DNA of 64,000 bases from an uncultured bacterium (GTDB taxonomy: Bacteria > Cyanobacteriota > Vampirovibrionia > Gastranaerophilales > Gastranaerophilaceae), in assembly GCA_949282215.1 (NCBI GenBank), contig CASDPF010000002.1, positions 1 through 64,000 of the forward strand, written 5' to 3'. The notes beneath the pieces are model-generated. The model searched no databases. It saw only the letters and a program-made list of their open reading frames with translations, and was not told where the DNA came from. Within the stretch, counting starts at the first letter, position 1; the number at the start of each line of letters is the position of its first letter. Shown piece by piece: positions 1-64,000 of the stretch. A program made the translations under genes and the position numbers.

Positions 1-142
1 TCAAAACCTTCGGTTAATACAGTTTCGCTTACGGGCTATTTCTATCATTTCCCGTTTGCTTTCAAGTTTTCCCCTTTACAATTTTATTTCCTTTTATTCT
101 GTCGGCTAATGTCGACTTTTTTATTGCAAAAATATTAACATC
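1..142. other. Intergenic stretch upstream of rsfS
   Basis: No gene is called here. The plus strand is open in frame 1 from the window edge to a TAA at 136-138, but the translation is a phenylalanine-rich string with no family resemblance. A short inverted repeat, ACGGG at 31-35 and CCCGT at 51-55, could form a hairpin. I see no tRNA or known structured RNA. The end of a gene lying to the left cannot be excluded. Confidence 0.4.
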
Positions 143-171
143 TTCACATAATTAGAGTTTTCTGATATAAT
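143..171 (+). promoter_or_regulatory. Sigma-70-type promoter of rsfS operon
   Basis: A -35 box TTCACA (143-148) and a perfect -10 box TATAAT (166-171) are separated by 17 bases. Transcription would start near 178, leaving a leader of only about a dozen bases that begins at the AAGAAGAGG ribosome-binding region before the ATG at 191. Confidence 0.7.
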
Positions 172-190
172 AAGCCAAGAAGAGGTTAAA

Positions 191-586
191 ATGACAAACG
201 AAATTGATTCACATAAACTTGCATGCATCGTAGCAAGAATATTAGATGATAAATTAGGTAAAGATATTTCAATATTAAATATTGGAAACGTTTCATCTTT
301 GGCTGATTACTTCGTAATTGTAACGGGAGATTCTACTCCGCAAGTCAAAGCTCTTATGGAATCAGTTAAGGACTCTATAAAAAAGCTTTTCAACAGAATT
401 CCTTTAAGAATGGAAAATGATGCAAAAAACAGATGGAATCTTCTTGATTATGGAGATGTAGTTGTACATATTCTTCATAAAGAAGAAAGACAGACTTATG
501 CTATAGAAAAATTTTGGAGCAATGCATTCAGCATATCTGAGGATGAATGGAAAGAAGTTTCAAAAGAGTATGGAACTTATAATTAG
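191..586 (+). CDS. rsfS: Ribosomal silencing factor RsfS (Iojap family)
   Basis: RsfS binds ribosomal protein uL14 on the 50S subunit and blocks joining with 30S when nutrients are scarce. The 131-residue protein has the normal length and is a single Iojap/DUF143 domain. Its hallmarks are SLADYFVIVTG at residues 36-46, WNLLDYGDVVVHIL at 82-95 and ERQTYAIEKFW near 99-109. The start has a GAGG ribosome-binding site and a promoter just upstream. In many bacteria rsfS follows nadD and yqeK; here those two lie about 40 kb away and rsfS instead heads a run with a TPR gene and a Tic20-like gene. Identification is firm from sequence motifs; the regulatory role is family knowledge. Confidence 0.93.
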   Translation: MTNEIDSHKLACIVARILDDKLGKDISILNIGNVSSLADYFVIVTGDSTPQVKALMESVKDSIKKLFNRIPLRMENDAKNRWNLLDYGDVVVHILHKEERQTYAIEKFWSNAFSISEDEWKEVSKEYGTYN

Positions 587-631
587 TGTTACAGTTTTTA
601 CAGATAAATAAGAAAGAGATAGAATAGGCTT

Positions 632-1705
632 ATGGATAATTTAGAACTTAAACAGGAAATAAATAAACAGATTAATGATTTAATTATAGAGATGGCAAAA
701 GACCCTAAAAATGCCGATAATTACCATAAGTTATCAAGACTTTATCTTCAGTTAGAAGATTATGACAAAGTAATGTCTGTTTTAGAAAGTTTGCTTGACT
801 TATATCCTACAGATGTTCAGGCACTAGTAGGAATGGGTACTATGTGGTTTTACGAGAAAGATTTCAGAAAATCTCTTTCTTACTACAATAAAGCTCTTGA
901 AATTAACCCTAAAAATTACCTGATTTATTACAATATCGGTAACGTTTTTGCTGAATGGAAGAATTTTTCAAAAGCCTTATTCTACTACAACAGAGCTATT
1001 GACTTAAATTCAACAAACCCTGAAATTTACAATGCAATTGCTTTACTTTATCAAGATAATGAAGAATATATAGAATCTAAAGCTTATTATGAAAAAGCAC
1101 TTTCTTTAGACCCTGAAAACATTACAGCATTAGTTGATATGGGTAATGTATGTTTCAAAATTTTCGATTATGAAACTGCATTGGATTTGTATAAAAGAGT
1201 ATTTGCTTTAAATATTGATAACAAAGTAGTTGCTATATGTATAGGAAACACTTATACATTAATGAAAAAGCGTGAAGAAGCTTATAGCTATTACGAAAAA
1301 GCTCTAACTATGGAAGGTGATAATTACAGAGCATATATTTGCTATGCTATTTCACTTTCTGAGTTTGGAGAAACAGATATGGCAATTGCTATGTATGAAA
1401 AAGCAAAAGCAATATTTCCAAAAGAACCTAATGCTTATCAACTGTTAGGTAATTTATATACAAACCTTAACAGACTTGATGATGCTATGAAAGAATATAA
1501 GGAAGTTCTACACTTCAAACAACACGATGCTCAGACATATCTTCTTTTAGGTAATGCACATTATCTTCAAGGAGATATTGAAAAAGCAATTGCATCTTAT
1601 AGAGCAGCAATTAAACTTGAACCGGAAAATGACGAGTTTAAACTTGTTTATTTCCAAGTACTTGATGAATACATAGACACAAAAAGAAAAGGTGAGGCAG
1701 CATAA
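632..1705 (+). CDS. Tetratricopeptide-repeat (TPR) protein
   Basis: The 357 residues are almost entirely tandem TPR units of about 34 residues, roughly nine or ten copies. The recurring pattern is A-x-x-x-Y-x-K-A followed by a proline and an asparagine or aspartate, for instance ALEINPKN and ALSLDPEN. No signal peptide or membrane segment is visible, so it should be a cytosolic protein-protein interaction scaffold. It follows rsfS by 45 bases and its stop overlaps the next start as TAATG, which suggests co-transcription and perhaps translational coupling with the Tic20-like membrane protein. The partner protein cannot be deduced. TPR assignment is secure; function is unknown. Confidence 0.85.
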   Translation: MDNLELKQEINKQINDLIIEMAKDPKNADNYHKLSRLYLQLEDYDKVMSVLESLLDLYPTDVQALVGMGTMWFYEKDFRKSLSYYNKALEINPKNYLIYYNIGNVFAEWKNFSKALFYYNRAIDLNSTNPEIYNAIALLYQDNEEYIESKAYYEKALSLDPENITALVDMGNVCFKIFDYETALDLYKRVFALNIDNKVVAICIGNTYTLMKKREEAYSYYEKALTMEGDNYRAYICYAISLSEFGETDMAIAMYEKAKAIFPKEPNAYQLLGNLYTNLNRLDDAMKEYKEVLHFKQHDAQTYLLLGNAHYLQGDIEKAIASYRAAIKLEPENDEFKLVYFQVLDEYIDTKRKGEAA

Positions 1706-2115
1706 TGTATTCTGATTATGACAGGCCGTATATGATTGAAAGAATTGTATCGGCTCTTACATATCCTACGATGGGAATGATTGGATTTATTTGGTTAATC
1801 CTCGGACTAATTACGCATGCAAAATTGCGACCATTCACGCAATATCATATTTTCCAATCAATATTTCTGTCAATAGGTTATGTAATTGTGTCAATATTAC
1901 TCAGAGTTCTAAGTAATATTTTAAGTGTAATTCCTTTAATAAATAAACTCACGGCACAAATCATATTTTGGTTAAATATGCCTGCAATATTCGGCTATTC
2001 ACTAATTCAAGCATGTATATATTCCGTAATTATTTACCTTACAGTGACGGCTTTTATGGGAAAATTCAGCTATCTGCCTTGGGTATCTGACATTATCAAA
2101 CACAATATCAGATAA
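1705..2115 (+). CDS. Tic20/Ycf60-like small integral membrane protein
   Basis: The 136-residue protein has three to four hydrophobic segments, near residues 18-37, 50-75, 82-105 and 100-116. Between the first two it carries LRPFTQYHIFQS (41-52), which resembles the 'R-F-x-x-F-x-x-x-Q-A' core of the cyanobacterial Ycf60 and plastid Tic20 family. Its length is close to the compact members of that family. It starts on the TAATG shared with the upstream TPR gene. In plastids Tic20 takes part in inner-envelope protein import, while the bacterial role is not settled, so I assign only the family. It could instead be an unrelated DUF4870-type membrane protein, which shares a similar motif. Confidence 0.5.
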   Translation: MYSDYDRPYMIERIVSALTYPTMGMIGFIWLILGLITHAKLRPFTQYHIFQSIFLSIGYVIVSILLRVLSNILSVIPLINKLTAQIIFWLNMPAIFGYSLIQACIYSVIIYLTVTAFMGKFSYLPWVSDIIKHNIR

Positions 2116-2151
2116 TAGCAAAAATATTTTTTCATAAGTTGTACTCCGGCT

Positions 2152-2709
2152 ATGAAAACAAATCAAATTAGCTTTGAAGCAAGATTAATTAAAAACGTCC
2201 CAATAAAGAAATATTCATTTGAAAAAAAATCATACATAGAAGAACTATCTAAACTCATTGAGTTTGATCCAGCTGATACAAAAGATATAGAAAATTTGGA
2301 AAATATTGCAAAAGATTTTGGCGGTGACAGCTTTGCAAACAATATCTATATCCATGCCAAATACCTAAAAAAACATATTGGAGAAAATGGAAGATACATA
2401 GGACTTACAAGGCAAAAAGATAATTTAGACAAATTGGATGCAAGTCAAATCCTCGGAATAGCCGAAATAACAAATAAAACCCAAAAAGAAATTGAACTAG
2501 AGTATTTACAAGTGCATCCTCAATACCTACACAGCTATTGGCCGCCATCAATAAAGCATACAGGAACAGCCATTCTTAATTATTTAAAGGAATGCTACAA
2601 TAAAATAACACTAAAATCGTCAGCTAATGCGACCTTTTTTTACAAAAAAAATGGTTTTATACAACTTGATGAGAAAAAAAGATTATTTGAATGGAAAAGC
2701 ACAGATTAA
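2152..2709 (+). CDS. GNAT-like N-acetyltransferase, putative
   Basis: The 185-residue protein shows a GNAT-like C-terminal half. A strand with ILGIAEI near residue 102 leads to an acidic stretch IELEYLQVHP (about 119-128), then a helix with TGTAILNYLKE, and finally ANATFFYKKNGF (about 163-174), the usual 'x-x-a-x-x-F-Y-x-x-x-G-F' ending of the fold. The canonical Q/R-x-x-G-x-G/A acetyl-CoA loop is weakened to KHTGTA. The N-terminus (ISFEARLI) resembles that of the unknown protein encoded at 18633-19190. No strong ribosome-binding site precedes the ATG, so the start is uncertain. The gene overlaps the convergent neighbour by four bases. The substrate is unknown. Confidence 0.55.
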   Translation: MKTNQISFEARLIKNVPIKKYSFEKKSYIEELSKLIEFDPADTKDIENLENIAKDFGGDSFANNIYIHAKYLKKHIGENGRYIGLTRQKDNLDKLDASQILGIAEITNKTQKEIELEYLQVHPQYLHSYWPPSIKHTGTAILNYLKECYNKITLKSSANATFFYKKNGFIQLDEKKRLFEWKSTD

Positions 2710-3974
2710 TTAATCTTTTTTGATAGCACAAAAGCATTTGAAAGCGTAATCCCGCCCTTAACCTGCGGATTATTAACAACCCTTCCGTTAACATACATAA
2801 CTGTAGAACCTCCTCCATCAAGATTCATAGCATTAATACAACCTAAAGATTTCATAAACCCTGCAAGCTGCATCAAAGTCATCCCGACAGAACTGCCTTC
2901 TCTGCCATCTACTGCAACCATTATCATATTATAATCACCAGTATAACCTATGGCAGTTCGAGGATTTTTTCCACCGACAGCACCTAATTTTTGTGCAGTC
3001 ATATCTACAAATACTTCAGAATTTTTAACTAAATAAGGCCCACCGCTGATAATGTGCTTTACATCTTTCCAATCAGGGCTTGTAGAGATTTCAAGCTCGA
3101 CATTTTTTTTAAAAGCTAAAGGTCTTAATAATTTTGCAGGTCCGACAATAACATATCCACCCTCAGGAATTCTCAATGAAGAATAAGAGGCCGCTGTAAC
3201 TTTATTATCTTTTATTGCAATTTGGAACCCGTATTTAGGAGATGCAGGAGAGGTCATTCCCCACTCGTTTGAGTAGGCTATAACATGAGTTGATAACATT
3301 CTCGGCTGATTTATATTATCGACCTTCACAGAGCTTCCAGAGGCCTTTAAATAACTTTTAAACTGTACACGAGCCATATCAAACCCTTTATCAAAAATAC
3401 CCATGGCAACTCTGTCATAAACAGGACCTGTGTACATTTTTCCGTCAATCATTAAAGTTCCTAACGGAACACCCGTCTGGGGTTTAAAATATGTACCGTT
3501 AATTGCAACTATAGAATCAGAATTTTTTGCTATCGTTGTAATCGTTTTTCTGCTTTTCAAATTATTTGAAGTCGAGGATAATACGGGTTTTAACTCAAAG
3601 CCATCTGCGAGTTTTAAATCAATCTCCACTACATTTATTCTAACAGGTCTGCGGTCATAATATTTTGTAAGTTTGATATGCTTTACCCCGCTGCTTACAT
3701 CAGTTATTAATGCATTAGGATACTTTTTCTTAATATTTTCATCAAAATTTTTCGCTCTTGTCTCCATAGAAAATTCATTGAGAATTCTATCCTTTAACTG
3801 TCCTGTGTCAATTGCGGGAGCAGGTACCGTCGCTTGTGCAAGTTTTATATCATCAGCTAAAATCGGCGGATTAATAAATAGAAATTGAGAAAAAACAAGA
3901 ATTCCCATAATTGAGGATGTAATTAACGAATTTAACAGCCTCTCACGATTTGCAGAATAAAAGAGTGTATCCAT
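2706..3974 (-). CDS. Exported phosphodiester glycosidase (NAGPA-like) domain protein
   Basis: This 422-residue protein has a hydrophobic N-terminal anchor or signal segment at about residues 15-40 and then a C-terminal NAGPA/DUF2233 domain. The hallmarks are VAINGTYF, a GGP motif, the AVDGR segment, and NLDGGGSTVMYVNG near residues 384-397. In mammals the domain uncovers mannose-6-phosphate tags by cleaving a GlcNAc phosphodiester; in bacteria it is found in cell-wall or exopolysaccharide proteins. The enzyme probably acts outside the inner membrane. It starts at an ATG preceded by GAGGTGA and has no operon partner. Domain assignment is firm; the natural substrate is unknown. Confidence 0.8.
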   Translation of the reverse strand: MDTLFYSANRERLLNSLITSSIMGILVFSQFLFINPPILADDIKLAQATVPAPAIDTGQLKDRILNEFSMETRAKNFDENIKKKYPNALITDVSSGVKHIKLTKYYDRRPVRINVVEIDLKLADGFELKPVLSSTSNNLKSRKTITTIAKNSDSIVAINGTYFKPQTGVPLGTLMIDGKMYTGPVYDRVAMGIFDKGFDMARVQFKSYLKASGSSVKVDNINQPRMLSTHVIAYSNEWGMTSPASPKYGFQIAIKDNKVTAASYSSLRIPEGGYVIVGPAKLLRPLAFKKNVELEISTSPDWKDVKHIISGGPYLVKNSEVFVDMTAQKLGAVGGKNPRTAIGYTGDYNMIMVAVDGREGSSVGMTLMQLAGFMKSLGCINAMNLDGGGSTVMYVNGRVVNNPQVKGGITLSNAFVLSKKIN

Positions 3975-4229
3975 AGTGTCACCTCATTTTTTAAAGTAAC
4001 CGGATACCTTTTTTATTTTAGAGTGGGGCGGGGAATAACACTCATCGAAAACCTGCTTTTTGCCCGATTGAAAGTGTCCTTATAATTTATAAAGTTTTTT
4101 CAAAGGAGTCAAACCTTTTTACAGGGACTTCCTACTACTATTGTAACATATATTTACAAATATCTCAAGTCCTCTGATAATAAGGCTTTTACAAAACTAA
4201 ATAAGGGTAAATGTACACTTAATCAGCTA
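3975..4229. other. Intergenic region upstream of the NAGPA-like gene
   Basis: This 255-base gap follows the end of the pilin-like gene and precedes the NAGPA-like gene on the minus strand. I see AT-rich sequence, a GC-rich patch near 4024-4033 and no recognisable RNA motif or strong promoter. Confidence 0.3.
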
Positions 4230-4959
4230 TTACCATGGGTAATAGTCCTTTATCTCCCAGCCATCATATTGAATCAATTTTCCACATGATCCACCAGCAT
4301 ATTTTATATTTGTTCCTTTTTTACACGGATAATTGTAGTGATTTACTAACTCATCTCGTTTAGAAGGAATAAAATCACTTGGATAAAGAACTACCTTTTT
4401 AAGTCTATAAATTTCAGTCATAAAGATATCTTTTCCTAGCCTATTTGGACCTTTTTTTGAATTAATATCAATAAAAACCCAAATATACCCACTAGGAACA
4501 TTTGAAAACATTCCAATAGCACTTCCATCAGGCAATATGTGCCAATATAACACTTCAATAGCATTATTACCATCAATATTATAGATTGGATACGATTCAC
4601 GACTAGGTGAGTAGAAACCACTTTTCCCAACAACTTTCATATAGGGTAAAAAATATTTATTAAAAAATTCTGATTCATTTGCAGCATAGTCAGCATTTTC
4701 AGGAAACACCCATTCTGACATCTCACCATTATCTTTTTCAGATAAACGTATTATTTCCTGTAATGAAGCAAAACTTTTTTTTAATTTTGTAACAGTCACC
4801 TTTTTTTGATACTTACCAACAAGACTTGGCAATGTCATTGCAGCAACGATACCTATTACCCCTAATGTAATTAAAACTTCTGCTAATGTAAAACCCTTAC
4901 TGAGCTTAGAGTTACGCTGCCCCCCCCCCCGAAATTGTCTCTATAATTGACTTTTGCAT
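4230..4959 (-). CDS. Type IV pilin-like (prepilin) gene, out of frame at an 11-G tract
   Basis: A well-placed start (AAGGAG six bases before the ATG at 4959) opens MQKSIIETIS, then the coding strand runs into eleven consecutive G (4920-4930) and meets a TAA shortly after. The prepilin frame, with KGFTLAEVLITLG and the hydrophobic VIGIVAAMTLPSLVG, lies one base off. Ten or thirteen G would join the two into one open frame; with ten G the product is 242 residues with a long leader ending at the G-F cleavage site. The downstream frame continues cleanly to a TAA and ends in GWEIKDYYPW, resembling the WEFKDDYPY end of the second pilin-like gene at 20765. As written the gene is off. It lies 19 bases after the helicase gene. 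A homopolymer sequencing error is the main alternative. Confidence 0.75.
4920..4930. repeat. Homopolymeric C(11)/G(11) tract inside pilin-like gene
   Basis: Eleven C on the plus strand, equal to eleven G in the coding direction, sit 29 bases after the ATG. No other mononucleotide G or C run of this length was noticed in this AT-rich window. Runs of this kind slip during replication and can switch reading frames. Confidence 0.9.
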
Positions 4960-4978
4960 ATTTTTCTCCTTTCTAAAT

Positions 4979-7264
4979 TTAATCAATATCAACAGGTTCT
5001 CTCATAATTTTTTCAATAGCTTCCCTTGCGGTAAATACAAGTGCCTCAGGAACATTTGAAATAGTAGTGAATTGTCTTAATACATCAACAACCCTTTTAA
5101 AAGAACGGACAATATCACCTTCACCGACATCCATCTGACCTGAAATAGTTTCCCAATCAGCTCCTTCCACCCACAATTCAATAAGTGAGCTAAAATACGG
5201 ATTTATGTATAATGGAGCTTCCACTGAATATGAATTTTGAGTACGTTCAATTTTTCGTTTAATATTTCTGATATTATTCAATGTTTTTCTTACAGGCTCT
5301 GAAAACGGGATATATGGAATATCCATCCTTAAATCCTCTGTTGTTATTGCACAAACGACAGCTGACAACTGAGCTGGTGTAAGGTTTTCTAAAATATGTG
5401 AAAAAATAATTTCTGCGACATACAATTCATTTTCAGAACGGATTTGAGAGGTCGTAATTCCTTTTTCAGTCGGATAATCATCTTTAAGATATCCAAATTC
5501 AATTAAAACACTTCTATGAGCTAAAAATTTATTCCAAAAAATATCTCGTTGACGGTCTATTTCTTTATTTAATTTTTTTAATTTAATCTCAAGACGATTA
5601 ATGACTTCAATATTTTTAGTATGTTTTTTATAAAGCTTACAGATATCACAAGGGTAATCGTGCATTTTTTCAAGCATAGCTTTAGTTTCTTTACCGAATC
5701 TGATTACTTCATCAGAAAGAGGCCTATTTTTAGAACGCTCTTGCTTAGTAATTTTTTTATAAGTTTGACGGTTTTGAACATATAAATGACGAAGTTTATC
5801 GTACTCATGCAATTCAAAATCCGAGAGTTTATTAGGACAAATGAATTCTCTGGATTTTATTTCACCTTCCATTGAAGACTTTAACTGCAAAAGCGGTTTT
5901 AATCTTGCACCAGAAGAAAAATATCCAAAACTTTTTAATATCAATTCTTTTGCTTCATCCAATGAAAATCTTTGAAGCAAGTTTAATACCATAGAATAAC
6001 TAGGAGAAAAACGGCTTTCCAAAGGATTAGCATCACTAAGCACAAGCTCAGCAACTTCCTCAGGCGTTTGGAATTGTGTCCCTACAACTGTGACATAACC
6101 TATTTCATCCATCCCACGTCTTCCCGCACGTCCTGACATTTGGAGAAATTCACTTGCCGTAAGCATTCTATGGCCGCTATCGGTTCTTTTGCTGGTAGAA
6201 CTTATCACCGTTGAGCGGGCAGGCATATTTATACCCGCAGCAAGAGTCTCTGTCGCAAAAACAACTTTAATTAAACCTTTTTGAAATAATTTTTCCACAA
6301 GATTTTTCCAAGACGGCAAAAGACCTGCATGGTGAGAGGCTACACCACATAAAAGATATTCAATATGCTTGTTATTATATAAATGCGGGTTTTCGGCAAT
6401 ATATTCATCAACAAACTGTCTTATTTGAGCACGTTCGCCTTTAGTAATTAAATCAAGCCCTGCACACTTTTCCATTTGTTCATCACATTTTTTACGAGAA
6501 AACGTAAAATAAATTGCAGGAAGCATATCCTGATTATTCAAATTTCGAACAATATCTTTCACATAAGAACGCTGTTTTTTTCTGTTATGCCCCCACAACT
6601 TTTTCTCCGGTTTAATTTTTTTATTTAATTGGCCAGACGGAGTCAAAAGCGGGAGCAATTTATCAGGCTGAGAACTGTCAAAATAGAAAAATCTTAAAGG
6701 AACAGGTCTAAAATCAGTATTTACCAACTCAGTTTTAGAATGCACAGTATTAATCCAATCCGTAAGCTCATCTGCATTTGCAACAGTCGCAGAAAGTGCA
6801 ATAATTTGAACATTCGTAGGACAATAGATTATACTCTCTTCCCAAACAGTGCCACGCTGCTCATCATTCATATAATGAACTTCATCCAATACAACATATC
6901 TCACATCTTTCATATTATCAGCAACAGCACCAAAATTGGTTCCATAAAGCATATTACGAAAGACTTCAGTCGTCATAATAACGATTTGGGCATTTCTGTT
7001 AATTGAAGTATCTCCGGTAAGAAGTCCGACTTTTTCAGAGCCGTATTTTTCTGAGAAATCAAAAAATTTCTGATTAGAAAGAGCTTTTAATGGTGTCGTA
7101 TAAAAAATTCTAGTACCATTTTCCAAAGCTCTATGTATAGCATGCTGAGCGATTACAGTTTTCCCTGCACCTGTAGGAGCACATACAACTACACTTTTGC
7201 CACTATCAATAAATTCACAGGCCTCTTTTTGAAAATCGTCTAATTCAAATGGAAATTCGTACAT
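4979..7264 (-). CDS. Ski2/Mtr4-like DEAD/DEAH-box RNA helicase
   Basis: A superfamily 2 helicase of 761 residues, somewhat shorter than typical Ski2-like proteins. RecA domain 1 contains the Walker A motif APTGAGKT (29-36), the DEVH box (127-130) and SAT (158-160). Domain 2 ends with QMSGRAGRRGMD (375-386), the exact motif VI of the Ski2/Mtr4 group. The C-terminal part (about 600-761) resembles the DSHCT helical domain. Cyanobacteria carry homologues of this kind, presumed to act in RNA processing or decay, but the substrate cannot be read from sequence. A good ribosome-binding site (GAGG in reverse) precedes the start at 7264. The pilin-like gene follows directly downstream. Confidence 0.88.
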   Translation of the reverse strand: MYEFPFELDDFQKEACEFIDSGKSVVVCAPTGAGKTVIAQHAIHRALENGTRIFYTTPLKALSNQKFFDFSEKYGSEKVGLLTGDTSINRNAQIVIMTTEVFRNMLYGTNFGAVADNMKDVRYVVLDEVHYMNDEQRGTVWEESIIYCPTNVQIIALSATVANADELTDWINTVHSKTELVNTDFRPVPLRFFYFDSSQPDKLLPLLTPSGQLNKKIKPEKKLWGHNRKKQRSYVKDIVRNLNNQDMLPAIYFTFSRKKCDEQMEKCAGLDLITKGERAQIRQFVDEYIAENPHLYNNKHIEYLLCGVASHHAGLLPSWKNLVEKLFQKGLIKVVFATETLAAGINMPARSTVISSTSKRTDSGHRMLTASEFLQMSGRAGRRGMDEIGYVTVVGTQFQTPEEVAELVLSDANPLESRFSPSYSMVLNLLQRFSLDEAKELILKSFGYFSSGARLKPLLQLKSSMEGEIKSREFICPNKLSDFELHEYDKLRHLYVQNRQTYKKITKQERSKNRPLSDEVIRFGKETKAMLEKMHDYPCDICKLYKKHTKNIEVINRLEIKLKKLNKEIDRQRDIFWNKFLAHRSVLIEFGYLKDDYPTEKGITTSQIRSENELYVAEIIFSHILENLTPAQLSAVVCAITTEDLRMDIPYIPFSEPVRKTLNNIRNIKRKIERTQNSYSVEAPLYINPYFSSLIELWVEGADWETISGQMDVGEGDIVRSFKRVVDVLRQFTTISNVPEALVFTAREAIEKIMREPVDID

Positions 7265-7312
7265 TCATACTCCTCAAAAGCTTCCATTGATATTATAACA
7301 CGATTTTGAAGA

Positions 7313-7774
7313 TTATTCTATATTTCTTAACCGATAATCAAAAATAGGTACGCAAAAACCTACACACAAAAATGCCATAGGGACAGAGTAAATAAAACCT
7401 AACCACCCTAATGGATGTTTATAATAAGCATCCATCATCAAAGCAAGAATAATAAAGAGCAATAAACGCAAAAACATAACCTTAAAATAATTCTTCATAG
7501 AAAAATCATTTTTAGAAAAATCATAATGAAAACGTTTCTCTAAAACTCTTGACCAAGCAACGAATAAAAGATAATAAAGATATACAAGCCAATTAAACAA
7601 AAATAAAGGCAGTCCGATTAAATATTTAGCCCAAACAGGAATTTTCAAATACAAAAAACGAATAAAAATAATCAATTTGCACAAAAATGTAAGACATCTT
7701 GCAGAGAAGGTATCTTTATAAAAAAAAGGTTCCTCTATTGCGTCAATAATATTGTCAAAATTATCTTTACCCAT
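7313..7774 (-). CDS. Small multi-pass membrane protein, unknown function
   Basis: The 153-residue protein has about four hydrophobic segments, near residues 28-44, 48-75, 97-115 and 122-145, with a charged cytosolic-looking loop (RVLEKRFHYDFSKNDF) between the second and third. I do not recognise a family. There is no clear ribosome-binding site before the ATG. It lies between the serS terminator and the helicase gene on the same strand, so it may head the helicase transcription unit. No further function can be assigned. Confidence 0.55.
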   Translation of the reverse strand: MGKDNFDNIIDAIEEPFFYKDTFSARCLTFLCKLIIFIRFLYLKIPVWAKYLIGLPLFLFNWLVYLYYLLFVAWSRVLEKRFHYDFSKNDFSMKNYFKVMFLRLLLFIILALMMDAYYKHPLGWLGFIYSVPMAFLCVGFCVPIFDYRLRNIE

Positions 7775-7829
7775 AAAACCAATTATGCACCAAACAACAA
7801 CAAAAGTAAAACTCTTTATATAAATACAA

Positions 7830-7856
7830 AAAGACCGGCTCTCTAGTCCGGTCTTT
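7830..7856 (-). terminator. Rho-independent terminator of serS
   Basis: AAAGACCGG (7830-7838) pairs with CCGGTCTTT (7848-7856) around a nine-base loop. In the minus direction the stem is followed by a run of T. It sits 19 bases past the serS stop. Confidence 0.85.
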
Positions 7857-7874
7857 CTTCAAATGAATTCCAAA

Positions 7875-9140
7875 TTATATCTTATCAAAACCAGTATATT
7901 TTCTAAGCACTTCCGGAATAATAATTGTGCCATCAGCCTGTTGATAATTTTCAATAATTGCGGCAAATGTTCTACCAACAGCCAAACCAGAACCGTTGAT
8001 AGTATGAACAAATTGAACTTTTCCGGTTTCTTTATCACGATATCTTATATTAGCACGTCTTGCTTGATAATCTCCGTAATTTGAGCAGCTTGAAATTTCT
8101 TTATAAGTCCCATAAGATGGCATCCAAACTTCCAAATCCCAACACTTATTAGCTGAAAAACCAATATCAGCAGTACAAAGAGCTTCTCTGCGATAAGGTA
8201 ATTCCAATAATTGAAGCATCTTTTCAGCATCCTCAGTTAATTTTTCATGTTCATCTTTACTTGTTTGAGGAGTACAAAGTTTTACCAACTCAACTTTATT
8301 AAATTGGTGAACACGAATTAATCCTCTGGTATCTTTACCTGCTGAACCAGCCTCACGCCTAAAGCACGGAGTATATGCTGTCATATACTTAGGCAAATCA
8401 TCTTCAGATAAGATTTCACCTGCATAAATATTAGTAACAGGAACTTCTGCTGTTGGAATTAAGTACAAATCTTCATCAACACATTTATACATATCTTCAG
8501 CAAATTTAGGCAACTGCCCTGTTCCGGTCATAGTAGCAGCATTTGCCATAAATGGCGGTAAAATTTCTTCATAACCTTGTTCACCACAATGATAATCTAA
8601 GAAAAAGTTGATAATAGCACGCTCTAATTTTGCACCCTTACCACGATACAAAGTAAAACGACTCTGTGAAAGTTTTACACCGCGTTCGAAATCTACAAGG
8701 CCTTTTTCTTCGCATAAATCCCAATGAGGCTTAAATTCAAAATCAAATTTTCTAGGTTCACCCCATTTATAAACTTCAACATTATCATCTTCAGAAGCTC
8801 CAATAGGGGTAGTTTCATCAGAAATATTAGGAATATGAAGTAAAATATCACGCTGTTTTTCATCTAGCAAAGATTGTTTTTCTTCTAAAACCTTAATTTC
8901 ATCACCGATTTTACGAACTTCTTCTTGGACAGCATCAGTATTTTCACCTTTTTTCTTAAGTTCGCCAATCATTTGAGAATCTTTTTTTCTCTTTGCTCTT
9001 AGCTCATCTGCAGTAGTCTGAATTTTTCTTCTTTCTTCATCAATCTTAATAACTTCATCAATTGACAAATCAGGATTACGACGTTTCAATAATTCATTTA
9101 TTTTATCAGGGTATTCCCGAATTAGTTTTATATCAAGCAT
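7875..9140 (-). CDS. serS: Seryl-tRNA synthetase
   Basis: SerS charges tRNA-Ser with serine in the cytosol. The 421-residue length is normal. The N-terminal 100 residues form the long antiparallel coiled-coil arm that grips the tRNA variable loop (runs of K/E from about 30 to 100). The class II catalytic core follows, with motif 2 [14 protein letters not shown] near residue 260 and motif 3 [16 protein letters not shown] at about 382-397. The TAEVP serine-binding segment is present. The ATG has an AAGAGG site upstream. The gene is monocistronic by appearance, with its own hairpin terminator. Confidence 0.97.
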
Positions 9141-9242
9141 TTCAAACCTCTTTCTTATTTCATAATCAGCATAAATATTATAGATTAAATAGAAACATTA
9201 ATCAAGATTTAAACCCTCCTTAACACTAAATCCATAGATTGA

Positions 9243-9271
9243 TTGCAAAATTGACAAAAAAATAGGATAAT
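9243..9271 (+). promoter_or_regulatory. Promoter of the small gene at 9291
   Basis: TTGCAA (9243-9248) and GATAAT (9266-9271) are 17 bases apart. The predicted start near 9278 falls after the upstream in-frame ATG at 9270, which supports the ATG at 9291 as the real start. Confidence 0.5.
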
Positions 9272-9290
9272 GTTTGTGAGGATATGTGTC

Positions 9291-9620
9291 ATGGAACTTT
9301 TTAAAAAATTATCAGAAAAATTAAGTACAAAAAACAAAAAAGCCTGTAATGGCATGATTAAGCCTATTGATGTTGATTTTGACACATCTAAAAATGAATT
9401 TTTAGATAATTTATCCAAAAAGGCTATTAAACTTTATGAAAAACAACATGACATAAAAAAATTTACTCAGCTTGTTATTTCAGACCAAGAGAATAACAGC
9501 CATAATCAGCTCGTAAATGATCTGTTTCGCAAAGGAATTATAGACCCTTTGGAAGACGAAAAACTGGAACAATTAGCAGACAATTCCAGATTTCTTAGAG
9601 ATTTAGGACTTTTAGATTAG
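9291..9620 (+). CDS. Small hypothetical protein
   Basis: I do not recognise this 109-residue protein. It is charged and helical by composition, has no signal peptide or membrane segment, and ends in NSRFLRDLGLLD. An in-frame ATG exists at 9270, but it overlaps the predicted -10 box, while the ATG at 9291 has GAGG nine bases upstream, so I start there. It is a single-gene unit between divergent serS and convergent icd, closed by a strong shared terminator. Confidence 0.6.
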   Translation: MELFKKLSEKLSTKNKKACNGMIKPIDVDFDTSKNEFLDNLSKKAIKLYEKQHDIKKFTQLVISDQENNSHNQLVNDLFRKGIIDPLEDEKLEQLADNSRFLRDLGLLD

Positions 9621-9626
9621 ACAATA

Positions 9627-9658
9627 AAAAATACCGCTTTTGAAAGAGCGGTATTTTT
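9627..9658. terminator. Bidirectional terminator between convergent genes
   Basis: AAAATACCGCT and AGCGGTATTTT form a long perfect stem with a short loop near 9641-9644. The A-tract and T-tract on the two sides make it work for both the 9291 gene and icd. Confidence 0.88.
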
Positions 9659-9681
9659 ATATTTAATATACTGAAACTATT

Positions 9682-10677
9682 TTATTTTAAATTCATTATA
9701 ATAGCATCTCTGAACTCAGTAGTTTTTAAATTACCACCCAAGTCCTCTGTAAAGCTGCCTTCTTCTAGAGTTTTATATAAAGCTTTCTGAATTTTATCAG
9801 CATGTTCATCTTCTCCGATATAATGAAGCATATCAATTGCAGATAATAATAAAGCTGTAGGATTTGCTTTATTTTTACCTTTAATATCAGGAGCTGAACC
9901 ATGAACCGGCTCAAACACAGCACCATATTTACCGATATTCGCACCCTGAGCAACGCCGAGCCCACCGATAAATCCTGCTGTTAAATCTGAAACAATATCA
10001 CCATAGAGATTTGGCATTACCAAAACGTCAAATGCAGTAGGATCTTGAACTAACTGCATACACAAATTATCAACGAGAAGCTCTTTTTGCTTTATTTTCG
10101 GAAATTCAAGACCAACTTGTCTAAAGCAATCCAAGAATAACCCATCTGACAATTTGCAAATATTGGCCTTAGTAACACAACAAACTTCTTTACGTTTATG
10201 TTCTGCGGCATATTCAAATGCATATCTGCAAATACGTTCTGAAGCTTTTCTAGTAATAATTTTAATACTTTCTGCAGTATTATCGTCAATACGATGTTCA
10301 ATCCCTGCATATAAATCCTCAGTATTTTCTCTGATTATTACTAAATCGACATTATCATATCTTGTTTTAATATTAGGCAAATTTTTGCAAGGTCTTACAT
10401 TAGCATACAAATCCAAAGCCTTACGAAGCTGAACATTTACAGAACGATATCCCATACCAATCGGAGTAGTAATAGGAGCTTTTAAAGCCACCTGATTGAC
10501 CTTAATTGATTCCAAGACTCTTGCAGGCAATGGGGTTCCTTCTTCCTGAATCACATCAACACCGGCAGATTGAATATCCCAATTAATTTCTAATCCACTA
10601 GCCTCAATTATTCTCATAACTGCATCAGAAATCTCTGGTCCAATTCCATCGCCCTTAATTAAAGTTACTGTTCTCAT
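9682..10677 (-). CDS. icd: NAD-type isocitrate dehydrogenase (IDH/IMDH family)
   Basis: A 331-residue beta-decarboxylating dehydrogenase. The N-terminal LIKGDGIGPEI and the segment RENTEDLYAGIEH (about 115-127) are more typical of isocitrate dehydrogenase than of isopropylmalate dehydrogenase. The C-terminal half has NLYGDIVSDLTAG, where aspartates bind Mg2+, and FEPVHGSAPDI for the cofactor. The length and motifs match the short, NAD-dependent type that makes 2-oxoglutarate. No other TCA gene is adjacent. Homoisocitrate or isopropylmalate dehydrogenase are the alternatives; the EDLYAG motif argues against the latter. The ATG has AAAGG upstream. Confidence 0.85.
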   Translation of the reverse strand: MRTVTLIKGDGIGPEISDAVMRIIEASGLEINWDIQSAGVDVIQEEGTPLPARVLESIKVNQVALKAPITTPIGMGYRSVNVQLRKALDLYANVRPCKNLPNIKTRYDNVDLVIIRENTEDLYAGIEHRIDDNTAESIKIITRKASERICRYAFEYAAEHKRKEVCCVTKANICKLSDGLFLDCFRQVGLEFPKIKQKELLVDNLCMQLVQDPTAFDVLVMPNLYGDIVSDLTAGFIGGLGVAQGANIGKYGAVFEPVHGSAPDIKGKNKANPTALLLSAIDMLHYIGEDEHADKIQKALYKTLEEGSFTEDLGGNLKTTEFRDAIIMNLK

Positions 10678-11028
10678 CTTTTTCTTACCTTTCGCATAAA
10701 CAGATTAATCTATTATATTTTAGAAAATTCTATGCACCAAGCAAACTAAAAACTCAAGATGCATTATAAATAAACAAGGAGACTCCCCTCATAAATTTAT
10801 GAAATTTTCATATATATAATAATAGTTTATTATATATAGTATAATTATACACGTATTTTAGATATTTTGCAAACTTTAAATAAATAAAAAATCATAAAGA
10901 ACCATTACTAGGGTATATAAGAGATGAATGTTAAAATTTGTTACATTCAAAATTCATTTAGTAAATTTATTAAAAGAAAAAAACTTTATATAAGTAAGGT
11001 AGTTATAAATTTATAGTAGGTAATGGTT
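10678..11028. other. Long AT-rich intergenic region between divergent genes
   Basis: About 350 bases separate icd from the first glycine-zipper gene. It contains a perfect 12-base inverted repeat (10811-10838), a TATAAT inside the palindrome GTATAATTATAC (10839-10850), and a looser repeat GAATGT/ACATTC (10926-10948). I find no open frame or known RNA motif; it probably carries the promoters of both neighbours. Confidence 0.45.
10811..10838. repeat. Perfect AT-only inverted repeat
   Basis: TATATATAATAA (10811-10822) is followed after TAGT by its exact reverse complement (10827-10838). It lacks the GC stem of a terminator and could be a protein-binding site or a cruciform-prone element. Confidence 0.7.
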
Positions 11029-11892
11029 ATGAATATTAGTGCAATTGGTTCAAAAGCGTATAATTATTTTAAACGCGGGCTTGCAATAGCTCCTGACTTT
11101 GTGCTGGGAACCGGAAATGAAATTTTTTCAAAAACATTAACTGACTCATTCTATGGGAAACTTACTAATGAAGGAAAAAGAGAAGGCGGAAAATATTTTA
11201 AAAATTTCTGGACACAATTAAAAAATGCAACATTAGAGACGGAAAAAGTAAATAAAGCTAATATCGAAAATAATAAAGGCTTTTTCAAAAACATGTACCA
11301 TCAGCTTAAAACACTTCCCGAACTAATGCAATCAGGCTGGAAAGAAGGTGCCGCAAAGGCAAGTAAAGTAAAATGGTGGGGCGGCTTAACAGGCTCTCTA
11401 AAATCATTAGGAAAAAGATTACCTCTACTTGCAGGATTATTTGCAATAGCCGTAGAAATTCCAAACATTTGGAGTGCAACAAAAGATAAAGGTCTATTAG
11501 GCGGTGTTACAGAAACAGCTAAAACTGCAACAAGAGTAACAAGCGGCATGATTGGAGGTGCAATCGGAGCAGCATTATTAAGTCCGATTCCGGTTGTAGG
11601 TCCGCTATTAGGCAGTGTAGTCGGTTATATGGCAGGTGATGCCCTTGCCAGCATATTTACAGGTAAAAGTCATACAGAAAAGAAAATGGCAGCAGAACAA
11701 CAAGCACAAGAACAGACTCAACAGCAAGCAAAAACGCAACAGCAATATCACTTTGATACAGGAACAACAAACCCGTTTATGATGCAGCCAACAATGACAC
11801 CTCAAGAACTTGCAATGCTTCAAATGCAATTATATGGAGGAAATAAATTCGGTAACGACTTTATGGCAAAACAAGCAGGGATTTATTACTAA
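11029..11892 (+). CDS. Glycine-zipper membrane-associated protein, lineage-type unknown
   Basis: This 287-residue protein has a charged N-terminal half and a central hydrophobic glycine-zipper (about 170-212: MIGGAIGAALL, then IPVVGPLLGSVVGYMAGDALASI), followed by a glutamine-rich tail. Such zippers insert in or deform membranes. It has no signal peptide. The gene at 12056 encodes a similar layout with IPIPVVGTVVGAAVG, so the two look like diverged paralogues. The start at 11029 is preferred over an ATG at 11023 because GTAGG then lies eight bases upstream. I know no described function; a toxin-like or envelope role is speculation. Confidence 0.6.
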   Translation: MNISAIGSKAYNYFKRGLAIAPDFVLGTGNEIFSKTLTDSFYGKLTNEGKREGGKYFKNFWTQLKNATLETEKVNKANIENNKGFFKNMYHQLKTLPELMQSGWKEGAAKASKVKWWGGLTGSLKSLGKRLPLLAGLFAIAVEIPNIWSATKDKGLLGGVTETAKTATRVTSGMIGGAIGAALLSPIPVVGPLLGSVVGYMAGDALASIFTGKSHTEKKMAAEQQAQEQTQQQAKTQQQYHFDTGTTNPFMMQPTMTPQELAMLQMQLYGGNKFGNDFMAKQAGIYY

Positions 11893-11950
11893 AATAATGG
11901 GTGAAGGTAGCAGGTAGAAGAAAAAGACCCAATCCGACAACCCAACAGAA

Positions 11951-11972
11951 AGACGCTAAATACTTAGCGTCT
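11951..11972 (+). terminator. Terminator after first glycine-zipper gene
   Basis: AGACGCTAA (11951-11959) pairs with TTAGCGTCT (11964-11972) around ATAC, followed by TTTTCTG. The T tract is short. Confidence 0.7.
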
Positions 11973-12055
11973 TTTCTGTAATAAATCGTTACAAAAAGTA
12001 AATATTTATAAATAAAACGTTTTTATATATATAAGAAATAAATGTACGGGGAAAT

Positions 12056-13222
12056 ATGGTAATTCAGGGATATACATCTAATGATATTCTAAATTTATCA
12101 CGCTATGTTGTTGGTGCAGGAATAAATCATAATGATTTAGACTTAGGTAAAGGAGTTGCCGGAGCACTAATATTCGAAGGCGGAATAAAAGGCGGTTCTT
12201 GGCTTTTAAAAAATAAAAAAAAATTTAAAGAAGATGGATTTTTCAAAACACTTCAAGCCTCAATAAAAGCTACAAATGAGCTTGAACAAAGTCTTAAAGG
12301 TAAAAACTTATGGGAAACCTCAAAAAATTTCTACAAATATAATACTTTAAATGAACTTAGTCAAAAATATCAAGCATTCAAAAAATTACCTTTAGCGGAA
12401 GAAGCAAAATTAACAGGAAATGCAAGACTAAAATATCTGCAAAAACTTTCAAAATCAAAATATTACGACGATGTACGAAAACTTTTACAAGAAGCTAAAA
12501 GTCTTACAGGCGATGCTTATAAGCTAAAAATGAAAGATATTTCTAAAGCAATAGCTGAGGCTGAATTAAAAATTCATAATGCTAAAATTGCAGGAGAATT
12601 AGCACCAATAAGTAAAACAGGAAAAGCTCTGCAAAGTTTAAAAAAATACACAGGCATAACAAAAGCTTCAACAAAATTGAAAGAATTAGCAGTATCTTCA
12701 AGCAAATTCAGAAGCATAAGCAAAGCCGTAAAAGGAAATGCAGCATTTATAGGAATTTCATTACTTGCCGCTGCACCTGAAATATGTGAAACCTACAGTA
12801 AATTAGGGACAGGAGCAGGAAATAGACAAGTAGGACGAACCGTTGTAAACATCGCGGCAGAAACTGCAGGATTTGCTATTGGCATGAAAGCCGGAGCTGC
12901 TGCAGGAGCAGCTATAGGCAGTTGCATACCTATACCTGTGGTAGGTACTGTTGTTGGTGCCGCAGTCGGTGCAGCTGTAGGGTTTATAGGAAGCTGGCTT
13001 GCAGGAAAGGCTTCCAGAGCTATTGTCGGAGAATCAGAACTTGAAAAGACAAATGAATATAATGCCAAAGTTATTTCTTTAAAAGCAAAATTTGATAAAG
13101 ATTTCCAAAAAGAATTACTACTTACGGCACAAACAAAATTACAAAATGAAAAAGATCTCAATAACAAAGATATACAGCAAACTATAAATTCATTTAAAAA
13201 AGTTGCAGAAAATTATGCATAA
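12056..13222 (+). CDS. Glycine-zipper membrane-associated protein, second copy
   Basis: The 388-residue protein has a lysine-rich helical N-terminal region of about 230 residues, then a hydrophobic part (FIGISLLAAAPEI, about 237-249) and a glycine-zipper block with GMKAGAAAGAAIG and PVVGTVVGAAVGAAVGFIG, ending in a charged helical tail. It resembles the protein at 11029 in order of parts and in the P-V-V-G core. No signal peptide is present. A GGGGA ribosome-binding site precedes the ATG at short spacing. The gene is followed by a strong hairpin. Function is unknown. Confidence 0.6.
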   Translation: MVIQGYTSNDILNLSRYVVGAGINHNDLDLGKGVAGALIFEGGIKGGSWLLKNKKKFKEDGFFKTLQASIKATNELEQSLKGKNLWETSKNFYKYNTLNELSQKYQAFKKLPLAEEAKLTGNARLKYLQKLSKSKYYDDVRKLLQEAKSLTGDAYKLKMKDISKAIAEAELKIHNAKIAGELAPISKTGKALQSLKKYTGITKASTKLKELAVSSSKFRSISKAVKGNAAFIGISLLAAAPEICETYSKLGTGAGNRQVGRTVVNIAAETAGFAIGMKAGAAAGAAIGSCIPIPVVGTVVGAAVGAAVGFIGSWLAGKASRAIVGESELEKTNEYNAKVISLKAKFDKDFQKELLLTAQTKLQNEKDLNNKDIQQTINSFKKVAENYA

Positions 13223-13252
13223 AAAAAGGAACTTCAAAAAAGTTCCTTTTTT
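13222..13252. terminator. Bidirectional terminator
   Basis: AAAAAAGGAACTT (13222-13234) and AAGTTCCTTTTTT (13240-13252) form a 13-base-pair stem with a five-base loop. It serves the glycine-zipper gene and the small convergent gene at 13260. Confidence 0.88.
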
Positions 13253-13259
13253 ATTTTAA

Positions 13260-13421
13260 TTAACGTTTCAACAAATCCTTATCAGTGAATGAGATTGTTT
13301 CTAAAACGTTGTTGAAGAATTTTTCAAGAGCCATCCCCATTTCGGAAAGTTCTTCTCTATACTCAGCTGCTACTTCATCTTTAGCTTCCATAAACGCAAC
13401 CTTAAATAAATCCTTACTCAT
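13260..13421 (-). CDS. Small acidic hypothetical protein
   Basis: A 53-residue helical, acidic protein (MSKDLFKVAFMEAKDEVAAE at the start, LLKR at the end). A longer in-frame start at 13472 exists, but the ATG at 13421 has GGGAG at good spacing, so I use that. No family is recognised. It converges on the second glycine-zipper gene and shares its terminator. Its small size and lack of partners leave the function open. Confidence 0.5.
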   Translation of the reverse strand: MSKDLFKVAFMEAKDEVAAEYREELSEMGMALEKFFNNVLETISFTDKDLLKR

Positions 13422-13580
13422 ATATAACTCCCATTTGACTATCACAAGTTTATTTACGGAAAAAAAGTACAATTCTTTAAAAAATTAACGAATTTGTTAC
13501 AAAGATTTATAATTATTAGAAAATAATTTTCCTTTAAAGTACAATGTAAAAATAGATTGAGTAGGGGAATTAGAAAAGCT

Positions 13581-14417
13581 ATGACCACAAGTTTTCATTT
13601 GACAAGTTATGATTATTATTCAAGCAGAAGCGATATGGAAATAATATCAAATATCGTAGAATCACTAAAAAGAGTACTTGAAGAAGATAAAAAGGAAGCT
13701 CAACCGCTATTCTTAAAAACATCTGACAATTTGATATTAAATATTGCAAGAAAAGTTGTTCAAGAAAAGAAAAAGACTTTTTTAATCGGTATTACAGGTG
13801 AAAGTGCTTCCGGGAAAACAGTTTTTGTCGACAATACAATTAAAGCTTGTGTAAAAGATAAAAAAGAAGGTATTTATACGGTAGTTCGCTGTGATGATTA
13901 TTATAAAGATACATCCAGAGAATTACAAGAAGCAGGGAGTTATGAAGAATTATTTAAAACAGGCTTTAGTTTTGATACTCCCGATGCTATAAATTTAGAC
14001 TTAATGAAAGAACATTTAATGGGTCTTAAAAAAGGGAAAACTATTACATCTCCGAACTATGACTTTGTCACTTGTGTATCAGATCCAAACGGAGAAGTAA
14101 AAAAGCCAGCAAAAGTTGTACTGACTGAAGGTCTATACGTACTTAACGAAGGCATAAGAGATATAATGGATGTCAAAGTTTACGTATATACTCCTCTTGA
14201 AGTAATAAAAGACAGATGGTATAAAAGAGCAGCTTTAAGAGGAAAAACCGGAGCTGCTGCAGATTTGCAATTTAAAGATGTAAACAGAACAGCACAACAA
14301 TATATCAGACCTGCATATCAAATTGCAGATGCAGTTATAAACGGTATGGTATCTCAAGAGTACATCCAATATATTACGGATAGAATTTTTAAAACATTAC
14401 AGGACATAGAATACTAA
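13581..14417 (+). CDS. Uridine kinase / phosphoribulokinase-family P-loop kinase
   Basis: The 278-residue protein carries the P-loop GITGESASGKT (residues about 69-79), then RCDDYYKD, which holds the acidic residues near the nucleoside, and FDTPDAINLDLM followed by a PNYDF segment as in uridine kinase. An N-terminal extension of about 60 residues precedes the kinase core. It would phosphorylate a nucleoside or similar small hydroxyl compound with ATP or GTP. An in-frame TTG at 13557 lacks a ribosome-binding site, so I start at the ATG at 13581, with AGGGGA 12 bases upstream. TTAACG-18-TATAAT (13485-13514) is a possible promoter. The exact substrate is not certain. Confidence 0.7.
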   Translation: MTTSFHLTSYDYYSSRSDMEIISNIVESLKRVLEEDKKEAQPLFLKTSDNLILNIARKVVQEKKKTFLIGITGESASGKTVFVDNTIKACVKDKKEGIYTVVRCDDYYKDTSRELQEAGSYEELFKTGFSFDTPDAINLDLMKEHLMGLKKGKTITSPNYDFVTCVSDPNGEVKKPAKVVLTEGLYVLNEGIRDIMDVKVYVYTPLEVIKDRWYKRAALRGKTGAAADLQFKDVNRTAQQYIRPAYQIADAVINGMVSQEYIQYITDRIFKTLQDIEY

Positions 14418-14653
14418 TGAATTATAAAAGTGCAGTTAAAGCAAAAAATGCTTGTATATCAACATTACTAATTATTGTATTTTGGTCTATGGGACATTTG
14501 AAAATGTCAAAAGATTCTATAGCCAAAAATCCTGAAACAGTTGGACTTGCTTTTTTGATTGCCTATGGAATACCCGTTTTGATTTTATTTATATTATCAA
14601 TATTTTATTCTATAAAAGCAAAACAAAAAGAATTTGACGATTTAGACGATTAA
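14417..14653 (+). CDS. Small two-helix membrane protein
   Basis: The 78-residue protein has two hydrophobic segments, near residues 12-30 and 45-66, and an acidic C-terminal tail (EFDDLDD). Its ATG overlaps the stop codon of the upstream kinase as TAATG, so the two are probably translated together. I recognise no family. A strong terminator follows. Confidence 0.6.
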   Translation: MNYKSAVKAKNACISTLLIIVFWSMGHLKMSKDSIAKNPETVGLAFLIAYGIPVLILFILSIFYSIKAKQKEFDDLDD

Positions 14654-14657
14654 AAAA

Positions 14658-14679
14658 GCCGGAATTTAAAACTTCCGGC
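14658..14679. terminator. Bidirectional terminator
   Basis: GCCGGAA (14658-14664) pairs with TTCCGGC (14673-14679). A-rich sequence lies on the left and a T7 run on the right, serving both converging genes. Confidence 0.85.
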
Positions 14680-14690
14680 CTATTTTTTTA

Positions 14691-15035
14691 TTAACGATTT
14701 TGCATACAATTACATTGAGGCTCTACAACATAAATTCGTTGAGGCATTTCTACAGTTTCATCACAAGAAGTGCAATTCGGAAATGCTTTGATACATTTAG
14801 GACATATTGGAGCTGCTGCACCTGTCATACACGGATCACATTCAATAACTTCTACCTTTTTACAAGGATTACAATTTTTAAAACCCTTAAACGGATTCAA
14901 ACTAAATGTTGTATAATTTGGTCCGATACCAACATAAGGTAACGGATTTAGATTTTGAGCTTCCCAAGCAAAAGCTGAATTTAAAGGAATTGACATAAAA
15001 CCTAAAACTGCAAAAAACATTAAAAACTTTTTCAT
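14691..15035 (-). CDS. Exported cysteine-rich protein with repeated CxxC pairs
   Basis: A 114-residue protein with a clear signal peptide (MKKFLMFFAVLGFMSIPLNS, then AFA before the mature WEA). The mature part has five close cysteine pairs: NCNPC, ECDPC, ICPKC, NCTSC and QCNC. That spacing suggests metal binding or structural disulfides outside the inner membrane. I know no matching family. The start has AGGAGA upstream. It is a single gene between two terminators. A metal-binding or surface-structural role is inference only. Confidence 0.65.
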   Translation of the reverse strand: MKKFLMFFAVLGFMSIPLNSAFAWEAQNLNPLPYVGIGPNYTTFSLNPFKGFKNCNPCKKVEVIECDPCMTGAAAPICPKCIKAFPNCTSCDETVEMPQRIYVVEPQCNCMQNR

Positions 15036-15141
15036 ACATAATCTCCTTTTAGTTACTTTTATATTTTAAACCTCATAAATCATATTAGTATAACCAAGTG
15101 GAGAATATGTATTACACAAAATAACTAAGCAAAAATAACAA

Positions 15142-15175
15142 AAAGAGAGAAACCGATAAATCGATTTCTCTCTTT
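15142..15175 (-). terminator. Terminator of the SLH protein gene
   Basis: AAAGAGAGAAA (15142-15152) and TTTCTCTCTTT (15165-15175) form the stem; in the minus direction a T-rich tail follows. It lies 17 bases after the stop of the SLH gene. Confidence 0.8.
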
Positions 15176-15191
15176 CAAAATAACAAGCAAA

Positions 15192-16460
15192 TTATAAAGA
15201 GCTTTTTACTTTAGCAACTTGAGCATCTTTTAGTAATATAACTTTTATAACTTCGCCTTCTTTAGCATGATAATCAAGCCCTTTAGTAATCAAACCAGTA
15301 GCCAAACCTACACCGGCACCAACTGGAGCACCAATTGCAATACCTGTACCGATTTTTACAGGATCAGGAATAAATGCAAATCCAACACCTGCAGCAGTAC
15401 CTACAGCACCACCGGTAACAGTATAAAGTGCCAGTTTACCAGCAGTCATCCAAGGACCTTCTTTAAGGTCATATTTTTTAGTGAAAGGTTTTGCACTTAA
15501 GTCAACTTTTTTACCGCAAGGTAACTCAGCACTTGTAATTTCTGCAAAAACTCTTGCGTTTTTGTTAAACCATTTCGGATCTTGAATTTCATTAACTTGA
15601 GCATAGAACTTAGTACCTTCAGGGAATATTACAGTACCTTCTTCTGTTGAAATATCTTCTTTTGCAACAAAAGTCAAAGCATCACCTGCCGCACTTTTAT
15701 CTGATTTGAATTTTTCAGTGAATGCAACAGGAATAACGTTACCTTCTTGTACTAAATTTGAAGAATCACCAACTTTAACTTCATTATTAGGAGCTTTTTT
15801 AGCGTAAGCGAAGTGTTCTACACCACCCATATATTCATTTTTAACAAGCCCTAATTTATCTTTAAGTCTTGCTAAAATAACCGCAGCTTCAGCCCTTGAA
15901 AGTACGTCATTTGGTCTTAACTCATTTGCATTAGGATAATTTACATAAATACCGTAATTTAGAGTTTTAGCATAAGGTTTTTCAGCCCAAGCTGGAATAT
16001 CCTTAGCATCAGTAAAATCATTTAAGATTGCCGTATCAGCATCCATATCTTTAGTAATATGGCTGATTACAGATTGAGTCTCTGCACGAGACATAAGCTT
16101 TTTAGGCTGGAATGTTTTATCAGGATATCCATATACCAAACCTAACTGTTGAGAACGTAAAACATCATTATAGAAGTAATCTGAAGAATTAACATCTGTA
16201 AAAATGTTTGAAATGTTTACATTCAAATTATCGTTAGATAAAAGTTTTAACAAAGCTTGAACAAAATCAACTCTTTTCACACTGCCTTCAGGGTTAAAAT
16301 TACCGGAAGTAAGCGTCATAATGTTGCTGTCAACAACTTCGTTAATTTCTTTAGAAGCCCAATAACTTGAGCTTACATCAGCAATATCTGCTGCGAATGA
16401 AGGCATTATAGTAGTGGCAAAAAGACCACAAGCTAATAGCCCAACCAAAAATTTGTTCAT
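15192..16460 (-). CDS. S-layer homology (SLH) domain exported protein with glycine-zipper tail
   Basis: The 422-residue protein opens with a signal peptide ending at SFAAD (about residue 24). Three SLH repeats follow, roughly residues 26-70, 88-132 and 143-195, with the F-x-D-V and F-x-P-x-x-x-x-x-R hallmarks, e.g. YGYPDKTFQPKKLMSRAE. In cyanobacteria SLH domains tie the outer envelope to peptidoglycan-linked polymer. A middle region of about 130 residues leads to a hydrophobic glycine-zipper (GGAVGTAAGVG, then GAPVGAGVGLATG) near 352-398. There is no porin barrel. A GTG five codons upstream is in frame, but GAGGAAGGTG before the ATG at 16460 sets the start. A TTTACA-17-TATACT promoter lies upstream. 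Confidence 0.8.
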   Translation of the reverse strand: MNKFLVGLLACGLFATTIMPSFAADIADVSSSYWASKEINEVVDSNIMTLTSGNFNPEGSVKRVDFVQALLKLLSNDNLNVNISNIFTDVNSSDYFYNDVLRSQQLGLVYGYPDKTFQPKKLMSRAETQSVISHITKDMDADTAILNDFTDAKDIPAWAEKPYAKTLNYGIYVNYPNANELRPNDVLSRAEAAVILARLKDKLGLVKNEYMGGVEHFAYAKKAPNNEVKVGDSSNLVQEGNVIPVAFTEKFKSDKSAAGDALTFVAKEDISTEEGTVIFPEGTKFYAQVNEIQDPKWFNKNARVFAEITSAELPCGKKVDLSAKPFTKKYDLKEGPWMTAGKLALYTVTGGAVGTAAGVGFAFIPDPVKIGTGIAIGAPVGAGVGLATGLITKGLDYHAKEGEVIKVILLKDAQVAKVKSSL

Positions 16461-16510
16461 TTTCACCTTCCTCACATTAAACTAAACACTAGCAAATGAA
16501 TTTTTTTTAT

Positions 16511-16539
16511 AGTATATATTATAAACGTAGTTTTGTAAA
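16511..16539 (-). promoter_or_regulatory. Promoter of the SLH gene
   Basis: Reading the minus strand, TTTACA (16539-16534) and TATACT (16516-16511) are 17 bases apart, about 50 bases before the ATG. Confidence 0.6.
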
Positions 16540-16574
16540 CCCTTTGAGAAAAATTTTAAGGAGATGATTTTAAT

Positions 16575-18017
16575 ATGAATAAATATACAATGACTAAAAT
16601 AGTCGCAACCATAGGACCTGCGTGTGCAAGCAAAGAAATGATAAAAAAACTTTTTAAAGCAGGGGTTACAATGTTTAGAATAAATTCATCACACGGTGAT
16701 GTTAATTTTCACAGTAACAACTTAAAATGCATTAGAGAAATTGAACAGGAAGAAAAAAGATTAATTCCTGTGCTTCTTGATTTACAAGGACCCAAAATAA
16801 GACTTGGAAACATAGGAGAACCCATTGAATTAAAAAAAGGTGAAATTTTAAAATTCAGACATCAGGATACAATTACCGATGATATTCTCCCGGTAGACTA
16901 CAAAGGCATGGCTGAAGATGTTAAAATAGGTGAATTAATATTAATTGATGACGGCAAAATTCAGCTTGAAGTCGAAAAAACAGAAAATGGGGTTATATAT
17001 GCAAAAGTACTTACAAACGGACTTTTAAAACCAAGAAAAGGAATTAATATTCCTGGTTCTACAGGCAGTATTGATGTTTTGACTGAACGAGACTTAGAAT
17101 TTGTTAAATTTGCAGTAGAAGAAAATATTGATTATCTTGGGCTTTCATTTGTAAGAGAAGCTTCAGATGTTACAAAACTTCGGGAAATACTTAAAAGCTA
17201 CGGTAGAGAAGATATTAAAATAATTTCCAAAATAGAAAAACCGCAAGCAGTTGATAATATTGATGAAATAATAGAAGTTTCAGACGGTATAATGGTAGCT
17301 AGAGGTGACTTAGGAATAGAAATTTCGACAGAAAAAGTGCCTATCGTTCAAAAGACAATTATTAGGAAAGCAAACGTAAAGCGAAAAGTTGTAATCGTTG
17401 CAACTCAAATGCTTGAGAGCATGATTGAAAACCCTATCCCGACCCGTGCTGAGACCTCTGACGTTGCAAATGCGATTCTTGATGGAACAGATGCTATTAT
17501 GTTATCCGGTGAAACTGCTGCAGGTGCATACCCTGTTGAAGCAGTTAAAATGATGAAAAAAATTGCAGATACAGTGGAAGAATCTCCGTTTATGCGGAAA
17601 AATAAATTTCCTCGAAAAATGATAGAGGAAGAAAAAGACAATCAAGCAATGGCAATAGGTATGTCAATAGCAGACATGTGCAAAAAAATGAATGTAAAGG
17701 CTGTTATGGCACTTACAAAAAGCGGATTTACCGCAAAATTTCTTTCAGAAGGCAGACTCAGCGTCCCAATCTTTGCCTGCTGCCCCGATAAGGAAATCTG
17801 TACCTCAATAAAACTATACAGAGGAGTATTCCCTGTGCCTATGAACTTTGACGGGAAAATAGATAAAAAAACAGTTAAAACAATAGATAAATTTATAAAA
17901 CGCCATGTTGATAATGTTTCTGACGGCGATAATCTTATATTCACAGGCTCCGTTCCTGAACTTTTAATTGGCGGTACAAACTTTATTAAAATACATAAAG
18001 TCGGATCCGTTAAATAA
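16575..18017 (+). CDS. pyk: Pyruvate kinase
   Basis: Pyruvate kinase converts phosphoenolpyruvate and ADP to pyruvate and ATP, the last step of glycolysis. At 480 residues it is the standard form without an extra C-terminal PEP-utiliser domain. The N-terminus TKIVATIGPA, the LLDLQGPKIRLG segment, the KIEKPQAV active-site lysine region, and ARGDLGIEI and MLSGETAAG are all present. The usual RLNFSHG is RINSSHG here. AAGGAGATGA precedes the ATG. The gene stands alone and ends in a GC-rich hairpin. This agrees with a fermenting, non-photosynthetic lifestyle, which is inference. Confidence 0.97.
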   Translation: MNKYTMTKIVATIGPACASKEMIKKLFKAGVTMFRINSSHGDVNFHSNNLKCIREIEQEEKRLIPVLLDLQGPKIRLGNIGEPIELKKGEILKFRHQDTITDDILPVDYKGMAEDVKIGELILIDDGKIQLEVEKTENGVIYAKVLTNGLLKPRKGINIPGSTGSIDVLTERDLEFVKFAVEENIDYLGLSFVREASDVTKLREILKSYGREDIKIISKIEKPQAVDNIDEIIEVSDGIMVARGDLGIEISTEKVPIVQKTIIRKANVKRKVVIVATQMLESMIENPIPTRAETSDVANAILDGTDAIMLSGETAAGAYPVEAVKMMKKIADTVEESPFMRKNKFPRKMIEEEKDNQAMAIGMSIADMCKKMNVKAVMALTKSGFTAKFLSEGRLSVPIFACCPDKEICTSIKLYRGVFPVPMNFDGKIDKKTVKTIDKFIKRHVDNVSDGDNLIFTGSVPELLIGGTNFIKIHKVGSVK

Positions 18018-18042
18018 AATTATAAGTAAATATAACTAAAAA

Positions 18043-18064
18043 AAAGCCCCTTTTTAGGGGCTTT
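18043..18064 (+). terminator. Terminator of pyk
   Basis: AAAGCCCCT (18043-18051) pairs with AGGGGCTTT (18056-18064) around four T. The same stem occurs again at 18589-18618. Confidence 0.8.
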
Positions 18065-18323
18065 AAATTTGTTTTAGGAAGGTAGGAATAGGAATAAATT
18101 TCTCTCTCTCTTGTTTTAAACGGAAATTAAATACTCTCTCTTTTCTGTGTTTATTTAATGCTTTATCTCTCTGTATATATAAAGTATATACTCAAAATCG
18201 AATTTCAAGAGATATATTTTTTGTTACAAAAATTAATATTTCAACTAATACTATTTAACTATTGCAAAAAAATTAAAAGTGTTATATTCTTAAAGAGTAG
18301 TAAACATGTTTTGAGGTTAGTAA
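18065..18323. other. Intergenic region with CT-dinucleotide tracts
   Basis: Between pyk and the small gene at 18324 there are three short CT-repeat tracts (18101-18112, 18134-18142, 18165-18172) in AT-rich sequence. A possible promoter for the next gene, TTGCAA (18262-18267) with TATTCT (18285-18290), lies near the end. I see no RNA gene. Confidence 0.4.
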
Positions 18324-18590
18324 ATGCTAGTATCGTCGATTGCACGTTTTAATGCTATAAATAATATGAATAATGCAGCTATGAATATGATGAATGCTGC
18401 GAGTTCATTCACAAATTTGAGTGCATTCGGGGGAGAACATGATTTGACAATGTTACATGAAAAAGACAAAAAATTAAGTCTCGACTTGGCATCCAACAGT
18501 CTACTTTATAAAATATCTTACTTGCAGGAAAAAGCTGAACAAAAACGTCAGCAGCAAGAAGTAAAAAGAAATTTAGATGTAATGGCATAA
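18324..18590 (+). CDS. Small Met/Asn/Ala-rich hypothetical protein
   Basis: The 88-residue protein starts MLVSSIARFNAINNMNNAAM, is rich in methionine, asparagine and alanine in its first 40 residues, and ends in a charged helix (EKAEQKRQQQEVKRN). It has no signal peptide. GAGG lies upstream of the ATG and a strong terminator follows, so it looks like an expressed single-gene unit. I recognise no family. The amphipathic, low-complexity start resembles other small proteins of this window only in style. Confidence 0.55.
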   Translation: MLVSSIARFNAINNMNNAAMNMMNAASSFTNLSAFGGEHDLTMLHEKDKKLSLDLASNSLLYKISYLQEKAEQKRQQQEVKRNLDVMA

Positions 18591-18618
18591 AAAGCCCCTA
18601 AAAATTTAGGGGCTTTTT
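18589..18618. terminator. Bidirectional terminator
   Basis: AAAAAGCCCCTAAA and TTTAGGGGCTTTTT form a long stem overlapping the stop codon region of the 18324 gene and lying before the convergent 18633 gene. Confidence 0.88.
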
Positions 18619-18632
18619 TATTATCAATTTTG

Positions 18633-19190
18633 TTATATAGTTATTTTTTTAGTACCAAATTTGTCCATTAAGCCTGAAATAAAGTTATCCTTAGCATCAA
18701 TTGCTTTCTTTTCTTGTGCTTCTTTAGCTGCTTTTTCAACATCCTTAGTTTCAAGCATTTTAGTCAATTCAATATATTTATCTTCATCGGAAGTAAAATT
18801 CTTATACTTATTATAAGCTTTTACTGCTTCATCATTATTAGAAAACTCAAACATTAATGGATACTTTTGTCCATTAGGTCCACTAACACCATCATATATG
18901 GTACTTATGGTAACATCATTAAAAGTTCTATACTTGTTAGGATCACGCTCCATATCAAGAGCAGGTGAAATATAAGCATTTGCATAGCGTTTTGATTTAA
19001 TGCGATACCCTTTTTCCCCAACTTCTAAATCATAAAATTTGAAATCTTTCATTTCTTCACCGGCTTTTGATAATTTTTCCAGTGTTTGCATAGATTTACC
19101 TTGTAAGAACTTTTCAGCACCATTATTAATTCTAAGAGCCATACCGAATTGAGGAGCTGAAAAACGATTCATATTATTGCTAATTTGCAT
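18633..19190 (-). CDS. Hypothetical cytosolic-type protein
   Basis: The 185-residue protein begins MQISNNMNRFSAPQFGMALR and then alternates short beta-like stretches (KGYRIKSKRYANAYI) with charged helices. There is no signal peptide or membrane segment. The start F-G-M-A-L-R-I recalls F-E-A-R-L-I in the GNAT-like protein at 2152, which may be a shared lineage-type leader. The gene is flanked by a strong terminator and a long A-rich leader. No family is recognised. Confidence 0.55.
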   Translation of the reverse strand: MQISNNMNRFSAPQFGMALRINNGAEKFLQGKSMQTLEKLSKAGEEMKDFKFYDLEVGEKGYRIKSKRYANAYISPALDMERDPNKYRTFNDVTISTIYDGVSGPNGQKYPLMFEFSNNDEAVKAYNKYKNFTSDEDKYIELTKMLETKDVEKAAKEAQEKKAIDAKDNFISGLMDKFGTKKITI

Positions 19191-19284
19191 AATTTTAAAA
19201 CCCTTTCCATTTGTAAACTTGACTTTATAACTTTAAAAATGGGGAAAAATTTTTTTGCTAAAACATAACAAAATATTAAGAAAA

Positions 19285-20451
19285 TTATTCAGTAAGTTTA
19301 AACAGTCTATTAAGCACAAAATAAGAAGAAAGGGCAGGTATAAGAGTAATGAGAAGTAAAACAGGAATTATACCTTTTGCTTGTGCAATAAACCCGATAA
19401 CAGAGAGTGCAATAGCAACCACGCCCCAAGAAAAACCGTTAATAAATCCGCCGATAATGCTTTTGTATTGAGGAAGAGTACTTTGAGCCATAACCATAGT
19501 TACAGGCATTGCCATTCCTGTACAAAAGCCCATTAATACAAAAACAACAAATGTAACTTGAGGAAACATTTTATACATCAACGCAAATAAAATCATCAAC
19601 GGAAAAGTTGAAATCATAGAAAAAGCCAAGACAAATTTAGCACCTAACTTATTTTCAACATTTTTACTTATAAATGACCCAATTCCTGCTGCAAAACTGA
19701 ATGCAAAAAGAGCCACACCGATTTTAAAGGGCTTATACCCCATATTTCGCCACAAAAACGGTAAAAGTATAGAACTTGAAGTCGTCACTAAAGTCTTTAA
19801 AATTGCTATGATGTTCAAAATATTAAGTCTTCTGTTAGAAAAAATTTCTTTAAATGCATTTATAAAATCAGTGTGCTTTTTAGTATTTTCGCCTGATGAG
19901 ATTTTAGGAACAAAATAAAACATAAGACCTGCAACAACAATCCCAGGAATAGCCAAAAATGGCATTGAGTGTAACCCGACAAACTGAGCAACAGCAGCTG
20001 AGACAATAGGACCAAAGGAATATCCGAGAGTTCCAAGCCCTATAAAAATTCCCATATTTTTGACCATATCTCCAGTAGAAAATCTCAGAGCAAGCCCTAA
20101 TGCCTGCGGATGGAAAAAGCTTGAGCCTAAACTTCCAAAAATGATAAAAATCAAAAGAGTTAAAACATGATTTGCACTTGGTGCTAAAGAAATAAAAAGA
20201 GATGTCGCAATAAGCCCCCAAAAAATAAAAACTCGTCTTGTAATATTATCGGCAAAAAAACCGAATATAGGCTGCAATAATGATGCAAAAATATGAGATA
20301 AACTCACGATTATCGTTGCAATAGCCATTGAAATACCTAACTTCAAGGCAATAAACGGCATAATAGGATTCAACATGCCAGTATATACATCATTAATAAA
20401 ATGGGCTGATGAAAGCCAAATCAGGGGTTTTTTATCAAAATTTTTATCCAT
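19285..20451 (-). CDS. MFS transporter, fosmidomycin-resistance (Fsr)-like
   Basis: The 388 residues form about twelve membrane helices. The N-terminus AHFINDVYTGMLNPIMPFI and the later SSFFHPQALGLA match the Fsr-type branch of the major facilitator family, whose members pump small compounds such as fosmidomycin out with protons. The short loop FGFFADNITRR replaces the typical motif A (G-x-x-x-D-R-x-G-R-R). It is the second gene after a small XRE regulator 26 bases upstream, so that regulator probably controls it. The true substrate is unknown. Confidence 0.82.
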   Translation of the reverse strand: MDKNFDKKPLIWLSSAHFINDVYTGMLNPIMPFIALKLGISMAIATIIVSLSHIFASLLQPIFGFFADNITRRVFIFWGLIATSLFISLAPSANHVLTLLIFIIFGSLGSSFFHPQALGLALRFSTGDMVKNMGIFIGLGTLGYSFGPIVSAAVAQFVGLHSMPFLAIPGIVVAGLMFYFVPKISSGENTKKHTDFINAFKEIFSNRRLNILNIIAILKTLVTTSSSILLPFLWRNMGYKPFKIGVALFAFSFAAGIGSFISKNVENKLGAKFVLAFSMISTFPLMILFALMYKMFPQVTFVVFVLMGFCTGMAMPVTMVMAQSTLPQYKSIIGGFINGFSWGVVAIALSVIGFIAQAKGIIPVLLLITLIPALSSYFVLNRLFKLTE

Positions 20452-20477
20452 ATAAGGTATTAATAGAACAAAATTAA

Positions 20478-20696
20478 CTAAAAATCAATTAAATCCCTTA
20501 CCTTAATTTCCAGTTTTTCAGCAACTTCAATAAGCAGTCCAAGACTTATACAACGTTTAGCAGTTTCAATTTTCGCAAGATGTTCACGAGAAATATCAAG
20601 CATTTCCGCAAATTGGTTTTGAGAAAATCCTTTTTCTTTACGAATTTTAAAGATTTTTCGTCCTAATTGTAAAATTTTTGTAGCCTTATTGTCCAT
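20478..20696 (-). CDS. XRE-family helix-turn-helix regulator
   Basis: A 72-residue single-domain Cro/CI-type DNA-binding protein. The helix-turn-helix is at about residues 19-43, FSQNQFAEMLDISREHLAKIE, where QNQFAEMLD is helix 2 and SREHLAKIE the recognition helix. It lies directly upstream of the MFS transporter in the same direction and very likely autoregulates the pair: an inverted repeat AATAAG-N8-CTTATT sits in its promoter. The ligand is unknown. It has no ribosome-binding site of note before the ATG. Confidence 0.88.
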   Translation of the reverse strand: MDNKATKILQLGRKIFKIRKEKGFSQNQFAEMLDISREHLAKIETAKRCISLGLLIEVAEKLEIKVRDLIDF

Positions 20697-20713
20697 ATTT
20701 TTATATTTTCGTA

Positions 20714-20742
20714 TATAATATTAATAAGTATGTAGTCTTATT
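20714..20742. promoter_or_regulatory. Divergent promoter region with XRE-type operator
   Basis: The inverted repeat AATAAG (20723-20728) / CTTATT (20737-20742) lies between a minus-strand TTGTTC and TATTAA and just after a plus-strand TATAAT (20714-20719). It is well placed as an operator for the neighbouring XRE regulator and could also affect the pilin-like gene at 20765. Confidence 0.45.
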
Positions 20743-20764
20743 GAGAACAAAAGGAGGGGTATAA

Positions 20765-21457
20765 ATGAGATATAAAAAGGCATTTACGTTAGCTGAAGTA
20801 TTGATTACACTGGGAATAATAGGTATTGTTGCTGCAATGACAATGCCAACACTCATAGGAAAATATCGAAACCAAGAAAGATCGGCAAGAATAAAAAAAT
20901 TTTACTCAAGCCTTCAACAAGCAATCCTGCTATCTGAAAATGACAACGGGCCAATTGAATATTGGACAAAAGGCGAAAAAGACCTTGTGAACGATGATGG
21001 GGATAGAGATTTAGAAGGCAATGCAAAAACAGCAGAGGCTTTCTTTAATAAGTATTTAAAAAATTACTTAAAACATTTCAAAAGCGGGAAACCAGATTTT
21101 GATTATGAAGGTGGAATTGATTATAAAGTATGGTTTACAGATGGAAGCACAGGGCTAATACATAACGGCTCTTGCTTTGATATTATACTTGATGTAAATG
21201 GAGATAAACTCCCAAACAAGAGAGCTTATGATCAATTTCCATTTTTGATCTGTACAGGAAATGATAATGCGGATCAAATCGCAAAGAAAATGTGCGGCAA
21301 TAAAAGAGTATGTGCATATAATGCTGATATAAACATATATAACACGAGAGAAAAAGCTCTTGCACTATGCAAACAAGATTCAACAAGATCAAACTGTACA
21401 TACTTATTGCAACTTGATAATTGGGAATTTAAGGACGATTACCCTTACAAATATTAG
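20765..21457 (+). CDS. Type IV pilin-like (prepilin) protein
   Basis: The 230-residue protein starts with the short leader MRYKKA, a prepilin peptidase site before F, and FTLAEVLITLG with Glu at position 5 of the mature protein, then a hydrophobic helix to about residue 30. The globular part holds DGSTGL, a DVNGDKLPN loop and six cysteines that could form disulfides. It should be a pilin or pseudopilin in the envelope. AAAGGAGGGG makes a very strong ribosome-binding site. It is the in-frame relative of the interrupted gene at 4230. The 3' end overlaps lgt on the other strand by 29 bases. Confidence 0.88.
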   Translation: MRYKKAFTLAEVLITLGIIGIVAAMTMPTLIGKYRNQERSARIKKFYSSLQQAILLSENDNGPIEYWTKGEKDLVNDDGDRDLEGNAKTAEAFFNKYLKNYLKHFKSGKPDFDYEGGIDYKVWFTDGSTGLIHNGSCFDIILDVNGDKLPNKRAYDQFPFLICTGNDNADQIAKKMCGNKRVCAYNADINIYNTREKALALCKQDSTRSNCTYLLQLDNWEFKDDYPYKY

Positions 21458-22235
21458 CTTTTTTTGTAAGGATAATAATAAGAGTTAACGCAAACAATAT
21501 AATAATTAATGAGATTATTTGAGCAATATGCACACCATAAAGATCAAGAGCACTATCTATTCTAAAGTGTTCCACGAATATTCTTACCGCAGAATACAAA
21601 ATTAAATAAATACATAAAGTAATTCCGGGATGCGTATTAGCAAACTTTTTCATTACAAAACAAAGCACTATGAAAATACAGAAATTTAAAATACTTTCAT
21701 ACAAGAAAGTCGGATGATAATATTTAAAATTGAAAAACTCAGGATATCTATGCGAAGCGGGAATAAAAAGTTTCCAAGGCAAATCCGTAGGATAACCGTA
21801 AGCTTCTGAATTGAAAAAGTTTCCCCAACGGCCAATAGCTTGCCCTAATGCAGTACCGCAAGCAAACGAATCTAAAACAGATAAAATCGGCAGGCCTTTT
21901 TTCTTTGAAAGTATAATAAGTGTCAATATTCCAGCAATTAATCCGCCATGAATAGATAATCCTCCCTGTCTAAAATTTAAGATTTCAATAGGATTAGCAG
22001 AATAATATACAGGATTTAAAAGGCAATAATACAACCTTGCACCGATAAGCCCTGCAACTATAACATAAGCAGAAATATCCCAAAGAGCTGAAAAATTCTT
22101 ATCAGGATTAAATTTTTTAAATAGGAAATACGAAGCAGATACACCTATGATACAAGCAAAAGCCATAGTAATCCCATAATAATAAATCGGGAAACCGCCT
22201 ATTGAAATTAAAATATCACCGGGTGACTGAAACAT
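21429..22235 (-). CDS. lgt: Prolipoprotein diacylglyceryl transferase
   Basis: Lgt moves a diacylglyceryl group from phosphatidylglycerol to the lipobox cysteine of prolipoproteins in the inner membrane. The 268-residue protein has about seven membrane helices, the GGLSIHGG segment (about 91-98) and the family signature GRWGNFFNSEAYG (about 135-147). Its start lies three bases after the end of a lipoprotein gene in the same direction, so enzyme and a likely substrate are co-transcribed. The C-terminus overlaps the converging pilin-like gene by 29 bases. Confidence 0.95.
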   Translation of the reverse strand: MFQSPGDILISIGGFPIYYYGITMAFACIIGVSASYFLFKKFNPDKNFSALWDISAYVIVAGLIGARLYYCLLNPVYYSANPIEILNFRQGGLSIHGGLIAGILTLIILSKKKGLPILSVLDSFACGTALGQAIGRWGNFFNSEAYGYPTDLPWKLFIPASHRYPEFFNFKYYHPTFLYESILNFCIFIVLCFVMKKFANTHPGITLCIYLILYSAVRIFVEHFRIDSALDLYGVHIAQIISLIIILFALTLIIILTKKANICKGNRP

Positions 22236-22238
22236 AAT

Positions 22239-22844
22239 TTACTCCTGAGCAATAGCAGCAGGTTGAGAAGATGAATTCAATCGCAATTTCAAATCCTTCA
22301 CATGGTTTTGGACATCATCAGAATCAGAAGCTGTAGGATTTTTAGCCAAATACAATTCATAATTTTTTATTGCTGCATCTGTAAGTGAAGCGATATACTG
22401 TTTTGATTTTTCAGATACAACGAAAGGTTTTTCATCATTTAAATCTGAATTTTCTTGCTGTGTAACCTTTTCTATATCTCCATTATCATTAACCTGAAGC
22501 ATACCGGTATTTAAATCGGCAATTAAATCTTCTTGTACAACGGCAACGCCATAATATGCATCCGCAAAATCAGGCTTTAGCTCTATTGTTTTTTCATAAG
22601 CACTTATTGCATTAGGATAATCCTCAGCTTTAGTATATGCAATTGCAAGATTATAATGAGATTCATATAATGAAGAATCTAAATCAATACTTGATTTTAA
22701 CCTTTCAATAGCTTCAATATAGTTTCCCTGCTCCATAAAAGCAGCGGCTTTATTATTCAATTCCTGAACAGCAAGATTATTAATACATGCCGTAGTTATG
22801 ACCGAAATAAAAAGAATACTGACTAATAAAAGTGCTTTTTTCAT
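22239..22844 (-). CDS. TPR-containing lipoprotein
   Basis: The 201-residue protein has a lipoprotein signal peptide with the lipobox-like TTAC at about residues 17-20. Two to three TPR units follow (about 26-95: the block with AIERLKSSIDLDSS and AISAYEKTIELKPD). A linker and one more helical pair end the protein. It would be anchored in a membrane after modification by Lgt, whose gene is directly downstream. The lipobox is relaxed (no Leu at -3). Its partner is unknown. Confidence 0.8.
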   Translation of the reverse strand: MKKALLLVSILFISVITTACINNLAVQELNNKAAAFMEQGNYIEAIERLKSSIDLDSSLYESHYNLAIAYTKAEDYPNAISAYEKTIELKPDFADAYYGVAVVQEDLIADLNTGMLQVNDNGDIEKVTQQENSDLNDEKPFVVSEKSKQYIASLTDAAIKNYELYLAKNPTASDSDDVQNHVKDLKLRLNSSSQPAAIAQE

Positions 22845-22916
22845 CTTAAATCATCCCTCTTCTTTTAGATAACACAACCCGCCATACGGGGCTTTAGATA
22901 ATTTGTATATAAAGTT

Positions 22917-22967
22917 ATTATAAATTAACCAAAAATATTTGGCAAATTTATAGATTTAAGTTACAAT
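22917..22967. promoter_or_regulatory. Divergent promoters with overlapping -35 boxes
   Basis: Plus strand: TTGGCA (22939-22944) and TACAAT (22962-22967), 17 bases apart. Minus strand: TTGCCA (22945-22940) and TATAAT (22922-22917), also 17 bases apart. The two -35 boxes share five base pairs, so the plus operon and the lipoprotein-lgt operon compete for polymerase. Confidence 0.75.
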
Positions 22968-23018
22968 AAACGTATGAGATTTTCTATAGTGTATGAGGTC
23001 TAATAAAGGAGAATAAAC

Positions 23019-23294
23019 ATGTCTGATGAAAAAGTTGTTAAGTTAGGGGCTAAACGTGGGGGACACCACAAAGAAGAGTCTCATTCCGATAATAATTCAG
23101 AACAAGAGGTTGTATATTGCAGCTTTTGTAAAAGACCTAATACACAAGTATTAAAAATGGTTCAAGGTCCGGGAGTTAATATTTGCTCAGAATGTGCAAT
23201 GATTGCCGTACAATACTTAATATTGAACGACAGAATGCCATCTGCAGAAGCACAGCAAATTCTTGACGCATTTTGGGGGAAAGCCAGAAAATAA
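23019..23294 (+). CDS. Stand-alone ClpX-type zinc-finger protein
   Basis: The 91-residue protein has a basic, histidine-containing leader and then a C4 zinc-binding domain like the N-terminus of ClpX: CSFC at 34-37, CSEC at 56-59, with VQGPGVNIC between. In ClpX this domain dimerises and binds adaptors and some substrates. No AAA+ ATPase part follows: the gene stops 105 bases later and the next gene is unrelated. AAAGGAG precedes the ATG. It heads a plus-strand operon. It could be an adaptor-binding regulator of ClpXP or just a zinc ribbon with another role. Confidence 0.78.
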   Translation: MSDEKVVKLGAKRGGHHKEESHSDNNSEQEVVYCSFCKRPNTQVLKMVQGPGVNICSECAMIAVQYLILNDRMPSAEAQQILDAFWGKARK

Positions 23295-24877
23295 TGGGAA
23301 AAGAGCTTAATCCTTTTGAAATAAAAGCTGAAATTAACAGAATTATAACGAAATATTCAAAATATTCCGGAGACATTCGCTATGCAGACTTTGAAGCTTT
23401 AGACTGCTGCAACAAAAATGTACTCACAAAAATATTATTCAAAGAATTAATCAATACAAAAGCAGGTAACGAAAAAATAATAAAAGTTCTGCTTGAAAGA
23501 TACGTAGAAAAAGAAGAATTAATAAACCAATTATGGGGAATTCTAAAAAATAATCTTGCTTCTGTTGAAACGAAAATTATCGTTCTAAATTTTTTAAGAG
23601 ATTTAGAAACCGACTGGAAATATGAAGATTATGAGGGGTATCTTGATAATGCAGATGACATAATAGACGAGGATACAAAACAACTCTTAGATAAAGCTAT
23701 AGTAAATCCTGAAGTACAAATTGATTTTCTTGACTTTTTAAGTGCAGTTCAGGAGAAAGATAAAATAATGCTTATAAAATCTCTGGCAGAAGATTATGAA
23801 ATGGATGCACTTGCAAATATTCTAATACCTGTATTTTTATCACAACCTGATTCTGAACTCGGACGGGAAGCACTTTCTATTCTCGGCAATACTAAGTCAC
23901 AACTTGCTTATCATGCCCTGAATACCGCTTACGAATTTGTAAGCGATAAAATGAAACCGCTGATAAAAAAAAGTCTTTCAACTCTTAAACTAAGCGGCAT
24001 TAGAGAAGATAATTCAAAAGAATTCTATAAAAAACTTTTATCTAATTCAAAACCATACCGTTGCTGCACAACTTATCCTGACGGGCATGGAAATCAGGCA
24101 CTTATTTTTTCAAGAACTAAGGAAGAAAAACGGGTTCAGTTTGTAGCAGTGGTAATTAACGACTATAACGGGATTAGAGACTGTTTCGGTTTTTATGACA
24201 TTTCGCAATTTGAATGCGACAAAATTATTGAAAGATTTTATAAAAATGAAGAAATTCTCAATATAAATGCAAATGCATTGAAAACAATTCTTACGAATGC
24301 GGAAAAGTTGTCAAAACAAAAAACTTCAAACTGGCTTCTGCCTTATGAGTATGTTTGCTGGAAAAATCTTCTTGCAGATATTGACAGCGATACAGATGAT
24401 TTTGAAACAATTTTAACATCAAAATATCCGCCTCAAAAAGCAAAAATTGATAATTTTGATGTTATGGAACACTGGTTTCTTGATGCACACTACAGCAGTG
24501 AATTTGAAACATTTATAGCAGAATTAAACAAAAAAATTAAATCTGACTTTTCAAAAATCGACTTTGAAAAAGAAGTTGAAGAGAACATTGATAAAATTTT
24601 CTATCCGGAAGAAAAAGAAATTTGGCACAAAAGGTTATTGATTTGTGCATACTTAAAAATGCTTGACAAGAAAGATCTTCAGGCTTCAAATATTTTAGCA
24701 ATCTATCATGACAGTAAAGCTTTTGACGAAATTTTAAAAATAATTTTACGAAAAAGCATATATGAATATTATTTCACTTTGAAATATAATACAGAAGAAA
24801 ACGATAACAAATTTACGCTTAAAGAGCTGGATGAAATCATTGAAAAAATAGAAAGCAAATGGGTAGAAAATGTATAA
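23294..24877 (+). CDS. Large helical hypothetical protein (possible HEAT-like)
   Basis: A 527-residue, acidic and helical protein. A middle part (about 155-245) with ALSILGNTKSQLAYHALNTA looks like HEAT-type helical repeats; the second half shows no repeat. There is no signal peptide. Its ATG at 23294 overlaps the stop of the zinc-finger gene as TAATG; a TTG seven codons earlier is less likely. It ends eight bases inside ruvX. Close coupling on both sides suggests it belongs to the same process as its neighbours, but its function is unknown. Confidence 0.65.
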   Translation: MGKELNPFEIKAEINRIITKYSKYSGDIRYADFEALDCCNKNVLTKILFKELINTKAGNEKIIKVLLERYVEKEELINQLWGILKNNLASVETKIIVLNFLRDLETDWKYEDYEGYLDNADDIIDEDTKQLLDKAIVNPEVQIDFLDFLSAVQEKDKIMLIKSLAEDYEMDALANILIPVFLSQPDSELGREALSILGNTKSQLAYHALNTAYEFVSDKMKPLIKKSLSTLKLSGIREDNSKEFYKKLLSNSKPYRCCTTYPDGHGNQALIFSRTKEEKRVQFVAVVINDYNGIRDCFGFYDISQFECDKIIERFYKNEEILNINANALKTILTNAEKLSKQKTSNWLLPYEYVCWKNLLADIDSDTDDFETILTSKYPPQKAKIDNFDVMEHWFLDAHYSSEFETFIAELNKKIKSDFSKIDFEKEVEENIDKIFYPEEKEIWHKRLLICAYLKMLDKKDLQASNILAIYHDSKAFDEILKIILRKSIYEYYFTLKYNTEENDNKFTLKELDEIIEKIESKWVENV

Positions 24878-25274
24878 AGTAATGGCACTTGATATCGGTA
24901 CAAAAAGAATAGGAATAGCATTAAGCGACTATCTGCTTATGCTTGCAAACGGACATTCCTTTATAATGAGAGAACCTGAAGAAAATGCCATTAGAGAAAT
25001 TGAAAGAATTGCAAAAGAGAATAATGTAAAAAAAATTGTAGTAGGAATTCCACTCAATATGGATGGAACCAGAGGATTTCAAGCAGAAGACTGCATAGAA
25101 TTTTCAAAAAATTTAAACGGTTATGATATTATCTACGAAGATGAGCGATTAACATCCGATACCGCAGAAGAAAATTTAAGAAATAAAAAAATTGATTTCA
25201 GAAAAAATAAAGGACTTGTTGATATTGAAAGTGCTTGTATTATACTGGAACAATACCTATCTAGGCATAATTAA
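24870..25274 (+). CDS. ruvX: RuvX/YqgF family RNase-H-like nuclease
   Basis: The 134-residue protein has the RNase H fold markers of the YqgF family: ALDIGTKRIGIALSD (residues 6-20), VVGIPLNMDGTRG (about 58-70), and EDERLTSDTAEE (91-102). It is linked to 5' end processing of pre-16S rRNA in E. coli and is sometimes called a putative Holliday-junction resolvase. The length is normal. It overlaps the upstream gene by eight bases and is followed by DUF1292, the same pair seen in Firmicutes (yrrK-yrzB). Confidence 0.92.
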   Translation: MYKVMALDIGTKRIGIALSDYLLMLANGHSFIMREPEENAIREIERIAKENNVKKIVVGIPLNMDGTRGFQAEDCIEFSKNLNGYDIIYEDERLTSDTAEENLRNKKIDFRKNKGLVDIESACIILEQYLSRHN

Positions 25275-25289
25275 AGAAAGAGGATAAAA

Positions 25290-25565
25290 ATGGCAAAAGA
25301 AAATGATCAATTAATTGAGACAGTAGATGAAAACGGAAACGTTATTACATTTGAGCTTTTTGACATTGTAGAAGTAGACGGACAGGAATATGCACTACTC
25401 CTGCCTCAGGATTCAGAAGCCGGAGAAGATGACGAGATTGTTCTTATGCGACTAACAAAAGATGGTGAAGAGTACATATTTGAGACAATTGATGATGACG
25501 CTGAATTTGAAAAAGTTGCATCATACGTAGAAAGTCTTGAAGATGAAATAGATGACGAGGAATAA
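25290..25565 (+). CDS. DUF1292 family protein (YrzB-like)
   Basis: A very acidic 91-residue protein. ENGNVITFELFDIVEVDGQE followed by YALLLP is the DUF1292 core, and it ends in a run of Glu and Asp. The function of the family is unknown. In Firmicutes it commonly follows yqgF, as here, which supports the call. A good GAAAGAGG site precedes the ATG. The acidic character suits a nucleic-acid-mimic or regulatory role, but that is speculation. Confidence 0.85.
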   Translation: MAKENDQLIETVDENGNVITFELFDIVEVDGQEYALLLPQDSEAGEDDEIVLMRLTKDGEEYIFETIDDDAEFEKVASYVESLEDEIDDEE

Positions 25566-25568
25566 GTT

Positions 25569-26927
25569 TTGTTTGAGAAATTTACTGAAAAAGCAATAAA
25601 TGTAGTAGCAGAAGCACAAAAAATAGCAGAAGAAATGCAGTCTGAATATATTTTATCGGAACATCTTCTGCTTGCACTTGCACATGAAGCAAAAGGCGTA
25701 TCTTTAAAAATTTTTAAAATGTATAATATCACATACGAAAATCTTTATGATGAGATTTCTAAAAACATAGAAATAACGGAAAAAATACATACTAATGCGA
25801 AAGCAAATTTCAGCCATCACGTCAAAAATATATTAAAAAAGACCTTGGATTTGGCTAATAAGTCAGGTAATCCGTCAATTTTATATGAGCATTTATTTCT
25901 TGCAGTAGTTCTCGACAAAAATTCAAACAACGTTAAAACACTGGAAAAAATGGGGTTTGATGTATATACAGCAAGAACTTTATTAGAAAAATTAGTACAA
26001 AAGAAAATAAAGAAACTATACCATCCGGAAATAGACGAACCTAAAGAAACAAATAAAAATTCAAGCGATGCTGCTGACTCTCTTTTTGACAGTGCAGAGT
26101 CAACTGCGGTATTTGAAAGAGCAGTTGCGAAATTATCAGCTTCAAATTACGAAATTCTTGGGACAGAACAAATTATATCATCCATTTTAGAAGATAAAGA
26201 ATCAGATTTGGCAAAAATTCTTGCCCAAAATGGAGTCACTGCAGACAACTTTGAAGAAAAGTTAGAAAAAATTCAATCAAGACAAGCCGAATATGAAGGC
26301 AGACAAATAATATTTACTCCAAATGCCTTCACGACAATGAATATGGCACTTCAGACCGCAAAAGAACTCGGTTCTTCAGTTGTATTACCTGAGCATATCG
26401 TCCTCGGAGTTTTAAAAACTAAAAAAGGATTGGCTTACGAGATATTCAAAGAATTAAAGATTTCTGACAATGACCTTGCTCATAGCATTATTAAACCTAT
26501 AGAAAAACAAATGCCTGAGACTCTTACAATCTTAAGACTAGCAAAAGAAGAAGCCCGTCGATTAGGTCGTAACGTTGTTGGGACAGAAATGTTTTTACTT
26601 GGTATTCTTGGTGAGGCAACAGGCATCGGAGCACAAGTGCTTACAGAACTTGAAATAAACATAAGAGATGCGAGAAAAGTTGTAGAAAGTCTTATAGGTT
26701 TCGGTAACGAATACTTTGACAGGGAAATTGTATTTACGCAAAGAGCCAAAAGAGTTCTGGAAGCTGCGTGGGAATTTGCAAAAAATGAACATAAATCAAG
26801 GATTGAATCATCTCATATGCTTTTAGCTCTCACAACAGAACCTACAAGTCTTGCTATGAAAGCTTTAGAGCAACTCGGTGTCGATGCCGTTGAAATAAAA
26901 GAAGGCGTTAAAAAGTTTAGACAATGA
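25569..26927 (+). CDS. Clp_N-only protein: three ClpC-like N domains without ATPase
   Basis: The 452-residue protein consists of three double Clp_N repeats (about 1-145, 178-312 and 316-452) and nothing else. The start MFEKFTEKAINVVAEAQ and the HLLLALAHEAKGV stretch match ClpC/ClpA N domains, and the last unit (VGTEMFLLGILGEATG) is also close to ClpC. No Walker A or B is present. Clp_N domains recruit substrates and adaptors such as MecA to the Clp chaperone. The start is a TTG at 25569 with GAGGAA six bases before; the family-like N-terminus supports it. The gene ends overlapping tilS by four bases. Confidence 0.88.
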   Translation: MFEKFTEKAINVVAEAQKIAEEMQSEYILSEHLLLALAHEAKGVSLKIFKMYNITYENLYDEISKNIEITEKIHTNAKANFSHHVKNILKKTLDLANKSGNPSILYEHLFLAVVLDKNSNNVKTLEKMGFDVYTARTLLEKLVQKKIKKLYHPEIDEPKETNKNSSDAADSLFDSAESTAVFERAVAKLSASNYEILGTEQIISSILEDKESDLAKILAQNGVTADNFEEKLEKIQSRQAEYEGRQIIFTPNAFTTMNMALQTAKELGSSVVLPEHIVLGVLKTKKGLAYEIFKELKISDNDLAHSIIKPIEKQMPETLTILRLAKEEARRLGRNVVGTEMFLLGILGEATGIGAQVLTELEINIRDARKVVESLIGFGNEYFDREIVFTQRAKRVLEAAWEFAKNEHKSRIESSHMLLALTTEPTSLAMKALEQLGVDAVEIKEGVKKFRQ

Positions 26928-28243
26928 ATATTACAGAAACCGTAAAAAGTTTTTTAAAAAAGTATTCTCTTGAAAATCAAACCTTAATTGTAGGCTTTTC
27001 AGGCGGATATGATTCTTTATGCCTGCTTGATATTATAAATAAACTGGGAAGCCACGTTATCGCTGTCCATTTAAACCATAATTGGAGAGGTGATGAAAGT
27101 GTAAGGGATGAAGAGTACTGCAGAAATTTTTGCAATACTAACGGAATAACTTTTTATACCGAAAAATTATCTAATGACATACCTCACACTGAAACAGCAG
27201 CAAGGGAAGCTCGTTATAATTTTTTTAAGAAATGTGCAAAAAAGTATAATTCAAAAGCTATTCTTACCGCCCATAATCTTGATGATCTTGCCGAAACAAT
27301 GATTTACCGAATAATAAAAGGAACAGGAGTAAGCGGACTAAGCGGAATTTCCGAGCATAGAGAAATATATTACAGACCATTACTTTCTATCAGCAGAGAA
27401 AAAATTGAACAATATTGCAAAAATAATAATCTAAATCCGATTTCAGACAGTTCAAACTCTGATATAAAGTATAAAAGGAATTTTATAAGACATAAAATTC
27501 TGCCATTATTTAAAGAAATAAACGAGAATTACACATCAGCAGTAAAAAACCTTGCAAATTCCGCAGAAGAAACAATTAAGCTGCTTGATGAATATATGTC
27601 GGATAAAATTATTGAAAGCGAAAATTCAACTGAAAAATTTTTAAAACTCAGTAATTCCGCACAAAATTACTTAATCCATAAATTTTTTACAGAAAAAAAT
27701 CTTGATTATGACAGAAAAAAAATTGAGACAGTAGTTGAATTTATAAAAACAAACGCCGACTCAAAATCAGGGAAAAAACATTCTATCACGACTAACTTAT
27801 GGATTTATACAAATTCTAAGAAATTTGAATTCATTAACCCAGAAAAGCCTTCAAATATAGCAATTTCTATAACTGATGAAGGGCAATATCCGTTTGAAAA
27901 TTACATATTTACAATAGAAAAATTCAACGGGAAAACTACAGATTTTCCAAAAGATAATGAATTAAAAGCTTTTCTTTGCATAGATAAAATTAACTTCACA
28001 CTAAGACACAGAAAAGATGGCGATATCATATCACCGTTAGGAATAAACGGAACTCAGAAGTTAAAAAAATATCTTAACGAAAAAAAAATACCTCCGCATG
28101 AAAAAGATTCACTGATTCTTCTATGTAAGAATAATGAAGTCTTATGGGTAGGAGGTGTCGGCTTAAGCAATAAAATAAAAGTTATAAACAAACCTACACA
28201 TATAATTAAATTAATAAAAAAGGACGGTAATTATGAAAACTGA
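26924..28243 (+). CDS. tilS: tRNA(Ile)-lysidine synthetase
   Basis: TilS changes C34 of the CAU-anticodon tRNA-Ile to lysidine so that it reads AUA. The PP-loop SGGYDS (about residues 26-31), the HNLDDLAET segment that positions ATP, and a C-terminal substrate-binding domain with RHRKDGDIISP are present. The 439 residues fit the longer TilS form. The start overlaps the previous stop (ATGA), and the end overlaps hpt by 11 bases. The tilS-hpt order is the one seen in Firmicutes. Confidence 0.94.
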   Translation: MNITETVKSFLKKYSLENQTLIVGFSGGYDSLCLLDIINKLGSHVIAVHLNHNWRGDESVRDEEYCRNFCNTNGITFYTEKLSNDIPHTETAAREARYNFFKKCAKKYNSKAILTAHNLDDLAETMIYRIIKGTGVSGLSGISEHREIYYRPLLSISREKIEQYCKNNNLNPISDSSNSDIKYKRNFIRHKILPLFKEINENYTSAVKNLANSAEETIKLLDEYMSDKIIESENSTEKFLKLSNSAQNYLIHKFFTEKNLDYDRKKIETVVEFIKTNADSKSGKKHSITTNLWIYTNSKKFEFINPEKPSNIAISITDEGQYPFENYIFTIEKFNGKTTDFPKDNELKAFLCIDKINFTLRHRKDGDIISPLGINGTQKLKKYLNEKKIPPHEKDSLILLCKNNEVLWVGGVGLSNKIKVINKPTHIIKLIKKDGNYEN

Positions 28244-28757
28244 AGATTTAAAAGTTTTATTCAGCGAAGATCAATTACAAAAAAGAATAAAAGAATTAGC
28301 AGACGAAATGAACAGCTTCTATAATGGCGAAGAAGTTATAGCAATATGCGTATTAAAAGGTGCTGTAATGTTTGCTACTGATTTAGTCAAACACTTAAAT
28401 ATGCCGTTAAAAATGGAATTTATACGATTATCCAGCTATGGCACAGGTTTTAATACCTCAGGGAAAGTTAACGCTGTCGATATATCGTTACCTGATTTGA
28501 ACGGTAAAAATGTTTTAATAATTGAAGATATAGTTGATACAGGACTTACCGCAAAATTTTTAATGGACTTTATGCATACTAATTTCCATACCAAAACTAC
28601 AAAATTCTGCTCGCTTCTTGATAAGAAAATTTCACGAAGAACTGAAATTGAACCTGATTATTTCGGGTTTGAAATAGATGACAAATTTGTGGTCGGATAC
28701 GGACTTGACTACGAAGGATATATGAGAAATTTAAGATTTATTGGATATAAGGAATAA
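28233..28757 (+). CDS. hpt: Hypoxanthine-guanine phosphoribosyltransferase
   Basis: Hpt salvages hypoxanthine or guanine with PRPP to make IMP or GMP. The PRPP motif VLIIEDIVDTG lies at about residues 91-101, and the flexible-loop SSYGTGFNTSG and the C-terminal DDKFVVGYGLDY are typical. The length of 174 residues is standard. It overlaps tilS by 11 bases and is followed by a kinase gene starting two bases later. Confidence 0.95.
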   Translation: MKTEDLKVLFSEDQLQKRIKELADEMNSFYNGEEVIAICVLKGAVMFATDLVKHLNMPLKMEFIRLSSYGTGFNTSGKVNAVDISLPDLNGKNVLIIEDIVDTGLTAKFLMDFMHTNFHTKTTKFCSLLDKKISRRTEIEPDYFGFEIDDKFVVGYGLDYEGYMRNLRFIGYKE

Positions 28758-28759
28758 TT

Positions 28760-29860
28760 TTGAACGAATATCAAAAAGCAATAGAAAAAATAAAAAATTT
28801 TTATACAACTAAACTTAATGATACAAATGCTTATGAAAAAATTTTTGAAATTCTTTCAGACATAATTGCATTTGGTAATGGTGAAATCTATTTTCAAAAT
28901 GGGGATACCTATACGCCGGTATTCGTTTATAAAAAAACTGATATCTGCTATCATCAATATAAAATTACAGAAGAATTGTGTTCAAATTCAGTTGCTTACG
29001 GGAAAATTCAACTTACAAGAAATGTTCCATTTAAAAAAGATGAAATCCTTGTATTCAAGACATGTACCTCAATAATTGCTAATTTGATAAAAGAAATGGA
29101 AATGAATTCTATTTTAAAAACCCAATTAAAAATGCTTGAAAAAGGCATAAAAAACAAAAATGACCAATATTTAAAAATAGTAAAAGAAGAAAAAGCAAAA
29201 AATCAATTTATTTCAAACGTATCACATGAATTACGTTCGCCACTTAATTCGATAATAGGTTTTACAGAGCTGCTGCACAGTCAATTTGTCGGGAAACTTA
29301 ACTCTAAACAGCTTGAATATATTAATGACATAAGAATAGCAGGATTACATTTGCTGAATATGGTCAATGAAATTCTTGATATGTCAAAAATTGAATCCGG
29401 AGCAGTAAAGCTTAATATTTCAAAATTTAATCTATACTTAAACATAAAAGAGATACTTAACATTTTAGAACCGCTTTATACTCAAAAGCTTCTTAATATT
29501 ACTTTAAAAATTGATGAAACATTTGAAATAACAGCCGATTATCAAAAAGTTCAACAAATACTAATAAATCTGCTTAGTAATGCAATAAAATTCACACCCA
29601 AAAATGGGAACATACAACTTAAAGCAAGCAAAACTTCCAAATATAACATTATTAGCATAAAAGACGACGGATGCGGAATTGAAAAAAAGTATCACAAAAA
29701 AATATTTAATAAATTTGAACAAATCGCAGAAACTACTAATTCTACAGGGCTTGGCCTAACTATAGTTAAAGAGCTTATAGAAATCCACAACGGAAAAATA
29801 TACCTAAAAAGTGAACTTGATAAAGGTAGTGAATTTATAATTAAACTACCAAAAGTTTAA
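28760..29860 (+). CDS. Soluble sensor histidine kinase
   Basis: The 366-residue protein has no membrane segment. The N-terminal 120 residues resemble a GAF-like sensor fold. A coiled linker leads to the H box FISNVSHELRSPLNSIIGF with His156 as the likely phospho-acceptor, then the N box LINLLSNAIKFT, the G1 box DDGCGIEKKY and the G2 box STGLGLTIVK. It starts at a TTG with AAGGA at good spacing, directly after hpt. No response regulator gene is adjacent, so it is an orphan kinase within a metabolic operon. The signal is unknown. Confidence 0.9.
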   Translation: MNEYQKAIEKIKNFYTTKLNDTNAYEKIFEILSDIIAFGNGEIYFQNGDTYTPVFVYKKTDICYHQYKITEELCSNSVAYGKIQLTRNVPFKKDEILVFKTCTSIIANLIKEMEMNSILKTQLKMLEKGIKNKNDQYLKIVKEEKAKNQFISNVSHELRSPLNSIIGFTELLHSQFVGKLNSKQLEYINDIRIAGLHLLNMVNEILDMSKIESGAVKLNISKFNLYLNIKEILNILEPLYTQKLLNITLKIDETFEITADYQKVQQILINLLSNAIKFTPKNGNIQLKASKTSKYNIISIKDDGCGIEKKYHKKIFNKFEQIAETTNSTGLGLTIVKELIEIHNGKIYLKSELDKGSEFIIKLPKV

Positions 29861-29864
29861 AATA

Positions 29865-29893
29865 TTGTTTTTTTCTAAAAATAATGTTAAAAT
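29865..29893 (+). promoter_or_regulatory. Internal promoter before the membrane protein
   Basis: TTGTTT (29865-29870) and TAAAAT (29888-29893) are 17 bases apart. The predicted transcript would start after the upstream in-frame TTG at 29865, supporting the start at 29928. Confidence 0.5.
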
Positions 29894-29927
29894 AGATATT
29901 ATCATACAGTATGAGGAGGATTACACA

Positions 29928-30647
29928 TTGGCATCGTTAAAAGAAGCATACGATAGCACCATTGGAGAAAGTTTTACAGGTTTAAAACTGCTTATTTGGG
30001 CTATACCTTTATATATATGCAGAGAACTCTATCTTGAAAACAGTTTTGTTTTCTTAACATTTTTTGGAGGAATTTTCGGTCTGCTGCTAATTGGCTTTTT
30101 AAGCGAATCTGCATTCAATACTATTGATAAAAAACCGGAATTAGTGCCGGGAATAAATCTGTTATCAATGGCTTGGACAGGGATAAAAACCATTTTAGCA
30201 ATGGGCTTTCCTGTTATTGTCGCATACTTTCTGGGAAAATTTATCACAGGATTTATAAAAATAGATGATGCTACTTTAAAAATGACAGCTGATATATTTG
30301 TATGGTTCTTTATTGCAGCATTTCCGGTATCGACATATATTGTATTTATAAGAAGATTAAATGTATTTGAAACTTTTAATCTGAAAAAGGTGTTTATTGC
30401 TTATGGCGATGCCTTTATGACATTTTCATATCTTATTGTGAAATTATACATATTTGCATTCATAATCATTGGGTTTATAACTTACATGTTTTGGCTTTTT
30501 GTAGGCTTAGACAATCCGCTGATTAACTTTATATGGTGCATTGCAGTTATGTACAATCTTACAATTGCTGCAAATTACCTAGCACAGCTTAGTGAAGAAG
30601 TATTTGCATTTAGAGAAAACGAACAGGGCAAAAAAAGCACGCATTAA
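29928..30647 (+). CDS. Multi-pass membrane protein, unknown (DUF4013-like layout)
   Basis: A 239-residue protein with about six hydrophobic segments (for example near 18-32, 37-55, 85-105, 120-140, 170-190 and 195-215). GAGGAGG (29913-29919) is the strongest ribosome-binding site around and points to TTG at 29928 as the start, not the TTG at 29865. Glycine and charged residues between segments suggest a transport or scaffold protein, but there is no recognisable signature; similarity to DUF4013 proteins is by overall pattern only. Confidence 0.55.
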   Translation: MASLKEAYDSTIGESFTGLKLLIWAIPLYICRELYLENSFVFLTFFGGIFGLLLIGFLSESAFNTIDKKPELVPGINLLSMAWTGIKTILAMGFPVIVAYFLGKFITGFIKIDDATLKMTADIFVWFFIAAFPVSTYIVFIRRLNVFETFNLKKVFIAYGDAFMTFSYLIVKLYIFAFIIIGFITYMFWLFVGLDNPLINFIWCIAVMYNLTIAANYLAQLSEEVFAFRENEQGKKSTH

Positions 30648-30655
30648 TATAAAAA

Positions 30656-32647
30656 TCACTTAGCACTAACCATTTCTCTAAGCTTTTTTAATTTATCACG
30701 AATTTCCGCTGCTCTTTCAAAGTCAAGGATTTTCGCAGCTTTATGCATATCTTTTTCAAGCTTATCTATCAGTTTAGGTAAATCTTTTTGCTCAATACCT
30801 AAATCAACCATTTCTTCAGCGACAATATCTTCCAAATCACGATAACTTGCGACAAGTGAAAGAAGATTATTTTCAATAGGCTTCTTAATCGTTTGCGGAA
30901 TAATTCCATGCTTTTTATTATAGGCAATTTGAATTTCACGACGACGATTGGTTTCATCAATAGCGGCCTGCATTGAATCGGTAATTTTGTCAGCATACAT
31001 AATAACTTCACCGCAAGCATTACGAGCAGCACGTCCAATAGTTTGAATTAAACTTGTCTCAGATCTTAAAAAACCTTCCTTATCCGCATCCATAATAGCA
31101 ACAAGTGAAACTTCCGGAATATCAAGCCCCTCTCTAAGTAAATTTACACCAATCAGTACATCAAATTCACCCAAACGTAAATCACGCAATATTTCAACAC
31201 GCTCAAGAGATTGAATTTCACTGTGCAAATATCGTACCCTGATGCCTTCCTGAATAAAGAAATCAGTTAAATCCTCAGCCATTCTTTTAGTCAAAGTCGT
31301 AATAAGCACCCTTTCATTCTTATCAGTACGCTTTTGAATTTCATTTTTAAGGTCGTTAATTTGCGTATCAATCGGCCTTACATGAATTTTAGGATCAACA
31401 AGTCCTGTAGGACGGATAATTTGCTCAACCAACTGAGCAGAGGTTTTTCGTTCAAATTCAGCAGGGGTTGCCGAAATATAGATTTTTTGCCCAACACGGG
31501 CAAAAAATTCTTCACTGGTAAGTGGTCTGTTATCTTTTGCACAAGGAAGCCTAAACCCGTATTTTATTAATGTATCTTTTCTGGCAGCATCACCATGACT
31601 CATACCTTTTAACTGAGGCAAAGTTACATGAGATTCATCAACAACAGTCAAAAAATCTCCTTGAAAATAATCTAATAATGTAGCAGGGGGAGAGCCAGGG
31701 GGTCTACGCTCAATAATTCTTGAATAATTTTCAATACCGGAGCAATACCCCATCTCCTTAATCATTTCCATATCATATTTAACGCGTTGTTCAAGCCTTT
31801 GAGCTTCTATCAGCTTATTTTCACTATTAAGTTCGACAAGCCTATGCTGCAATTCTTCACGAATAAGTTTGAGAGTTTCGTCAACATTATCATCATCAGA
31901 CAAATAATGAACTGCAGGATAAATCACTACCTTATCAGGAATTTCAAGAATTTCGCCCGACACATTATCAATTCTTACAATTTTTTCAATCTCATCTCCA
32001 AAGAAATAAATTCTTGTCACAATTTTTTCATAAGCCGGCATAATTTCAACAATATCGCCTCTTACCCTGAATGTAGATCTTTCAAGTACAAGATCATTAC
32101 GGTTATACTGAATTTTAACAAGATGTTTTAAAAGAGCATCTCTATCAACTTCATCTCCGACATTTAACTCTACCGACCCTTTAAAATAATTTTCAGGAAG
32201 CCCTAATCCGTAAATACAACTTACAGATGCGATAATAATTACATCATTACGTTCATAAAGACTTCTTGTCGAATTATGTCGAAGTCTGTCAATTTCTTCA
32301 TTAATAGAAGCAGATTTTTCAATATAAGTATCAGTTCTTGGAATATAAGCCTCAGGCTGATAATAGTCGTAATAACTGATAAAATATTCAACGGCATTTT
32401 CAGGAAACAGCTCTTTAAATTCATTATATAACTGTGCTGCAAGGGTTTTATTATGAGCAATAATTAATGTCGGCTTTTGGACTTGTTCAATAACATTTGC
32501 TATTGTAAAAGTTTTTCCGGACCCTGTAATACCAAGCAAAGTTTGGGCATCATCTCCTCTTAAGATACCATCAGTAAGCTCTTTTATCGCTTTTGGCTGA
32601 TCCCCCGCTGGAGAATATTTTGAATGAATTTTAAATTTCCGTTCCAT
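30656..32647 (-). CDS. uvrB: UvrABC system protein B
   Basis: UvrB verifies DNA lesions delivered by UvrA and recruits the UvrC nuclease. The 663-residue protein has the Walker A GITGSGKT near residue 40, the [20 protein letters not shown] beta-hairpin start, helicase motifs to the QTIGRAARN motif VI, and a C-terminal UVR helical pair ([20 protein letters not shown]). An in-frame TTG 12 codons upstream lacks a ribosome-binding site; [20 protein letters not shown] at 32647 matches the family start. No recA or uvrA is near. It converges with the membrane-protein gene at its 3' end. Confidence 0.96.
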
Positions 32648-32730
32648 ATAATTGAATTCTATATCAAACTCACAGAATAGCAAATTTTTTCATTTACGTA
32701 TATTATTATAAAAGAATAGGAAGTATAAAA

Positions 32731-33726
32731 TTGCTCTATCCGATAGAATTCACATCAAAAGCAACTGTAAAAAAGCAGGATAAAAACTCTGAAAAGCAGT
32801 CACAAAAAAAATATAATGACCCTCTAAATAAAAATTGGATGGTAGCTTTGTCATTTTCAAATGAGCTAGGTGCTGCGGTATATGAAATTGCACCAAAACT
32901 AAGCCAAATTCTTTGGATACCGCCGCTAATGTATCTTGGTGCCGACATATATGATAAATACAAAAATGACAAAAACCACTATAAACCAAGCGGAACAAGA
33001 GCATTTGAACAAGCTATCTATCAGGGACTGAGCGGATTTGTACTACCTACATTTGCAATTCTTGCAGGACAGCAAATAACATCTCCTGTCGCAAAACTAT
33101 TGAACAAGGGGATAAGTGTCAACGCTAAAAAAGCAACTCTTATGCACATGAATAATGCGATAGATCAATGCGTAGGAGAAATGTTTACAGACAAAGAAAA
33201 ATTTAGAAATTTATTTCTGAATTCCTTGGAAAATAAAATAAAAGCTTGTAAAAATGAAAAATTGTCTGATCCATGGTGGAAAAGACTTGTTAAAAAAGCT
33301 AACGGTAAATATGCATTGGCAAATTGTAAAAAAGATAAAATAATTGATTATGCTAAAAAAAACGTAGATACATTAATCAAAATAAAAGATTCATTACAGG
33401 CAAAGAAAAAACCACCTGAAATATCAAATTCAAGCTTTAAAAAATACATGAGAGAATATCCTATTTTAAAAGAAACATACGGAGAAGTCTTCGCTAACAA
33501 TGCATTGAGATATTCACTAAAAACTTACGAAAATAAACTTCTGTTCGGAAACAAACTTCTAAAAACAATTGGAGGAATTATTGCACTGGTAATAACAATA
33601 AAACCGATTGATACCTTTGTAAAAAAAGTCCTTATGCAAAAGTATATTGATCCAGGTATAGATAAATTTAGCAGAGCACTGGTAGACTCCAGCAATCTAA
33701 AAAAACATATTAAAAATAAACTATAA
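32731..33726 (+). CDS. Lineage-type hypothetical membrane-associated protein
   Basis: The 331-residue protein has a charged N-terminus, hydrophobic segments near residues 55-75, 95-115 and 275-295, and a basic middle region. It starts at a TTG with AGGAAG at seven bases. I do not recognise a family. It has a similar character (hydrophobic helices, many Lys, no signal peptide) to the larger protein at 36470. It is divergent from uvrB and convergent with the CpaF-like gene. No function can be assigned. Confidence 0.5.
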   Translation: MLYPIEFTSKATVKKQDKNSEKQSQKKYNDPLNKNWMVALSFSNELGAAVYEIAPKLSQILWIPPLMYLGADIYDKYKNDKNHYKPSGTRAFEQAIYQGLSGFVLPTFAILAGQQITSPVAKLLNKGISVNAKKATLMHMNNAIDQCVGEMFTDKEKFRNLFLNSLENKIKACKNEKLSDPWWKRLVKKANGKYALANCKKDKIIDYAKKNVDTLIKIKDSLQAKKKPPEISNSSFKKYMREYPILKETYGEVFANNALRYSLKTYENKLLFGNKLLKTIGGIIALVITIKPIDTFVKKVLMQKYIDPGIDKFSRALVDSSNLKKHIKNKL

Positions 33727-33729
33727 AAA

Positions 33730-34968
33730 TTAAACAAATCTAGACTTAAAAGATCCGTCTAATTGAATAAAAGACTCATCTTTGCCAGGGACTTCAGCGT
33801 TTCTCGCATTATTTTGAATATCTAAGCCCGAAAAATCATAAGAATAATGTCCTTCGTCATATTTTAAAACTTCATTTAATACAAGTGAACCTGCTTTATT
33901 TAAGGATAATTCAGAAACTGACTCAATCATTAAATCAGATCCTAGATGAACAATATAATCGAAAGATTTTGCAATATTAGCCTTTGCTTGTTTTTCCGTA
34001 ATTTTTCTATGACACATTTCATCGGCAGAAATCTTTGTGACAGCATCAAATACCGATTCCGCTCTTATTGTTGATACTATACCGCCATCGCTATAATTGA
34101 AGGAATACCCTCTATTCAAATCAAAATAAATATAATCAGGCTTTGAAAAACTTATGGCATTTATTAAATTTTCAAACTCTGATTCAGAAAGAGCTTCACA
34201 AAGGTATGATGGAACGTCGAGGATTTTAGTATTTTGAAATAATACCGTATTATTCACAAATTCTAAAAACGAATTAATATAAGACGTTTTTCCGCAATCT
34301 AAAACCCCGGAAAGCAAAATATTTTTTTGAGAGTTTAATAAATATTCAAAAAATGCGTATATACTCTCATCAATTTTGTTATTTTCAAGTAAATACGCAA
34401 AATCAGTTTTTTCACGAGATTTCTTTCTAATAAGAAGAAAATACTGACCTGCAGGAGGTCTTACAATTGTAATCAATAAATTCTTATATGAAAACTTTAA
34501 AACAGAATCTGAAGATATAACAGCAGAAGCCAAAAGAATTCTGGTACAAAGTTTTTCAATATTAACAGATAAAGATTCACATTTTATGGTATTTCCGGTC
34601 TTATCAATATAATAGATATCTTTATCTTTTATATAAACAGAAAAAATTTCCTCATTTGAAAGCAAAACATCCACAGAACCAAAACCATACAAACACGCTA
34701 AAAGCTTCCTTGAAAAACATTCTTTCTCATCAATAGAAATATTCATCATATTTTCTACAGCATAAGAATCTATAAAAGAATTAACAATAGCAAATTTCTC
34801 ATCCTCTGTATACTCAAACCAAACAGGAACAGACATAATCTTTTCAGATAATTCAAAGAGCATTTTATGCTCAATATCTGAAATATTATGCTCGACTTGT
34901 TTTTCAACAACATTATCTATAGGCGGTACAGACTGCGGGATATCTCTAAATCTGGCTTTAAAACTCAT
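33730..34968 (-). CDS. CpaF-like secretion ATPase, degenerate
   Basis: The 412-residue protein follows the layout of CpaF/TadA ATPases: an N-terminal helical domain and a RecA core with Walker A GVLDCGKT (221-228). However the Walker B glutamate region, usually I-x-G-E-x-R-G, reads IYFDLNRG, and the T-I-H-A-N histidine box reads TIRAE. Both lose catalytic residues, so ATP hydrolysis is doubtful. It follows a CpaE-like gene with one base between. CpaE and CpaF work together in Tad pilus systems, but no other tad gene is in the window. It may be a scaffold or regulatory relative. Confidence 0.72.
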   Translation of the reverse strand: MSFKARFRDIPQSVPPIDNVVEKQVEHNISDIEHKMLFELSEKIMSVPVWFEYTEDEKFAIVNSFIDSYAVENMMNISIDEKECFSRKLLACLYGFGSVDVLLSNEEIFSVYIKDKDIYYIDKTGNTIKCESLSVNIEKLCTRILLASAVISSDSVLKFSYKNLLITIVRPPAGQYFLLIRKKSREKTDFAYLLENNKIDESIYAFFEYLLNSQKNILLSGVLDCGKTSYINSFLEFVNNTVLFQNTKILDVPSYLCEALSESEFENLINAISFSKPDYIYFDLNRGYSFNYSDGGIVSTIRAESVFDAVTKISADEMCHRKITEKQAKANIAKSFDYIVHLGSDLMIESVSELSLNKAGSLVLNEVLKYDEGHYSYDFSGLDIQNNARNAEVPGKDESFIQLDGSFKSRFV

Positions 34969-34969
34969 C

Positions 34970-36175
34970 TTAACCTCTCAATATATTATTTATACTATCA
35001 AAAGAAGATGAAGAATACTTCTTGATTAACTTTTGTCTGTGAATACTATCAGATACATTTATTGCTAATTCTTTATAGCTTTTAGCAACGTTCGAAGACG
35101 GATTAATTTCAGATACAGGAACCCCCTTATTTATAGCCGCCATTATAGCAAAATAATTATTTGGAATTTTCCAATAAATAGTTTTATTTAAAACTTTTTC
35201 AGCATCCTCTATTGTAATCTCATCATTTTCCATAAAACGATTTACAAGAATTTGCACTTTTTCCGGACTATATCCTAATTTTTCAAACAAATCAAGACAT
35301 CTTTGAGAATTTCTTAACGCCGGTAAGTTAATACAAGTTACTAAAAATAACAAATCCGAGTTATCCAAAGATGTAATAGTTTTTCCGTCAAAACTGGCGT
35401 CAGAATCAACTACTATATATGAAAAACTATCTCTTAATATTTCAAATAATCTCGCAATTTGTCTAGGAGAAATATCGTCAGCCTGTTTAAAATACGGTGG
35501 ATCTGCTAATACATATAAACTGGTATTTTTATATTTTTCAAGAGTATTTAGCAAAAAATCCTTATTGATTTTATCCAAATTTTTTAGCATATAAGAAATA
35601 TTAAACGAAGGCTTCAAATCAAGGAAAGTTGTAATATCCCCCAATTGAAAATTTAAATCAACAAGAGCAACATTTTCTTTTGTAGTCTTAGCAAGCTCAA
35701 GAGCCAAATTTGTAGCTATAGAAGTTTTACCGATACCACCTTTATTTGAAAAAACAGTAATCATACGGCACTTATTCAGCTTTTGATACCCACTATCTAA
35801 TTGCTCCTCCACACGTTTTAGAACATCAAAAAATTCACTTTTTATAACAGGAGAAGATATAACCTCTTTTGCACCTAATCTCATTACTTTAACAATAAAA
35901 TCAACAGAAGGATTTTCAGTTATAGCAAGAATTTTACAATTAGGACAATCTGATGCTATTTTAGACACTAAGTCAAAATCAATCTTATTTTCATCCTGCA
36001 TATCTATAATTAAAAAAGATTTTGGCAACGAAGAAAGTGTATTATACAAATCAGAAGAATTCTCAAAATCTTCAACAAACTCAAAACCGCCATATTCTTG
36101 AATATACAAGTTTAATACTCTCTTAAAACGGCTTTGCGAAGATAAAATTACTGTTGAAATACATTCCCTAGACAT
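34970..36175 (-). CDS. CpaE-like MinD/ParA-family ATPase
   Basis: A 401-residue protein with a receiver-like N-terminal half (about 1-125, with IIDMQ at the position of a phospho-acceptor region) and a MinD/ParA ATPase with the deviant Walker A KGGIGKTSIATNLA (145-158) and VALVDLNFQLGD. This two-part design is that of CpaE, which positions Tad pilus machinery. A start at 36223 is open in frame, but AAGGG upstream of the ATG at 36175 sets the real one. The partner CpaF-like gene follows after one base. Confidence 0.8.
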   Translation of the reverse strand: MSRECISTVILSSQSRFKRVLNLYIQEYGGFEFVEDFENSSDLYNTLSSLPKSFLIIDMQDENKIDFDLVSKIASDCPNCKILAITENPSVDFIVKVMRLGAKEVISSPVIKSEFFDVLKRVEEQLDSGYQKLNKCRMITVFSNKGGIGKTSIATNLALELAKTTKENVALVDLNFQLGDITTFLDLKPSFNISYMLKNLDKINKDFLLNTLEKYKNTSLYVLADPPYFKQADDISPRQIARLFEILRDSFSYIVVDSDASFDGKTITSLDNSDLLFLVTCINLPALRNSQRCLDLFEKLGYSPEKVQILVNRFMENDEITIEDAEKVLNKTIYWKIPNNYFAIMAAINKGVPVSEINPSSNVAKSYKELAINVSDSIHRQKLIKKYSSSSFDSINNILRG

Positions 36176-36228
36176 AAAAACCCTTTCTAAAAGGATTTTA
36201 ACACATTTCACAAAAATGAGCAAGGCAT

Positions 36229-36407
36229 AAAAAAGCCCTGTGCTGATGTGATTTTGTTACCTGCTAGGCTCGCAGGTGGGTGAGCGCCTCGATAAATCCG
36301 TTTCCCGCTGGCGAAATAAATTTCGGCGGGTATACTTCAATACCTGTCAGAGTCAACTCTCCCTATTAATAAAAATGTAGGAACAAAATTGGACACCCTC
36401 ACAGAGC
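36229..36407 (-). ncRNA. 6S-RNA-like structured RNA
   Basis: Reading the minus strand from 36407 to about 36229 gives a transcript of about 175 bases. Its ends pair: GCTCTGTG at the 5' end with CACAGGGC at the 3' end (8 pairs), and inside these ATTTTGTT-CC with GG-T-AACAAAAT (10 pairs with one bulge). A long internal region follows, with an apical CCCGC...GCGGG stem holding CGAAA/TTTCG and a 3'-side hairpin ACCTGC/GCAGGT. A T6 run ends the RNA. A closing stem, a large central bubble and a length near 180 are the features of 6S RNA. It has its own promoter. A cis-acting leader of the CpaE-like gene is the alternative. Confidence 0.5.
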
Positions 36408-36413
36408 AATTAC

Positions 36414-36442
36414 ATTATAACAATGATTTATATAAAATACAA
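36414..36442 (-). promoter_or_regulatory. Promoter of the 6S-like RNA
   Basis: In the minus direction TTGTAT (36442-36437) and TATAAT (36419-36414) are exactly 17 bases apart; the predicted start at about 36407 coincides with the first paired base of the RNA. Confidence 0.72.
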
Positions 36443-36469
36443 CTGCCCGAGTGAATATTTAATATTTCA

Positions 36470-38524
36470 TTATAATCTCATTGAAAGAGTCTCAGCAACT
36501 TTTTTCTCCATAGCATCAGCTTTTTGCAACGCTGCCTGAGCAGGTGTTAAATCAACACCCTGATTAGGGACAATTACACTTTCAGGCGACGGAATATATG
36601 TATAAGTCGGTTTTTGAGATTGCTGAGCATCTTCTTGATGAGGAATTACGTTTTTATATGGATTACCGTTTTTAGTCATTGTAAGAAGATTTGTCGGACT
36701 GTTATTACTTACAAGAGGTTCAGCTTTTTTTGCTTCTGCTGCAGCTTTTTTCTGAGCTTCTGCCTGAGCCATAGCTTGCTGTTGTTTTTGGTATTCTTCT
36801 ACCAGTTTTTGCATTTGAGCTTGTTGATCAGGTGTTAATTGATTTTTAGTTTCTTCTTTATCTTCATCAAGAACTGATTTTGTAGGTTTTCCAAATAAGA
36901 AGTGAGATACTTTTGTTGCATTCTTAGCTAGGAAAGGAACAATAATCAACATGGGAATAGCAATTCTTAACGGTACACCAACAAGGTTTTTAAAGAATAA
37001 GCTGCATCCGTTTGCAAACCAATTACGTTTAGGAATTACACCATTTCCAATATTAATAATGTTCTTACCAAAACCTTTTAAAATACGTGCTATAGGATTT
37101 TTTACATTTGCTTTTAACATATTATTTAGCTCTTTATATCTTTGCTTGTAAATAGCTTTATCAGCCAGCTTACCTGCTTTATAATCAGCTTTAAAAAGTT
37201 TATAAGCCTTATCATATTCTTTTACCTCTTTTGTTGTTAGACCTAAAAATTTAAAACCGCCTATTTTATGCATAGCAACAATACCTAAAGGCATAGCCAT
37301 AAAGTATGTAAAGTCGTTTATAAATCTTTCTGAAAAAGTCTTACCTTTTTCGCCCTTTGGAGCTTTAAATGTATTGATAAGCATATCAGCAAAGATACCT
37401 GCCTGCATTGCAACAGCTAATTTACCACCTGCAAATCTGTTTGTAGTACCTTCTAAGAACCAGCTGAATGCTTTTGGCAAGAATCTGCCAAGTGCAGTCT
37501 TATTACCTTTTCCAAGAGTTGCAATGTATTTATTATGATATTCACTCAATGATACACGTCTGCCGAACAAATGGGATTTTATTTTACCCCATAAGCCGTT
37601 TTTACGCCATATAGAGACTTTTAAATTAGGATCTGCCTTTGATAAAGCCTGCATTACCTCTTTTGGATAATCTATTAATTTATTACCCAATGCCTTATAT
37701 GCTGAAACTGAATTAAATCCTAACTTCTTAACTTTTAGATTATAAGCAAGCTTTTGCAAGCCTTTTAGACCGTTCTTATCAGCTAAATTTTTGATTATAT
37801 CATCACTTACGCCTAAAAGTTTTAATTCTTCTTTCTGAAGTGCAAGGGCCTTTTCATCAAAAGAAAGTCCTTTTAAAGTTTTTACAAAATCATCAATATA
37901 TTTTTGAGAAACTCCGTACTGTTCCAACTTTTGATAAGAGTTATAACGTTTTATCGGAACTTCAAAGAATAATAAATTTAGACTTTGTTTATTATCAGAT
38001 ATAGGTTTCAAAAACTCTTCAAACACTTGTGCCGTATCAGAAGCTAAAAAGCCCTGTAAACCTTTTCCAGGGACCTTTGCAAAATCCCACTCAGGAGCTG
38101 TTGAATGATTTCTTAAAGAATATACTATATCACTTTTTTTAGATAGTTTCCACCATCCGATATTTAATTTTCTTAAAAATGTATCAAATTTTTTACCAAT
38201 ACCGCCCTTGGTCGCATTTGTAGCAACTTTATCACCCCAGGCACCCATTTTACCTAAAATAGTATTTTCATACTTACCTTCCATTTTAGGATTTAATTTA
38301 TCCATGCCCTGAGCTATACAGTACCAAACAGCAGTACCTATACCAAGTGTTGCTAACGGATTACTTTCTTCTCCTGATGAAGCCTTTACACGGTTAGCTA
38401 AATATGAATTATCCACTGACTGTTTTAATTTCTCTCCGTCTACTCCCTGCATTGTCGGAAGCGGTTGTGGAATACCTGCCTGCATTGGAATATTGTTCTT
38501 TAAATTTATATTATTACTAACCAT
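36470..38524 (-). CDS. Large lineage-type hypothetical membrane-associated protein
   Basis: The 684-residue protein has a short polar N-terminus, a basic helical middle, hydrophobic segments near residues 390-410 and 525-545 (VPLRIAIPMLIIVPFLAKNA), and a glutamine- and alanine-rich coiled-coil tail with proline-rich ends. It has no signal peptide. AAGG lies before the ATG. I recognise no family; the style is shared with the protein at 32731. The two neighbouring single-gene units at 38707 and 39042 are of the same uncharacterised class. Confidence 0.5.
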   Translation of the reverse strand: MVSNNINLKNNIPMQAGIPQPLPTMQGVDGEKLKQSVDNSYLANRVKASSGEESNPLATLGIGTAVWYCIAQGMDKLNPKMEGKYENTILGKMGAWGDKVATNATKGGIGKKFDTFLRKLNIGWWKLSKKSDIVYSLRNHSTAPEWDFAKVPGKGLQGFLASDTAQVFEEFLKPISDNKQSLNLLFFEVPIKRYNSYQKLEQYGVSQKYIDDFVKTLKGLSFDEKALALQKEELKLLGVSDDIIKNLADKNGLKGLQKLAYNLKVKKLGFNSVSAYKALGNKLIDYPKEVMQALSKADPNLKVSIWRKNGLWGKIKSHLFGRRVSLSEYHNKYIATLGKGNKTALGRFLPKAFSWFLEGTTNRFAGGKLAVAMQAGIFADMLINTFKAPKGEKGKTFSERFINDFTYFMAMPLGIVAMHKIGGFKFLGLTTKEVKEYDKAYKLFKADYKAGKLADKAIYKQRYKELNNMLKANVKNPIARILKGFGKNIINIGNGVIPKRNWFANGCSLFFKNLVGVPLRIAIPMLIIVPFLAKNATKVSHFLFGKPTKSVLDEDKEETKNQLTPDQQAQMQKLVEEYQKQQQAMAQAEAQKKAAAEAKKAEPLVSNNSPTNLLTMTKNGNPYKNVIPHQEDAQQSQKPTYTYIPSPESVIVPNQGVDLTPAQAALQKADAMEKKVAETLSMRL

Positions 38525-38643
38525 AGTTCTACCTTAAACCTTTTACTAATAATATAAAAACATCTGATTTACAAAAATTGATTGAATAATATGAAAATTT
38601 GCCTTTTTGTAACGAAATGTAACAAGTTTTATTAAAACTGAAA

Positions 38644-38672
38644 TTAACAAATTTGTATATACTTTATATATA
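38644..38672 (+). promoter_or_regulatory. Promoter of the 56-residue protein
   Basis: TTAACA (38644-38649) and TATATA (38667-38672) are 17 bases apart, 35 bases before the ATG at 38707. Confidence 0.6.
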
Positions 38673-38706
38673 CATAAGAGAGAGATAAATAAGAGAGGCG
38701 ATAAAA

Positions 38707-38877
38707 ATGGCAGTAGCTGATTTAAAAAAGATTGATAACAAATTAAAAGATATGTACAAAGATCAAGTTACAACAAACGTATCAAACAATGAAGCTTTCA
38801 AAGACAGATCTGAAGTATTATTTGCTCAAATGAATTTTATTGCTATGGCTAACAGACAAGCTTTGCATCTTATTTAA
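38707..38877 (+). CDS. 56-residue helical protein
   Basis: This frame is shorter than most gene finders accept but has every part of a gene: a promoter, the ribosome-binding site GAGAGG eight bases before the ATG, a clean stop and a strong terminator. The product starts MAVADLKKIDNKLKDMYKDQ and ends NRQALHLI. It is composed of two amphipathic helices around a polar loop. I know no matching family. Its position between two large unknown genes suggests a shared role, which is inference. Confidence 0.65.
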   Translation: MAVADLKKIDNKLKDMYKDQVTTNVSNNEAFKDRSEVLFAQMNFIAMANRQALHLI

Positions 38878-38933
38878 AAAAAAGTTTTTTCAATAATATA
38901 ACTCCAATTAATTTTTCCCCTACAAATTTTGCA

Positions 38934-38965
38934 CCTGATTTTTCCCCAAAAATCAGGTTTTTTTT
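38934..38965 (+). terminator. Strong terminator of the 56-residue protein gene
   Basis: CCTGATTTTT (38934-38943) pairs with AAAAATCAGG (38948-38957) around CCCC, followed by eight T. Confidence 0.9.
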
Positions 38966-38986
38966 ATTATTTAAATTACACATAAA

Positions 38987-39009
38987 AAAACCGCCTTCTA
39001 AGCGGTTTT
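38987..39009 (-). terminator. Terminator of the 545-residue protein gene
   Basis: AAAACCGC (38987-38994) pairs with GCGGTTTT (39002-39009); the minus strand continues into a run of T. Confidence 0.85.
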
Positions 39010-39041
39010 ACTTTTTATACTCTCACCATTAATATCCTGCA

Positions 39042-40679
39042 TTAAGAAAATGCTTTAAAAGTTCTTTCAACATTCTTTTCTATAGTACCTTTTATTGAAT
39101 CATATTCGGTTTGTAAAGCATTATGTTCAGTATCAAGGAGTTTCATTTGAGTATCATACTCTTTATCTTTAGATTCAATCTCTCTCATACGCTGTTCATA
39201 TATAACCTCAGCTTTAGTCGCAGCCGTTTCATTTTTTTGTTCTACGATATCAGTAACTGAAGAATATATTGTAGACACCCATTGAACATCAGTTAAGCCG
39301 TCACCTTCTACACTTGGAGATGCAAACTCAACTTTTTCAAGAGTAATTACGCCATGCTCAAGAGCAAACTGAAGCCATTCCGGACTATTCATCAACCCGT
39401 CTTCAAGCACGACATAATTTTCATTAACTTTTGAATCAGAAATCCAACCGTCAAAATTTTCATCATATTTATCTAAATTCATATAACCTGATTTGTAATC
39501 GCTTTCGCCATTCATCCTATGCCATAAATTAACATACCATTGTCCTTTATCTTCATCATTCAATTGTCTGACTTTTTTAGTAAGATAAGGTTCAACTTCA
39601 GGTTTAGATGGTTCTGTAGCTTCCCATGCTGCGACATCATTATCATATTCATCTTGTTTAAAGACTTTTACCGGAACTTCTTCTGCCAAAGCATATTTTA
39701 AATCATAAAATACTAAGTGCTTAGCACGATCTAAAATTGCATCATACTCAGGATCTCCTGGAGCTAAATCACCCCTAGCATCAAGTAATTCTTGAGAATC
39801 CCACAACAAATCTACAACTTTTTGAGTTATTGTTTCATTACCATCGCAATTTTGATGATATTCTTCTTCTTGTTTTCCACAACAATTCATACCATCCAAT
39901 TTTTCACGAATTTCAGCCATCGTCTGGGCATTACCGTTTACACCGCCGCTGCCACCTGTTGTCCACCAATGATAAAACGGGTTAGTATTACTTAAATCTT
40001 CTTTGATTTCAAACGTGTGTAAATTGTCAGATGTAGTATAGCTGCCAACATCTAATAAATGGCTTAACACATCACCCAAATGATACAAAGCTTTGGAATC
40101 ACTCATTACGGACGACCAGCACCCCGAATCCGTTCCACTTACGAATTTATCATATAATTCTGAATTTTGAGTAATTTGTGTTTCAATATCCCAATATTTT
40201 TCATCATTTTTATTAGGCTCTTTCGCTTTCCACTCCTGATACATTTTATTATAATCGTCCCAAGCCGCGTCATAAGCCGGGTTTTTAACTTCTACAACCT
40301 TACCTTCATCCAAAGAGCCTAAAAGTCCGTATTTATCTAAAAATTCCTCTAAATTGTCACTTTCTTCAAAGTTTTTACCATCTAATTCACTTACCATAAT
40401 TTGACCTGCAGCATTAACAAGTCCATATTGATTTTTTAGAGGGCCATAATATGAAAGAGATGTACCTGTCAATCTTTCGTAAGTTAAATTACCGCTTTCA
40501 TCGTATGTTGAATACATAAGCTGAGTTTCATTTAGTGCATTTATATATTCTTCACCTACTTTTTCAGTCTGGTCTGCTAAACGAATTTTTGCATTGGAAA
40601 GCTGCATGGTTCTCAATTCATTGTGATTGAGCCTTGCCGTTATTGTTAATAATCTAGCTTGTCCGGCTGCCATTCCCAT
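39042..40679 (-). CDS. Large hypothetical protein with conserved-type N-terminal helix
   Basis: The 545-residue protein begins MGMAAGQARLLTITARLNHN and continues ELRTMQLSNAKI. This amphipathic helix recalls the N-terminal helices of flagellin/hook-associated and secreted needle-type proteins, and similar starts occur in uncharacterised Gastranaerophilales proteins as I recall them. The middle is acidic and glycine-tryptophan rich with a CC pair (DGMNCCGKQEEEY). The C-terminal 80 residues form a coiled coil. No signal peptide is seen. It stands alone with its own terminator. Function is unknown; a secreted or surface role is speculation. Confidence 0.55.
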   Translation of the reverse strand: MGMAAGQARLLTITARLNHNELRTMQLSNAKIRLADQTEKVGEEYINALNETQLMYSTYDESGNLTYERLTGTSLSYYGPLKNQYGLVNAAGQIMVSELDGKNFEESDNLEEFLDKYGLLGSLDEGKVVEVKNPAYDAAWDDYNKMYQEWKAKEPNKNDEKYWDIETQITQNSELYDKFVSGTDSGCWSSVMSDSKALYHLGDVLSHLLDVGSYTTSDNLHTFEIKEDLSNTNPFYHWWTTGGSGGVNGNAQTMAEIREKLDGMNCCGKQEEEYHQNCDGNETITQKVVDLLWDSQELLDARGDLAPGDPEYDAILDRAKHLVFYDLKYALAEEVPVKVFKQDEYDNDVAAWEATEPSKPEVEPYLTKKVRQLNDEDKGQWYVNLWHRMNGESDYKSGYMNLDKYDENFDGWISDSKVNENYVVLEDGLMNSPEWLQFALEHGVITLEKVEFASPSVEGDGLTDVQWVSTIYSSVTDIVEQKNETAATKAEVIYEQRMREIESKDKEYDTQMKLLDTEHNALQTEYDSIKGTIEKNVERTFKAFS

Positions 40680-40769
40680 AATTTAAGGTTTCCTATATTA
40701 ATTCGTTCAGTTATTTATACGGAATTTTAAGGTTAAAACTTAAAAATTGAATTAAAATTGTTACAATAT

Positions 40770-40799
40770 TTTACAGAATTTCTTATCTTATGTTAAGAT
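40770..40799 (+). promoter_or_regulatory. Promoter of nadD giving a leaderless transcript
   Basis: TTTACA (40770-40775) and the extended -10 TGTTAAGAT (40791-40799) are 18 bases apart. The predicted start falls at about 40806, the A of the nadD ATG. Confidence 0.5.
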
Positions 40800-40805
40800 T
40801 TGTAT

Positions 40806-41399
40806 ATGAAGTTATGTTTATACCAAGGTACGTTCAATCCAATACATAATGCACATATTCATGTGGCAGAATATGCCATCAAAAATTTGGACATTGATAA
40901 AATTTTATTTATCCCTGCATTTTTCCCCCCACACAAGGACTATGACAGTAATATCAGTATTGATAGACTTAAAATGGTAAAATCAGCTATTGAAAATTAT
41001 AACAATTTTGAATTGTCAGACATAGAATACCAATTAAAAGGAAAATCTTACACATATAGAACGATTTGTGAACTATATAAAACTTACAATAACATAGAAG
41101 GTAAATTCAAATTTTTGATAGGAACTGATGCTTTTGAAAAAATTGAAAGCTGGTATGAAACAGATAGATTAAAAGAACTTGTTGATTTCGTTGTATTTAT
41201 TAGAGAAAATAATTTTGAGGAAATAAGGTTTGAACATCTTAAAGAAAAAGGGTACAAATTCCAATTTATGCCATTAGAATTTCTTGATATATCATCTACA
41301 GAAATCAGAGAAAAAGTTAAAAACAATCAAGATATTACAAATCTTGTACCTCTAAAAGTAAAGGAATATATTTATAAACATGAATTATACAAAAATTAA
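40806..41399 (+). CDS. nadD: Nicotinate-nucleotide adenylyltransferase
   Basis: NadD joins nicotinate mononucleotide with ATP to make deamido-NAD. The 197-residue protein starts with the nucleotidyltransferase motif GTFNPIHNAHI (about 8-18) and ends with SSTEIREKV, the second nucleotide-binding motif. An in-frame TTG at 40800 is possible, but the ATG at 40806 begins the family-like MKLCLYQGTFNP. There is no ribosome-binding site, in line with a leaderless transcript. It overlaps yqeK by 20 bases. Confidence 0.93.
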   Translation: MKLCLYQGTFNPIHNAHIHVAEYAIKNLDIDKILFIPAFFPPHKDYDSNISIDRLKMVKSAIENYNNFELSDIEYQLKGKSYTYRTICELYKTYNNIEGKFKFLIGTDAFEKIESWYETDRLKELVDFVVFIRENNFEEIRFEHLKEKGYKFQFMPLEFLDISSTEIREKVKNNQDITNLVPLKVKEYIYKHELYKN

Positions 41400-41970
41400 T
41401 GAAATTGAAATCAAAAATTGGTTAAAAGAAAATTTGAATGAAGAAAGATATATACACTCACTAGGCACAGCACAATGTGCAAAAGAATTAGCTGAAAAAT
41501 ATGGACTTAATGAAGAAAAAGCATATATAGCAGGGCTTTTGCATGATTGTGCAAAATGTTTTTCAAGCGAAAAATTACTTGAAATAATAAATAACAATTT
41601 AGAAGTTGAACAGGCAGAAATGCTCAATTACAAAACACTCCACGCTCCGGTAAGTGCCTATTACGCAAAAGAAAAATTTGGAGTAGACGATAAAGAAATA
41701 CTATCTGCAATAAGATGGCATACTCTTGGCAAGTTAGATATGACAGAATTTGAAAAAATTATATTTCTTGCAGACAAAATTGAACCTAATACCAGAGATA
41801 AAGAATATTCTGAAAAAATAATAAATTATCTGAACGAAAAAAACGGACTAAATAAAGCACTTTTGAAATGCTACAAAGAAACCATAAAAAGCCTTGTAAA
41901 AAGAGATTTAAAAATTTGTCTTCTAACTATTGAAATTTATAACAAACTTGAAGATTTAGTAAATGTTTAG
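41380..41970 (+). CDS. yqeK: YqeK-family HD-domain Ap4A hydrolase
   Basis: YqeK splits diadenosine tetraphosphate into two ADP. The 196-residue protein has the HD motif LLHDCAK (about 52-58), an upstream metal-binding His at RYIHSLGTA and later AIRWHTLG and FLADKIEPNTR. The length is normal. It overlaps nadD, an arrangement found in many Firmicutes and Cyanobacteria. There rsfS usually comes third; here it is far away at the start of the window. Confidence 0.92.
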   Translation: MNYTKINEIEIKNWLKENLNEERYIHSLGTAQCAKELAEKYGLNEEKAYIAGLLHDCAKCFSSEKLLEIINNNLEVEQAEMLNYKTLHAPVSAYYAKEKFGVDDKEILSAIRWHTLGKLDMTEFEKIIFLADKIEPNTRDKEYSEKIINYLNEKNGLNKALLKCYKETIKSLVKRDLKICLLTIEIYNKLEDLVNV

Positions 41971-41977
41971 TCATAAT

Positions 41978-42009
41978 TTGACATGTTTCAGGCATGTTCA
42001 TGATACAAT
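41978..42009 (+). promoter_or_regulatory. Candidate promoter with palindrome before the HerA-like gene
   Basis: TTGACA (41978-41983) is followed at 20 bases by TACAAT (42004-42009), longer than ideal. In the spacer ACATG (41981-41985) and CATGT (41993-41997) form an inverted repeat that could be an operator. Confidence 0.35.
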
Positions 42010-42034
42010 CAGAATATTGAATGAGGAATTGTAG

Positions 42035-44203
42035 ATGAAAGTTCTGGAAATAAAGAATAACCTAGTTAAAATATCATATAATAGAGAAGATAATCTTTTA
42101 CTGTCAGGTTTTGTTGTAATAGAAGATGCACAAACACCTTATGTAGCTCAAATTCTTAGTTTAAAAGCCGATAACGGAATTAATTATGCAATAGTAAAAC
42201 TATTATTTACATTTGATGAAGAAGGTATAGTAAAAAACTATGATGGTACAGTGCCTGCACTTGATGCTGATGTAACAAGACTTTCATCTGATGAACTTTT
42301 AGATATTATGCCTGTCAATAATCCTATTGAAATTGGATCTCTTGCAAATCAAGATATAGATTTAAAAGTAGACAGAGCACTCCTTGAGCAAAATTTATTA
42401 ATATGCTCTGAAAATAAAGAAAACACAAATACAATAATTGAAAATCTTGTATTCCAATTAAGCACAGATAATAGAAAATCCGTAATATTTGACGAGGATG
42501 GACAATTTTCGGGACAAAAACTCACATTTGGAACTGATTTCAAATTACCGTTAAATTATAATACCATTAATTTTATCTATGAGCATGACTTAAATAATAT
42601 AGAACCGACAAGCAAAGCTCTAATTCAGGATATATTTCTTGAAGTACAAGAATATTCAAAGACTGTCTTGGACAAATTTATTCCGTTTGACACATTTATA
42701 AGTGTCGTAGACCAACAATACAAAACTACAGGCTTAACCGAACTTGTATTACTAAAAAATAAATTACTTAAGTATAAAGAGGAAAATGTCTTTGCTCAAA
42801 ATGCAAAAGAAATACACTCTCTACGCAGTGCAATTCGTGCAAACTTAACAAATATCATTGATATATCCTCCGCAAGTGATATTTTACAAAATGAAATTAT
42901 CAAATATGTATATGATTCAATAGATGAAATGGATTTGTTTGTATATTCATTTGTACCGCTAAATAATGATAATGCGGACAAAAAACTTATAAGACATTTT
43001 CTTACCAAAAATAAAATATATACAACAATTAATTGCAGTCATAACTTTAAATACTTGTATGAATTGAAAGAACGTGCAAAGAACCTTATATTATTTGCAC
43101 CTCAGACACTACAGCATGATTTTGCAACATATAACACATTTTTAAATAAATTAAATAATGATGAATTCATAATATATGGAAAAGCGACACAAAATGTACC
43201 ATTCATAATAGAACTTTCATCATTATTGGAAGCTGAAGAAGAACCTGAAACCGAAACGCTTCGGGTATCAGAAGAAAATCATCAGGAAATTGAAGAATTT
43301 GAAGTCGTACAAGAACCGGTAAAAGATGACTTTTCTGAAGAATCAAACTCTTATTCTTATGAAACATTAAATACAGATGACATTATTGAAGAAGATACTC
43401 AAGAAGAAAAAATAAATGATGTCACACCTGAAGAAACTTCAGCAAATATAGAAACAGAGTCCGAACCTGAAAAGGAAATTTCAGAAGAAATTCAACCTGA
43501 AATAATAAGCGGAATCATAGATAAAGAAATAGAATTAGAAAATGCAAGTACTACTTATGGGGATGATTTGGAGGAAGTACAAGAAGAATATACCGAAGAA
43601 CTTCCGGATGTATTTAAAAATCCTCCACAAGAAGATTTATTAAAAGAAGCACCTTTAGAAATTGAAGAGAATGTTCCCCCTGCAGTATCTAATAGTTTTA
43701 TAGAAGGAAATGTTTTAGAAGAAAGTGATGAGCAGCCTGCTCCAAATATTGAATATAATGAAGAAAGTCTACCTGTAATTTCAGACGATGAAATTCAAAA
43801 AAAAGTAGATGAAGAAATGAAAGAACCGCCAATAGCTGATAATGCGGCAGAAGTAGTTGATGAGATAATGTTCTCTGAACCTGCGAAAGAAATTCCGTCA
43901 ATAGAAGAAGAACTTAGTGAAGATACATTAACTGAAGATGACCTAAATTTTATAGAAGATGTTAATATCGGAGCAACCGAAGTGACAGATATTCCGGATT
44001 TACCTATTTATCCTGCAGAGAGCCCTAGCACTTCAGACACCCCATCCTATGAACAAGGGGATAGAGTAACTCACCCGAAATATGGTGAAGGTGTAGTTGA
44101 AAAAATGATAAAATACGGGAATAAAACACTTTGCTCAATAAATTTTGCAAATATTGGCAGAAGACTATTGGATCCTGCTATTTCTGACCTGCAAAAATTA
44201 TAA
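42035..44203 (+). CDS. HerA-like protein with broken P-loop and PcrA-type C-terminal domain
   Basis: The 722-residue protein opens with a beta-rich HAS-barrel-like domain (1-100) and a RecA-like part as in HerA/VirB4-type ATPases. The expected G-x-x-G-x-G-K-S P-loop is SENKENTNT (125-133), lacking glycines and lysine, while the Walker B-like SVIFDEDGQF (149-158) remains. An acidic, glutamate-rich linker spans about 405-665. The last 50 residues, GDRVTHPKYGEGVVEKM and beyond, match the UvrD/PcrA C-terminal Tudor-like domain that in PcrA binds RNA polymerase. The gene starts with a GAGGAA site. A role in transcription-coupled processes is inference. Confidence 0.65.
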   Translation: MKVLEIKNNLVKISYNREDNLLLSGFVVIEDAQTPYVAQILSLKADNGINYAIVKLLFTFDEEGIVKNYDGTVPALDADVTRLSSDELLDIMPVNNPIEIGSLANQDIDLKVDRALLEQNLLICSENKENTNTIIENLVFQLSTDNRKSVIFDEDGQFSGQKLTFGTDFKLPLNYNTINFIYEHDLNNIEPTSKALIQDIFLEVQEYSKTVLDKFIPFDTFISVVDQQYKTTGLTELVLLKNKLLKYKEENVFAQNAKEIHSLRSAIRANLTNIIDISSASDILQNEIIKYVYDSIDEMDLFVYSFVPLNNDNADKKLIRHFLTKNKIYTTINCSHNFKYLYELKERAKNLILFAPQTLQHDFATYNTFLNKLNNDEFIIYGKATQNVPFIIELSSLLEAEEEPETETLRVSEENHQEIEEFEVVQEPVKDDFSEESNSYSYETLNTDDIIEEDTQEEKINDVTPEETSANIETESEPEKEISEEIQPEIISGIIDKEIELENASTTYGDDLEEVQEEYTEELPDVFKNPPQEDLLKEAPLEIEENVPPAVSNSFIEGNVLEESDEQPAPNIEYNEESLPVISDDEIQKKVDEEMKEPPIADNAAEVVDEIMFSEPAKEIPSIEEELSEDTLTEDDLNFIEDVNIGATEVTDIPDLPIYPAESPSTSDTPSYEQGDRVTHPKYGEGVVEKMIKYGNKTLCSINFANIGRRLLDPAISDLQKL

Positions 44204-44212
44204 CTATAAAAT

Positions 44213-44563
44213 TTATTTTCTTAAACTACTTGCCCCTTTTAAATAAACAAACTGAGGAGTAAAACTTTCATCACAGTTTGTCACAAGCAGTACTCGAAGA
44301 CATTTTTCTAAAGCCCCTGGCACATCAAGCTCATGAAAACACATCATTGCAATATCTGAAAACCCGAGCTCGGTCCTTGCAAATTTTGCAGGAAAGGCCG
44401 CATTTAAATCGTTTGTAAGTGTAAAAATAATATGAGATATATTTGATATTTCTAAATTATTTTCACTAATCATGGAATTTAAAAGTTCCAAAGTAGCTGA
44501 CCTTATAGCCTCAGCGGTATTATCATCAACTGTAATTGCACCACGAATACCTTTTGTAATCAT
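44213..44563 (-). CDS. aroH: Chorismate mutase, AroH type
   Basis: AroH rearranges chorismate to prephenate for phenylalanine and tyrosine synthesis. The 116-residue protein has the AroH start KGIRGAITVDDNTAEAI, in which the Arg after G-I contacts substrate, a TNDLNAAFPAKFAR segment and ELDVPGALEKCLRVL. The size matches the trimeric AroH class and not the helical AroQ class. It is last in the def-fmt-aroH run, 11 bases after fmt. The chorismate mutase class is clear from the sequence. Confidence 0.9.
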   Translation of the reverse strand: MITKGIRGAITVDDNTAEAIRSATLELLNSMISENNLEISNISHIIFTLTNDLNAAFPAKFARTELGFSDIAMMCFHELDVPGALEKCLRVLLVTNCDESFTPQFVYLKGASSLRK

Positions 44564-44574
44564 AATTTAAAACC

Positions 44575-45486
44575 TTATTTTTTTAACCCGTTATACCAGT
44601 CTCTAGCTGACATTTCACCTTTACCTTCGGGTTTTATTTTTGTAATCAACAGACAATCTTTCCCACAAGCAACCGTTATTCCATCTTTTGATATTTCAAC
44701 AAACTCTCCAGGAAGCCCTTTTCCTGATACGACTTTTGATTGCATTACCTTAATTAATTTTCCATTATAAATAAAATGTGCAGACGGAAATTTATAAATT
44801 CCTCTCACAAGATTATGAATTTCCCAAGCGGGTTTTTCCCAGTCAATTTGAGTTTCTTCCTTAGAAAGTTTATTAGCCATACACACACCTTCATCACATT
44901 GAGGAACAGGCTTTATAGAGTCGTCAGCTAAGCCAATGAGAGTTCTTTCTAAGAGTTGAGGAGACAAATCACTTATAGTATTAAATAAATCTTCGCAATT
45001 CATATTATCATCAATAGGAATAACCTCTTTTAAACAAATATCGCCACAATCAAGCCCCAACTCGGTAATCATTGTACAAATACCTGTTTCTTTATCTCCG
45101 TTTATGATTGCTCGTTGGATTGGATTAGCACCTCGATATTTAGGTAGAAGTGAAGCATGGAGGTTAATTGTCTCATATTTAGGGATATCTAAAACTTCTT
45201 GCGATAAAATCTGTCCAAAAGCAAAAGTTACAAAAAAATCAGGAGATAAAGCCTTTAAAGCTTCAATAACTGCCGGTTCTTTTCTTATGGATTTTGGCTG
45301 AAAAACAGGTAAATTATGCTCTAAAGCAAACTTTTTTACAACAGACATAGACAGCTTATGTCCACGACCTGCAGGTTTATCAGGCTGAGTCACAACACCT
45401 ACAATTTCAATATTTGATGAATTATAAAGATACTCCAGTGATTTTAAAGAAATCGCAGGAGTCCCGAAAAATACAACTCTAATCAT
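44575..45486 (-). CDS. fmt: Methionyl-tRNA formyltransferase
   Basis: Fmt formylates initiator Met-tRNA with 10-formyl-tetrahydrofolate. FFGTPAISLKSLEYL begins the 303-residue protein, and NLHASLLPKYRGANPIQRAI (about 107-126) holds the catalytic Asn and His. The GLDCGDI segment and the C-terminal OB-like domain are present. The start overlaps the end of def by eight bases, so the deformylase and formyltransferase are co-translated. Confidence 0.95.
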   Translation of the reverse strand: MIRVVFFGTPAISLKSLEYLYNSSNIEIVGVVTQPDKPAGRGHKLSMSVVKKFALEHNLPVFQPKSIRKEPAVIEALKALSPDFFVTFAFGQILSQEVLDIPKYETINLHASLLPKYRGANPIQRAIINGDKETGICTMITELGLDCGDICLKEVIPIDDNMNCEDLFNTISDLSPQLLERTLIGLADDSIKPVPQCDEGVCMANKLSKEETQIDWEKPAWEIHNLVRGIYKFPSAHFIYNGKLIKVMQSKVVSGKGLPGEFVEISKDGITVACGKDCLLITKIKPEGKGEMSARDWYNGLKK

Positions 45487-46042
45487 TTTCTAATTCTGCC
45501 TCTAATTCAGGTTCATCCAAAAGCATATCTTCTTCTATCGGAGGTAAATTATGCTTTTTAAGAATTTCATCAGCCTCAAAGCGATTAACACAATGATCAA
45601 CAAATAAAATGCCCTCTAAGTGATCAAACTCATGCTGAATAGCTCTTGCTAGAAGTGAACCGTCTTTTGCCTCAAGAATAAAAGTTCGTCCATTTATATC
45701 CTGAGCTTTAACAGTAACATTTTTATATCTGCGAACCGGTGTATATGCTTCAGGAAAGCTTAAACATCCTTCATCTTCAACGACTGCACCGGATTTTTTA
45801 ATAATTTTCGGATTTATGAAAACCATAGGTTTCATAGGATTATCCTTTGTCGATGCATCAATAACATATACTCTTAAATTAACACCGATTTGCGGAGCAG
45901 CAAGACCAACACCGTTAAACGTATACATTGTATCGAATAAATCTTGTACTAAATCTGCAACTTTTCTTGAAACTTTATGAACTTCTTTTGATTTTTCTCT
46001 TAATGACGGTTCGCCATATTTTAAAATTTTCTTTACTGCCAT
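45479..46042 (-). CDS. def: Peptide deformylase
   Basis: Def removes the N-formyl group from nascent proteins, using Fe2+ or Zn2+. All three motifs are present in the 187 residues: GVGLAAPQIG (about 44-53), EGCLSFPE (about 94-101) and QHEFDHLEG (about 136-144), which supply the Cys and two His metal ligands. It is the first gene of a def-fmt-aroH unit with its own promoter. Confidence 0.95.
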   Translation of the reverse strand: MAVKKILKYGEPSLREKSKEVHKVSRKVADLVQDLFDTMYTFNGVGLAAPQIGVNLRVYVIDASTKDNPMKPMVFINPKIIKKSGAVVEDEGCLSFPEAYTPVRRYKNVTVKAQDINGRTFILEAKDGSLLARAIQHEFDHLEGILFVDHCVNRFEADEILKKHNLPPIEEDMLLDEPELEAELEND

Positions 46043-46065
46043 TCTTACCTCACTATAATAATTAT

Positions 46066-46094
46066 ATTATAAACGCTAAAAAGATAAAGGTAAA
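46066..46094 (-). promoter_or_regulatory. Promoter of def-fmt-aroH
   Basis: On the minus strand TTTACC (46094-46089) and TATAAT (46071-46066) are 17 bases apart, a short distance before the def ATG at 46042. Confidence 0.65.
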
Positions 46095-46127
46095 TAGAAA
46101 AGAACTAATAGAAAAATGTGTACTTAA

Positions 46128-46796
46128 TTATTCAACATCCAAAAATTTATGCACCTGAGGAATCAGACGCACTTTTTTATACAAACAATAGAATTTTTCA
46201 AAAACTTTTAGGCGTCTATCAGCAGAAACGGCGAATTGATTTCCTTTCATTTCAGGCTGAAGAATTATTTCACAATCAGCAGCTTTTGCGATTTCTATTG
46301 CGGAAAATATTTCTTCCTCTGTAATATTTTCATTAAAAACAACTTTTGCAAAAATTTCTTTAACGGCACCAATTTCAAAAAATTTTTTATACTTTTCAAC
46401 ATCCATTTTAATACCCGTTGCACTTTCAAGCTTAATATCTGCTGAAATAATGTCAACATCATTAATGACTCTTGCTAAATTATCAGGAAGAGTCCCGTTA
46501 GTTTCAAGATAGACTTTATGTCCTGCCGTTTTTAAAAGAGGCAAAAATACTTTTAGAAAATCAACAGATACAAGAGGTTCCCCTCCTGTCAGTGAAATTG
46601 TAAAAAGCTCATTATACTTACTTATTTCATCAAATAATCCTTGAGCAGAATACTCCTTAGATTTTAAAACATCAAAATCAGTATCACAATAGTTACAATT
46701 AAGATTACAGCCGCAAAAACGAATAAACAATTGCCTAGATCCGACATAAGGACCTTCACCTTGAATTGATATAAAAATTTCTCTTACTTTAGCCAT
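46128..46796 (-). CDS. queE: 7-carboxy-7-deazaguanine synthase (radical SAM)
   Basis: QueE makes the 7-deazaguanine core for queuosine in tRNA. The 222-residue protein has the radical-SAM cluster CNLNCNYC (about residues 30-37), preceded by EGPYVGSRQLFIRFCG, the substrate-binding signature of QueE. SLTGGEPL is the GGE motif for SAM. The other queuosine genes are not in the window. It overlaps the DnaJ-like gene upstream by eight bases. Confidence 0.92.
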   Translation of the reverse strand: MAKVREIFISIQGEGPYVGSRQLFIRFCGCNLNCNYCDTDFDVLKSKEYSAQGLFDEISKYNELFTISLTGGEPLVSVDFLKVFLPLLKTAGHKVYLETNGTLPDNLARVINDVDIISADIKLESATGIKMDVEKYKKFFEIGAVKEIFAKVVFNENITEEEIFSAIEIAKAADCEIILQPEMKGNQFAVSADRRLKVFEKFYCLYKKVRLIPQVHKFLDVE

Positions 46797-47862
46797 GATA
46801 TAAATTTTCTCTGATATTACCGCTGGACAACTTTTTCAATTTTTCATAAAGCCTTATCTCATCGTCTGATAAGTCCTTAGGAATTTGAATTTCTACGGTA
46901 ATTATCATATCACCAAATTTTCCATTTGTCTTTATTCCTTCACCAGTCAACCTAAATTTTTGTCCTGAAAGTGTATTTTTAGGGAGTGTAAGAATTACTC
47001 TGCCGCCAAAAGCCGGTATTGAAATTTTACCTCCCAAAACCGCTTCAAACGGAGTAACTGGCAATCTATAAAGAATATCATTTCCATCAATTTTTATATA
47101 CGGATTTTGCTCAACTTTTACCGTTAAATATAAGTTTCCGCTTACGCCACCGTAAAATCCCGGATTACCTTCGCCTTGAATTCTTAATTTTGCACCGTTT
47201 TTTATATTTGCAGGGATTTTTACATTAATTTTTTTATGCTGTGAAAATTCTCCGGTACCGTTACATACAGAACATTTTGCACCGTTAATAAATCTTCTGC
47301 CCTCACAATTCGGACACAATTCTTTATGCAAAACATTAACAACTCTTGTAGTTCCATGCACGGAATCTTCAAGCGATACAGATATTTCAGCAAAAATATC
47401 TTCGCCATTTTTAGGTTTTCTTTTATTTTTCTTTTCTTTTGCAATTCCATCAAGAATATCATTTATAGCACTTTTGAAATTATTTTTTTGAAAAGCTTCT
47501 TTACTATCTTCAAATGTAGGTCTTGAAGCATTCTCTTTTATTTTTTCTTCTTTTGGGTGCTCATAATTTTTCTGTTCCGAAGTCTTTTTATATTCGCTTC
47601 TAGCCCCTTCTGATTTCACTTTTTGTTTAGGCGATTTATAAAAACCATTCAGCATATCATACTGTTTGCGTTTTTTTTCATCAGAAAGTACCTCATACGC
47701 CTCTAAGACATCCTTAAACTTTTTTTCACTATCAGGAGTCTTATTTACGTCAGGATGATATCTCCTTGCTAACTTTCTATATGCAGACTTAACATCCTGA
47801 GAATCGCTATCAGGTGTCAATCCTAAAATTTCATAATAATTTTTTCGAACTCCAATGACCAT
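46789..47862 (-). CDS. DnaJ-like (J-domain) chaperone with a single zinc site
   Basis: The 357-residue protein has a J domain (about 8-70) with HPD at 36-38, a lysine-rich linker, and a C-terminal DnaJ-type substrate-binding part with GEGNPG. Classical type I DnaJ has four CxxCxGxG repeats; here just two remain, C183-C186 (CPNC) and C197-C200 (CSVC), enough for one zinc ion. It would drive a DnaK partner, not seen here. The start lacks a good ribosome-binding site and follows a perfect palindrome. Confidence 0.85.
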   Translation of the reverse strand: MVIGVRKNYYEILGLTPDSDSQDVKSAYRKLARRYHPDVNKTPDSEKKFKDVLEAYEVLSDEKKRKQYDMLNGFYKSPKQKVKSEGARSEYKKTSEQKNYEHPKEEKIKENASRPTFEDSKEAFQKNNFKSAINDILDGIAKEKKNKRKPKNGEDIFAEISVSLEDSVHGTTRVVNVLHKELCPNCEGRRFINGAKCSVCNGTGEFSQHKKINVKIPANIKNGAKLRIQGEGNPGFYGGVSGNLYLTVKVEQNPYIKIDGNDILYRLPVTPFEAVLGGKISIPAFGGRVILTLPKNTLSGQKFRLTGEGIKTNGKFGDMIITVEIQIPKDLSDDEIRLYEKLKKLSSGNIRENLYHG

Positions 47863-47864
47863 AC

Positions 47865-47891
47865 TTTTTTATTAATGACATTAATAAAAAA
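47865..47891. repeat. Perfect AT-rich palindrome before the DnaJ-like gene
   Basis: TTTTTTATTAATG (47865-47877) and CATTAATAAAAAA (47879-47891) are exact reverse complements around a single A. It lies two bases upstream of the DnaJ-like start and after the stop of the PurD-like gene, so it could be a weak terminator or an operator. Confidence 0.75.
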
Positions 47892-47908
47892 ATCAACAGG
47901 TAACAGAA

Positions 47909-49144
47909 TTAATTACAAATATCAGTACGATATTTTTTATTTTTAAAATTTATATCAGCAACATTTTCATAAAGCCGACGTTTTGCACCGTTAAGGGTTG
48001 CGGCACAATGAGTAACGACAAGGGTTCTGCCTTTGTTTGTTTCATATTCCATATACTGATTTTTTCTGGTTGAAAAATGAGTTACAAAAGTATTCTCATC
48101 CAGTGAATTTAACCCTTCAATTATTAATCCATCTTGCCGAGCAGTAAACACAAGGGATACAGACGACAAATCTGAAGATTTCAAATAAAAATAATCGTCG
48201 GCAAAAGACCCCACAGCACAAGCTTCAAACAAATCTAAGAAATTTTCATCAAGAGAATTCAATACAGCAAAAGCATCATGATCTTTTAAAAATGGTGTAA
48301 ACCCTGTGGTAATATAATTATCATCTGAGGTTAATACACATTCAACACCGATAATTCCAAGATAAGGAGTCTCCCGCTTTTCTAAGGCTCGCAATATATT
48401 ATACACAACATCATTCATAATAGATGCAACAATATTTTCAGACACTTTATAATCTGGCACAAAGGCTCCTACCCCTTCTGTAAAAAGTCCGCCATCTCCA
48501 TCTTCCAAAAACTTATAATCTGCACACGCACATAATGGCAAAGCCTGATATCCGTCAGTAATTACATATAAAGTAAAGGAATGACCATTGACAAATTCTT
48601 CCAATACAGCTTTTTTTTCATCAGATAAAAATAAATCTTCCAAACAACGTTTTGCCATCGAAATATTAGAACATACAGCATGCACTGAATTATCGGAAAA
48701 TTCATCAGAGCCTACCAAAAGAGGATAAGAAGCATTCTTCAAATAATCAGCTGCAAGCTGAAATTTTTCAAAAATAGCAAATCTTGGAGTAGGAATTCTT
48801 AACTTATACATAAGCTTTTTAGCCACAGAACGGCTTACCGCAAATGCAGAAGACACTGCTGTAGGTGCAAAAATTAATTGAGAATTAGCTTGGAATAAAT
48901 CCGCTATATCTGCTTTTATCGCCGTTTTAGAAGTTGCAATTGTCAAATCAATACCGTTTTCTAACACAAACTCTAACAACTTTGACACATCATCTTCTCT
49001 GATATCAATACATTCACAAAATTCAGACATAGCAGAATTACCAGGTGCAACATAGATTTTTTCTATGCTTTCATAACTATCTAGTTTTATAGCGATTGCA
49101 TGCTCTTTTGCTGAATGTCCGACAATTAAAATCTTCTTACCCAT
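47909..49144 (-). CDS. PurD-like (ATP-grasp) protein, degenerate
   Basis: The 411-residue protein follows phosphoribosylamine-glycine ligase (PurD) from end to end: KILIVGHSAKEHAIAIKL, IPTPRFAIFEKF, DGDGGLFTEGVGAF and a C-terminal domain. But the ATP-grasp core that should read V-V-K-A-D-G-L-A-A-G-K-G-V is replaced by LLVGSDEFSDN, and the metal-binding E-F-N-A-R-F-G-D-P is TTGFTPFLKDHD. The lysine and acidic residues needed for glycine ligation are lost, so it is probably not a working PurD. A second role, or decay, is possible. No other pur gene is near. Confidence 0.65.
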   Translation of the reverse strand: MGKKILIVGHSAKEHAIAIKLDSYESIEKIYVAPGNSAMSEFCECIDIREDDVSKLLEFVLENGIDLTIATSKTAIKADIADLFQANSQLIFAPTAVSSAFAVSRSVAKKLMYKLRIPTPRFAIFEKFQLAADYLKNASYPLLVGSDEFSDNSVHAVCSNISMAKRCLEDLFLSDEKKAVLEEFVNGHSFTLYVITDGYQALPLCACADYKFLEDGDGGLFTEGVGAFVPDYKVSENIVASIMNDVVYNILRALEKRETPYLGIIGVECVLTSDDNYITTGFTPFLKDHDAFAVLNSLDENFLDLFEACAVGSFADDYFYLKSSDLSSVSLVFTARQDGLIIEGLNSLDENTFVTHFSTRKNQYMEYETNKGRTLVVTHCAATLNGAKRRLYENVADINFKNKKYRTDICN

Positions 49145-49308
49145 AAAATAATAATAACATAAAATTACGAAGAACTCAGAAAATAAATAAAGTTAAACTA
49201 AATTAAAAAGAGGATGTTTGTAAAGATAATTTAAGCTTAAATATAAATGTATAATGACAAAATTCAAATAATCATTAATAAAATAAATGTAGTAAGTGAG
49301 GTTTTGTA

Positions 49309-49548
49309 ATGGCAGATTTAGTAAGTATATTACAAAAGGTGTTTGTTCCGACACCAATGCAAACAACGGTTCCGGTAAGAGGCACCTCTACAAACCCATT
49401 CGGGAATAACCCTTTTGTAAACTATAACGGAAATAGTTATAACAGTGCTACTTACGCAAAAAACAATCCAGTTCGCGGAGGATATTTTGCAGGCTATTAC
49501 AACGGAAAACAAAATATTGTAGGCAGAAGATTATTTATTGAAGTGTAA
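49309..49548 (+). CDS. Small hypothetical protein, Asn/Tyr/Gly-rich
   Basis: The 79-residue protein starts MADLVSILQKVFVPTPM, then has a low-complexity centre rich in asparagine, glycine and tyrosine (NPFGNNPFVNYNGNSYNSA), and ends FAGYYNGKQNIVGRRLFIEV. It has no signal peptide. GAGG is close before the ATG and a TATAAT (49250-49255) lies upstream. I recognise no family. The Tyr/Asn/Gly-rich core is unusual for a cytosolic bacterial protein and may self-assemble. Confidence 0.5.
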   Translation: MADLVSILQKVFVPTPMQTTVPVRGTSTNPFGNNPFVNYNGNSYNSATYAKNNPVRGGYFAGYYNGKQNIVGRRLFIEV

Positions 49549-49654
49549 ATCTCTGAATTTAATAAATTTTCATTTATCTTAATATATATCTTTGCATAAA
49601 ATAATTTTATAATAGAATATTATTATCGTTAAATTATTATATGGAGAGATATAC

Positions 49655-50743
49655 ATGAAGAAAGCTTTAATTACAGGTATTACAGGTCAAGATGGATCAT
49701 ATTTAGCAGAACTATTATTGGAAAAAGGTTATGAAGTACATGGAATGAAAAGACGTGCTTCTTCATTTAATTCTTCTCGAATAGATCATTTATACCAAGA
49801 CGTCCATAATAAAAATTCTAAGTTTAAACTGCATTATGGAGATTTAACAGACAGTTCCAATATTATAAGACTTATACAAGAAATTCAGCCTGATGAAATT
49901 TACAATTTGGCTGCACAATCGCATGTAAAAGTATCATTTGATTGCCCTGAATATACAGCAAATTCGGATGCTTTAGGTACATTGAGAATTTTAGAAGCTA
50001 TAAGAATTTTAGGATTAGAAAAGAAAACCAAATTCTATCAGGCATCAACTTCTGAATTATACGGACTTGTCCAAGAAACACCTCAAAAAGAGACAACTCC
50101 GTTCTATCCACGCTCACCTTATGCATGTGCAAAATTATATGCATACTGGATTACCGTAAACTATAGAGAAGGATACGGAATTTATGCATCAAACGGTATT
50201 CTATTTAACCACGAATCCCCAAGAAGAGGGGAGACTTTTGTTACGAGAAAAATTACAAGAGCTGCAGTTCGTATAAAACTCGGACTAGAAGATAAATTAT
50301 ATCTCGGAAATCTATCATCAAAACGCGACTGGGGTCATGCAAAAGATTATGTAGAAGGTATGTGGAGAATTCTTCAACAAGAAGAAGCTAAAGATTACGT
50401 TCTTGCAACTGGCGTCACAACAACTATCAGAGATTTTTGTAAAATGGCTTTTGCAGAATTAGGTATTGAGTTAGAATTCAAAGGTCAGGGAGTGGATGAG
50501 GTCGGTATTGACAAAGCTACAGGAAAAGTTCTTATTGAAGTTGACCCTAGATATTTTAGACCGACTGAAGTTGATTTACTACTTGGAGATTCATCAAAAG
50601 CCAGAAAAGAATTAGGATGGACACCTAAATACAATTTACAAGCTTTAGTAAAAGAAATGGTTACTGAAGATTTAGCTGAAGCTGAAAAGGAAAAATTCTT
50701 ACGTAAAGAAGGCTATGAAATATTAATTCCTCAGGAAGTATAA
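49655..50743 (+). CDS. gmd: GDP-mannose 4,6-dehydratase
   Basis: Gmd converts GDP-D-mannose to GDP-4-keto-6-deoxy-D-mannose with bound NADP, the common precursor of fucose, rhamnose and perosamine. [20 protein letters not shown] and [15 protein letters not shown] start the 362-residue protein. The catalytic Y-x-x-x-K appears in [12 protein letters not shown] and [16 protein letters not shown] follows. GGAGAG is the ribosome-binding site. It opens the surface polysaccharide locus and stops one base before the next start. Confidence 0.97.
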
Positions 50744-51814
50744 ATGAAATCGCTTCTTTTTATCGGGCATGAGTTTCATAGAAAAACTCAGTCGACAAAA
50801 TTTCTTTTAGACTTACTCGCATCTAAATATTCAGTAGAGACTATATTTGCTGACCCGGATGCGGATAATTTTTTTGAAAACATATCACAAAAAGAATATG
50901 ATGTTCTAATTCTTTTTCAGATAATGCCCTCACTTGAAAAAATAAAAAATATTGCAAAATTTAAGCATTTTGCATTTTTTCCGATGTATGATCACACAAA
51001 GACATTAAATAATTCGCGATGGAATGAATATAAAAATTTCAATATAATTAATTTTTCAAAGACTTTTCATAACATTTGCAAAAATGCAGGATTATCTTCT
51101 TTCTACATTCAATACTTTCCAAAGCCGACAGATATATCTGATATTGGAGACGAAAAGTCAATATTCTTTTGGCAACGCAGTGAAAAAATTACGACAAAAA
51201 CAATAGAAAAAATAATTTCTACAGATAAGATAAATAAACTTTATTTGCACAAAAGTCCTGACCCTAAAAATAAATTTATAGTACCTTCAAAAAAATGGCA
51301 AGAAAAAATTATCTACTCATCATGGTTTGATACTAAACAAGAAATGCAGGAGTATCTGCAAAAATCAGCATTGTACTTTGCACCTAGAAAATATGAAGGA
51401 ATCGGAATGAGTTTTCTTGAAGCAATGGCAGCAGGAAGATGCGTTATTGCACCGGATTATCCTACAATGAACGAATATATAACAAACGGCTCTACAGGAT
51501 ATCTATACAACTTCAAAAAACCTAAAAAAATAGACTTAAATAATATAAGAAAAATTCAAAAAAATACAATTGAATATATAAAACAAGGTTACACTACCTG
51601 GGAACAAGAAAAATACAAAATCTTAGATTATATTCAAACCTCTCCAAATATTATTATTGAGAAAATAAATGAACATATTTACATAAAAAATGAAAAAATA
51701 AAAATATTAGGCTTTATACCAGCTAAAATAAAACAAACAAACAATTATACCAAATACGAAATATTAAACTTTATTCCGCTAAGGTTTAACCACCCAAATA
51801 CCCAAAAACCTTAG
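50744..51814 (+). CDS. GT4-like glycosyltransferase
   Basis: The 356-residue protein has the GT-B donor-site pattern YEGIGMSFLEAMAAGRCVIA (about 219-238) with E-x7-E, and no membrane segment. The N-terminal SLLFIGHEFHRKTQ is a short Rossmann start. It is predicted to add a sugar to a lipid-linked glycan. It starts directly after gmd and its 3' end overlaps the convergent GT2 gene by 36 bases. Donor and acceptor are unknown. Confidence 0.8.
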   Translation: MKSLLFIGHEFHRKTQSTKFLLDLLASKYSVETIFADPDADNFFENISQKEYDVLILFQIMPSLEKIKNIAKFKHFAFFPMYDHTKTLNNSRWNEYKNFNIINFSKTFHNICKNAGLSSFYIQYFPKPTDISDIGDEKSIFFWQRSEKITTKTIEKIISTDKINKLYLHKSPDPKNKFIVPSKKWQEKIIYSSWFDTKQEMQEYLQKSALYFAPRKYEGIGMSFLEAMAAGRCVIAPDYPTMNEYITNGSTGYLYNFKKPKKIDLNNIRKIQKNTIEYIKQGYTTWEQEKYKILDYIQTSPNIIIEKINEHIYIKNEKIKILGFIPAKIKQTNNYTKYEILNFIPLRFNHPNTQKP

Positions 51815-52672
51815 CATACCACATTTTTTTGATAGTCTAAACTGAAACAGATGTTTTCTAATATTATAAATCCAAAAATTTACTCTATCAATTCCATTTA
51901 AATACTTGGATAATTTAATTGCTAACTTGAAGGGTAATGTATGGAAACGATAAATATCTTTGGCTTCATCAAAGGATAATTCACAGAAATTCTTATATAA
52001 TTCACAATAAATTTGGGCATCTTCATTAATCATAAGTTCACGTTCGCTTGAATAACCACCATATCTAAACGTCACAATATTTTCTTTTAAATGAACAAAC
52101 TTAGCACCACATAATACAAGACGAATCATCATTTCATAATCAGAAGCAATTTTATATTTTTCATTAAAATACCCGACCTCTTTTAAAAGCTCAGTTCTGG
52201 TAAACATGGTCTGATGGCAAAAAGGCGGAGCTGAAAATACAATGCTCAAATTTCCTGCCCAAAGCTTTATTTTTTTATTACTATAATAATATGAAACATC
52301 TGCAAAGGAAATATCCGCATTATTAGATTCTAAAAGTTTAACTGAATGCTTAATCGCATCTATAGAAGAAAAATAATCATCAGAATTTAAAAATACTATA
52401 TACTTACCATTAGCTTTATCAATGCCTCGATTCATAGCTTGATAAATTCCGGAATCAGGCTCTGAATAAACCTTTAACCAACCTTTATCTTCGTACTCTT
52501 TTAATACATCAAGTGTCCCATCACTAGATGCTCCATCAATAATAATATGTTCAAAATTAGCATAAGACTGAGAATGTACAGACTCAATACATTCTTTAAT
52601 GTACTCAGCTCTTCCATTCCTAACTAAATTATAGGTAGTTGTAATAACCGTAACTAATGGCTCAATCATCAC
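51779..52672 (-). CDS. GT2-family glycosyltransferase
   Basis: The 297-residue GT-A enzyme begins VTVITTTYNLVRNGRAEYIK, has HIIIDGASSDGTLDVLKEY, SEPDSGIYQAMNRGID, and the metal-binding DxD equivalent in VFLNSDDYF (about 102-110). It is close to the first half of the GT2 at 56002 throughout, so the two are paralogues with different C-terminal parts. It lies opposite its neighbours, convergent with the GT4 gene. The sugar is unknown. Confidence 0.85.
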   Translation of the reverse strand: MMIEPLVTVITTTYNLVRNGRAEYIKECIESVHSQSYANFEHIIIDGASSDGTLDVLKEYEDKGWLKVYSEPDSGIYQAMNRGIDKANGKYIVFLNSDDYFSSIDAIKHSVKLLESNNADISFADVSYYYSNKKIKLWAGNLSIVFSAPPFCHQTMFTRTELLKEVGYFNEKYKIASDYEMMIRLVLCGAKFVHLKENIVTFRYGGYSSERELMINEDAQIYCELYKNFCELSFDEAKDIYRFHTLPFKLAIKLSKYLNGIDRVNFWIYNIRKHLFQFRLSKKCGMLRFLGIWVVKP

Positions 52673-52772
52673 AAGACAATCATACTACAAAAATCATTTG
52701 TTACAATCGTTTAATTTTTATTTAAAAAAAAGCCTGTTTTAAGTAGAATAACAAAAGATACAGGTGATTAAA

Positions 52773-53720
52773 ATGCAAAAAAACGCAAAAATATTCGTAG
52801 CAGGACATAGAGGGCTCGTTGGTAGTGCTATAAGAAAAAACCTGGAAGATAAAGGCTATAGCAATATAATTACGCGTACACACTCAGAACTTGACTTAAC
52901 AAATAGCCATGCGGTTAAATTATTTTTTGAAGAAGAAAAACCTGAATATGTAATCCTTTCTGCGGCAAAAGTTGGAGGGATAAACGGCAATAACAGATTT
53001 CCGGTTGAATTCTTTACCGAAAATATGAAAATTCAACTTAATGTTATTGAAAACTCATTTAAAAATAAAGTTAAAAAATTATTATTCTTAGGTTCAAGCT
53101 GTATTTACCCTAAAAATGCTCCACAGCCCATGAAAGAAGAATATCTTTTATCTTCTGAACTTGAAAAAACTAACGAAATGTATGCTTTAGCAAAAATTTC
53201 GGGATTAAAATTATGCAATGCATATAACAAAGAATATGGAACTGATTACATTTCAGTAATGCCTTGTAATTTATATGGATTGAATGATAATTATGATAAA
53301 GAAAATGCTCATGTACTCCCAATGCTTATCAGAAGATTTCACGAAGCAAAAGAATCAGGACTAAATGAAGTAGCAGTCTGGGGTACAGGGAAGCCTTTAA
53401 GGGAATTTATGTATGCAGGAGACCTTGCAGAGGCGGTTGTTTACTTGATGGAAAATAAATCATCAAAAGAAATTGGAGAGTTTATTAATATAGGAACAGG
53501 AAAAGAAGTCTCTATTCTTGAATTAGCAAATATGATTAAAGAAATTGTCGGATTTGAAGGAAAAATTATATTTGACAATTCAAAACCGGATGGCACAATG
53601 AGAAAATTAATGGATGTGTCAAGAATAAATAATCTCGGTTGGAAAGCTAAAACAACTTTATATGAAGGAATAAAAATTGTATATAAAGACTTTCTTGAAA
53701 ATAAAAATATAAGACTTTAA
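52773..53720 (+). CDS. fcl: GDP-L-fucose synthase
   Basis: Fcl epimerises and reduces GDP-4-keto-6-deoxymannose to GDP-L-fucose. The 315-residue short-chain dehydrogenase-like enzyme has GHRGLVGSAI for NADPH, SSCIYP and the catalytic Y-x-x-x-K in YALAKISGLKLC, plus the family's NLYGLNDNYD and PDGTMRKLMDVS. A GTG three codons upstream is in frame, but AGGTG then ATG at 52773 gives better spacing. Gmd, its substrate producer, is in the same locus. Confidence 0.95.
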   Translation: MQKNAKIFVAGHRGLVGSAIRKNLEDKGYSNIITRTHSELDLTNSHAVKLFFEEEKPEYVILSAAKVGGINGNNRFPVEFFTENMKIQLNVIENSFKNKVKKLLFLGSSCIYPKNAPQPMKEEYLLSSELEKTNEMYALAKISGLKLCNAYNKEYGTDYISVMPCNLYGLNDNYDKENAHVLPMLIRRFHEAKESGLNEVAVWGTGKPLREFMYAGDLAEAVVYLMENKSSKEIGEFINIGTGKEVSILELANMIKEIVGFEGKIIFDNSKPDGTMRKLMDVSRINNLGWKAKTTLYEGIKIVYKDFLENKNIRL

Positions 53721-53754
53721 GATAACTTACATTAAACATGAAAGACAATCACAC

Positions 53755-54711
53755 ATGAAAAAAATATTAATAACAGGTGCTGCAGGTTTTGTAGCAAGCT
53801 ACTTCATAGAATATTTAAAACAAAAAGACCTCAAGTATAACATCTTGGGACTGGACATTATTGATAAATTTTCAATAGACTATGAAAATTTTCAATATAA
53901 AAAAATTAACTTAAGAGATAAAGATCTAATAAAAGAAGTAATCGAAAACTATAGCCCTGATTATATAATTCATCTGGCAGCAATAAGTTCAGTATCAAAA
54001 AGCTGGCAATATCCGGTAGAAAGCTTTGTAAATAATACAAATATATTTTTAAATATTATTGAAAGTATAAGAGAACTGGGTTTAACAACAAGAATTCTTT
54101 CAATAGGCTCCTCAGAAGAATACGGAAATTATCCATCAGATAAAATGCCACTAAAAGAAGATTACGAATTAAAGCCTTGTAATCCGTATTCAATAGCAAG
54201 AGTTAGTCAGGAAATGCTATCAAGATTATATGCTGATGCTTACCATCTAAACATAATAATGACAAGATCTTTTAATCACATAGGGCCGAGACAAAAAGAT
54301 ACATTTGTAATTCCATCTTTTATAAAGCAACTAATTAAAATTAAACATTCAGAGCTTGAAGAAATGCAAGTGGGAAACATAGAAATTGTCAGAGATTTTC
54401 TTGATGTAAGAGATGTCGTTGATGCTTATTACAAAATTCTAACAGAAGGAAAAATCGGAGAAACTTATAATGTATGTTCAGGTATAGGTAAATCATTAAA
54501 AGATATAATACAAGAGGCTTCTCAATATTTAGGAATCACACCCAAAATTATTATAAATAAAGACCTTATTAGACCTACGGATAACATGATAATTATTGGT
54601 GACAATTCAAAATTAAAAAAAGAACTTCAATGGAAGCCTGAACACACACTTGAAAACACTTTAAAAGATATGATTGAGTATCAGGAGCAGATTTATGAAA
54701 GAAAAAATTAA
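53755..54711 (+). CDS. rmd: GDP-6-deoxy-D-mannose reductase (Rmd-like)
   Basis: The 318-residue NAD(P)-dependent enzyme resembles Rmd, which reduces GDP-4-keto-6-deoxymannose to GDP-D-rhamnose. The nucleotide site is ITGAAGFVASYFIEYL, followed by SIGSSEEYG, NPYSIARVSQEML and the family-typical TRSFNHIGPRQ and VRDFLDVRDVVDAYY. The usual catalytic Y-x-x-x-K reads Y-S-I-A-R. Located between fcl and a glycosyltransferase, it fits a branch of the same precursor. A different NDP-sugar epimerase is the alternative. Confidence 0.82.
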   Translation: MKKILITGAAGFVASYFIEYLKQKDLKYNILGLDIIDKFSIDYENFQYKKINLRDKDLIKEVIENYSPDYIIHLAAISSVSKSWQYPVESFVNNTNIFLNIIESIRELGLTTRILSIGSSEEYGNYPSDKMPLKEDYELKPCNPYSIARVSQEMLSRLYADAYHLNIIMTRSFNHIGPRQKDTFVIPSFIKQLIKIKHSELEEMQVGNIEIVRDFLDVRDVVDAYYKILTEGKIGETYNVCSGIGKSLKDIIQEASQYLGITPKIIINKDLIRPTDNMIIIGDNSKLKKELQWKPEHTLENTLKDMIEYQEQIYERKN

Positions 54712-55972
54712 TATATTATTTGATGCAATTACCTTAGCTGAAAATGATACAAAAACAGGGAACAGAAGCGGAATATGGTTTACTGTTTATAATATATTAA
54801 AAGAATTCGCAAATAATAAAAATGTAAATATTTATATTTATTGTTCTAAAAAAAAGTTTTCAGCAAAACTTTCAAAAACTTTAGAAAAATATTTTCCGAA
54901 TAATAACTTTAATAATTTTTATATTAATACATTGGGACCGTTTGAATTTGAACATTCTAAGTTAACTTGTGAATATAAAGAAACGAAAAATAAAATAACT
55001 AAATTAAAATTGTTTTTTATATCGGTTTTAAAAAAAATCTTTGCTAAAAAAACAGATTATAAAAAATTGACAGAAAATATTGATATATATTTTTCACCTG
55101 CATACAAAATTCCTGATGAGATTGAAAATATTGAAACAATAAAAAAATTCACTATTTTGTATGATATTATTCCAGTGCTTTATCCTGAATACTTTGCAGA
55201 CATAGATATTGAAAAATATTGGTTTACTCATATTATGCGTCAACTAAACAAAAACGATTACTATTTTGCAATTTCTGAATATACAAGAAAAGATTTCCTG
55301 AAACATTTTCCTCAAATTGATAAAAATAAAATTTATACAACGCTTTTAGCTTGTTCAGAAAGTTTTAAACCTGAACCAGAGAAAACAAAAAAATCTTTAG
55401 AAAAATATAACTTACCAACCGATAAAAAATATATATTTAGCCTATGCACCCTAGAACCAAGGAAAAATCTTATAAGAGCCGCAAAATGCTTTATCAAATT
55501 TGTAGAAAAAAATAACATAACAGACATGGTCTTTATCCTTGGAGGCGGACACTGGGAAGGTTTCGTGGAAAAAATGGAGCAAGAAATACCGAATTTTTCA
55601 AAATATAAAAATCTTATATTAAAAGCAGGTTATATTGATGACGAAGATTTAGCTCCACTATATTCAGGAGCAGAATGGTTTGTTTATACATCAGAATATG
55701 AAGGCTTCGGGCTTCCGCCATTAGAAGCAATGAGCTGTGGTTGTCCTGTAATCACATCAAACAGATCCTCTATTCCAGAAGTAGTCGGTGATGCAGGAAT
55801 TATGATTGATTATGACAGTGAAGAACAACATATTCAAGCTTATGAAAAATATTACTTTGATAAAGATTTAAGAAAACTAAATAAAAAAAAGGGTCTCACT
55901 AGAGCAAAAGATTTTACTTGGGAAAAATGTGCAGACAGAATGGTAACTATAATGCAAAATATATCCAACTAG
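54695..55972 (+). CDS. GT4-family glycosyltransferase
   Basis: A 425-residue GT-B enzyme. The C-terminal domain has [38 protein letters not shown], and [20 protein letters not shown] with the E-x7-E pair, as in mannosyl- or rhamnosyltransferases of the GT4 family. The ATG at 54695 has AGGAG seven bases before and overlaps the end of the reductase gene by 17 bases; an upstream TTG at 54674 lacks such a site. The sugar is not fixed by the sequence, though GDP-rhamnose would fit the context. Confidence 0.85.
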
Positions 55973-56001
55973 AAGTTTTTTCGCAAAAAAATAATACAAA
56001 A

Positions 56002-57348
56002 CTAGTCTTTATATTCTACAAGTTTTATAGAATTAAATAAATATACTGATTTACTTCTTTGAATATTTTTTATTTTTAAAACTGGTATTTTTTTTAATAA
56101 ATAATAGTCTATAGTACCATACGTTACGAACACTTCAAATAACGTTAATTTACCTATTTTAATTTTGTAAGAACCTTTTATAAAAATATTTTTGATACCT
56201 TTATTCATATTGTAAAGAATATCTTCAGGTCTATTAAGAATCTTTATACCAGATTGTTCAATATAAAGAGGAACAGGAGAAACCGGAGAGCAAAATAGTG
56301 AAATATCAATTATTCTACCCTCATACAAAGGTAAATCCGAATACTTTTCAGGAATCGCCTTGTTTGAATCAGAATACAGATATAACTCACAGTCATCCTT
56401 ATTTTTAATAAATTTAATCCAATACTCAACTAAATTTGATTCCAAATCATTCGCATTAAATAATATTTGAATTTTTTTAGGATAAGGTTTCAAATCAAGA
56501 ATAATCGGATTATTAACAAACCCGCGTAAAAAATGATTTTTTATATCCGCAGCCAAAGATGGATTAACAGATTTAATTATTTTTTTGATAAAACTTGCAG
56601 GGACTCTCTCAAAATTATACATAGTCTCTATCAGCTTTGGAGAAAGGTGAAAATAGCTGCATAAAACATTTTTAGCAGAATTTACTTGTTCCTTACAAGA
56701 CAGACTCCCACCTTTATTTCCGAAATCATCATTAATTCCGCTCGACATACCAATCCATCTAAATGTAGTAAAATTCAAAGGGACATAAACACCTTTTGCA
56801 CCGCTTAAAATAAGTTTTAGAACGAAATCAAAATCACCGGCACTTTTAAAAGATTCATCAAAATTAACAAGCTCAGTTTTGGTAAACATAGTTTGATGAC
56901 AAAAAGGCATCCACGCAAAAAATGTTTCCATAGTCGGATATAAATAACCTACAAAATTATTATTCTCGTCGAGATATGAACATGGAGCATACGAAAAATC
57001 TGCCTTATTAGCCTCCAATGCTTCTACACTGGCTTCTACAGCCCTACTATCATGCCAAAAATCATCAGAGTTTAAAAACACAACATATTTACCTGAAGCA
57101 TGTTTAACTCCTTTATTCATAGCATTATAAATACCGCTATCAGGCTCAGAAAAAACTTTCAAATGAGGATAATCTTTAAAAATTTCCAAAGTGCCATCAT
57201 TCGAAGCACCATCAATAATTATATGTTCAATAAAAGGATATGTCTGATTTTTCACACATTCAATACATTGACGAATGAACTTTTCTCGTTTCGTTTTCAC
57301 TAAATTATATGTAATTGTTACAACTGTTACTAATACATTATCTTTCAT
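56002..57348 (-). CDS. GT2-family glycosyltransferase with extra C-terminal domain
   Basis: The first 230 residues match the GT2 at 51779, from VTVVTITYNLVKTKREKFI through HIIIDGASNDGTLEIFKDY to VFLNSDDFW. The 448-residue protein then carries a further region of about 200 residues with basic, beta-like repeats toward the end (IFIKGSYKIKIGKLTLFEVF). It is the last gene of a tightly packed minus-strand run that begins at 63132. The extra part may be a second transferase or binding domain. Confidence 0.8.
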   Translation of the reverse strand: MKDNVLVTVVTITYNLVKTKREKFIRQCIECVKNQTYPFIEHIIIDGASNDGTLEIFKDYPHLKVFSEPDSGIYNAMNKGVKHASGKYVVFLNSDDFWHDSRAVEASVEALEANKADFSYAPCSYLDENNNFVGYLYPTMETFFAWMPFCHQTMFTKTELVNFDESFKSAGDFDFVLKLILSGAKGVYVPLNFTTFRWIGMSSGINDDFGNKGGSLSCKEQVNSAKNVLCSYFHLSPKLIETMYNFERVPASFIKKIIKSVNPSLAADIKNHFLRGFVNNPIILDLKPYPKKIQILFNANDLESNLVEYWIKFIKNKDDCELYLYSDSNKAIPEKYSDLPLYEGRIIDISLFCSPVSPVPLYIEQSGIKILNRPEDILYNMNKGIKNIFIKGSYKIKIGKLTLFEVFVTYGTIDYYLLKKIPVLKIKNIQRSKSVYLFNSIKLVEYKD

Positions 57349-57360
57349 ATTCGATTACAC

Positions 57361-58518
57361 CTATTTAGAAATATACTCTATAAAGTTTTTAGATTTCGTT
57401 TTGAAATCATATTCATTTAAATAACATCTGTAAGCATTATCACTATACTCTTCATAATTATTTTTTATCTTATCAAGTGCGGAATTCCATTCCCTATAAT
57501 TTTCTATGTCACTTATAACAACTCCGCAATTATACTCTTCAATTAAATCACTATATCCATCTAGTTTATTTACAATTACAGGCTTACGATACATTAAATA
57601 AAAAGATAATTTACCTGAAGCTCTGCCAATCAATCCAAAATTTTTATCAACAAATCTGTACAAAGCTATTCCAATATCAATAGGTTCATAAGCTAGAAAT
57701 AATTCATTAAAATCATAAGTCAAAGAAGATAAATAAAGATTTTTTGAATTAACATTAATTAGTTTTTTTATATATAACTCATTCTTATCAATAATATGTC
57801 TATCATGATAAATTAATATAGCATTATCAAGCCTATTAAAAACATTTGCTAATTCGTAAGAATAAACAGAATCATTAATCATCCCAATTTGAGAACAAAT
57901 AATTTTATCAGATTTATTAATGCCAAACTGCTCTATCAAATTTGGTTTACTTGAAGCTAAATATGGATATGCAATCGAACTATTTGGAATAAAAAAAGAA
58001 TTAACTATAAATTTATCAAATAAAAATTTTGTTGTATATACATCCAACAAAGCATCTAATCTGGTTTTATCTTGAATTATAATAGAAGACACAAACAAAA
58101 ATAATATCTTATTTAAGAAACTAACAGATTTTACTGGAATTTCCAACGATAAATATACTAATTTAAGCCTAAATAAAATTGAAAATAAAGAAACCACTAA
58201 AAAAGATGCATCATCAACATTTATAACTAAATCATTTCTTTTAGGAAATCCTATATCTTTAAAAATTCTAAAAACCGAATGAAAATAATGTTTTACTTTA
58301 TATAAATTTTTCTTGGCATTATTGTAATCGTCGCAATATATTAATGATATTTTCTTATTTTTAAACACATATCTACCATACACAGTGTCCTTTGCAAGAA
58401 TATATACTTTATCATATTTTTCAGATAAAACTTCAGCCAAGCCAATAATAGTTGGAGCTACAGATACGTAGCCATCAAAGAAAAATAAATATGCACATTT
58501 ATTATCATTTAGTTTCAT
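57361..58518 (-). CDS. Glycosyltransferase, GT4-like
   Basis: The 385-residue protein has a GT-B-like layout with a C-terminal GRASGKLSFYLMYRKPVIVNK segment and the tail NYEEYSDNAYRCYLNEYDF. The same tail style (YEAYSRNAYSLFFKDFDSD) ends the neighbour at 58574, so the two are probably related. It is strongly AT-rich and coded in the minus-strand run. The sequence supports only a family-level call. Confidence 0.65.
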   Translation of the reverse strand: MKLNDNKCAYLFFFDGYVSVAPTIIGLAEVLSEKYDKVYILAKDTVYGRYVFKNKKISLIYCDDYNNAKKNLYKVKHYFHSVFRIFKDIGFPKRNDLVINVDDASFLVVSLFSILFRLKLVYLSLEIPVKSVSFLNKILFLFVSSIIIQDKTRLDALLDVYTTKFLFDKFIVNSFFIPNSSIAYPYLASSKPNLIEQFGINKSDKIICSQIGMINDSVYSYELANVFNRLDNAILIYHDRHIIDKNELYIKKLINVNSKNLYLSSLTYDFNELFLAYEPIDIGIALYRFVDKNFGLIGRASGKLSFYLMYRKPVIVNKLDGYSDLIEEYNCGVVISDIENYREWNSALDKIKNNYEEYSDNAYRCYLNEYDFKTKSKNFIEYISK

Positions 58519-58573
58519 AAATATACACTAACCGGAAATTCAACTTAAACTAATTTTAACACAAAATAATAAT

Positions 58574-59644
58574 TTAACTATTTAAATATTCACACATTTT
58601 TTTTATCAAAATGTCAGAATCAAAATCTTTAAAAAACAAAGAATATGCATTTCTAGAATAAGCTTCATAATCATTTTTAATTGTTAAAATCGCACTATCC
58701 AAATCTTCGATTTTTTTAATTTCTATACCGGCTTTATATTTTTCTAACACTACACCGACATTATTATCGCCAAAAGAAATTACAGGTTTACCGCAGCGTA
58801 AAAACTCAAGCAATTGACCGGAGGCTCCATATAAATACTTACAGTTATCCTCTTTTAATTTCATACCTAAAAAGCCAATATCACAATTTTGAACTACCTC
58901 ATAAACTTTATCAGGCAATACATATTCCTTTAATATTTCAGGTTTTTTATCTAATTGCTCAATACTTTTTTCTAATGTATGAATATGAATACCATGTAAA
59001 TACAATTTATAATTTGAATCTTTTTGATATTGATCAATCAATTCTTCAGTATACCTTTGACCATCAAAACTTGAACATTGTAAAAGTTTAGGAATCTCCC
59101 CCCCTGAAAGTTTAAAATTAGGAGTATGATTTAATTTTTTAATAAAAACTGGTAAATAACAAACATTCTCTTCATTAAACTTTATTTTTAGAGTTCGTTC
59201 TAATAATCTTAAACGTTCAAGTGTCTGAATAATAATTTTAGGATTAACACTTAAAAATTTAGCATTTAAATGTAAAATAAAACGAATAAACTTGTAATTA
59301 TAATAAGTCGAATCATCACCCATAATATCAAAAGACCAAAAAATCAGTCTATCTTTAGGTAAAATAAAGTTCGCACAAACATATGTAAAATGATCAATGA
59401 TTATTATTTTATCAAATTTATTCTTCAAATAAAGTATCTTTAATTTCAATAAATTTTTTAAAACTCTTTTCCAAAGCTTAAATGCAATTTTAAATTTTAA
59501 ATCATTTGCAAAAGAATAACCTCTTTCAAAAAAGTTAAAATACTGAACATCGCAATAGATACTTTTCAACTTTTCCAAAACGACCCTCAAATGAGGATAC
59601 ATCGTCTCATCATCTTTCCAAGCTGAAACAACAAGTATCTTCAT
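58574..59644 (-). CDS. Glycosyltransferase-like protein
   Basis: A 356-residue protein with MKILVVSAWKDDETMYPHLR at the start and GASGQLLEFLRCGKPVISFGDNN near the end, a GT-B donor-site pattern. It shares its C-terminal tail with the protein at 57361. It starts on a TAATG that ends the methyltransferase gene, so translation is coupled. The donor is unknown. Confidence 0.65.
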   Translation of the reverse strand: MKILVVSAWKDDETMYPHLRVVLEKLKSIYCDVQYFNFFERGYSFANDLKFKIAFKLWKRVLKNLLKLKILYLKNKFDKIIIIDHFTYVCANFILPKDRLIFWSFDIMGDDSTYYNYKFIRFILHLNAKFLSVNPKIIIQTLERLRLLERTLKIKFNEENVCYLPVFIKKLNHTPNFKLSGGEIPKLLQCSSFDGQRYTEELIDQYQKDSNYKLYLHGIHIHTLEKSIEQLDKKPEILKEYVLPDKVYEVVQNCDIGFLGMKLKEDNCKYLYGASGQLLEFLRCGKPVISFGDNNVGVVLEKYKAGIEIKKIEDLDSAILTIKNDYEAYSRNAYSLFFKDFDSDILIKKMCEYLNS

Positions 59645-60375
59645 TATATAGCCTCACAAATGTAACAGACACCCCAAGTATTCTCACTTGGAACATTACC
59701 AGTCAGCCATTCTTCTGAATGGAGAATTTTAAAGCCATTTTCAGATGCATATTTTTCAATATCATTATAAGAAAAATAACGCATTGAATGAACTTCCTTA
59801 ATTATTTCAGATTTCCCGGAAAGTTTGTCAAAAACTTCAATAGTATAATTTACTTCTACAATATCTTTTTCAATATGATGTGCAGGAGTACAGTGCCTAA
59901 TCACCTTTACTTCGTCATTTTCTAATACTTTTACCCTTTTTTCGGGTTTTTGAGCAAGCACAGCATCTTTATTCCACACATCAAAAATAAACTTACCACC
60001 TTTATTCAAATGCAAACGGGCAGTTTGAAAATAAGAATTTATATCATTGTCACTAGTCTGGTAGCTTGCAACATGAAATAAAGAAATTACAGCATCAAAA
60101 ACTTTATTAGCACGAAATGTACGAACATCTCCAATTGTACAATCAATTCCCAGTGACTTAGCTTGTGCCAACATTGTGCCACTTAAATCAATACCAAACA
60201 TTTGATAACCTGTTTGAGTTAAAAGCTTTGCATGTTTACCGGTACCACAACCCATCTCAAAGACTGAACCTACTTTTCCCAATAATTTTGCAATATATTC
60301 AGCCTCAGCTTTATAATCTTTATCTTTATATAACAAGTTATAATACTTTGAATATGAATCAAATACCTCAGACAT
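59644..60375 (-). CDS. Class I SAM-dependent methyltransferase
   Basis: The 243-residue protein has motif I VFEMGCGTGKHAKLL (about 37-51), GIDLSGTML, and VISLFHVASY typical of small-molecule or sugar methyltransferases. It would use S-adenosylmethionine to methylate a hydroxyl or amino group of the glycan or a nucleotide sugar. Both its start and stop overlap neighbouring genes by one base (TAATG). Confidence 0.87.
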   Translation of the reverse strand: MSEVFDSYSKYYNLLYKDKDYKAEAEYIAKLLGKVGSVFEMGCGTGKHAKLLTQTGYQMFGIDLSGTMLAQAKSLGIDCTIGDVRTFRANKVFDAVISLFHVASYQTSDNDINSYFQTARLHLNKGGKFIFDVWNKDAVLAQKPEKRVKVLENDEVKVIRHCTPAHHIEKDIVEVNYTIEVFDKLSGKSEIIKEVHSMRYFSYNDIEKYASENGFKILHSEEWLTGNVPSENTWGVCYICEAI

Positions 60376-61496
60376 TAAAACAAACTCCTTACTGCATCAG
60401 CAACTTTATACATTTCGTCTTTTTTCAACCCTAATCCTGAAGGAATATAGAAACCTCTTTCATACAAATTTTTAGAAACAGGCCGCTTAATATTATCAGA
60501 AATTCCTAACTTTTTAAACACTGGCTGTTCATTTAGCGGATAGAAAAACGGACGGCACCCGATACCTTTATCAGCGAGCTTTTGCATAGCTTCTTTTGCA
60601 TTGAACTTAACATCAGGATTAAGAACAATCCCAAATACCCAATAATTATTTTGAGCATAATCAGTCTTATGCACAGGTAATTGAGCAGGAATACCTTTCA
60701 ATAAATCTTGATATAGCTCACCCATTTTAAGCTTTTGGTGAATAAACCTATCAAGCTTTTCAAATTGAGCATACGCAACAGCAGCCTGAAGATTAGACAT
60801 TCTAAAGTTCCAGCCTAAATCGTAATGGATAAATCTATCTTTTGAAAAACACAAATTTTTAAAATAATTAACTTTTTCAATTAACTTATCAGAAGAGGTC
60901 ATCACCATTCCTCCTTCACCACAAGCAATATGCTTATTTGCATAAAAAGAAAAAGTTGAAATATCGCTCATACCGCCGCATTTTTTATTACGAAAAGACT
61001 GTCCATGAGCTTGAGCAGCATCTTCTATAATTTTTAAATTATATTTTTTTGCTAATTCAAAAACTTTATCCATATCAGTAGGTAATCCATAAATATGAAC
61101 AACCATAATTGCACGAGTTTTTGGTGTAATACTTTCTTCAATCTTGGAAGTATCCATATTCCAAGTATCAGGTTTTGCATCAACAAAAACGGGCCTTAAT
61201 TTATTATAGATAACACTTTGAGCAGTAGAAATAATAGTAAAATCAGGAACAATTATCTCATCACCATCCTGCCAATTATAAACATCTTTCATAGCTCTAA
61301 TTGCGACATCAATAGCAACAGATCCATTTGCCACACAACTTCCATACTTTTGCCCTACATACGAAGAAAATTCAGACTCTAATTTCTTTATAAATGGACC
61401 TTCAGAAGATATCCAACATGTATCAATACATTCATTAAGATATTTTTTCTCATTACCATCCAATAATGGAGTATTTACCGGTATAAAATCTTTCAT
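60375..61496 (-). CDS. DegT/DnrJ/EryC1 aminotransferase, probable GDP-perosamine synthase
   Basis: A PLP enzyme of 373 residues. It starts IPVNTPLLDGNEKKYLNECI and has CWISSEGPFIKKLE, SFYANKHIACGEGGM (with the PLP lysine in NK) and IEDAAQAHGQ. These match the perosamine synthase (RfbE/Per) branch, which aminates GDP-4-keto-6-deoxymannose at C4, the product of Gmd. Given gmd in the locus, I infer GDP-perosamine, but UDP- or dTDP-sugar aminotransferases of the same superfamily cannot be excluded. Next to a methyltransferase and a cupin. Confidence 0.75.
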   Translation of the reverse strand: MKDFIPVNTPLLDGNEKKYLNECIDTCWISSEGPFIKKLESEFSSYVGQKYGSCVANGSVAIDVAIRAMKDVYNWQDGDEIIVPDFTIISTAQSVIYNKLRPVFVDAKPDTWNMDTSKIEESITPKTRAIMVVHIYGLPTDMDKVFELAKKYNLKIIEDAAQAHGQSFRNKKCGGMSDISTFSFYANKHIACGEGGMVMTSSDKLIEKVNYFKNLCFSKDRFIHYDLGWNFRMSNLQAAVAYAQFEKLDRFIHQKLKMGELYQDLLKGIPAQLPVHKTDYAQNNYWVFGIVLNPDVKFNAKEAMQKLADKGIGCRPFFYPLNEQPVFKKLGISDNIKRPVSKNLYERGFYIPSGLGLKKDEMYKVADAVRSLF

Positions 61497-61507
61497 AAAA
61501 ATCCCCT

Positions 61508-61906
61508 CTAAAACCTTACCTTATCAGCATCACCTAAATACGGACCTTGTTTTACTTCAATCATTTCTACATCATCCAAGCATTTAAACCCATGACCGCC
61601 AAAGGCAAGTAATATAATATCACCGGAACCTAACTTACGACTTTCTATATAATTTTTATTATCATCATAAAAGTCGACTTGTAATGTCCCTTTTCTTATA
61701 ACTAAAACTTCTTTAGTATAATGTACTTCTCGAGTCACAACATTGTGCAAATGAGGCTGAATTACTTTACCCTTAGGATGCTTCATAAAAGCTAACTGCT
61801 GAGAAAAATCATCAGGAGTAAAAAACTCAACTCCATCTTTAGAATAATTACTACGAATTATTATTGCATATATTTGGTTGTTATGTATAACTCTTTCAAC
61901 TAACAT
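61508..61906 (-). CDS. Cupin-fold protein, WxcM/FdtA-like
   Basis: The 132-residue protein shows the cupin histidines in QPHLHNVVTREVHYTKEVL and the G-x-x-x-V stretch RKGTLQVDFYD, then LGSGDIILLAFGGHGFKCL. Small cupins of this type isomerise or bind keto-sugars in polysaccharide loci, near DegT aminotransferases as here. Metal or sugar binding is inferred. It starts two bases after the GT4 gene and ends 11 bases before the aminotransferase. Confidence 0.7.
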   Translation of the reverse strand: MLVERVIHNNQIYAIIIRSNYSKDGVEFFTPDDFSQQLAFMKHPKGKVIQPHLHNVVTREVHYTKEVLVIRKGTLQVDFYDDNKNYIESRKLGSGDIILLAFGGHGFKCLDDVEMIEVKQGPYLGDADKVRF

Positions 61907-61908
61907 CT

Positions 61909-63132
61909 TTAATTTCTCACTAAATAATTCAAAATTTCTTTAGCTTCTCGCATATGCTTATCAATACTATAATTTTCTTCAATATATTTTTTCATATTTT
62001 TAGCCATAGATTTTGCATCTATGGGATTTTGAAGAACTTTTACAATAGCATCAGCAAAATCATTTGCATCATCAGCAATCAGAATATTTTCATTATTTTT
62101 TACTGGAATACCTTCAGCACCTAATGTTGTAGAAACAATTGGGACAGAACAAGCACCAGCCTCTAAAATTTTGAAACGGGTACCGGATTCAAATTTAAGA
62201 GCAACGATTGAAACACTTGCATTGCATAAATAAGGCAATACTGACTCCAAACGTCCGGTAATAGTAATATTTTCATCTTTTATATCTTTTAGCACATTAT
62301 CAGAATTATTACCAATTAAATACAAATGAACATGTGGGATTTTTACCTTTACAAGAGGTAATACATCACTTATAACCCATCTTGCTGCTAACTCCATTGG
62401 ACAACCCGGCCAATAAGAACCTGCAAAATATATACAAGGTTTTTTATACCCATCAGGCTCAGGAAAATTTTCTGAATAAGAATCGACATCTATTACATTT
62501 GAAAATATTTTAATTCTATCTTTATCGTTACTAATTAAACTGCGGTAATAATCCGCATCAACTTCAGAAACTGCCGTCGTTACATCGCAGAAATTTGTCC
62601 AAGCCTTTTCCTCTCGCTCTTTAACGTGTCCTTCTCGCTCAATTTGTTTATACTTTTTCCGATCTTTAGTAAAAGGTAATTCTCTCAATACAAAACGAGA
62701 CCATACAGAATCCGTGTCACATACAAGTTTTAAATCTGGGGCTTTTTTATGAATTAATTTCATTAAATGATATGAAATATTTCCATAACCAAACCATATA
62801 ATATTAATATTATTCTTGCGAGCATAATCAATTATAAAATTAGCATCATCAATAATTCCACGGTAAACTTTTGAGCCTCTGAATAAATTTATAAATTTTT
62901 GCAGCAAATTTCTCTTTTTTTTACAAGTAGAAGGAGAATAAACTAAATCTTTACAAAATTCTCGATAATAAGTCTCAGCACTATCACCACCTAAATCTAC
63001 TTTCGCTCTACGCACTACTAAATATAATTCTGCAACACGACTAAGAGCTTTTATAGAATTTTCAACTCTTAAAAATGGCCCCGAAACAGCAGGGTGCATA
63101 ATTTCCGGAGTGGTATATAAAACTTTAACCAT
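61909..63132 (-). CDS. GT4-family glycosyltransferase
   Basis: A 407-residue GT-B enzyme. The C-terminal donor domain holds FAGSYWPGCPMELAARWVI, ITGRLESVLPYLCNASVSIV, and ESGTRFKILEAGACSVPIVS, which contains the E-x7-type acidic motif. The ATG at 63132 has AAGGAGAG just upstream; an in-frame start ten codons before has no such site. It heads the seven-gene minus-strand run of the locus. The donor is unknown. Confidence 0.82.
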   Translation of the reverse strand: MVKVLYTTPEIMHPAVSGPFLRVENSIKALSRVAELYLVVRRAKVDLGGDSAETYYREFCKDLVYSPSTCKKKRNLLQKFINLFRGSKVYRGIIDDANFIIDYARKNNINIIWFGYGNISYHLMKLIHKKAPDLKLVCDTDSVWSRFVLRELPFTKDRKKYKQIEREGHVKEREEKAWTNFCDVTTAVSEVDADYYRSLISNDKDRIKIFSNVIDVDSYSENFPEPDGYKKPCIYFAGSYWPGCPMELAARWVISDVLPLVKVKIPHVHLYLIGNNSDNVLKDIKDENITITGRLESVLPYLCNASVSIVALKFESGTRFKILEAGACSVPIVSTTLGAEGIPVKNNENILIADDANDFADAIVKVLQNPIDAKSMAKNMKKYIEENYSIDKHMREAKEILNYLVRN

Positions 63133-63243
63133 CAATCTCTCCTTTTTCGACAATGATAACACAAAAAAAAGAGCATCGCTAATATTTATATAAGTTTACA
63201 AATAAATATATTAAATAAATAAATTTTATGTTAGTATAAGGGC

Positions 63244-64000
63244 ATGTTAAAGTTTTTTCGTAAAAAAGAAGCACCGCATATTCGAAATATAATTCATAAT
63301 GCTTATAAGCAAGGTTATACAGTAGAGACAAACTACAAAAACATTATTGTTTTTAAAAATAAAAATAATAATTTAAAAGTTAAAGTATTTAAATCTGCAC
63401 CTTGGATTTTTAATGAAATATTCATTGAACATTCCTACAAACTTGATATAAGTCCAGAAAAATATAATAATAGCATAATTGTTTTTGATATTGGTGCAAA
63501 TAGAGGTTACGCAAGTTTGAATTTTGCAACGCAAACTTGGTGTAAAAAAGTATTTTCATTTGAACCGGATATTTCTAATTTCATTGATATCAATGAAAAT
63601 TTAAAATTAAACCCGGCTTTACAAAATAAAATACAATGTTTTAATATTGGACTATCAAATAACACCAAAATTGAAACATTTTACACTTTCGAAAATCGAG
63701 ATGATCTTTCTACAACTTCAAAAGAATTCATCGATTTTATAACCGCTGATCAAAAAGATAAAATAGTAACAACACAAATTGCACTATGCAACACTAGTGA
63801 AATATTAAAATCAATAGTCTCTGATAATATTTCATGTAAAATAATCCTAAAAGTTGACACCGAAGGCTCTGAATATGAAATATTTAAAAACTTGTTTAAC
63901 AATTATCCCGAAATATTTGAAAATATAATATATGTTTGTGGAGAAACACACAAAACAATAGAATACAATCACCTTGAAGGCTTTCAATACATACTGAAAA
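63244..64000 (+). CDS. FkbM-family methyltransferase (partial, runs off the window)
   Basis: An ATG at 63244 opens a frame that stays open to the end of the window, 252 codons, with no stop. It has the SAM-binding FDIGANRGYASLNF and FEPD, and KVDTEGSEYEIFKNLF, the acidic pair of the FkbM family. The start MLKFFRKKEAPH has no well-spaced ribosome-binding site. It faces away from the minus-strand run and continues the polysaccharide locus. FkbM proteins O-methylate sugars or similar groups. The 3' end is outside the window. Confidence 0.82.
   Translation, partial: MLKFFRKKEAPHIRNIIHNAYKQGYTVETNYKNIIVFKNKNNNLKVKVFKSAPWIFNEIFIEHSYKLDISPEKYNNSIIVFDIGANRGYASLNFATQTWCKKVFSFEPDISNFIDINENLKLNPALQNKIQCFNIGLSNNTKIETFYTFENRDDLSTTSKEFIDFITADQKDKIVTTQIALCNTSEILKSIVSDNISCKIILKVDTEGSEYEIFKNLFNNYPEIFENIIYVCGETHKTIEYNHLEGFQYILK

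Follow-up and report, generated by a model that had tools for sequence, protein, structure and literature searches.

HerA-family proteins are ATP-driven DNA pumps. What does a protein do that has the fold of HerA, no site for ATP and, at its C-terminus, the docking domain of the helicases PcrA and UvrD? This question is raised by an open reading frame of 722 amino acids in a 64,000-nucleotide stretch of DNA (the window) from the 2.2 Mb genome of an uncultured bacterium of the order Gastranaerophilales. We are confident of its anatomy, that is, a HerA-fold pseudo-ATPase joined by an acidic tether to a PcrA/UvrD Tudor domain and conserved through one order. As to function, we tentatively propose an ATP-independent scaffold that would be docked on UvrB, a reading to which we give somewhat less than even confidence. 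The architecture is new while its parts are known, and we found no description of such a protein in the literature searched, which was open-access only.

A conserved gene of the Gastranaerophilales

The gene and the elements in front of it are as follows.

42035-44203, plus strand: whole open reading frame, 722 amino acids, ATG start
42023-42028, plus strand: ribosome-binding site GAGGAA, seen in the sequence, its GAGG kept in many orthologues
41992-42009, plus strand: extended -10 promoter element GCATGTTCATGATACAAT, conserved upstream, about 43 nt before the start codon

The open reading frame is a real, conserved gene. Its pattern is far above chance, because 57 of 59 genomes of relatives (its own genome counted) have an orthologue and because of the dN/dS values of its parts. 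Measured against an orthologue of 77% identity, dN/dS is 0.033 for the HerA-like core, 0.50 for the linker and 0.027 for the tail, ratios that are rough with dS near or above 1 in this pair. Purifying selection on the two folded parts is strong. In a phylum-wide draw the protein was matched in 130 of 292 genomes, and among the matches listed it is confined to Gastranaerophilales, with none in the class relatives or Cyanobacteria sampled; those that carry a name, which reach 93% identity, are MAGs assigned to Gastranaerophilales and Scatousia. No match was seen in G009, G031 and G119, three further genomes of this order, and therefore the gene may not be strictly essential. Weak Pfam matches of the protein to UNC80_N, SepF and Dynamin_M were taken as chance.

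Upstream on the same strand lie nadD (40800-41399) and yqeK (41380-41970), the latter separated from the gene by a 64-bp gap. We considered gene context as a clue to function and rejected it: only the close family has nadD-yqeK ahead of the gene, its neighbours in other families of the order are unrelated housekeeping genes, and neither arrangement gives a functional hint. Despite sitting behind nadD-yqeK, the gene seems to have its own promoter, as judged from an upstream element that is both conserved and gene-specific. Of 79 orthologues, 78 have this element in a permissive pattern, of a kind that favours finding something. In its exact form, CATGTTYATGNTANAAT, it is seen once in the window and 38 times in related loci totalling 953 kb, in every case upstream of an orthologue of the gene. 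The element contains an inverted repeat, CATG-TT-CATG, that may be an operator. SOS control was also considered and set aside, since inspection of the conserved element revealed no recognisable LexA box. Further upstream are two large open reading frames of unknown function on the minus strand (36470-38524, 684 amino acids; 39042-40679, 545 amino acids), the second of which has homologues at the same place in close relatives.

A predicted HerA fold with a degenerate nucleotide site

The N-terminal 400 residues comprise the following parts.

42035-42319, plus strand: HAS-barrel-like N-terminal domain, residues 1-95, beta strands (AlphaFold secondary structure, HerA fold matches)
42323-43234, plus strand: degenerate RecA-like HerA core, residues 97-400 (profile, AlphaFold, Foldseek, hhalign)
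42557-42838, plus strand: helix bundle inserted after beta-2, residues 175-268 (AlphaFold)

The initial annotation had read this part as following HerA, and the predicted structure, checked for the fold, has it. An AlphaFold2 model of residues 1-412 built from 81 sequences reached a pLDDT of 89 and a pTM of 0.86. When this model was compared to the PDB with Foldseek, the 34 best matches were all HerA, as were 45 of the best 50 by name, with a best E-value of 2.2e-16 and query TM scores of 0.56-0.74. The rmsd against HerA is 5-10 A over long fold alignments, which would be expected if the domains are set at a different angle. The elements follow one another as a beta-rich domain, beta-1, the P-loop position, alpha-1, beta-2, a helix bundle (modelled helices 175-185, 191-208, 218-232, 235-249 and 257-268) and the remaining core strands, and the HerA of Deinococcus has a matching order of structural elements (PMC9960219). 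Going by the model, residues 1-400 are a complete HerA architecture.

Profile comparisons agree with the fold search. Searched against the PDB, a profile of 30 orthologues gave one significant match, HerA 4d2i (E = 3.5e-4). Five of the same 30 proteins match the Pfam family DUF87 (PF01935, "Helicase HerA, central domain") by themselves, with E-values down to 9.6e-5; the window protein on its own has no PF01935 match. An hhalign comparison to the intact HerA proteins of three genomes of the order spans 374 columns and reaches the last strands, where LNKLNNDEFIIYGKATQNVPFIIEL of the pseudo-HerA is aligned with LPTLQPGQCLIVGDASPIPAIIQLE of the intact HerA; its E-value is modest (6e-4), since the intact proteins make a thin profile. 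Small HerA alignments contain few sequences, which keeps the hhalign probabilities against them low (29-63%), and the fold search is the stronger test.

Three segments of the core bear on nucleotide binding.

42404-42430, plus strand: dead P-loop CSENKENTN, residues 124-132, with T131 in place of the Walker A lysine (alignment to 4d2i and orthologues)
42482-42502, plus strand: strand beta-2, VIFDEDG, residues 150-156, with the invariant D153 (alignments; D220 of drHerA, PMC9960219)
42941-42958, plus strand: position of the Walker B strand, VYSFVP, residues 303-308, acid pair absent (AlphaFold)

In the HMMER alignment to 4d2i, the Walker A sequence ATGSGKS falls on E126-N-K-E-N-T131-N132. In all 81 orthologues the place of the Walker A lysine is taken by T, S or I, and in 78 of them N stands in place of the glycine before it. 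In the smaller alignment of 30 proteins, three divergent members have a K in the lysine column and lack the flanking glycines. Across the 81 orthologues we found neither a Walker A motif (GxxGxGK[ST]) nor a Walker B acid pair (D/E) at residues 303-308. The P-loop position does read SENKENTNT, as first noted, and the claim that it cannot bind nucleotide in the usual way is supported by the loss of the Walker A lysine and of the Walker B acids. The "Walker B-like strand" of the initial annotation needs correction: the strand VIFDxDG (150-156) is real, but it is beta-2, and the true Walker B position is at 303-308. D153 of beta-2 is invariant in all alignments. In drHerA of Deinococcus the ASCE acid on beta-2 is D220 (PMC9960219), to which D153 would correspond by position. 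The beta-2 acid has been retained while both Walker motifs have been lost. Judged from these alignments, the nucleotide site of the HerA-like part is dead in all orthologues checked.

An acidic linker and a PcrA/UvrD-type Tudor tail

The remainder of the protein contains four features.

43235-44047, plus strand: acidic linker, residues 401-671, presumed disordered (composition, alignment)
43928-43954, plus strand: short motif LTEDDLNFI, residues 632-640, conserved among orthologues
44000-44020, plus strand: short motif LPIYPAE, residues 656-662, consensus VP[VI]YPAE, conserved among orthologues
44048-44200, plus strand: PcrA/UvrD-type Tudor domain, residues 672-722 (Pfam, PDB profile, AlphaFold, Foldseek)

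The linker is long and acidic, as had been noted, with 90 D/E against 11 K/R and a pI of about 4 over residues 401-668. Its length in relatives is 180-450 amino acids, and in 77 of 78 orthologues the VP[VI]YPAE motif is followed 17-25 residues later by the Tudor core.

The tail is indeed a Tudor domain of the PcrA/UvrD type. Each of the 30 tails analysed scores best in Pfam with PcrA_UvrD_tudor (PF21196); CarD_TRCF_RID (PF02559) comes second and also matches all 30. For PF21196 the isolated window tail scores 24.8 bits, above the curated cut-off of 23.9, and 19.1 bits when scanned inside the full protein. The PF02559 cut-off of 23 is not reached by the window protein at full length (14.3 bits) or by its tail (19.8 bits). 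A profile of the tails matches UvrD chains in the PDB (5.5e-7 and weaker). AlphaFold predicts a four-strand barrel (pLDDT 71), for which Foldseek ranks UvrD/PcrA Tudors 1 to 6 and a complex of the UvrD C-terminal domain (CTD) with UvrB (7egt) at 14; CarD and Mfd come after UvrD/PcrA, and generic Tudor domains are far behind. The assignment of the last 50 residues to the PcrA/UvrD CTD is therefore upheld by Pfam, PDB profile and fold, also when generic SH3/Tudor domains are considered as the alternative. The position of R710 is basic (R or K) in 30 of 30 tails, and from alignment to the PcrA sequence it is probably the position of K727 in Bacillus subtilis PcrA.

PcrA-sized frames across the phylum match the tail profile, with a match in 138 of 146 genomes, and the window tail is 48% identical to the PcrA tail of a class-level relative. 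The tail is for these reasons probably a copy of the PcrA tail of the same phylum. A 905-amino-acid open frame in a class relative, matched by the tail, was considered as a longer orthologue and proved to be PcrA itself.

UvrB as a candidate docking partner

A possible partner of the tail is encoded in the same window.

30656-32683, minus strand: UvrB open reading frame
31946-31972, minus strand: IDNVSGEIL, the helicase interaction motif of UvrB, at which the tail is proposed to dock (motif definition from PMC8318588)

The CTD of PcrA/UvrD binds RNA polymerase (PMC8318588, PMC3797733). The Tudor of B. subtilis PcrA recognises a hairpin motif, [VIL]DxxTGE[VIL][VILT], that is found in the SI1 insertion of RpoB and in UvrB; the two partners compete for the Tudor, and PcrA K727 is critical (PMC8318588). 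A crystal structure of the UvrD CTD with UvrB exists (7egt). In our sample, a relaxed form of the motif, I[DN]..[ST]GE[IV][LIV], is present in 30 of 30 UvrB sequences. RpoB of the window's genome has no SI1 insertion and no strict helicase interaction motif, its nearest look-alike being VNRDSGEIK near the N-terminus. A 192-amino-acid RpoB fragment over the SI1 site found a match in 50 genomes, which include the own genome and a class relative; in 49 of these it aligned at full length and without insertion, and in the remaining genome over 182 residues. Because RpoB of this lineage lacks the motif and UvrB retains it, we prefer UvrB over RNA polymerase as the likely partner of the tail. The initial annotation had taken the tail to bind RNA polymerase, an inference that is weak here, where the known docking hairpin is missing. 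Its wider suggestion, a repair or transcription factor of a new kind, still stands, with repair favoured. Conservation of the UvrB motif could also be due to UvrA binding, or to PcrA alone, and is not specific evidence for the 722-residue protein. About ten other proteins of the genome, some of them MutS-like or MnmE-like, bear look-alike motifs.

The same comparison bears on PcrA. A PcrA with a Tudor tail (L175, G000:C8:82000-90000) is kept in the order though its RpoB lacks the SI1 hairpin motif. That the PcrA Tudor and the UvrB motif both persist in a lineage whose RpoB lacks the motif suggests that UvrB is the main partner of the PcrA tail here. More generally, these bacteria conserve the PcrA Tudor without having the known docking hairpin in their RNA polymerase, and hence UvrB, or another partner, may be what maintains it.

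Proposed function and alternative explanations

We propose that this non-catalytic relative of the HerA family serves as a scaffold. Its Tudor would dock on proteins that bear the helicase interaction motif, UvrB foremost, and the flexible tether would hold the HerA-fold body, perhaps still oligomeric, near UvrB at damaged DNA. There the scaffold could compete with PcrA, or replace it, in recruitment. Alternatively, it might display a partner on its HAS-barrel face, where HerA holds NurA. In either case the outcome would be an adaptor or regulator of nucleotide excision repair that uses no ATP. A more specific version, in which a HerA ring minus its ATPase and plus a copied PcrA tail acts order-wide as a lineage-specific repair adaptor, competing with PcrA for UvrB and tuning excision repair in non-photosynthetic relatives of cyanobacteria, is a possibility that we regard as somewhat doubtful. 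It would make the protein a pseudo-translocase with the job of a scaffold.

A scaffold of the same build could also act outside repair and transcription, its HerA-like body and Tudor having separate partners (in cell division, at the surface or in chromosome organisation, for instance), and the likeness to PcrA tails would then be uninformative on those partners. The housekeeping neighbours, the near-universal presence in the order and the conserved promoter of its own fit such a role, as do the other proteins of the genome with look-alike motifs. However, neither the basic residue nor any of the PcrA Tudor core has been lost from the tail, at a dN/dS of 0.03, which is what one would expect were a surface of the same kind still being read, and we consider a role outside repair and transcription rather unlikely. 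Less likely again is a factor associated with RNA polymerase, in which the tail would sit on the polymerase, perhaps on the beta-1 lobe as in CarD and Mfd, and place the pseudo-HerA on the transcription complex. The documented binding of the PcrA/UvrD CTD to RNA polymerase (PMC8318588, PMC3797733) speaks for it, together with the match of CarD_TRCF_RID to every tail, although below the Pfam cut-off for that of the window, and the place of CarD and Mfd next after UvrD in the fold ranking. Against it are the absence of the documented RpoB docking hairpin (the SI1 motif) from the order and the preference for PcrA/UvrD over CarD/Mfd in both sequence and fold.

Two further explanations concern the HerA-like body. 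A pseudo-HerA ring positioned by the tail might encircle DNA without ATP, as a clamp or a brake on translocation. The body has the complete HerA architecture, helix bundle included, and an invariant lysine, K316, just beyond the Walker B strand, which by its inferred position would be near the DNA-contacting loop of HerA. But the N-terminal part is net acidic (charge of about -19) and the segment after Walker B is shorter than in HerA, and we think a clamp very improbable. An active ATPase with an unconventional site has the invariant D153 in its favour; with the glycine-rich loop, the lysine and the Walker B acids all missing in 81 orthologues, we give it hardly any credence. Whatever its partner, a HerA fold without an ATP site, joined to a PcrA/UvrD docking domain, is strongly selected through nearly a whole order of gut bacteria.

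Relation to known proteins

The protein resembles the hexameric DNA translocase HerA (DUF87; HerA-NurA and the SIR2-HerA and DUF4297-HerA defence systems) in its HAS-barrel, RecA-like core, helix bundle and C-terminal strands, and it keeps the position of the ASCE acid. It differs from HerA in having neither Walker A nor the Walker B acids, in the shorter segment after Walker B, in its fusion to a linker and a Tudor and in the lack of a nuclease or SIR2 neighbour; neither NurA nor a DUF87 protein above the cut-off was found in the genome. With the PcrA/UvrD Tudor (PF21196) it shares sequence, fold, the basic residue that is critical and the long flexible linker ahead of the domain, whereas its Tudor is carried by a pseudo-HerA and not by an SF1 helicase, and the RpoB docking hairpin is absent from its lineage. 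The RNA-polymerase-interacting domains of CarD and Mfd (PF02559) have the same Tudor superfold and a weak sequence match, but rank below PcrA/UvrD for this tail by sequence and by fold.

Other HerA proteins occur in the phylum. Class relatives and nearly all of the sampled Cyanobacteria have a HerA with the Walker A sequence GKSGTGKS (L298-L301), which is missing from most Gastranaerophilales genomes; these have the pseudo-HerA instead. This distribution is suggestive of descent, but at an E-value of about 0.05 the profiles show no real similarity and we do not claim vertical descent. A role of the pseudo-HerA in anti-phage defence was considered and rejected, as PADLOC matched the gene to no defence system and the intact HerA genes of three genomes of the order are located elsewhere. 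These intact proteins (L306 in G269:C32, L307 in G170:C2 and L308 in G273:C27) are 586-592 amino acids long with a Walker A of GSTG[SA]GKS, and each of their genes directly follows that of a 369- or 436-amino-acid protein, like two-gene HerA defence systems.
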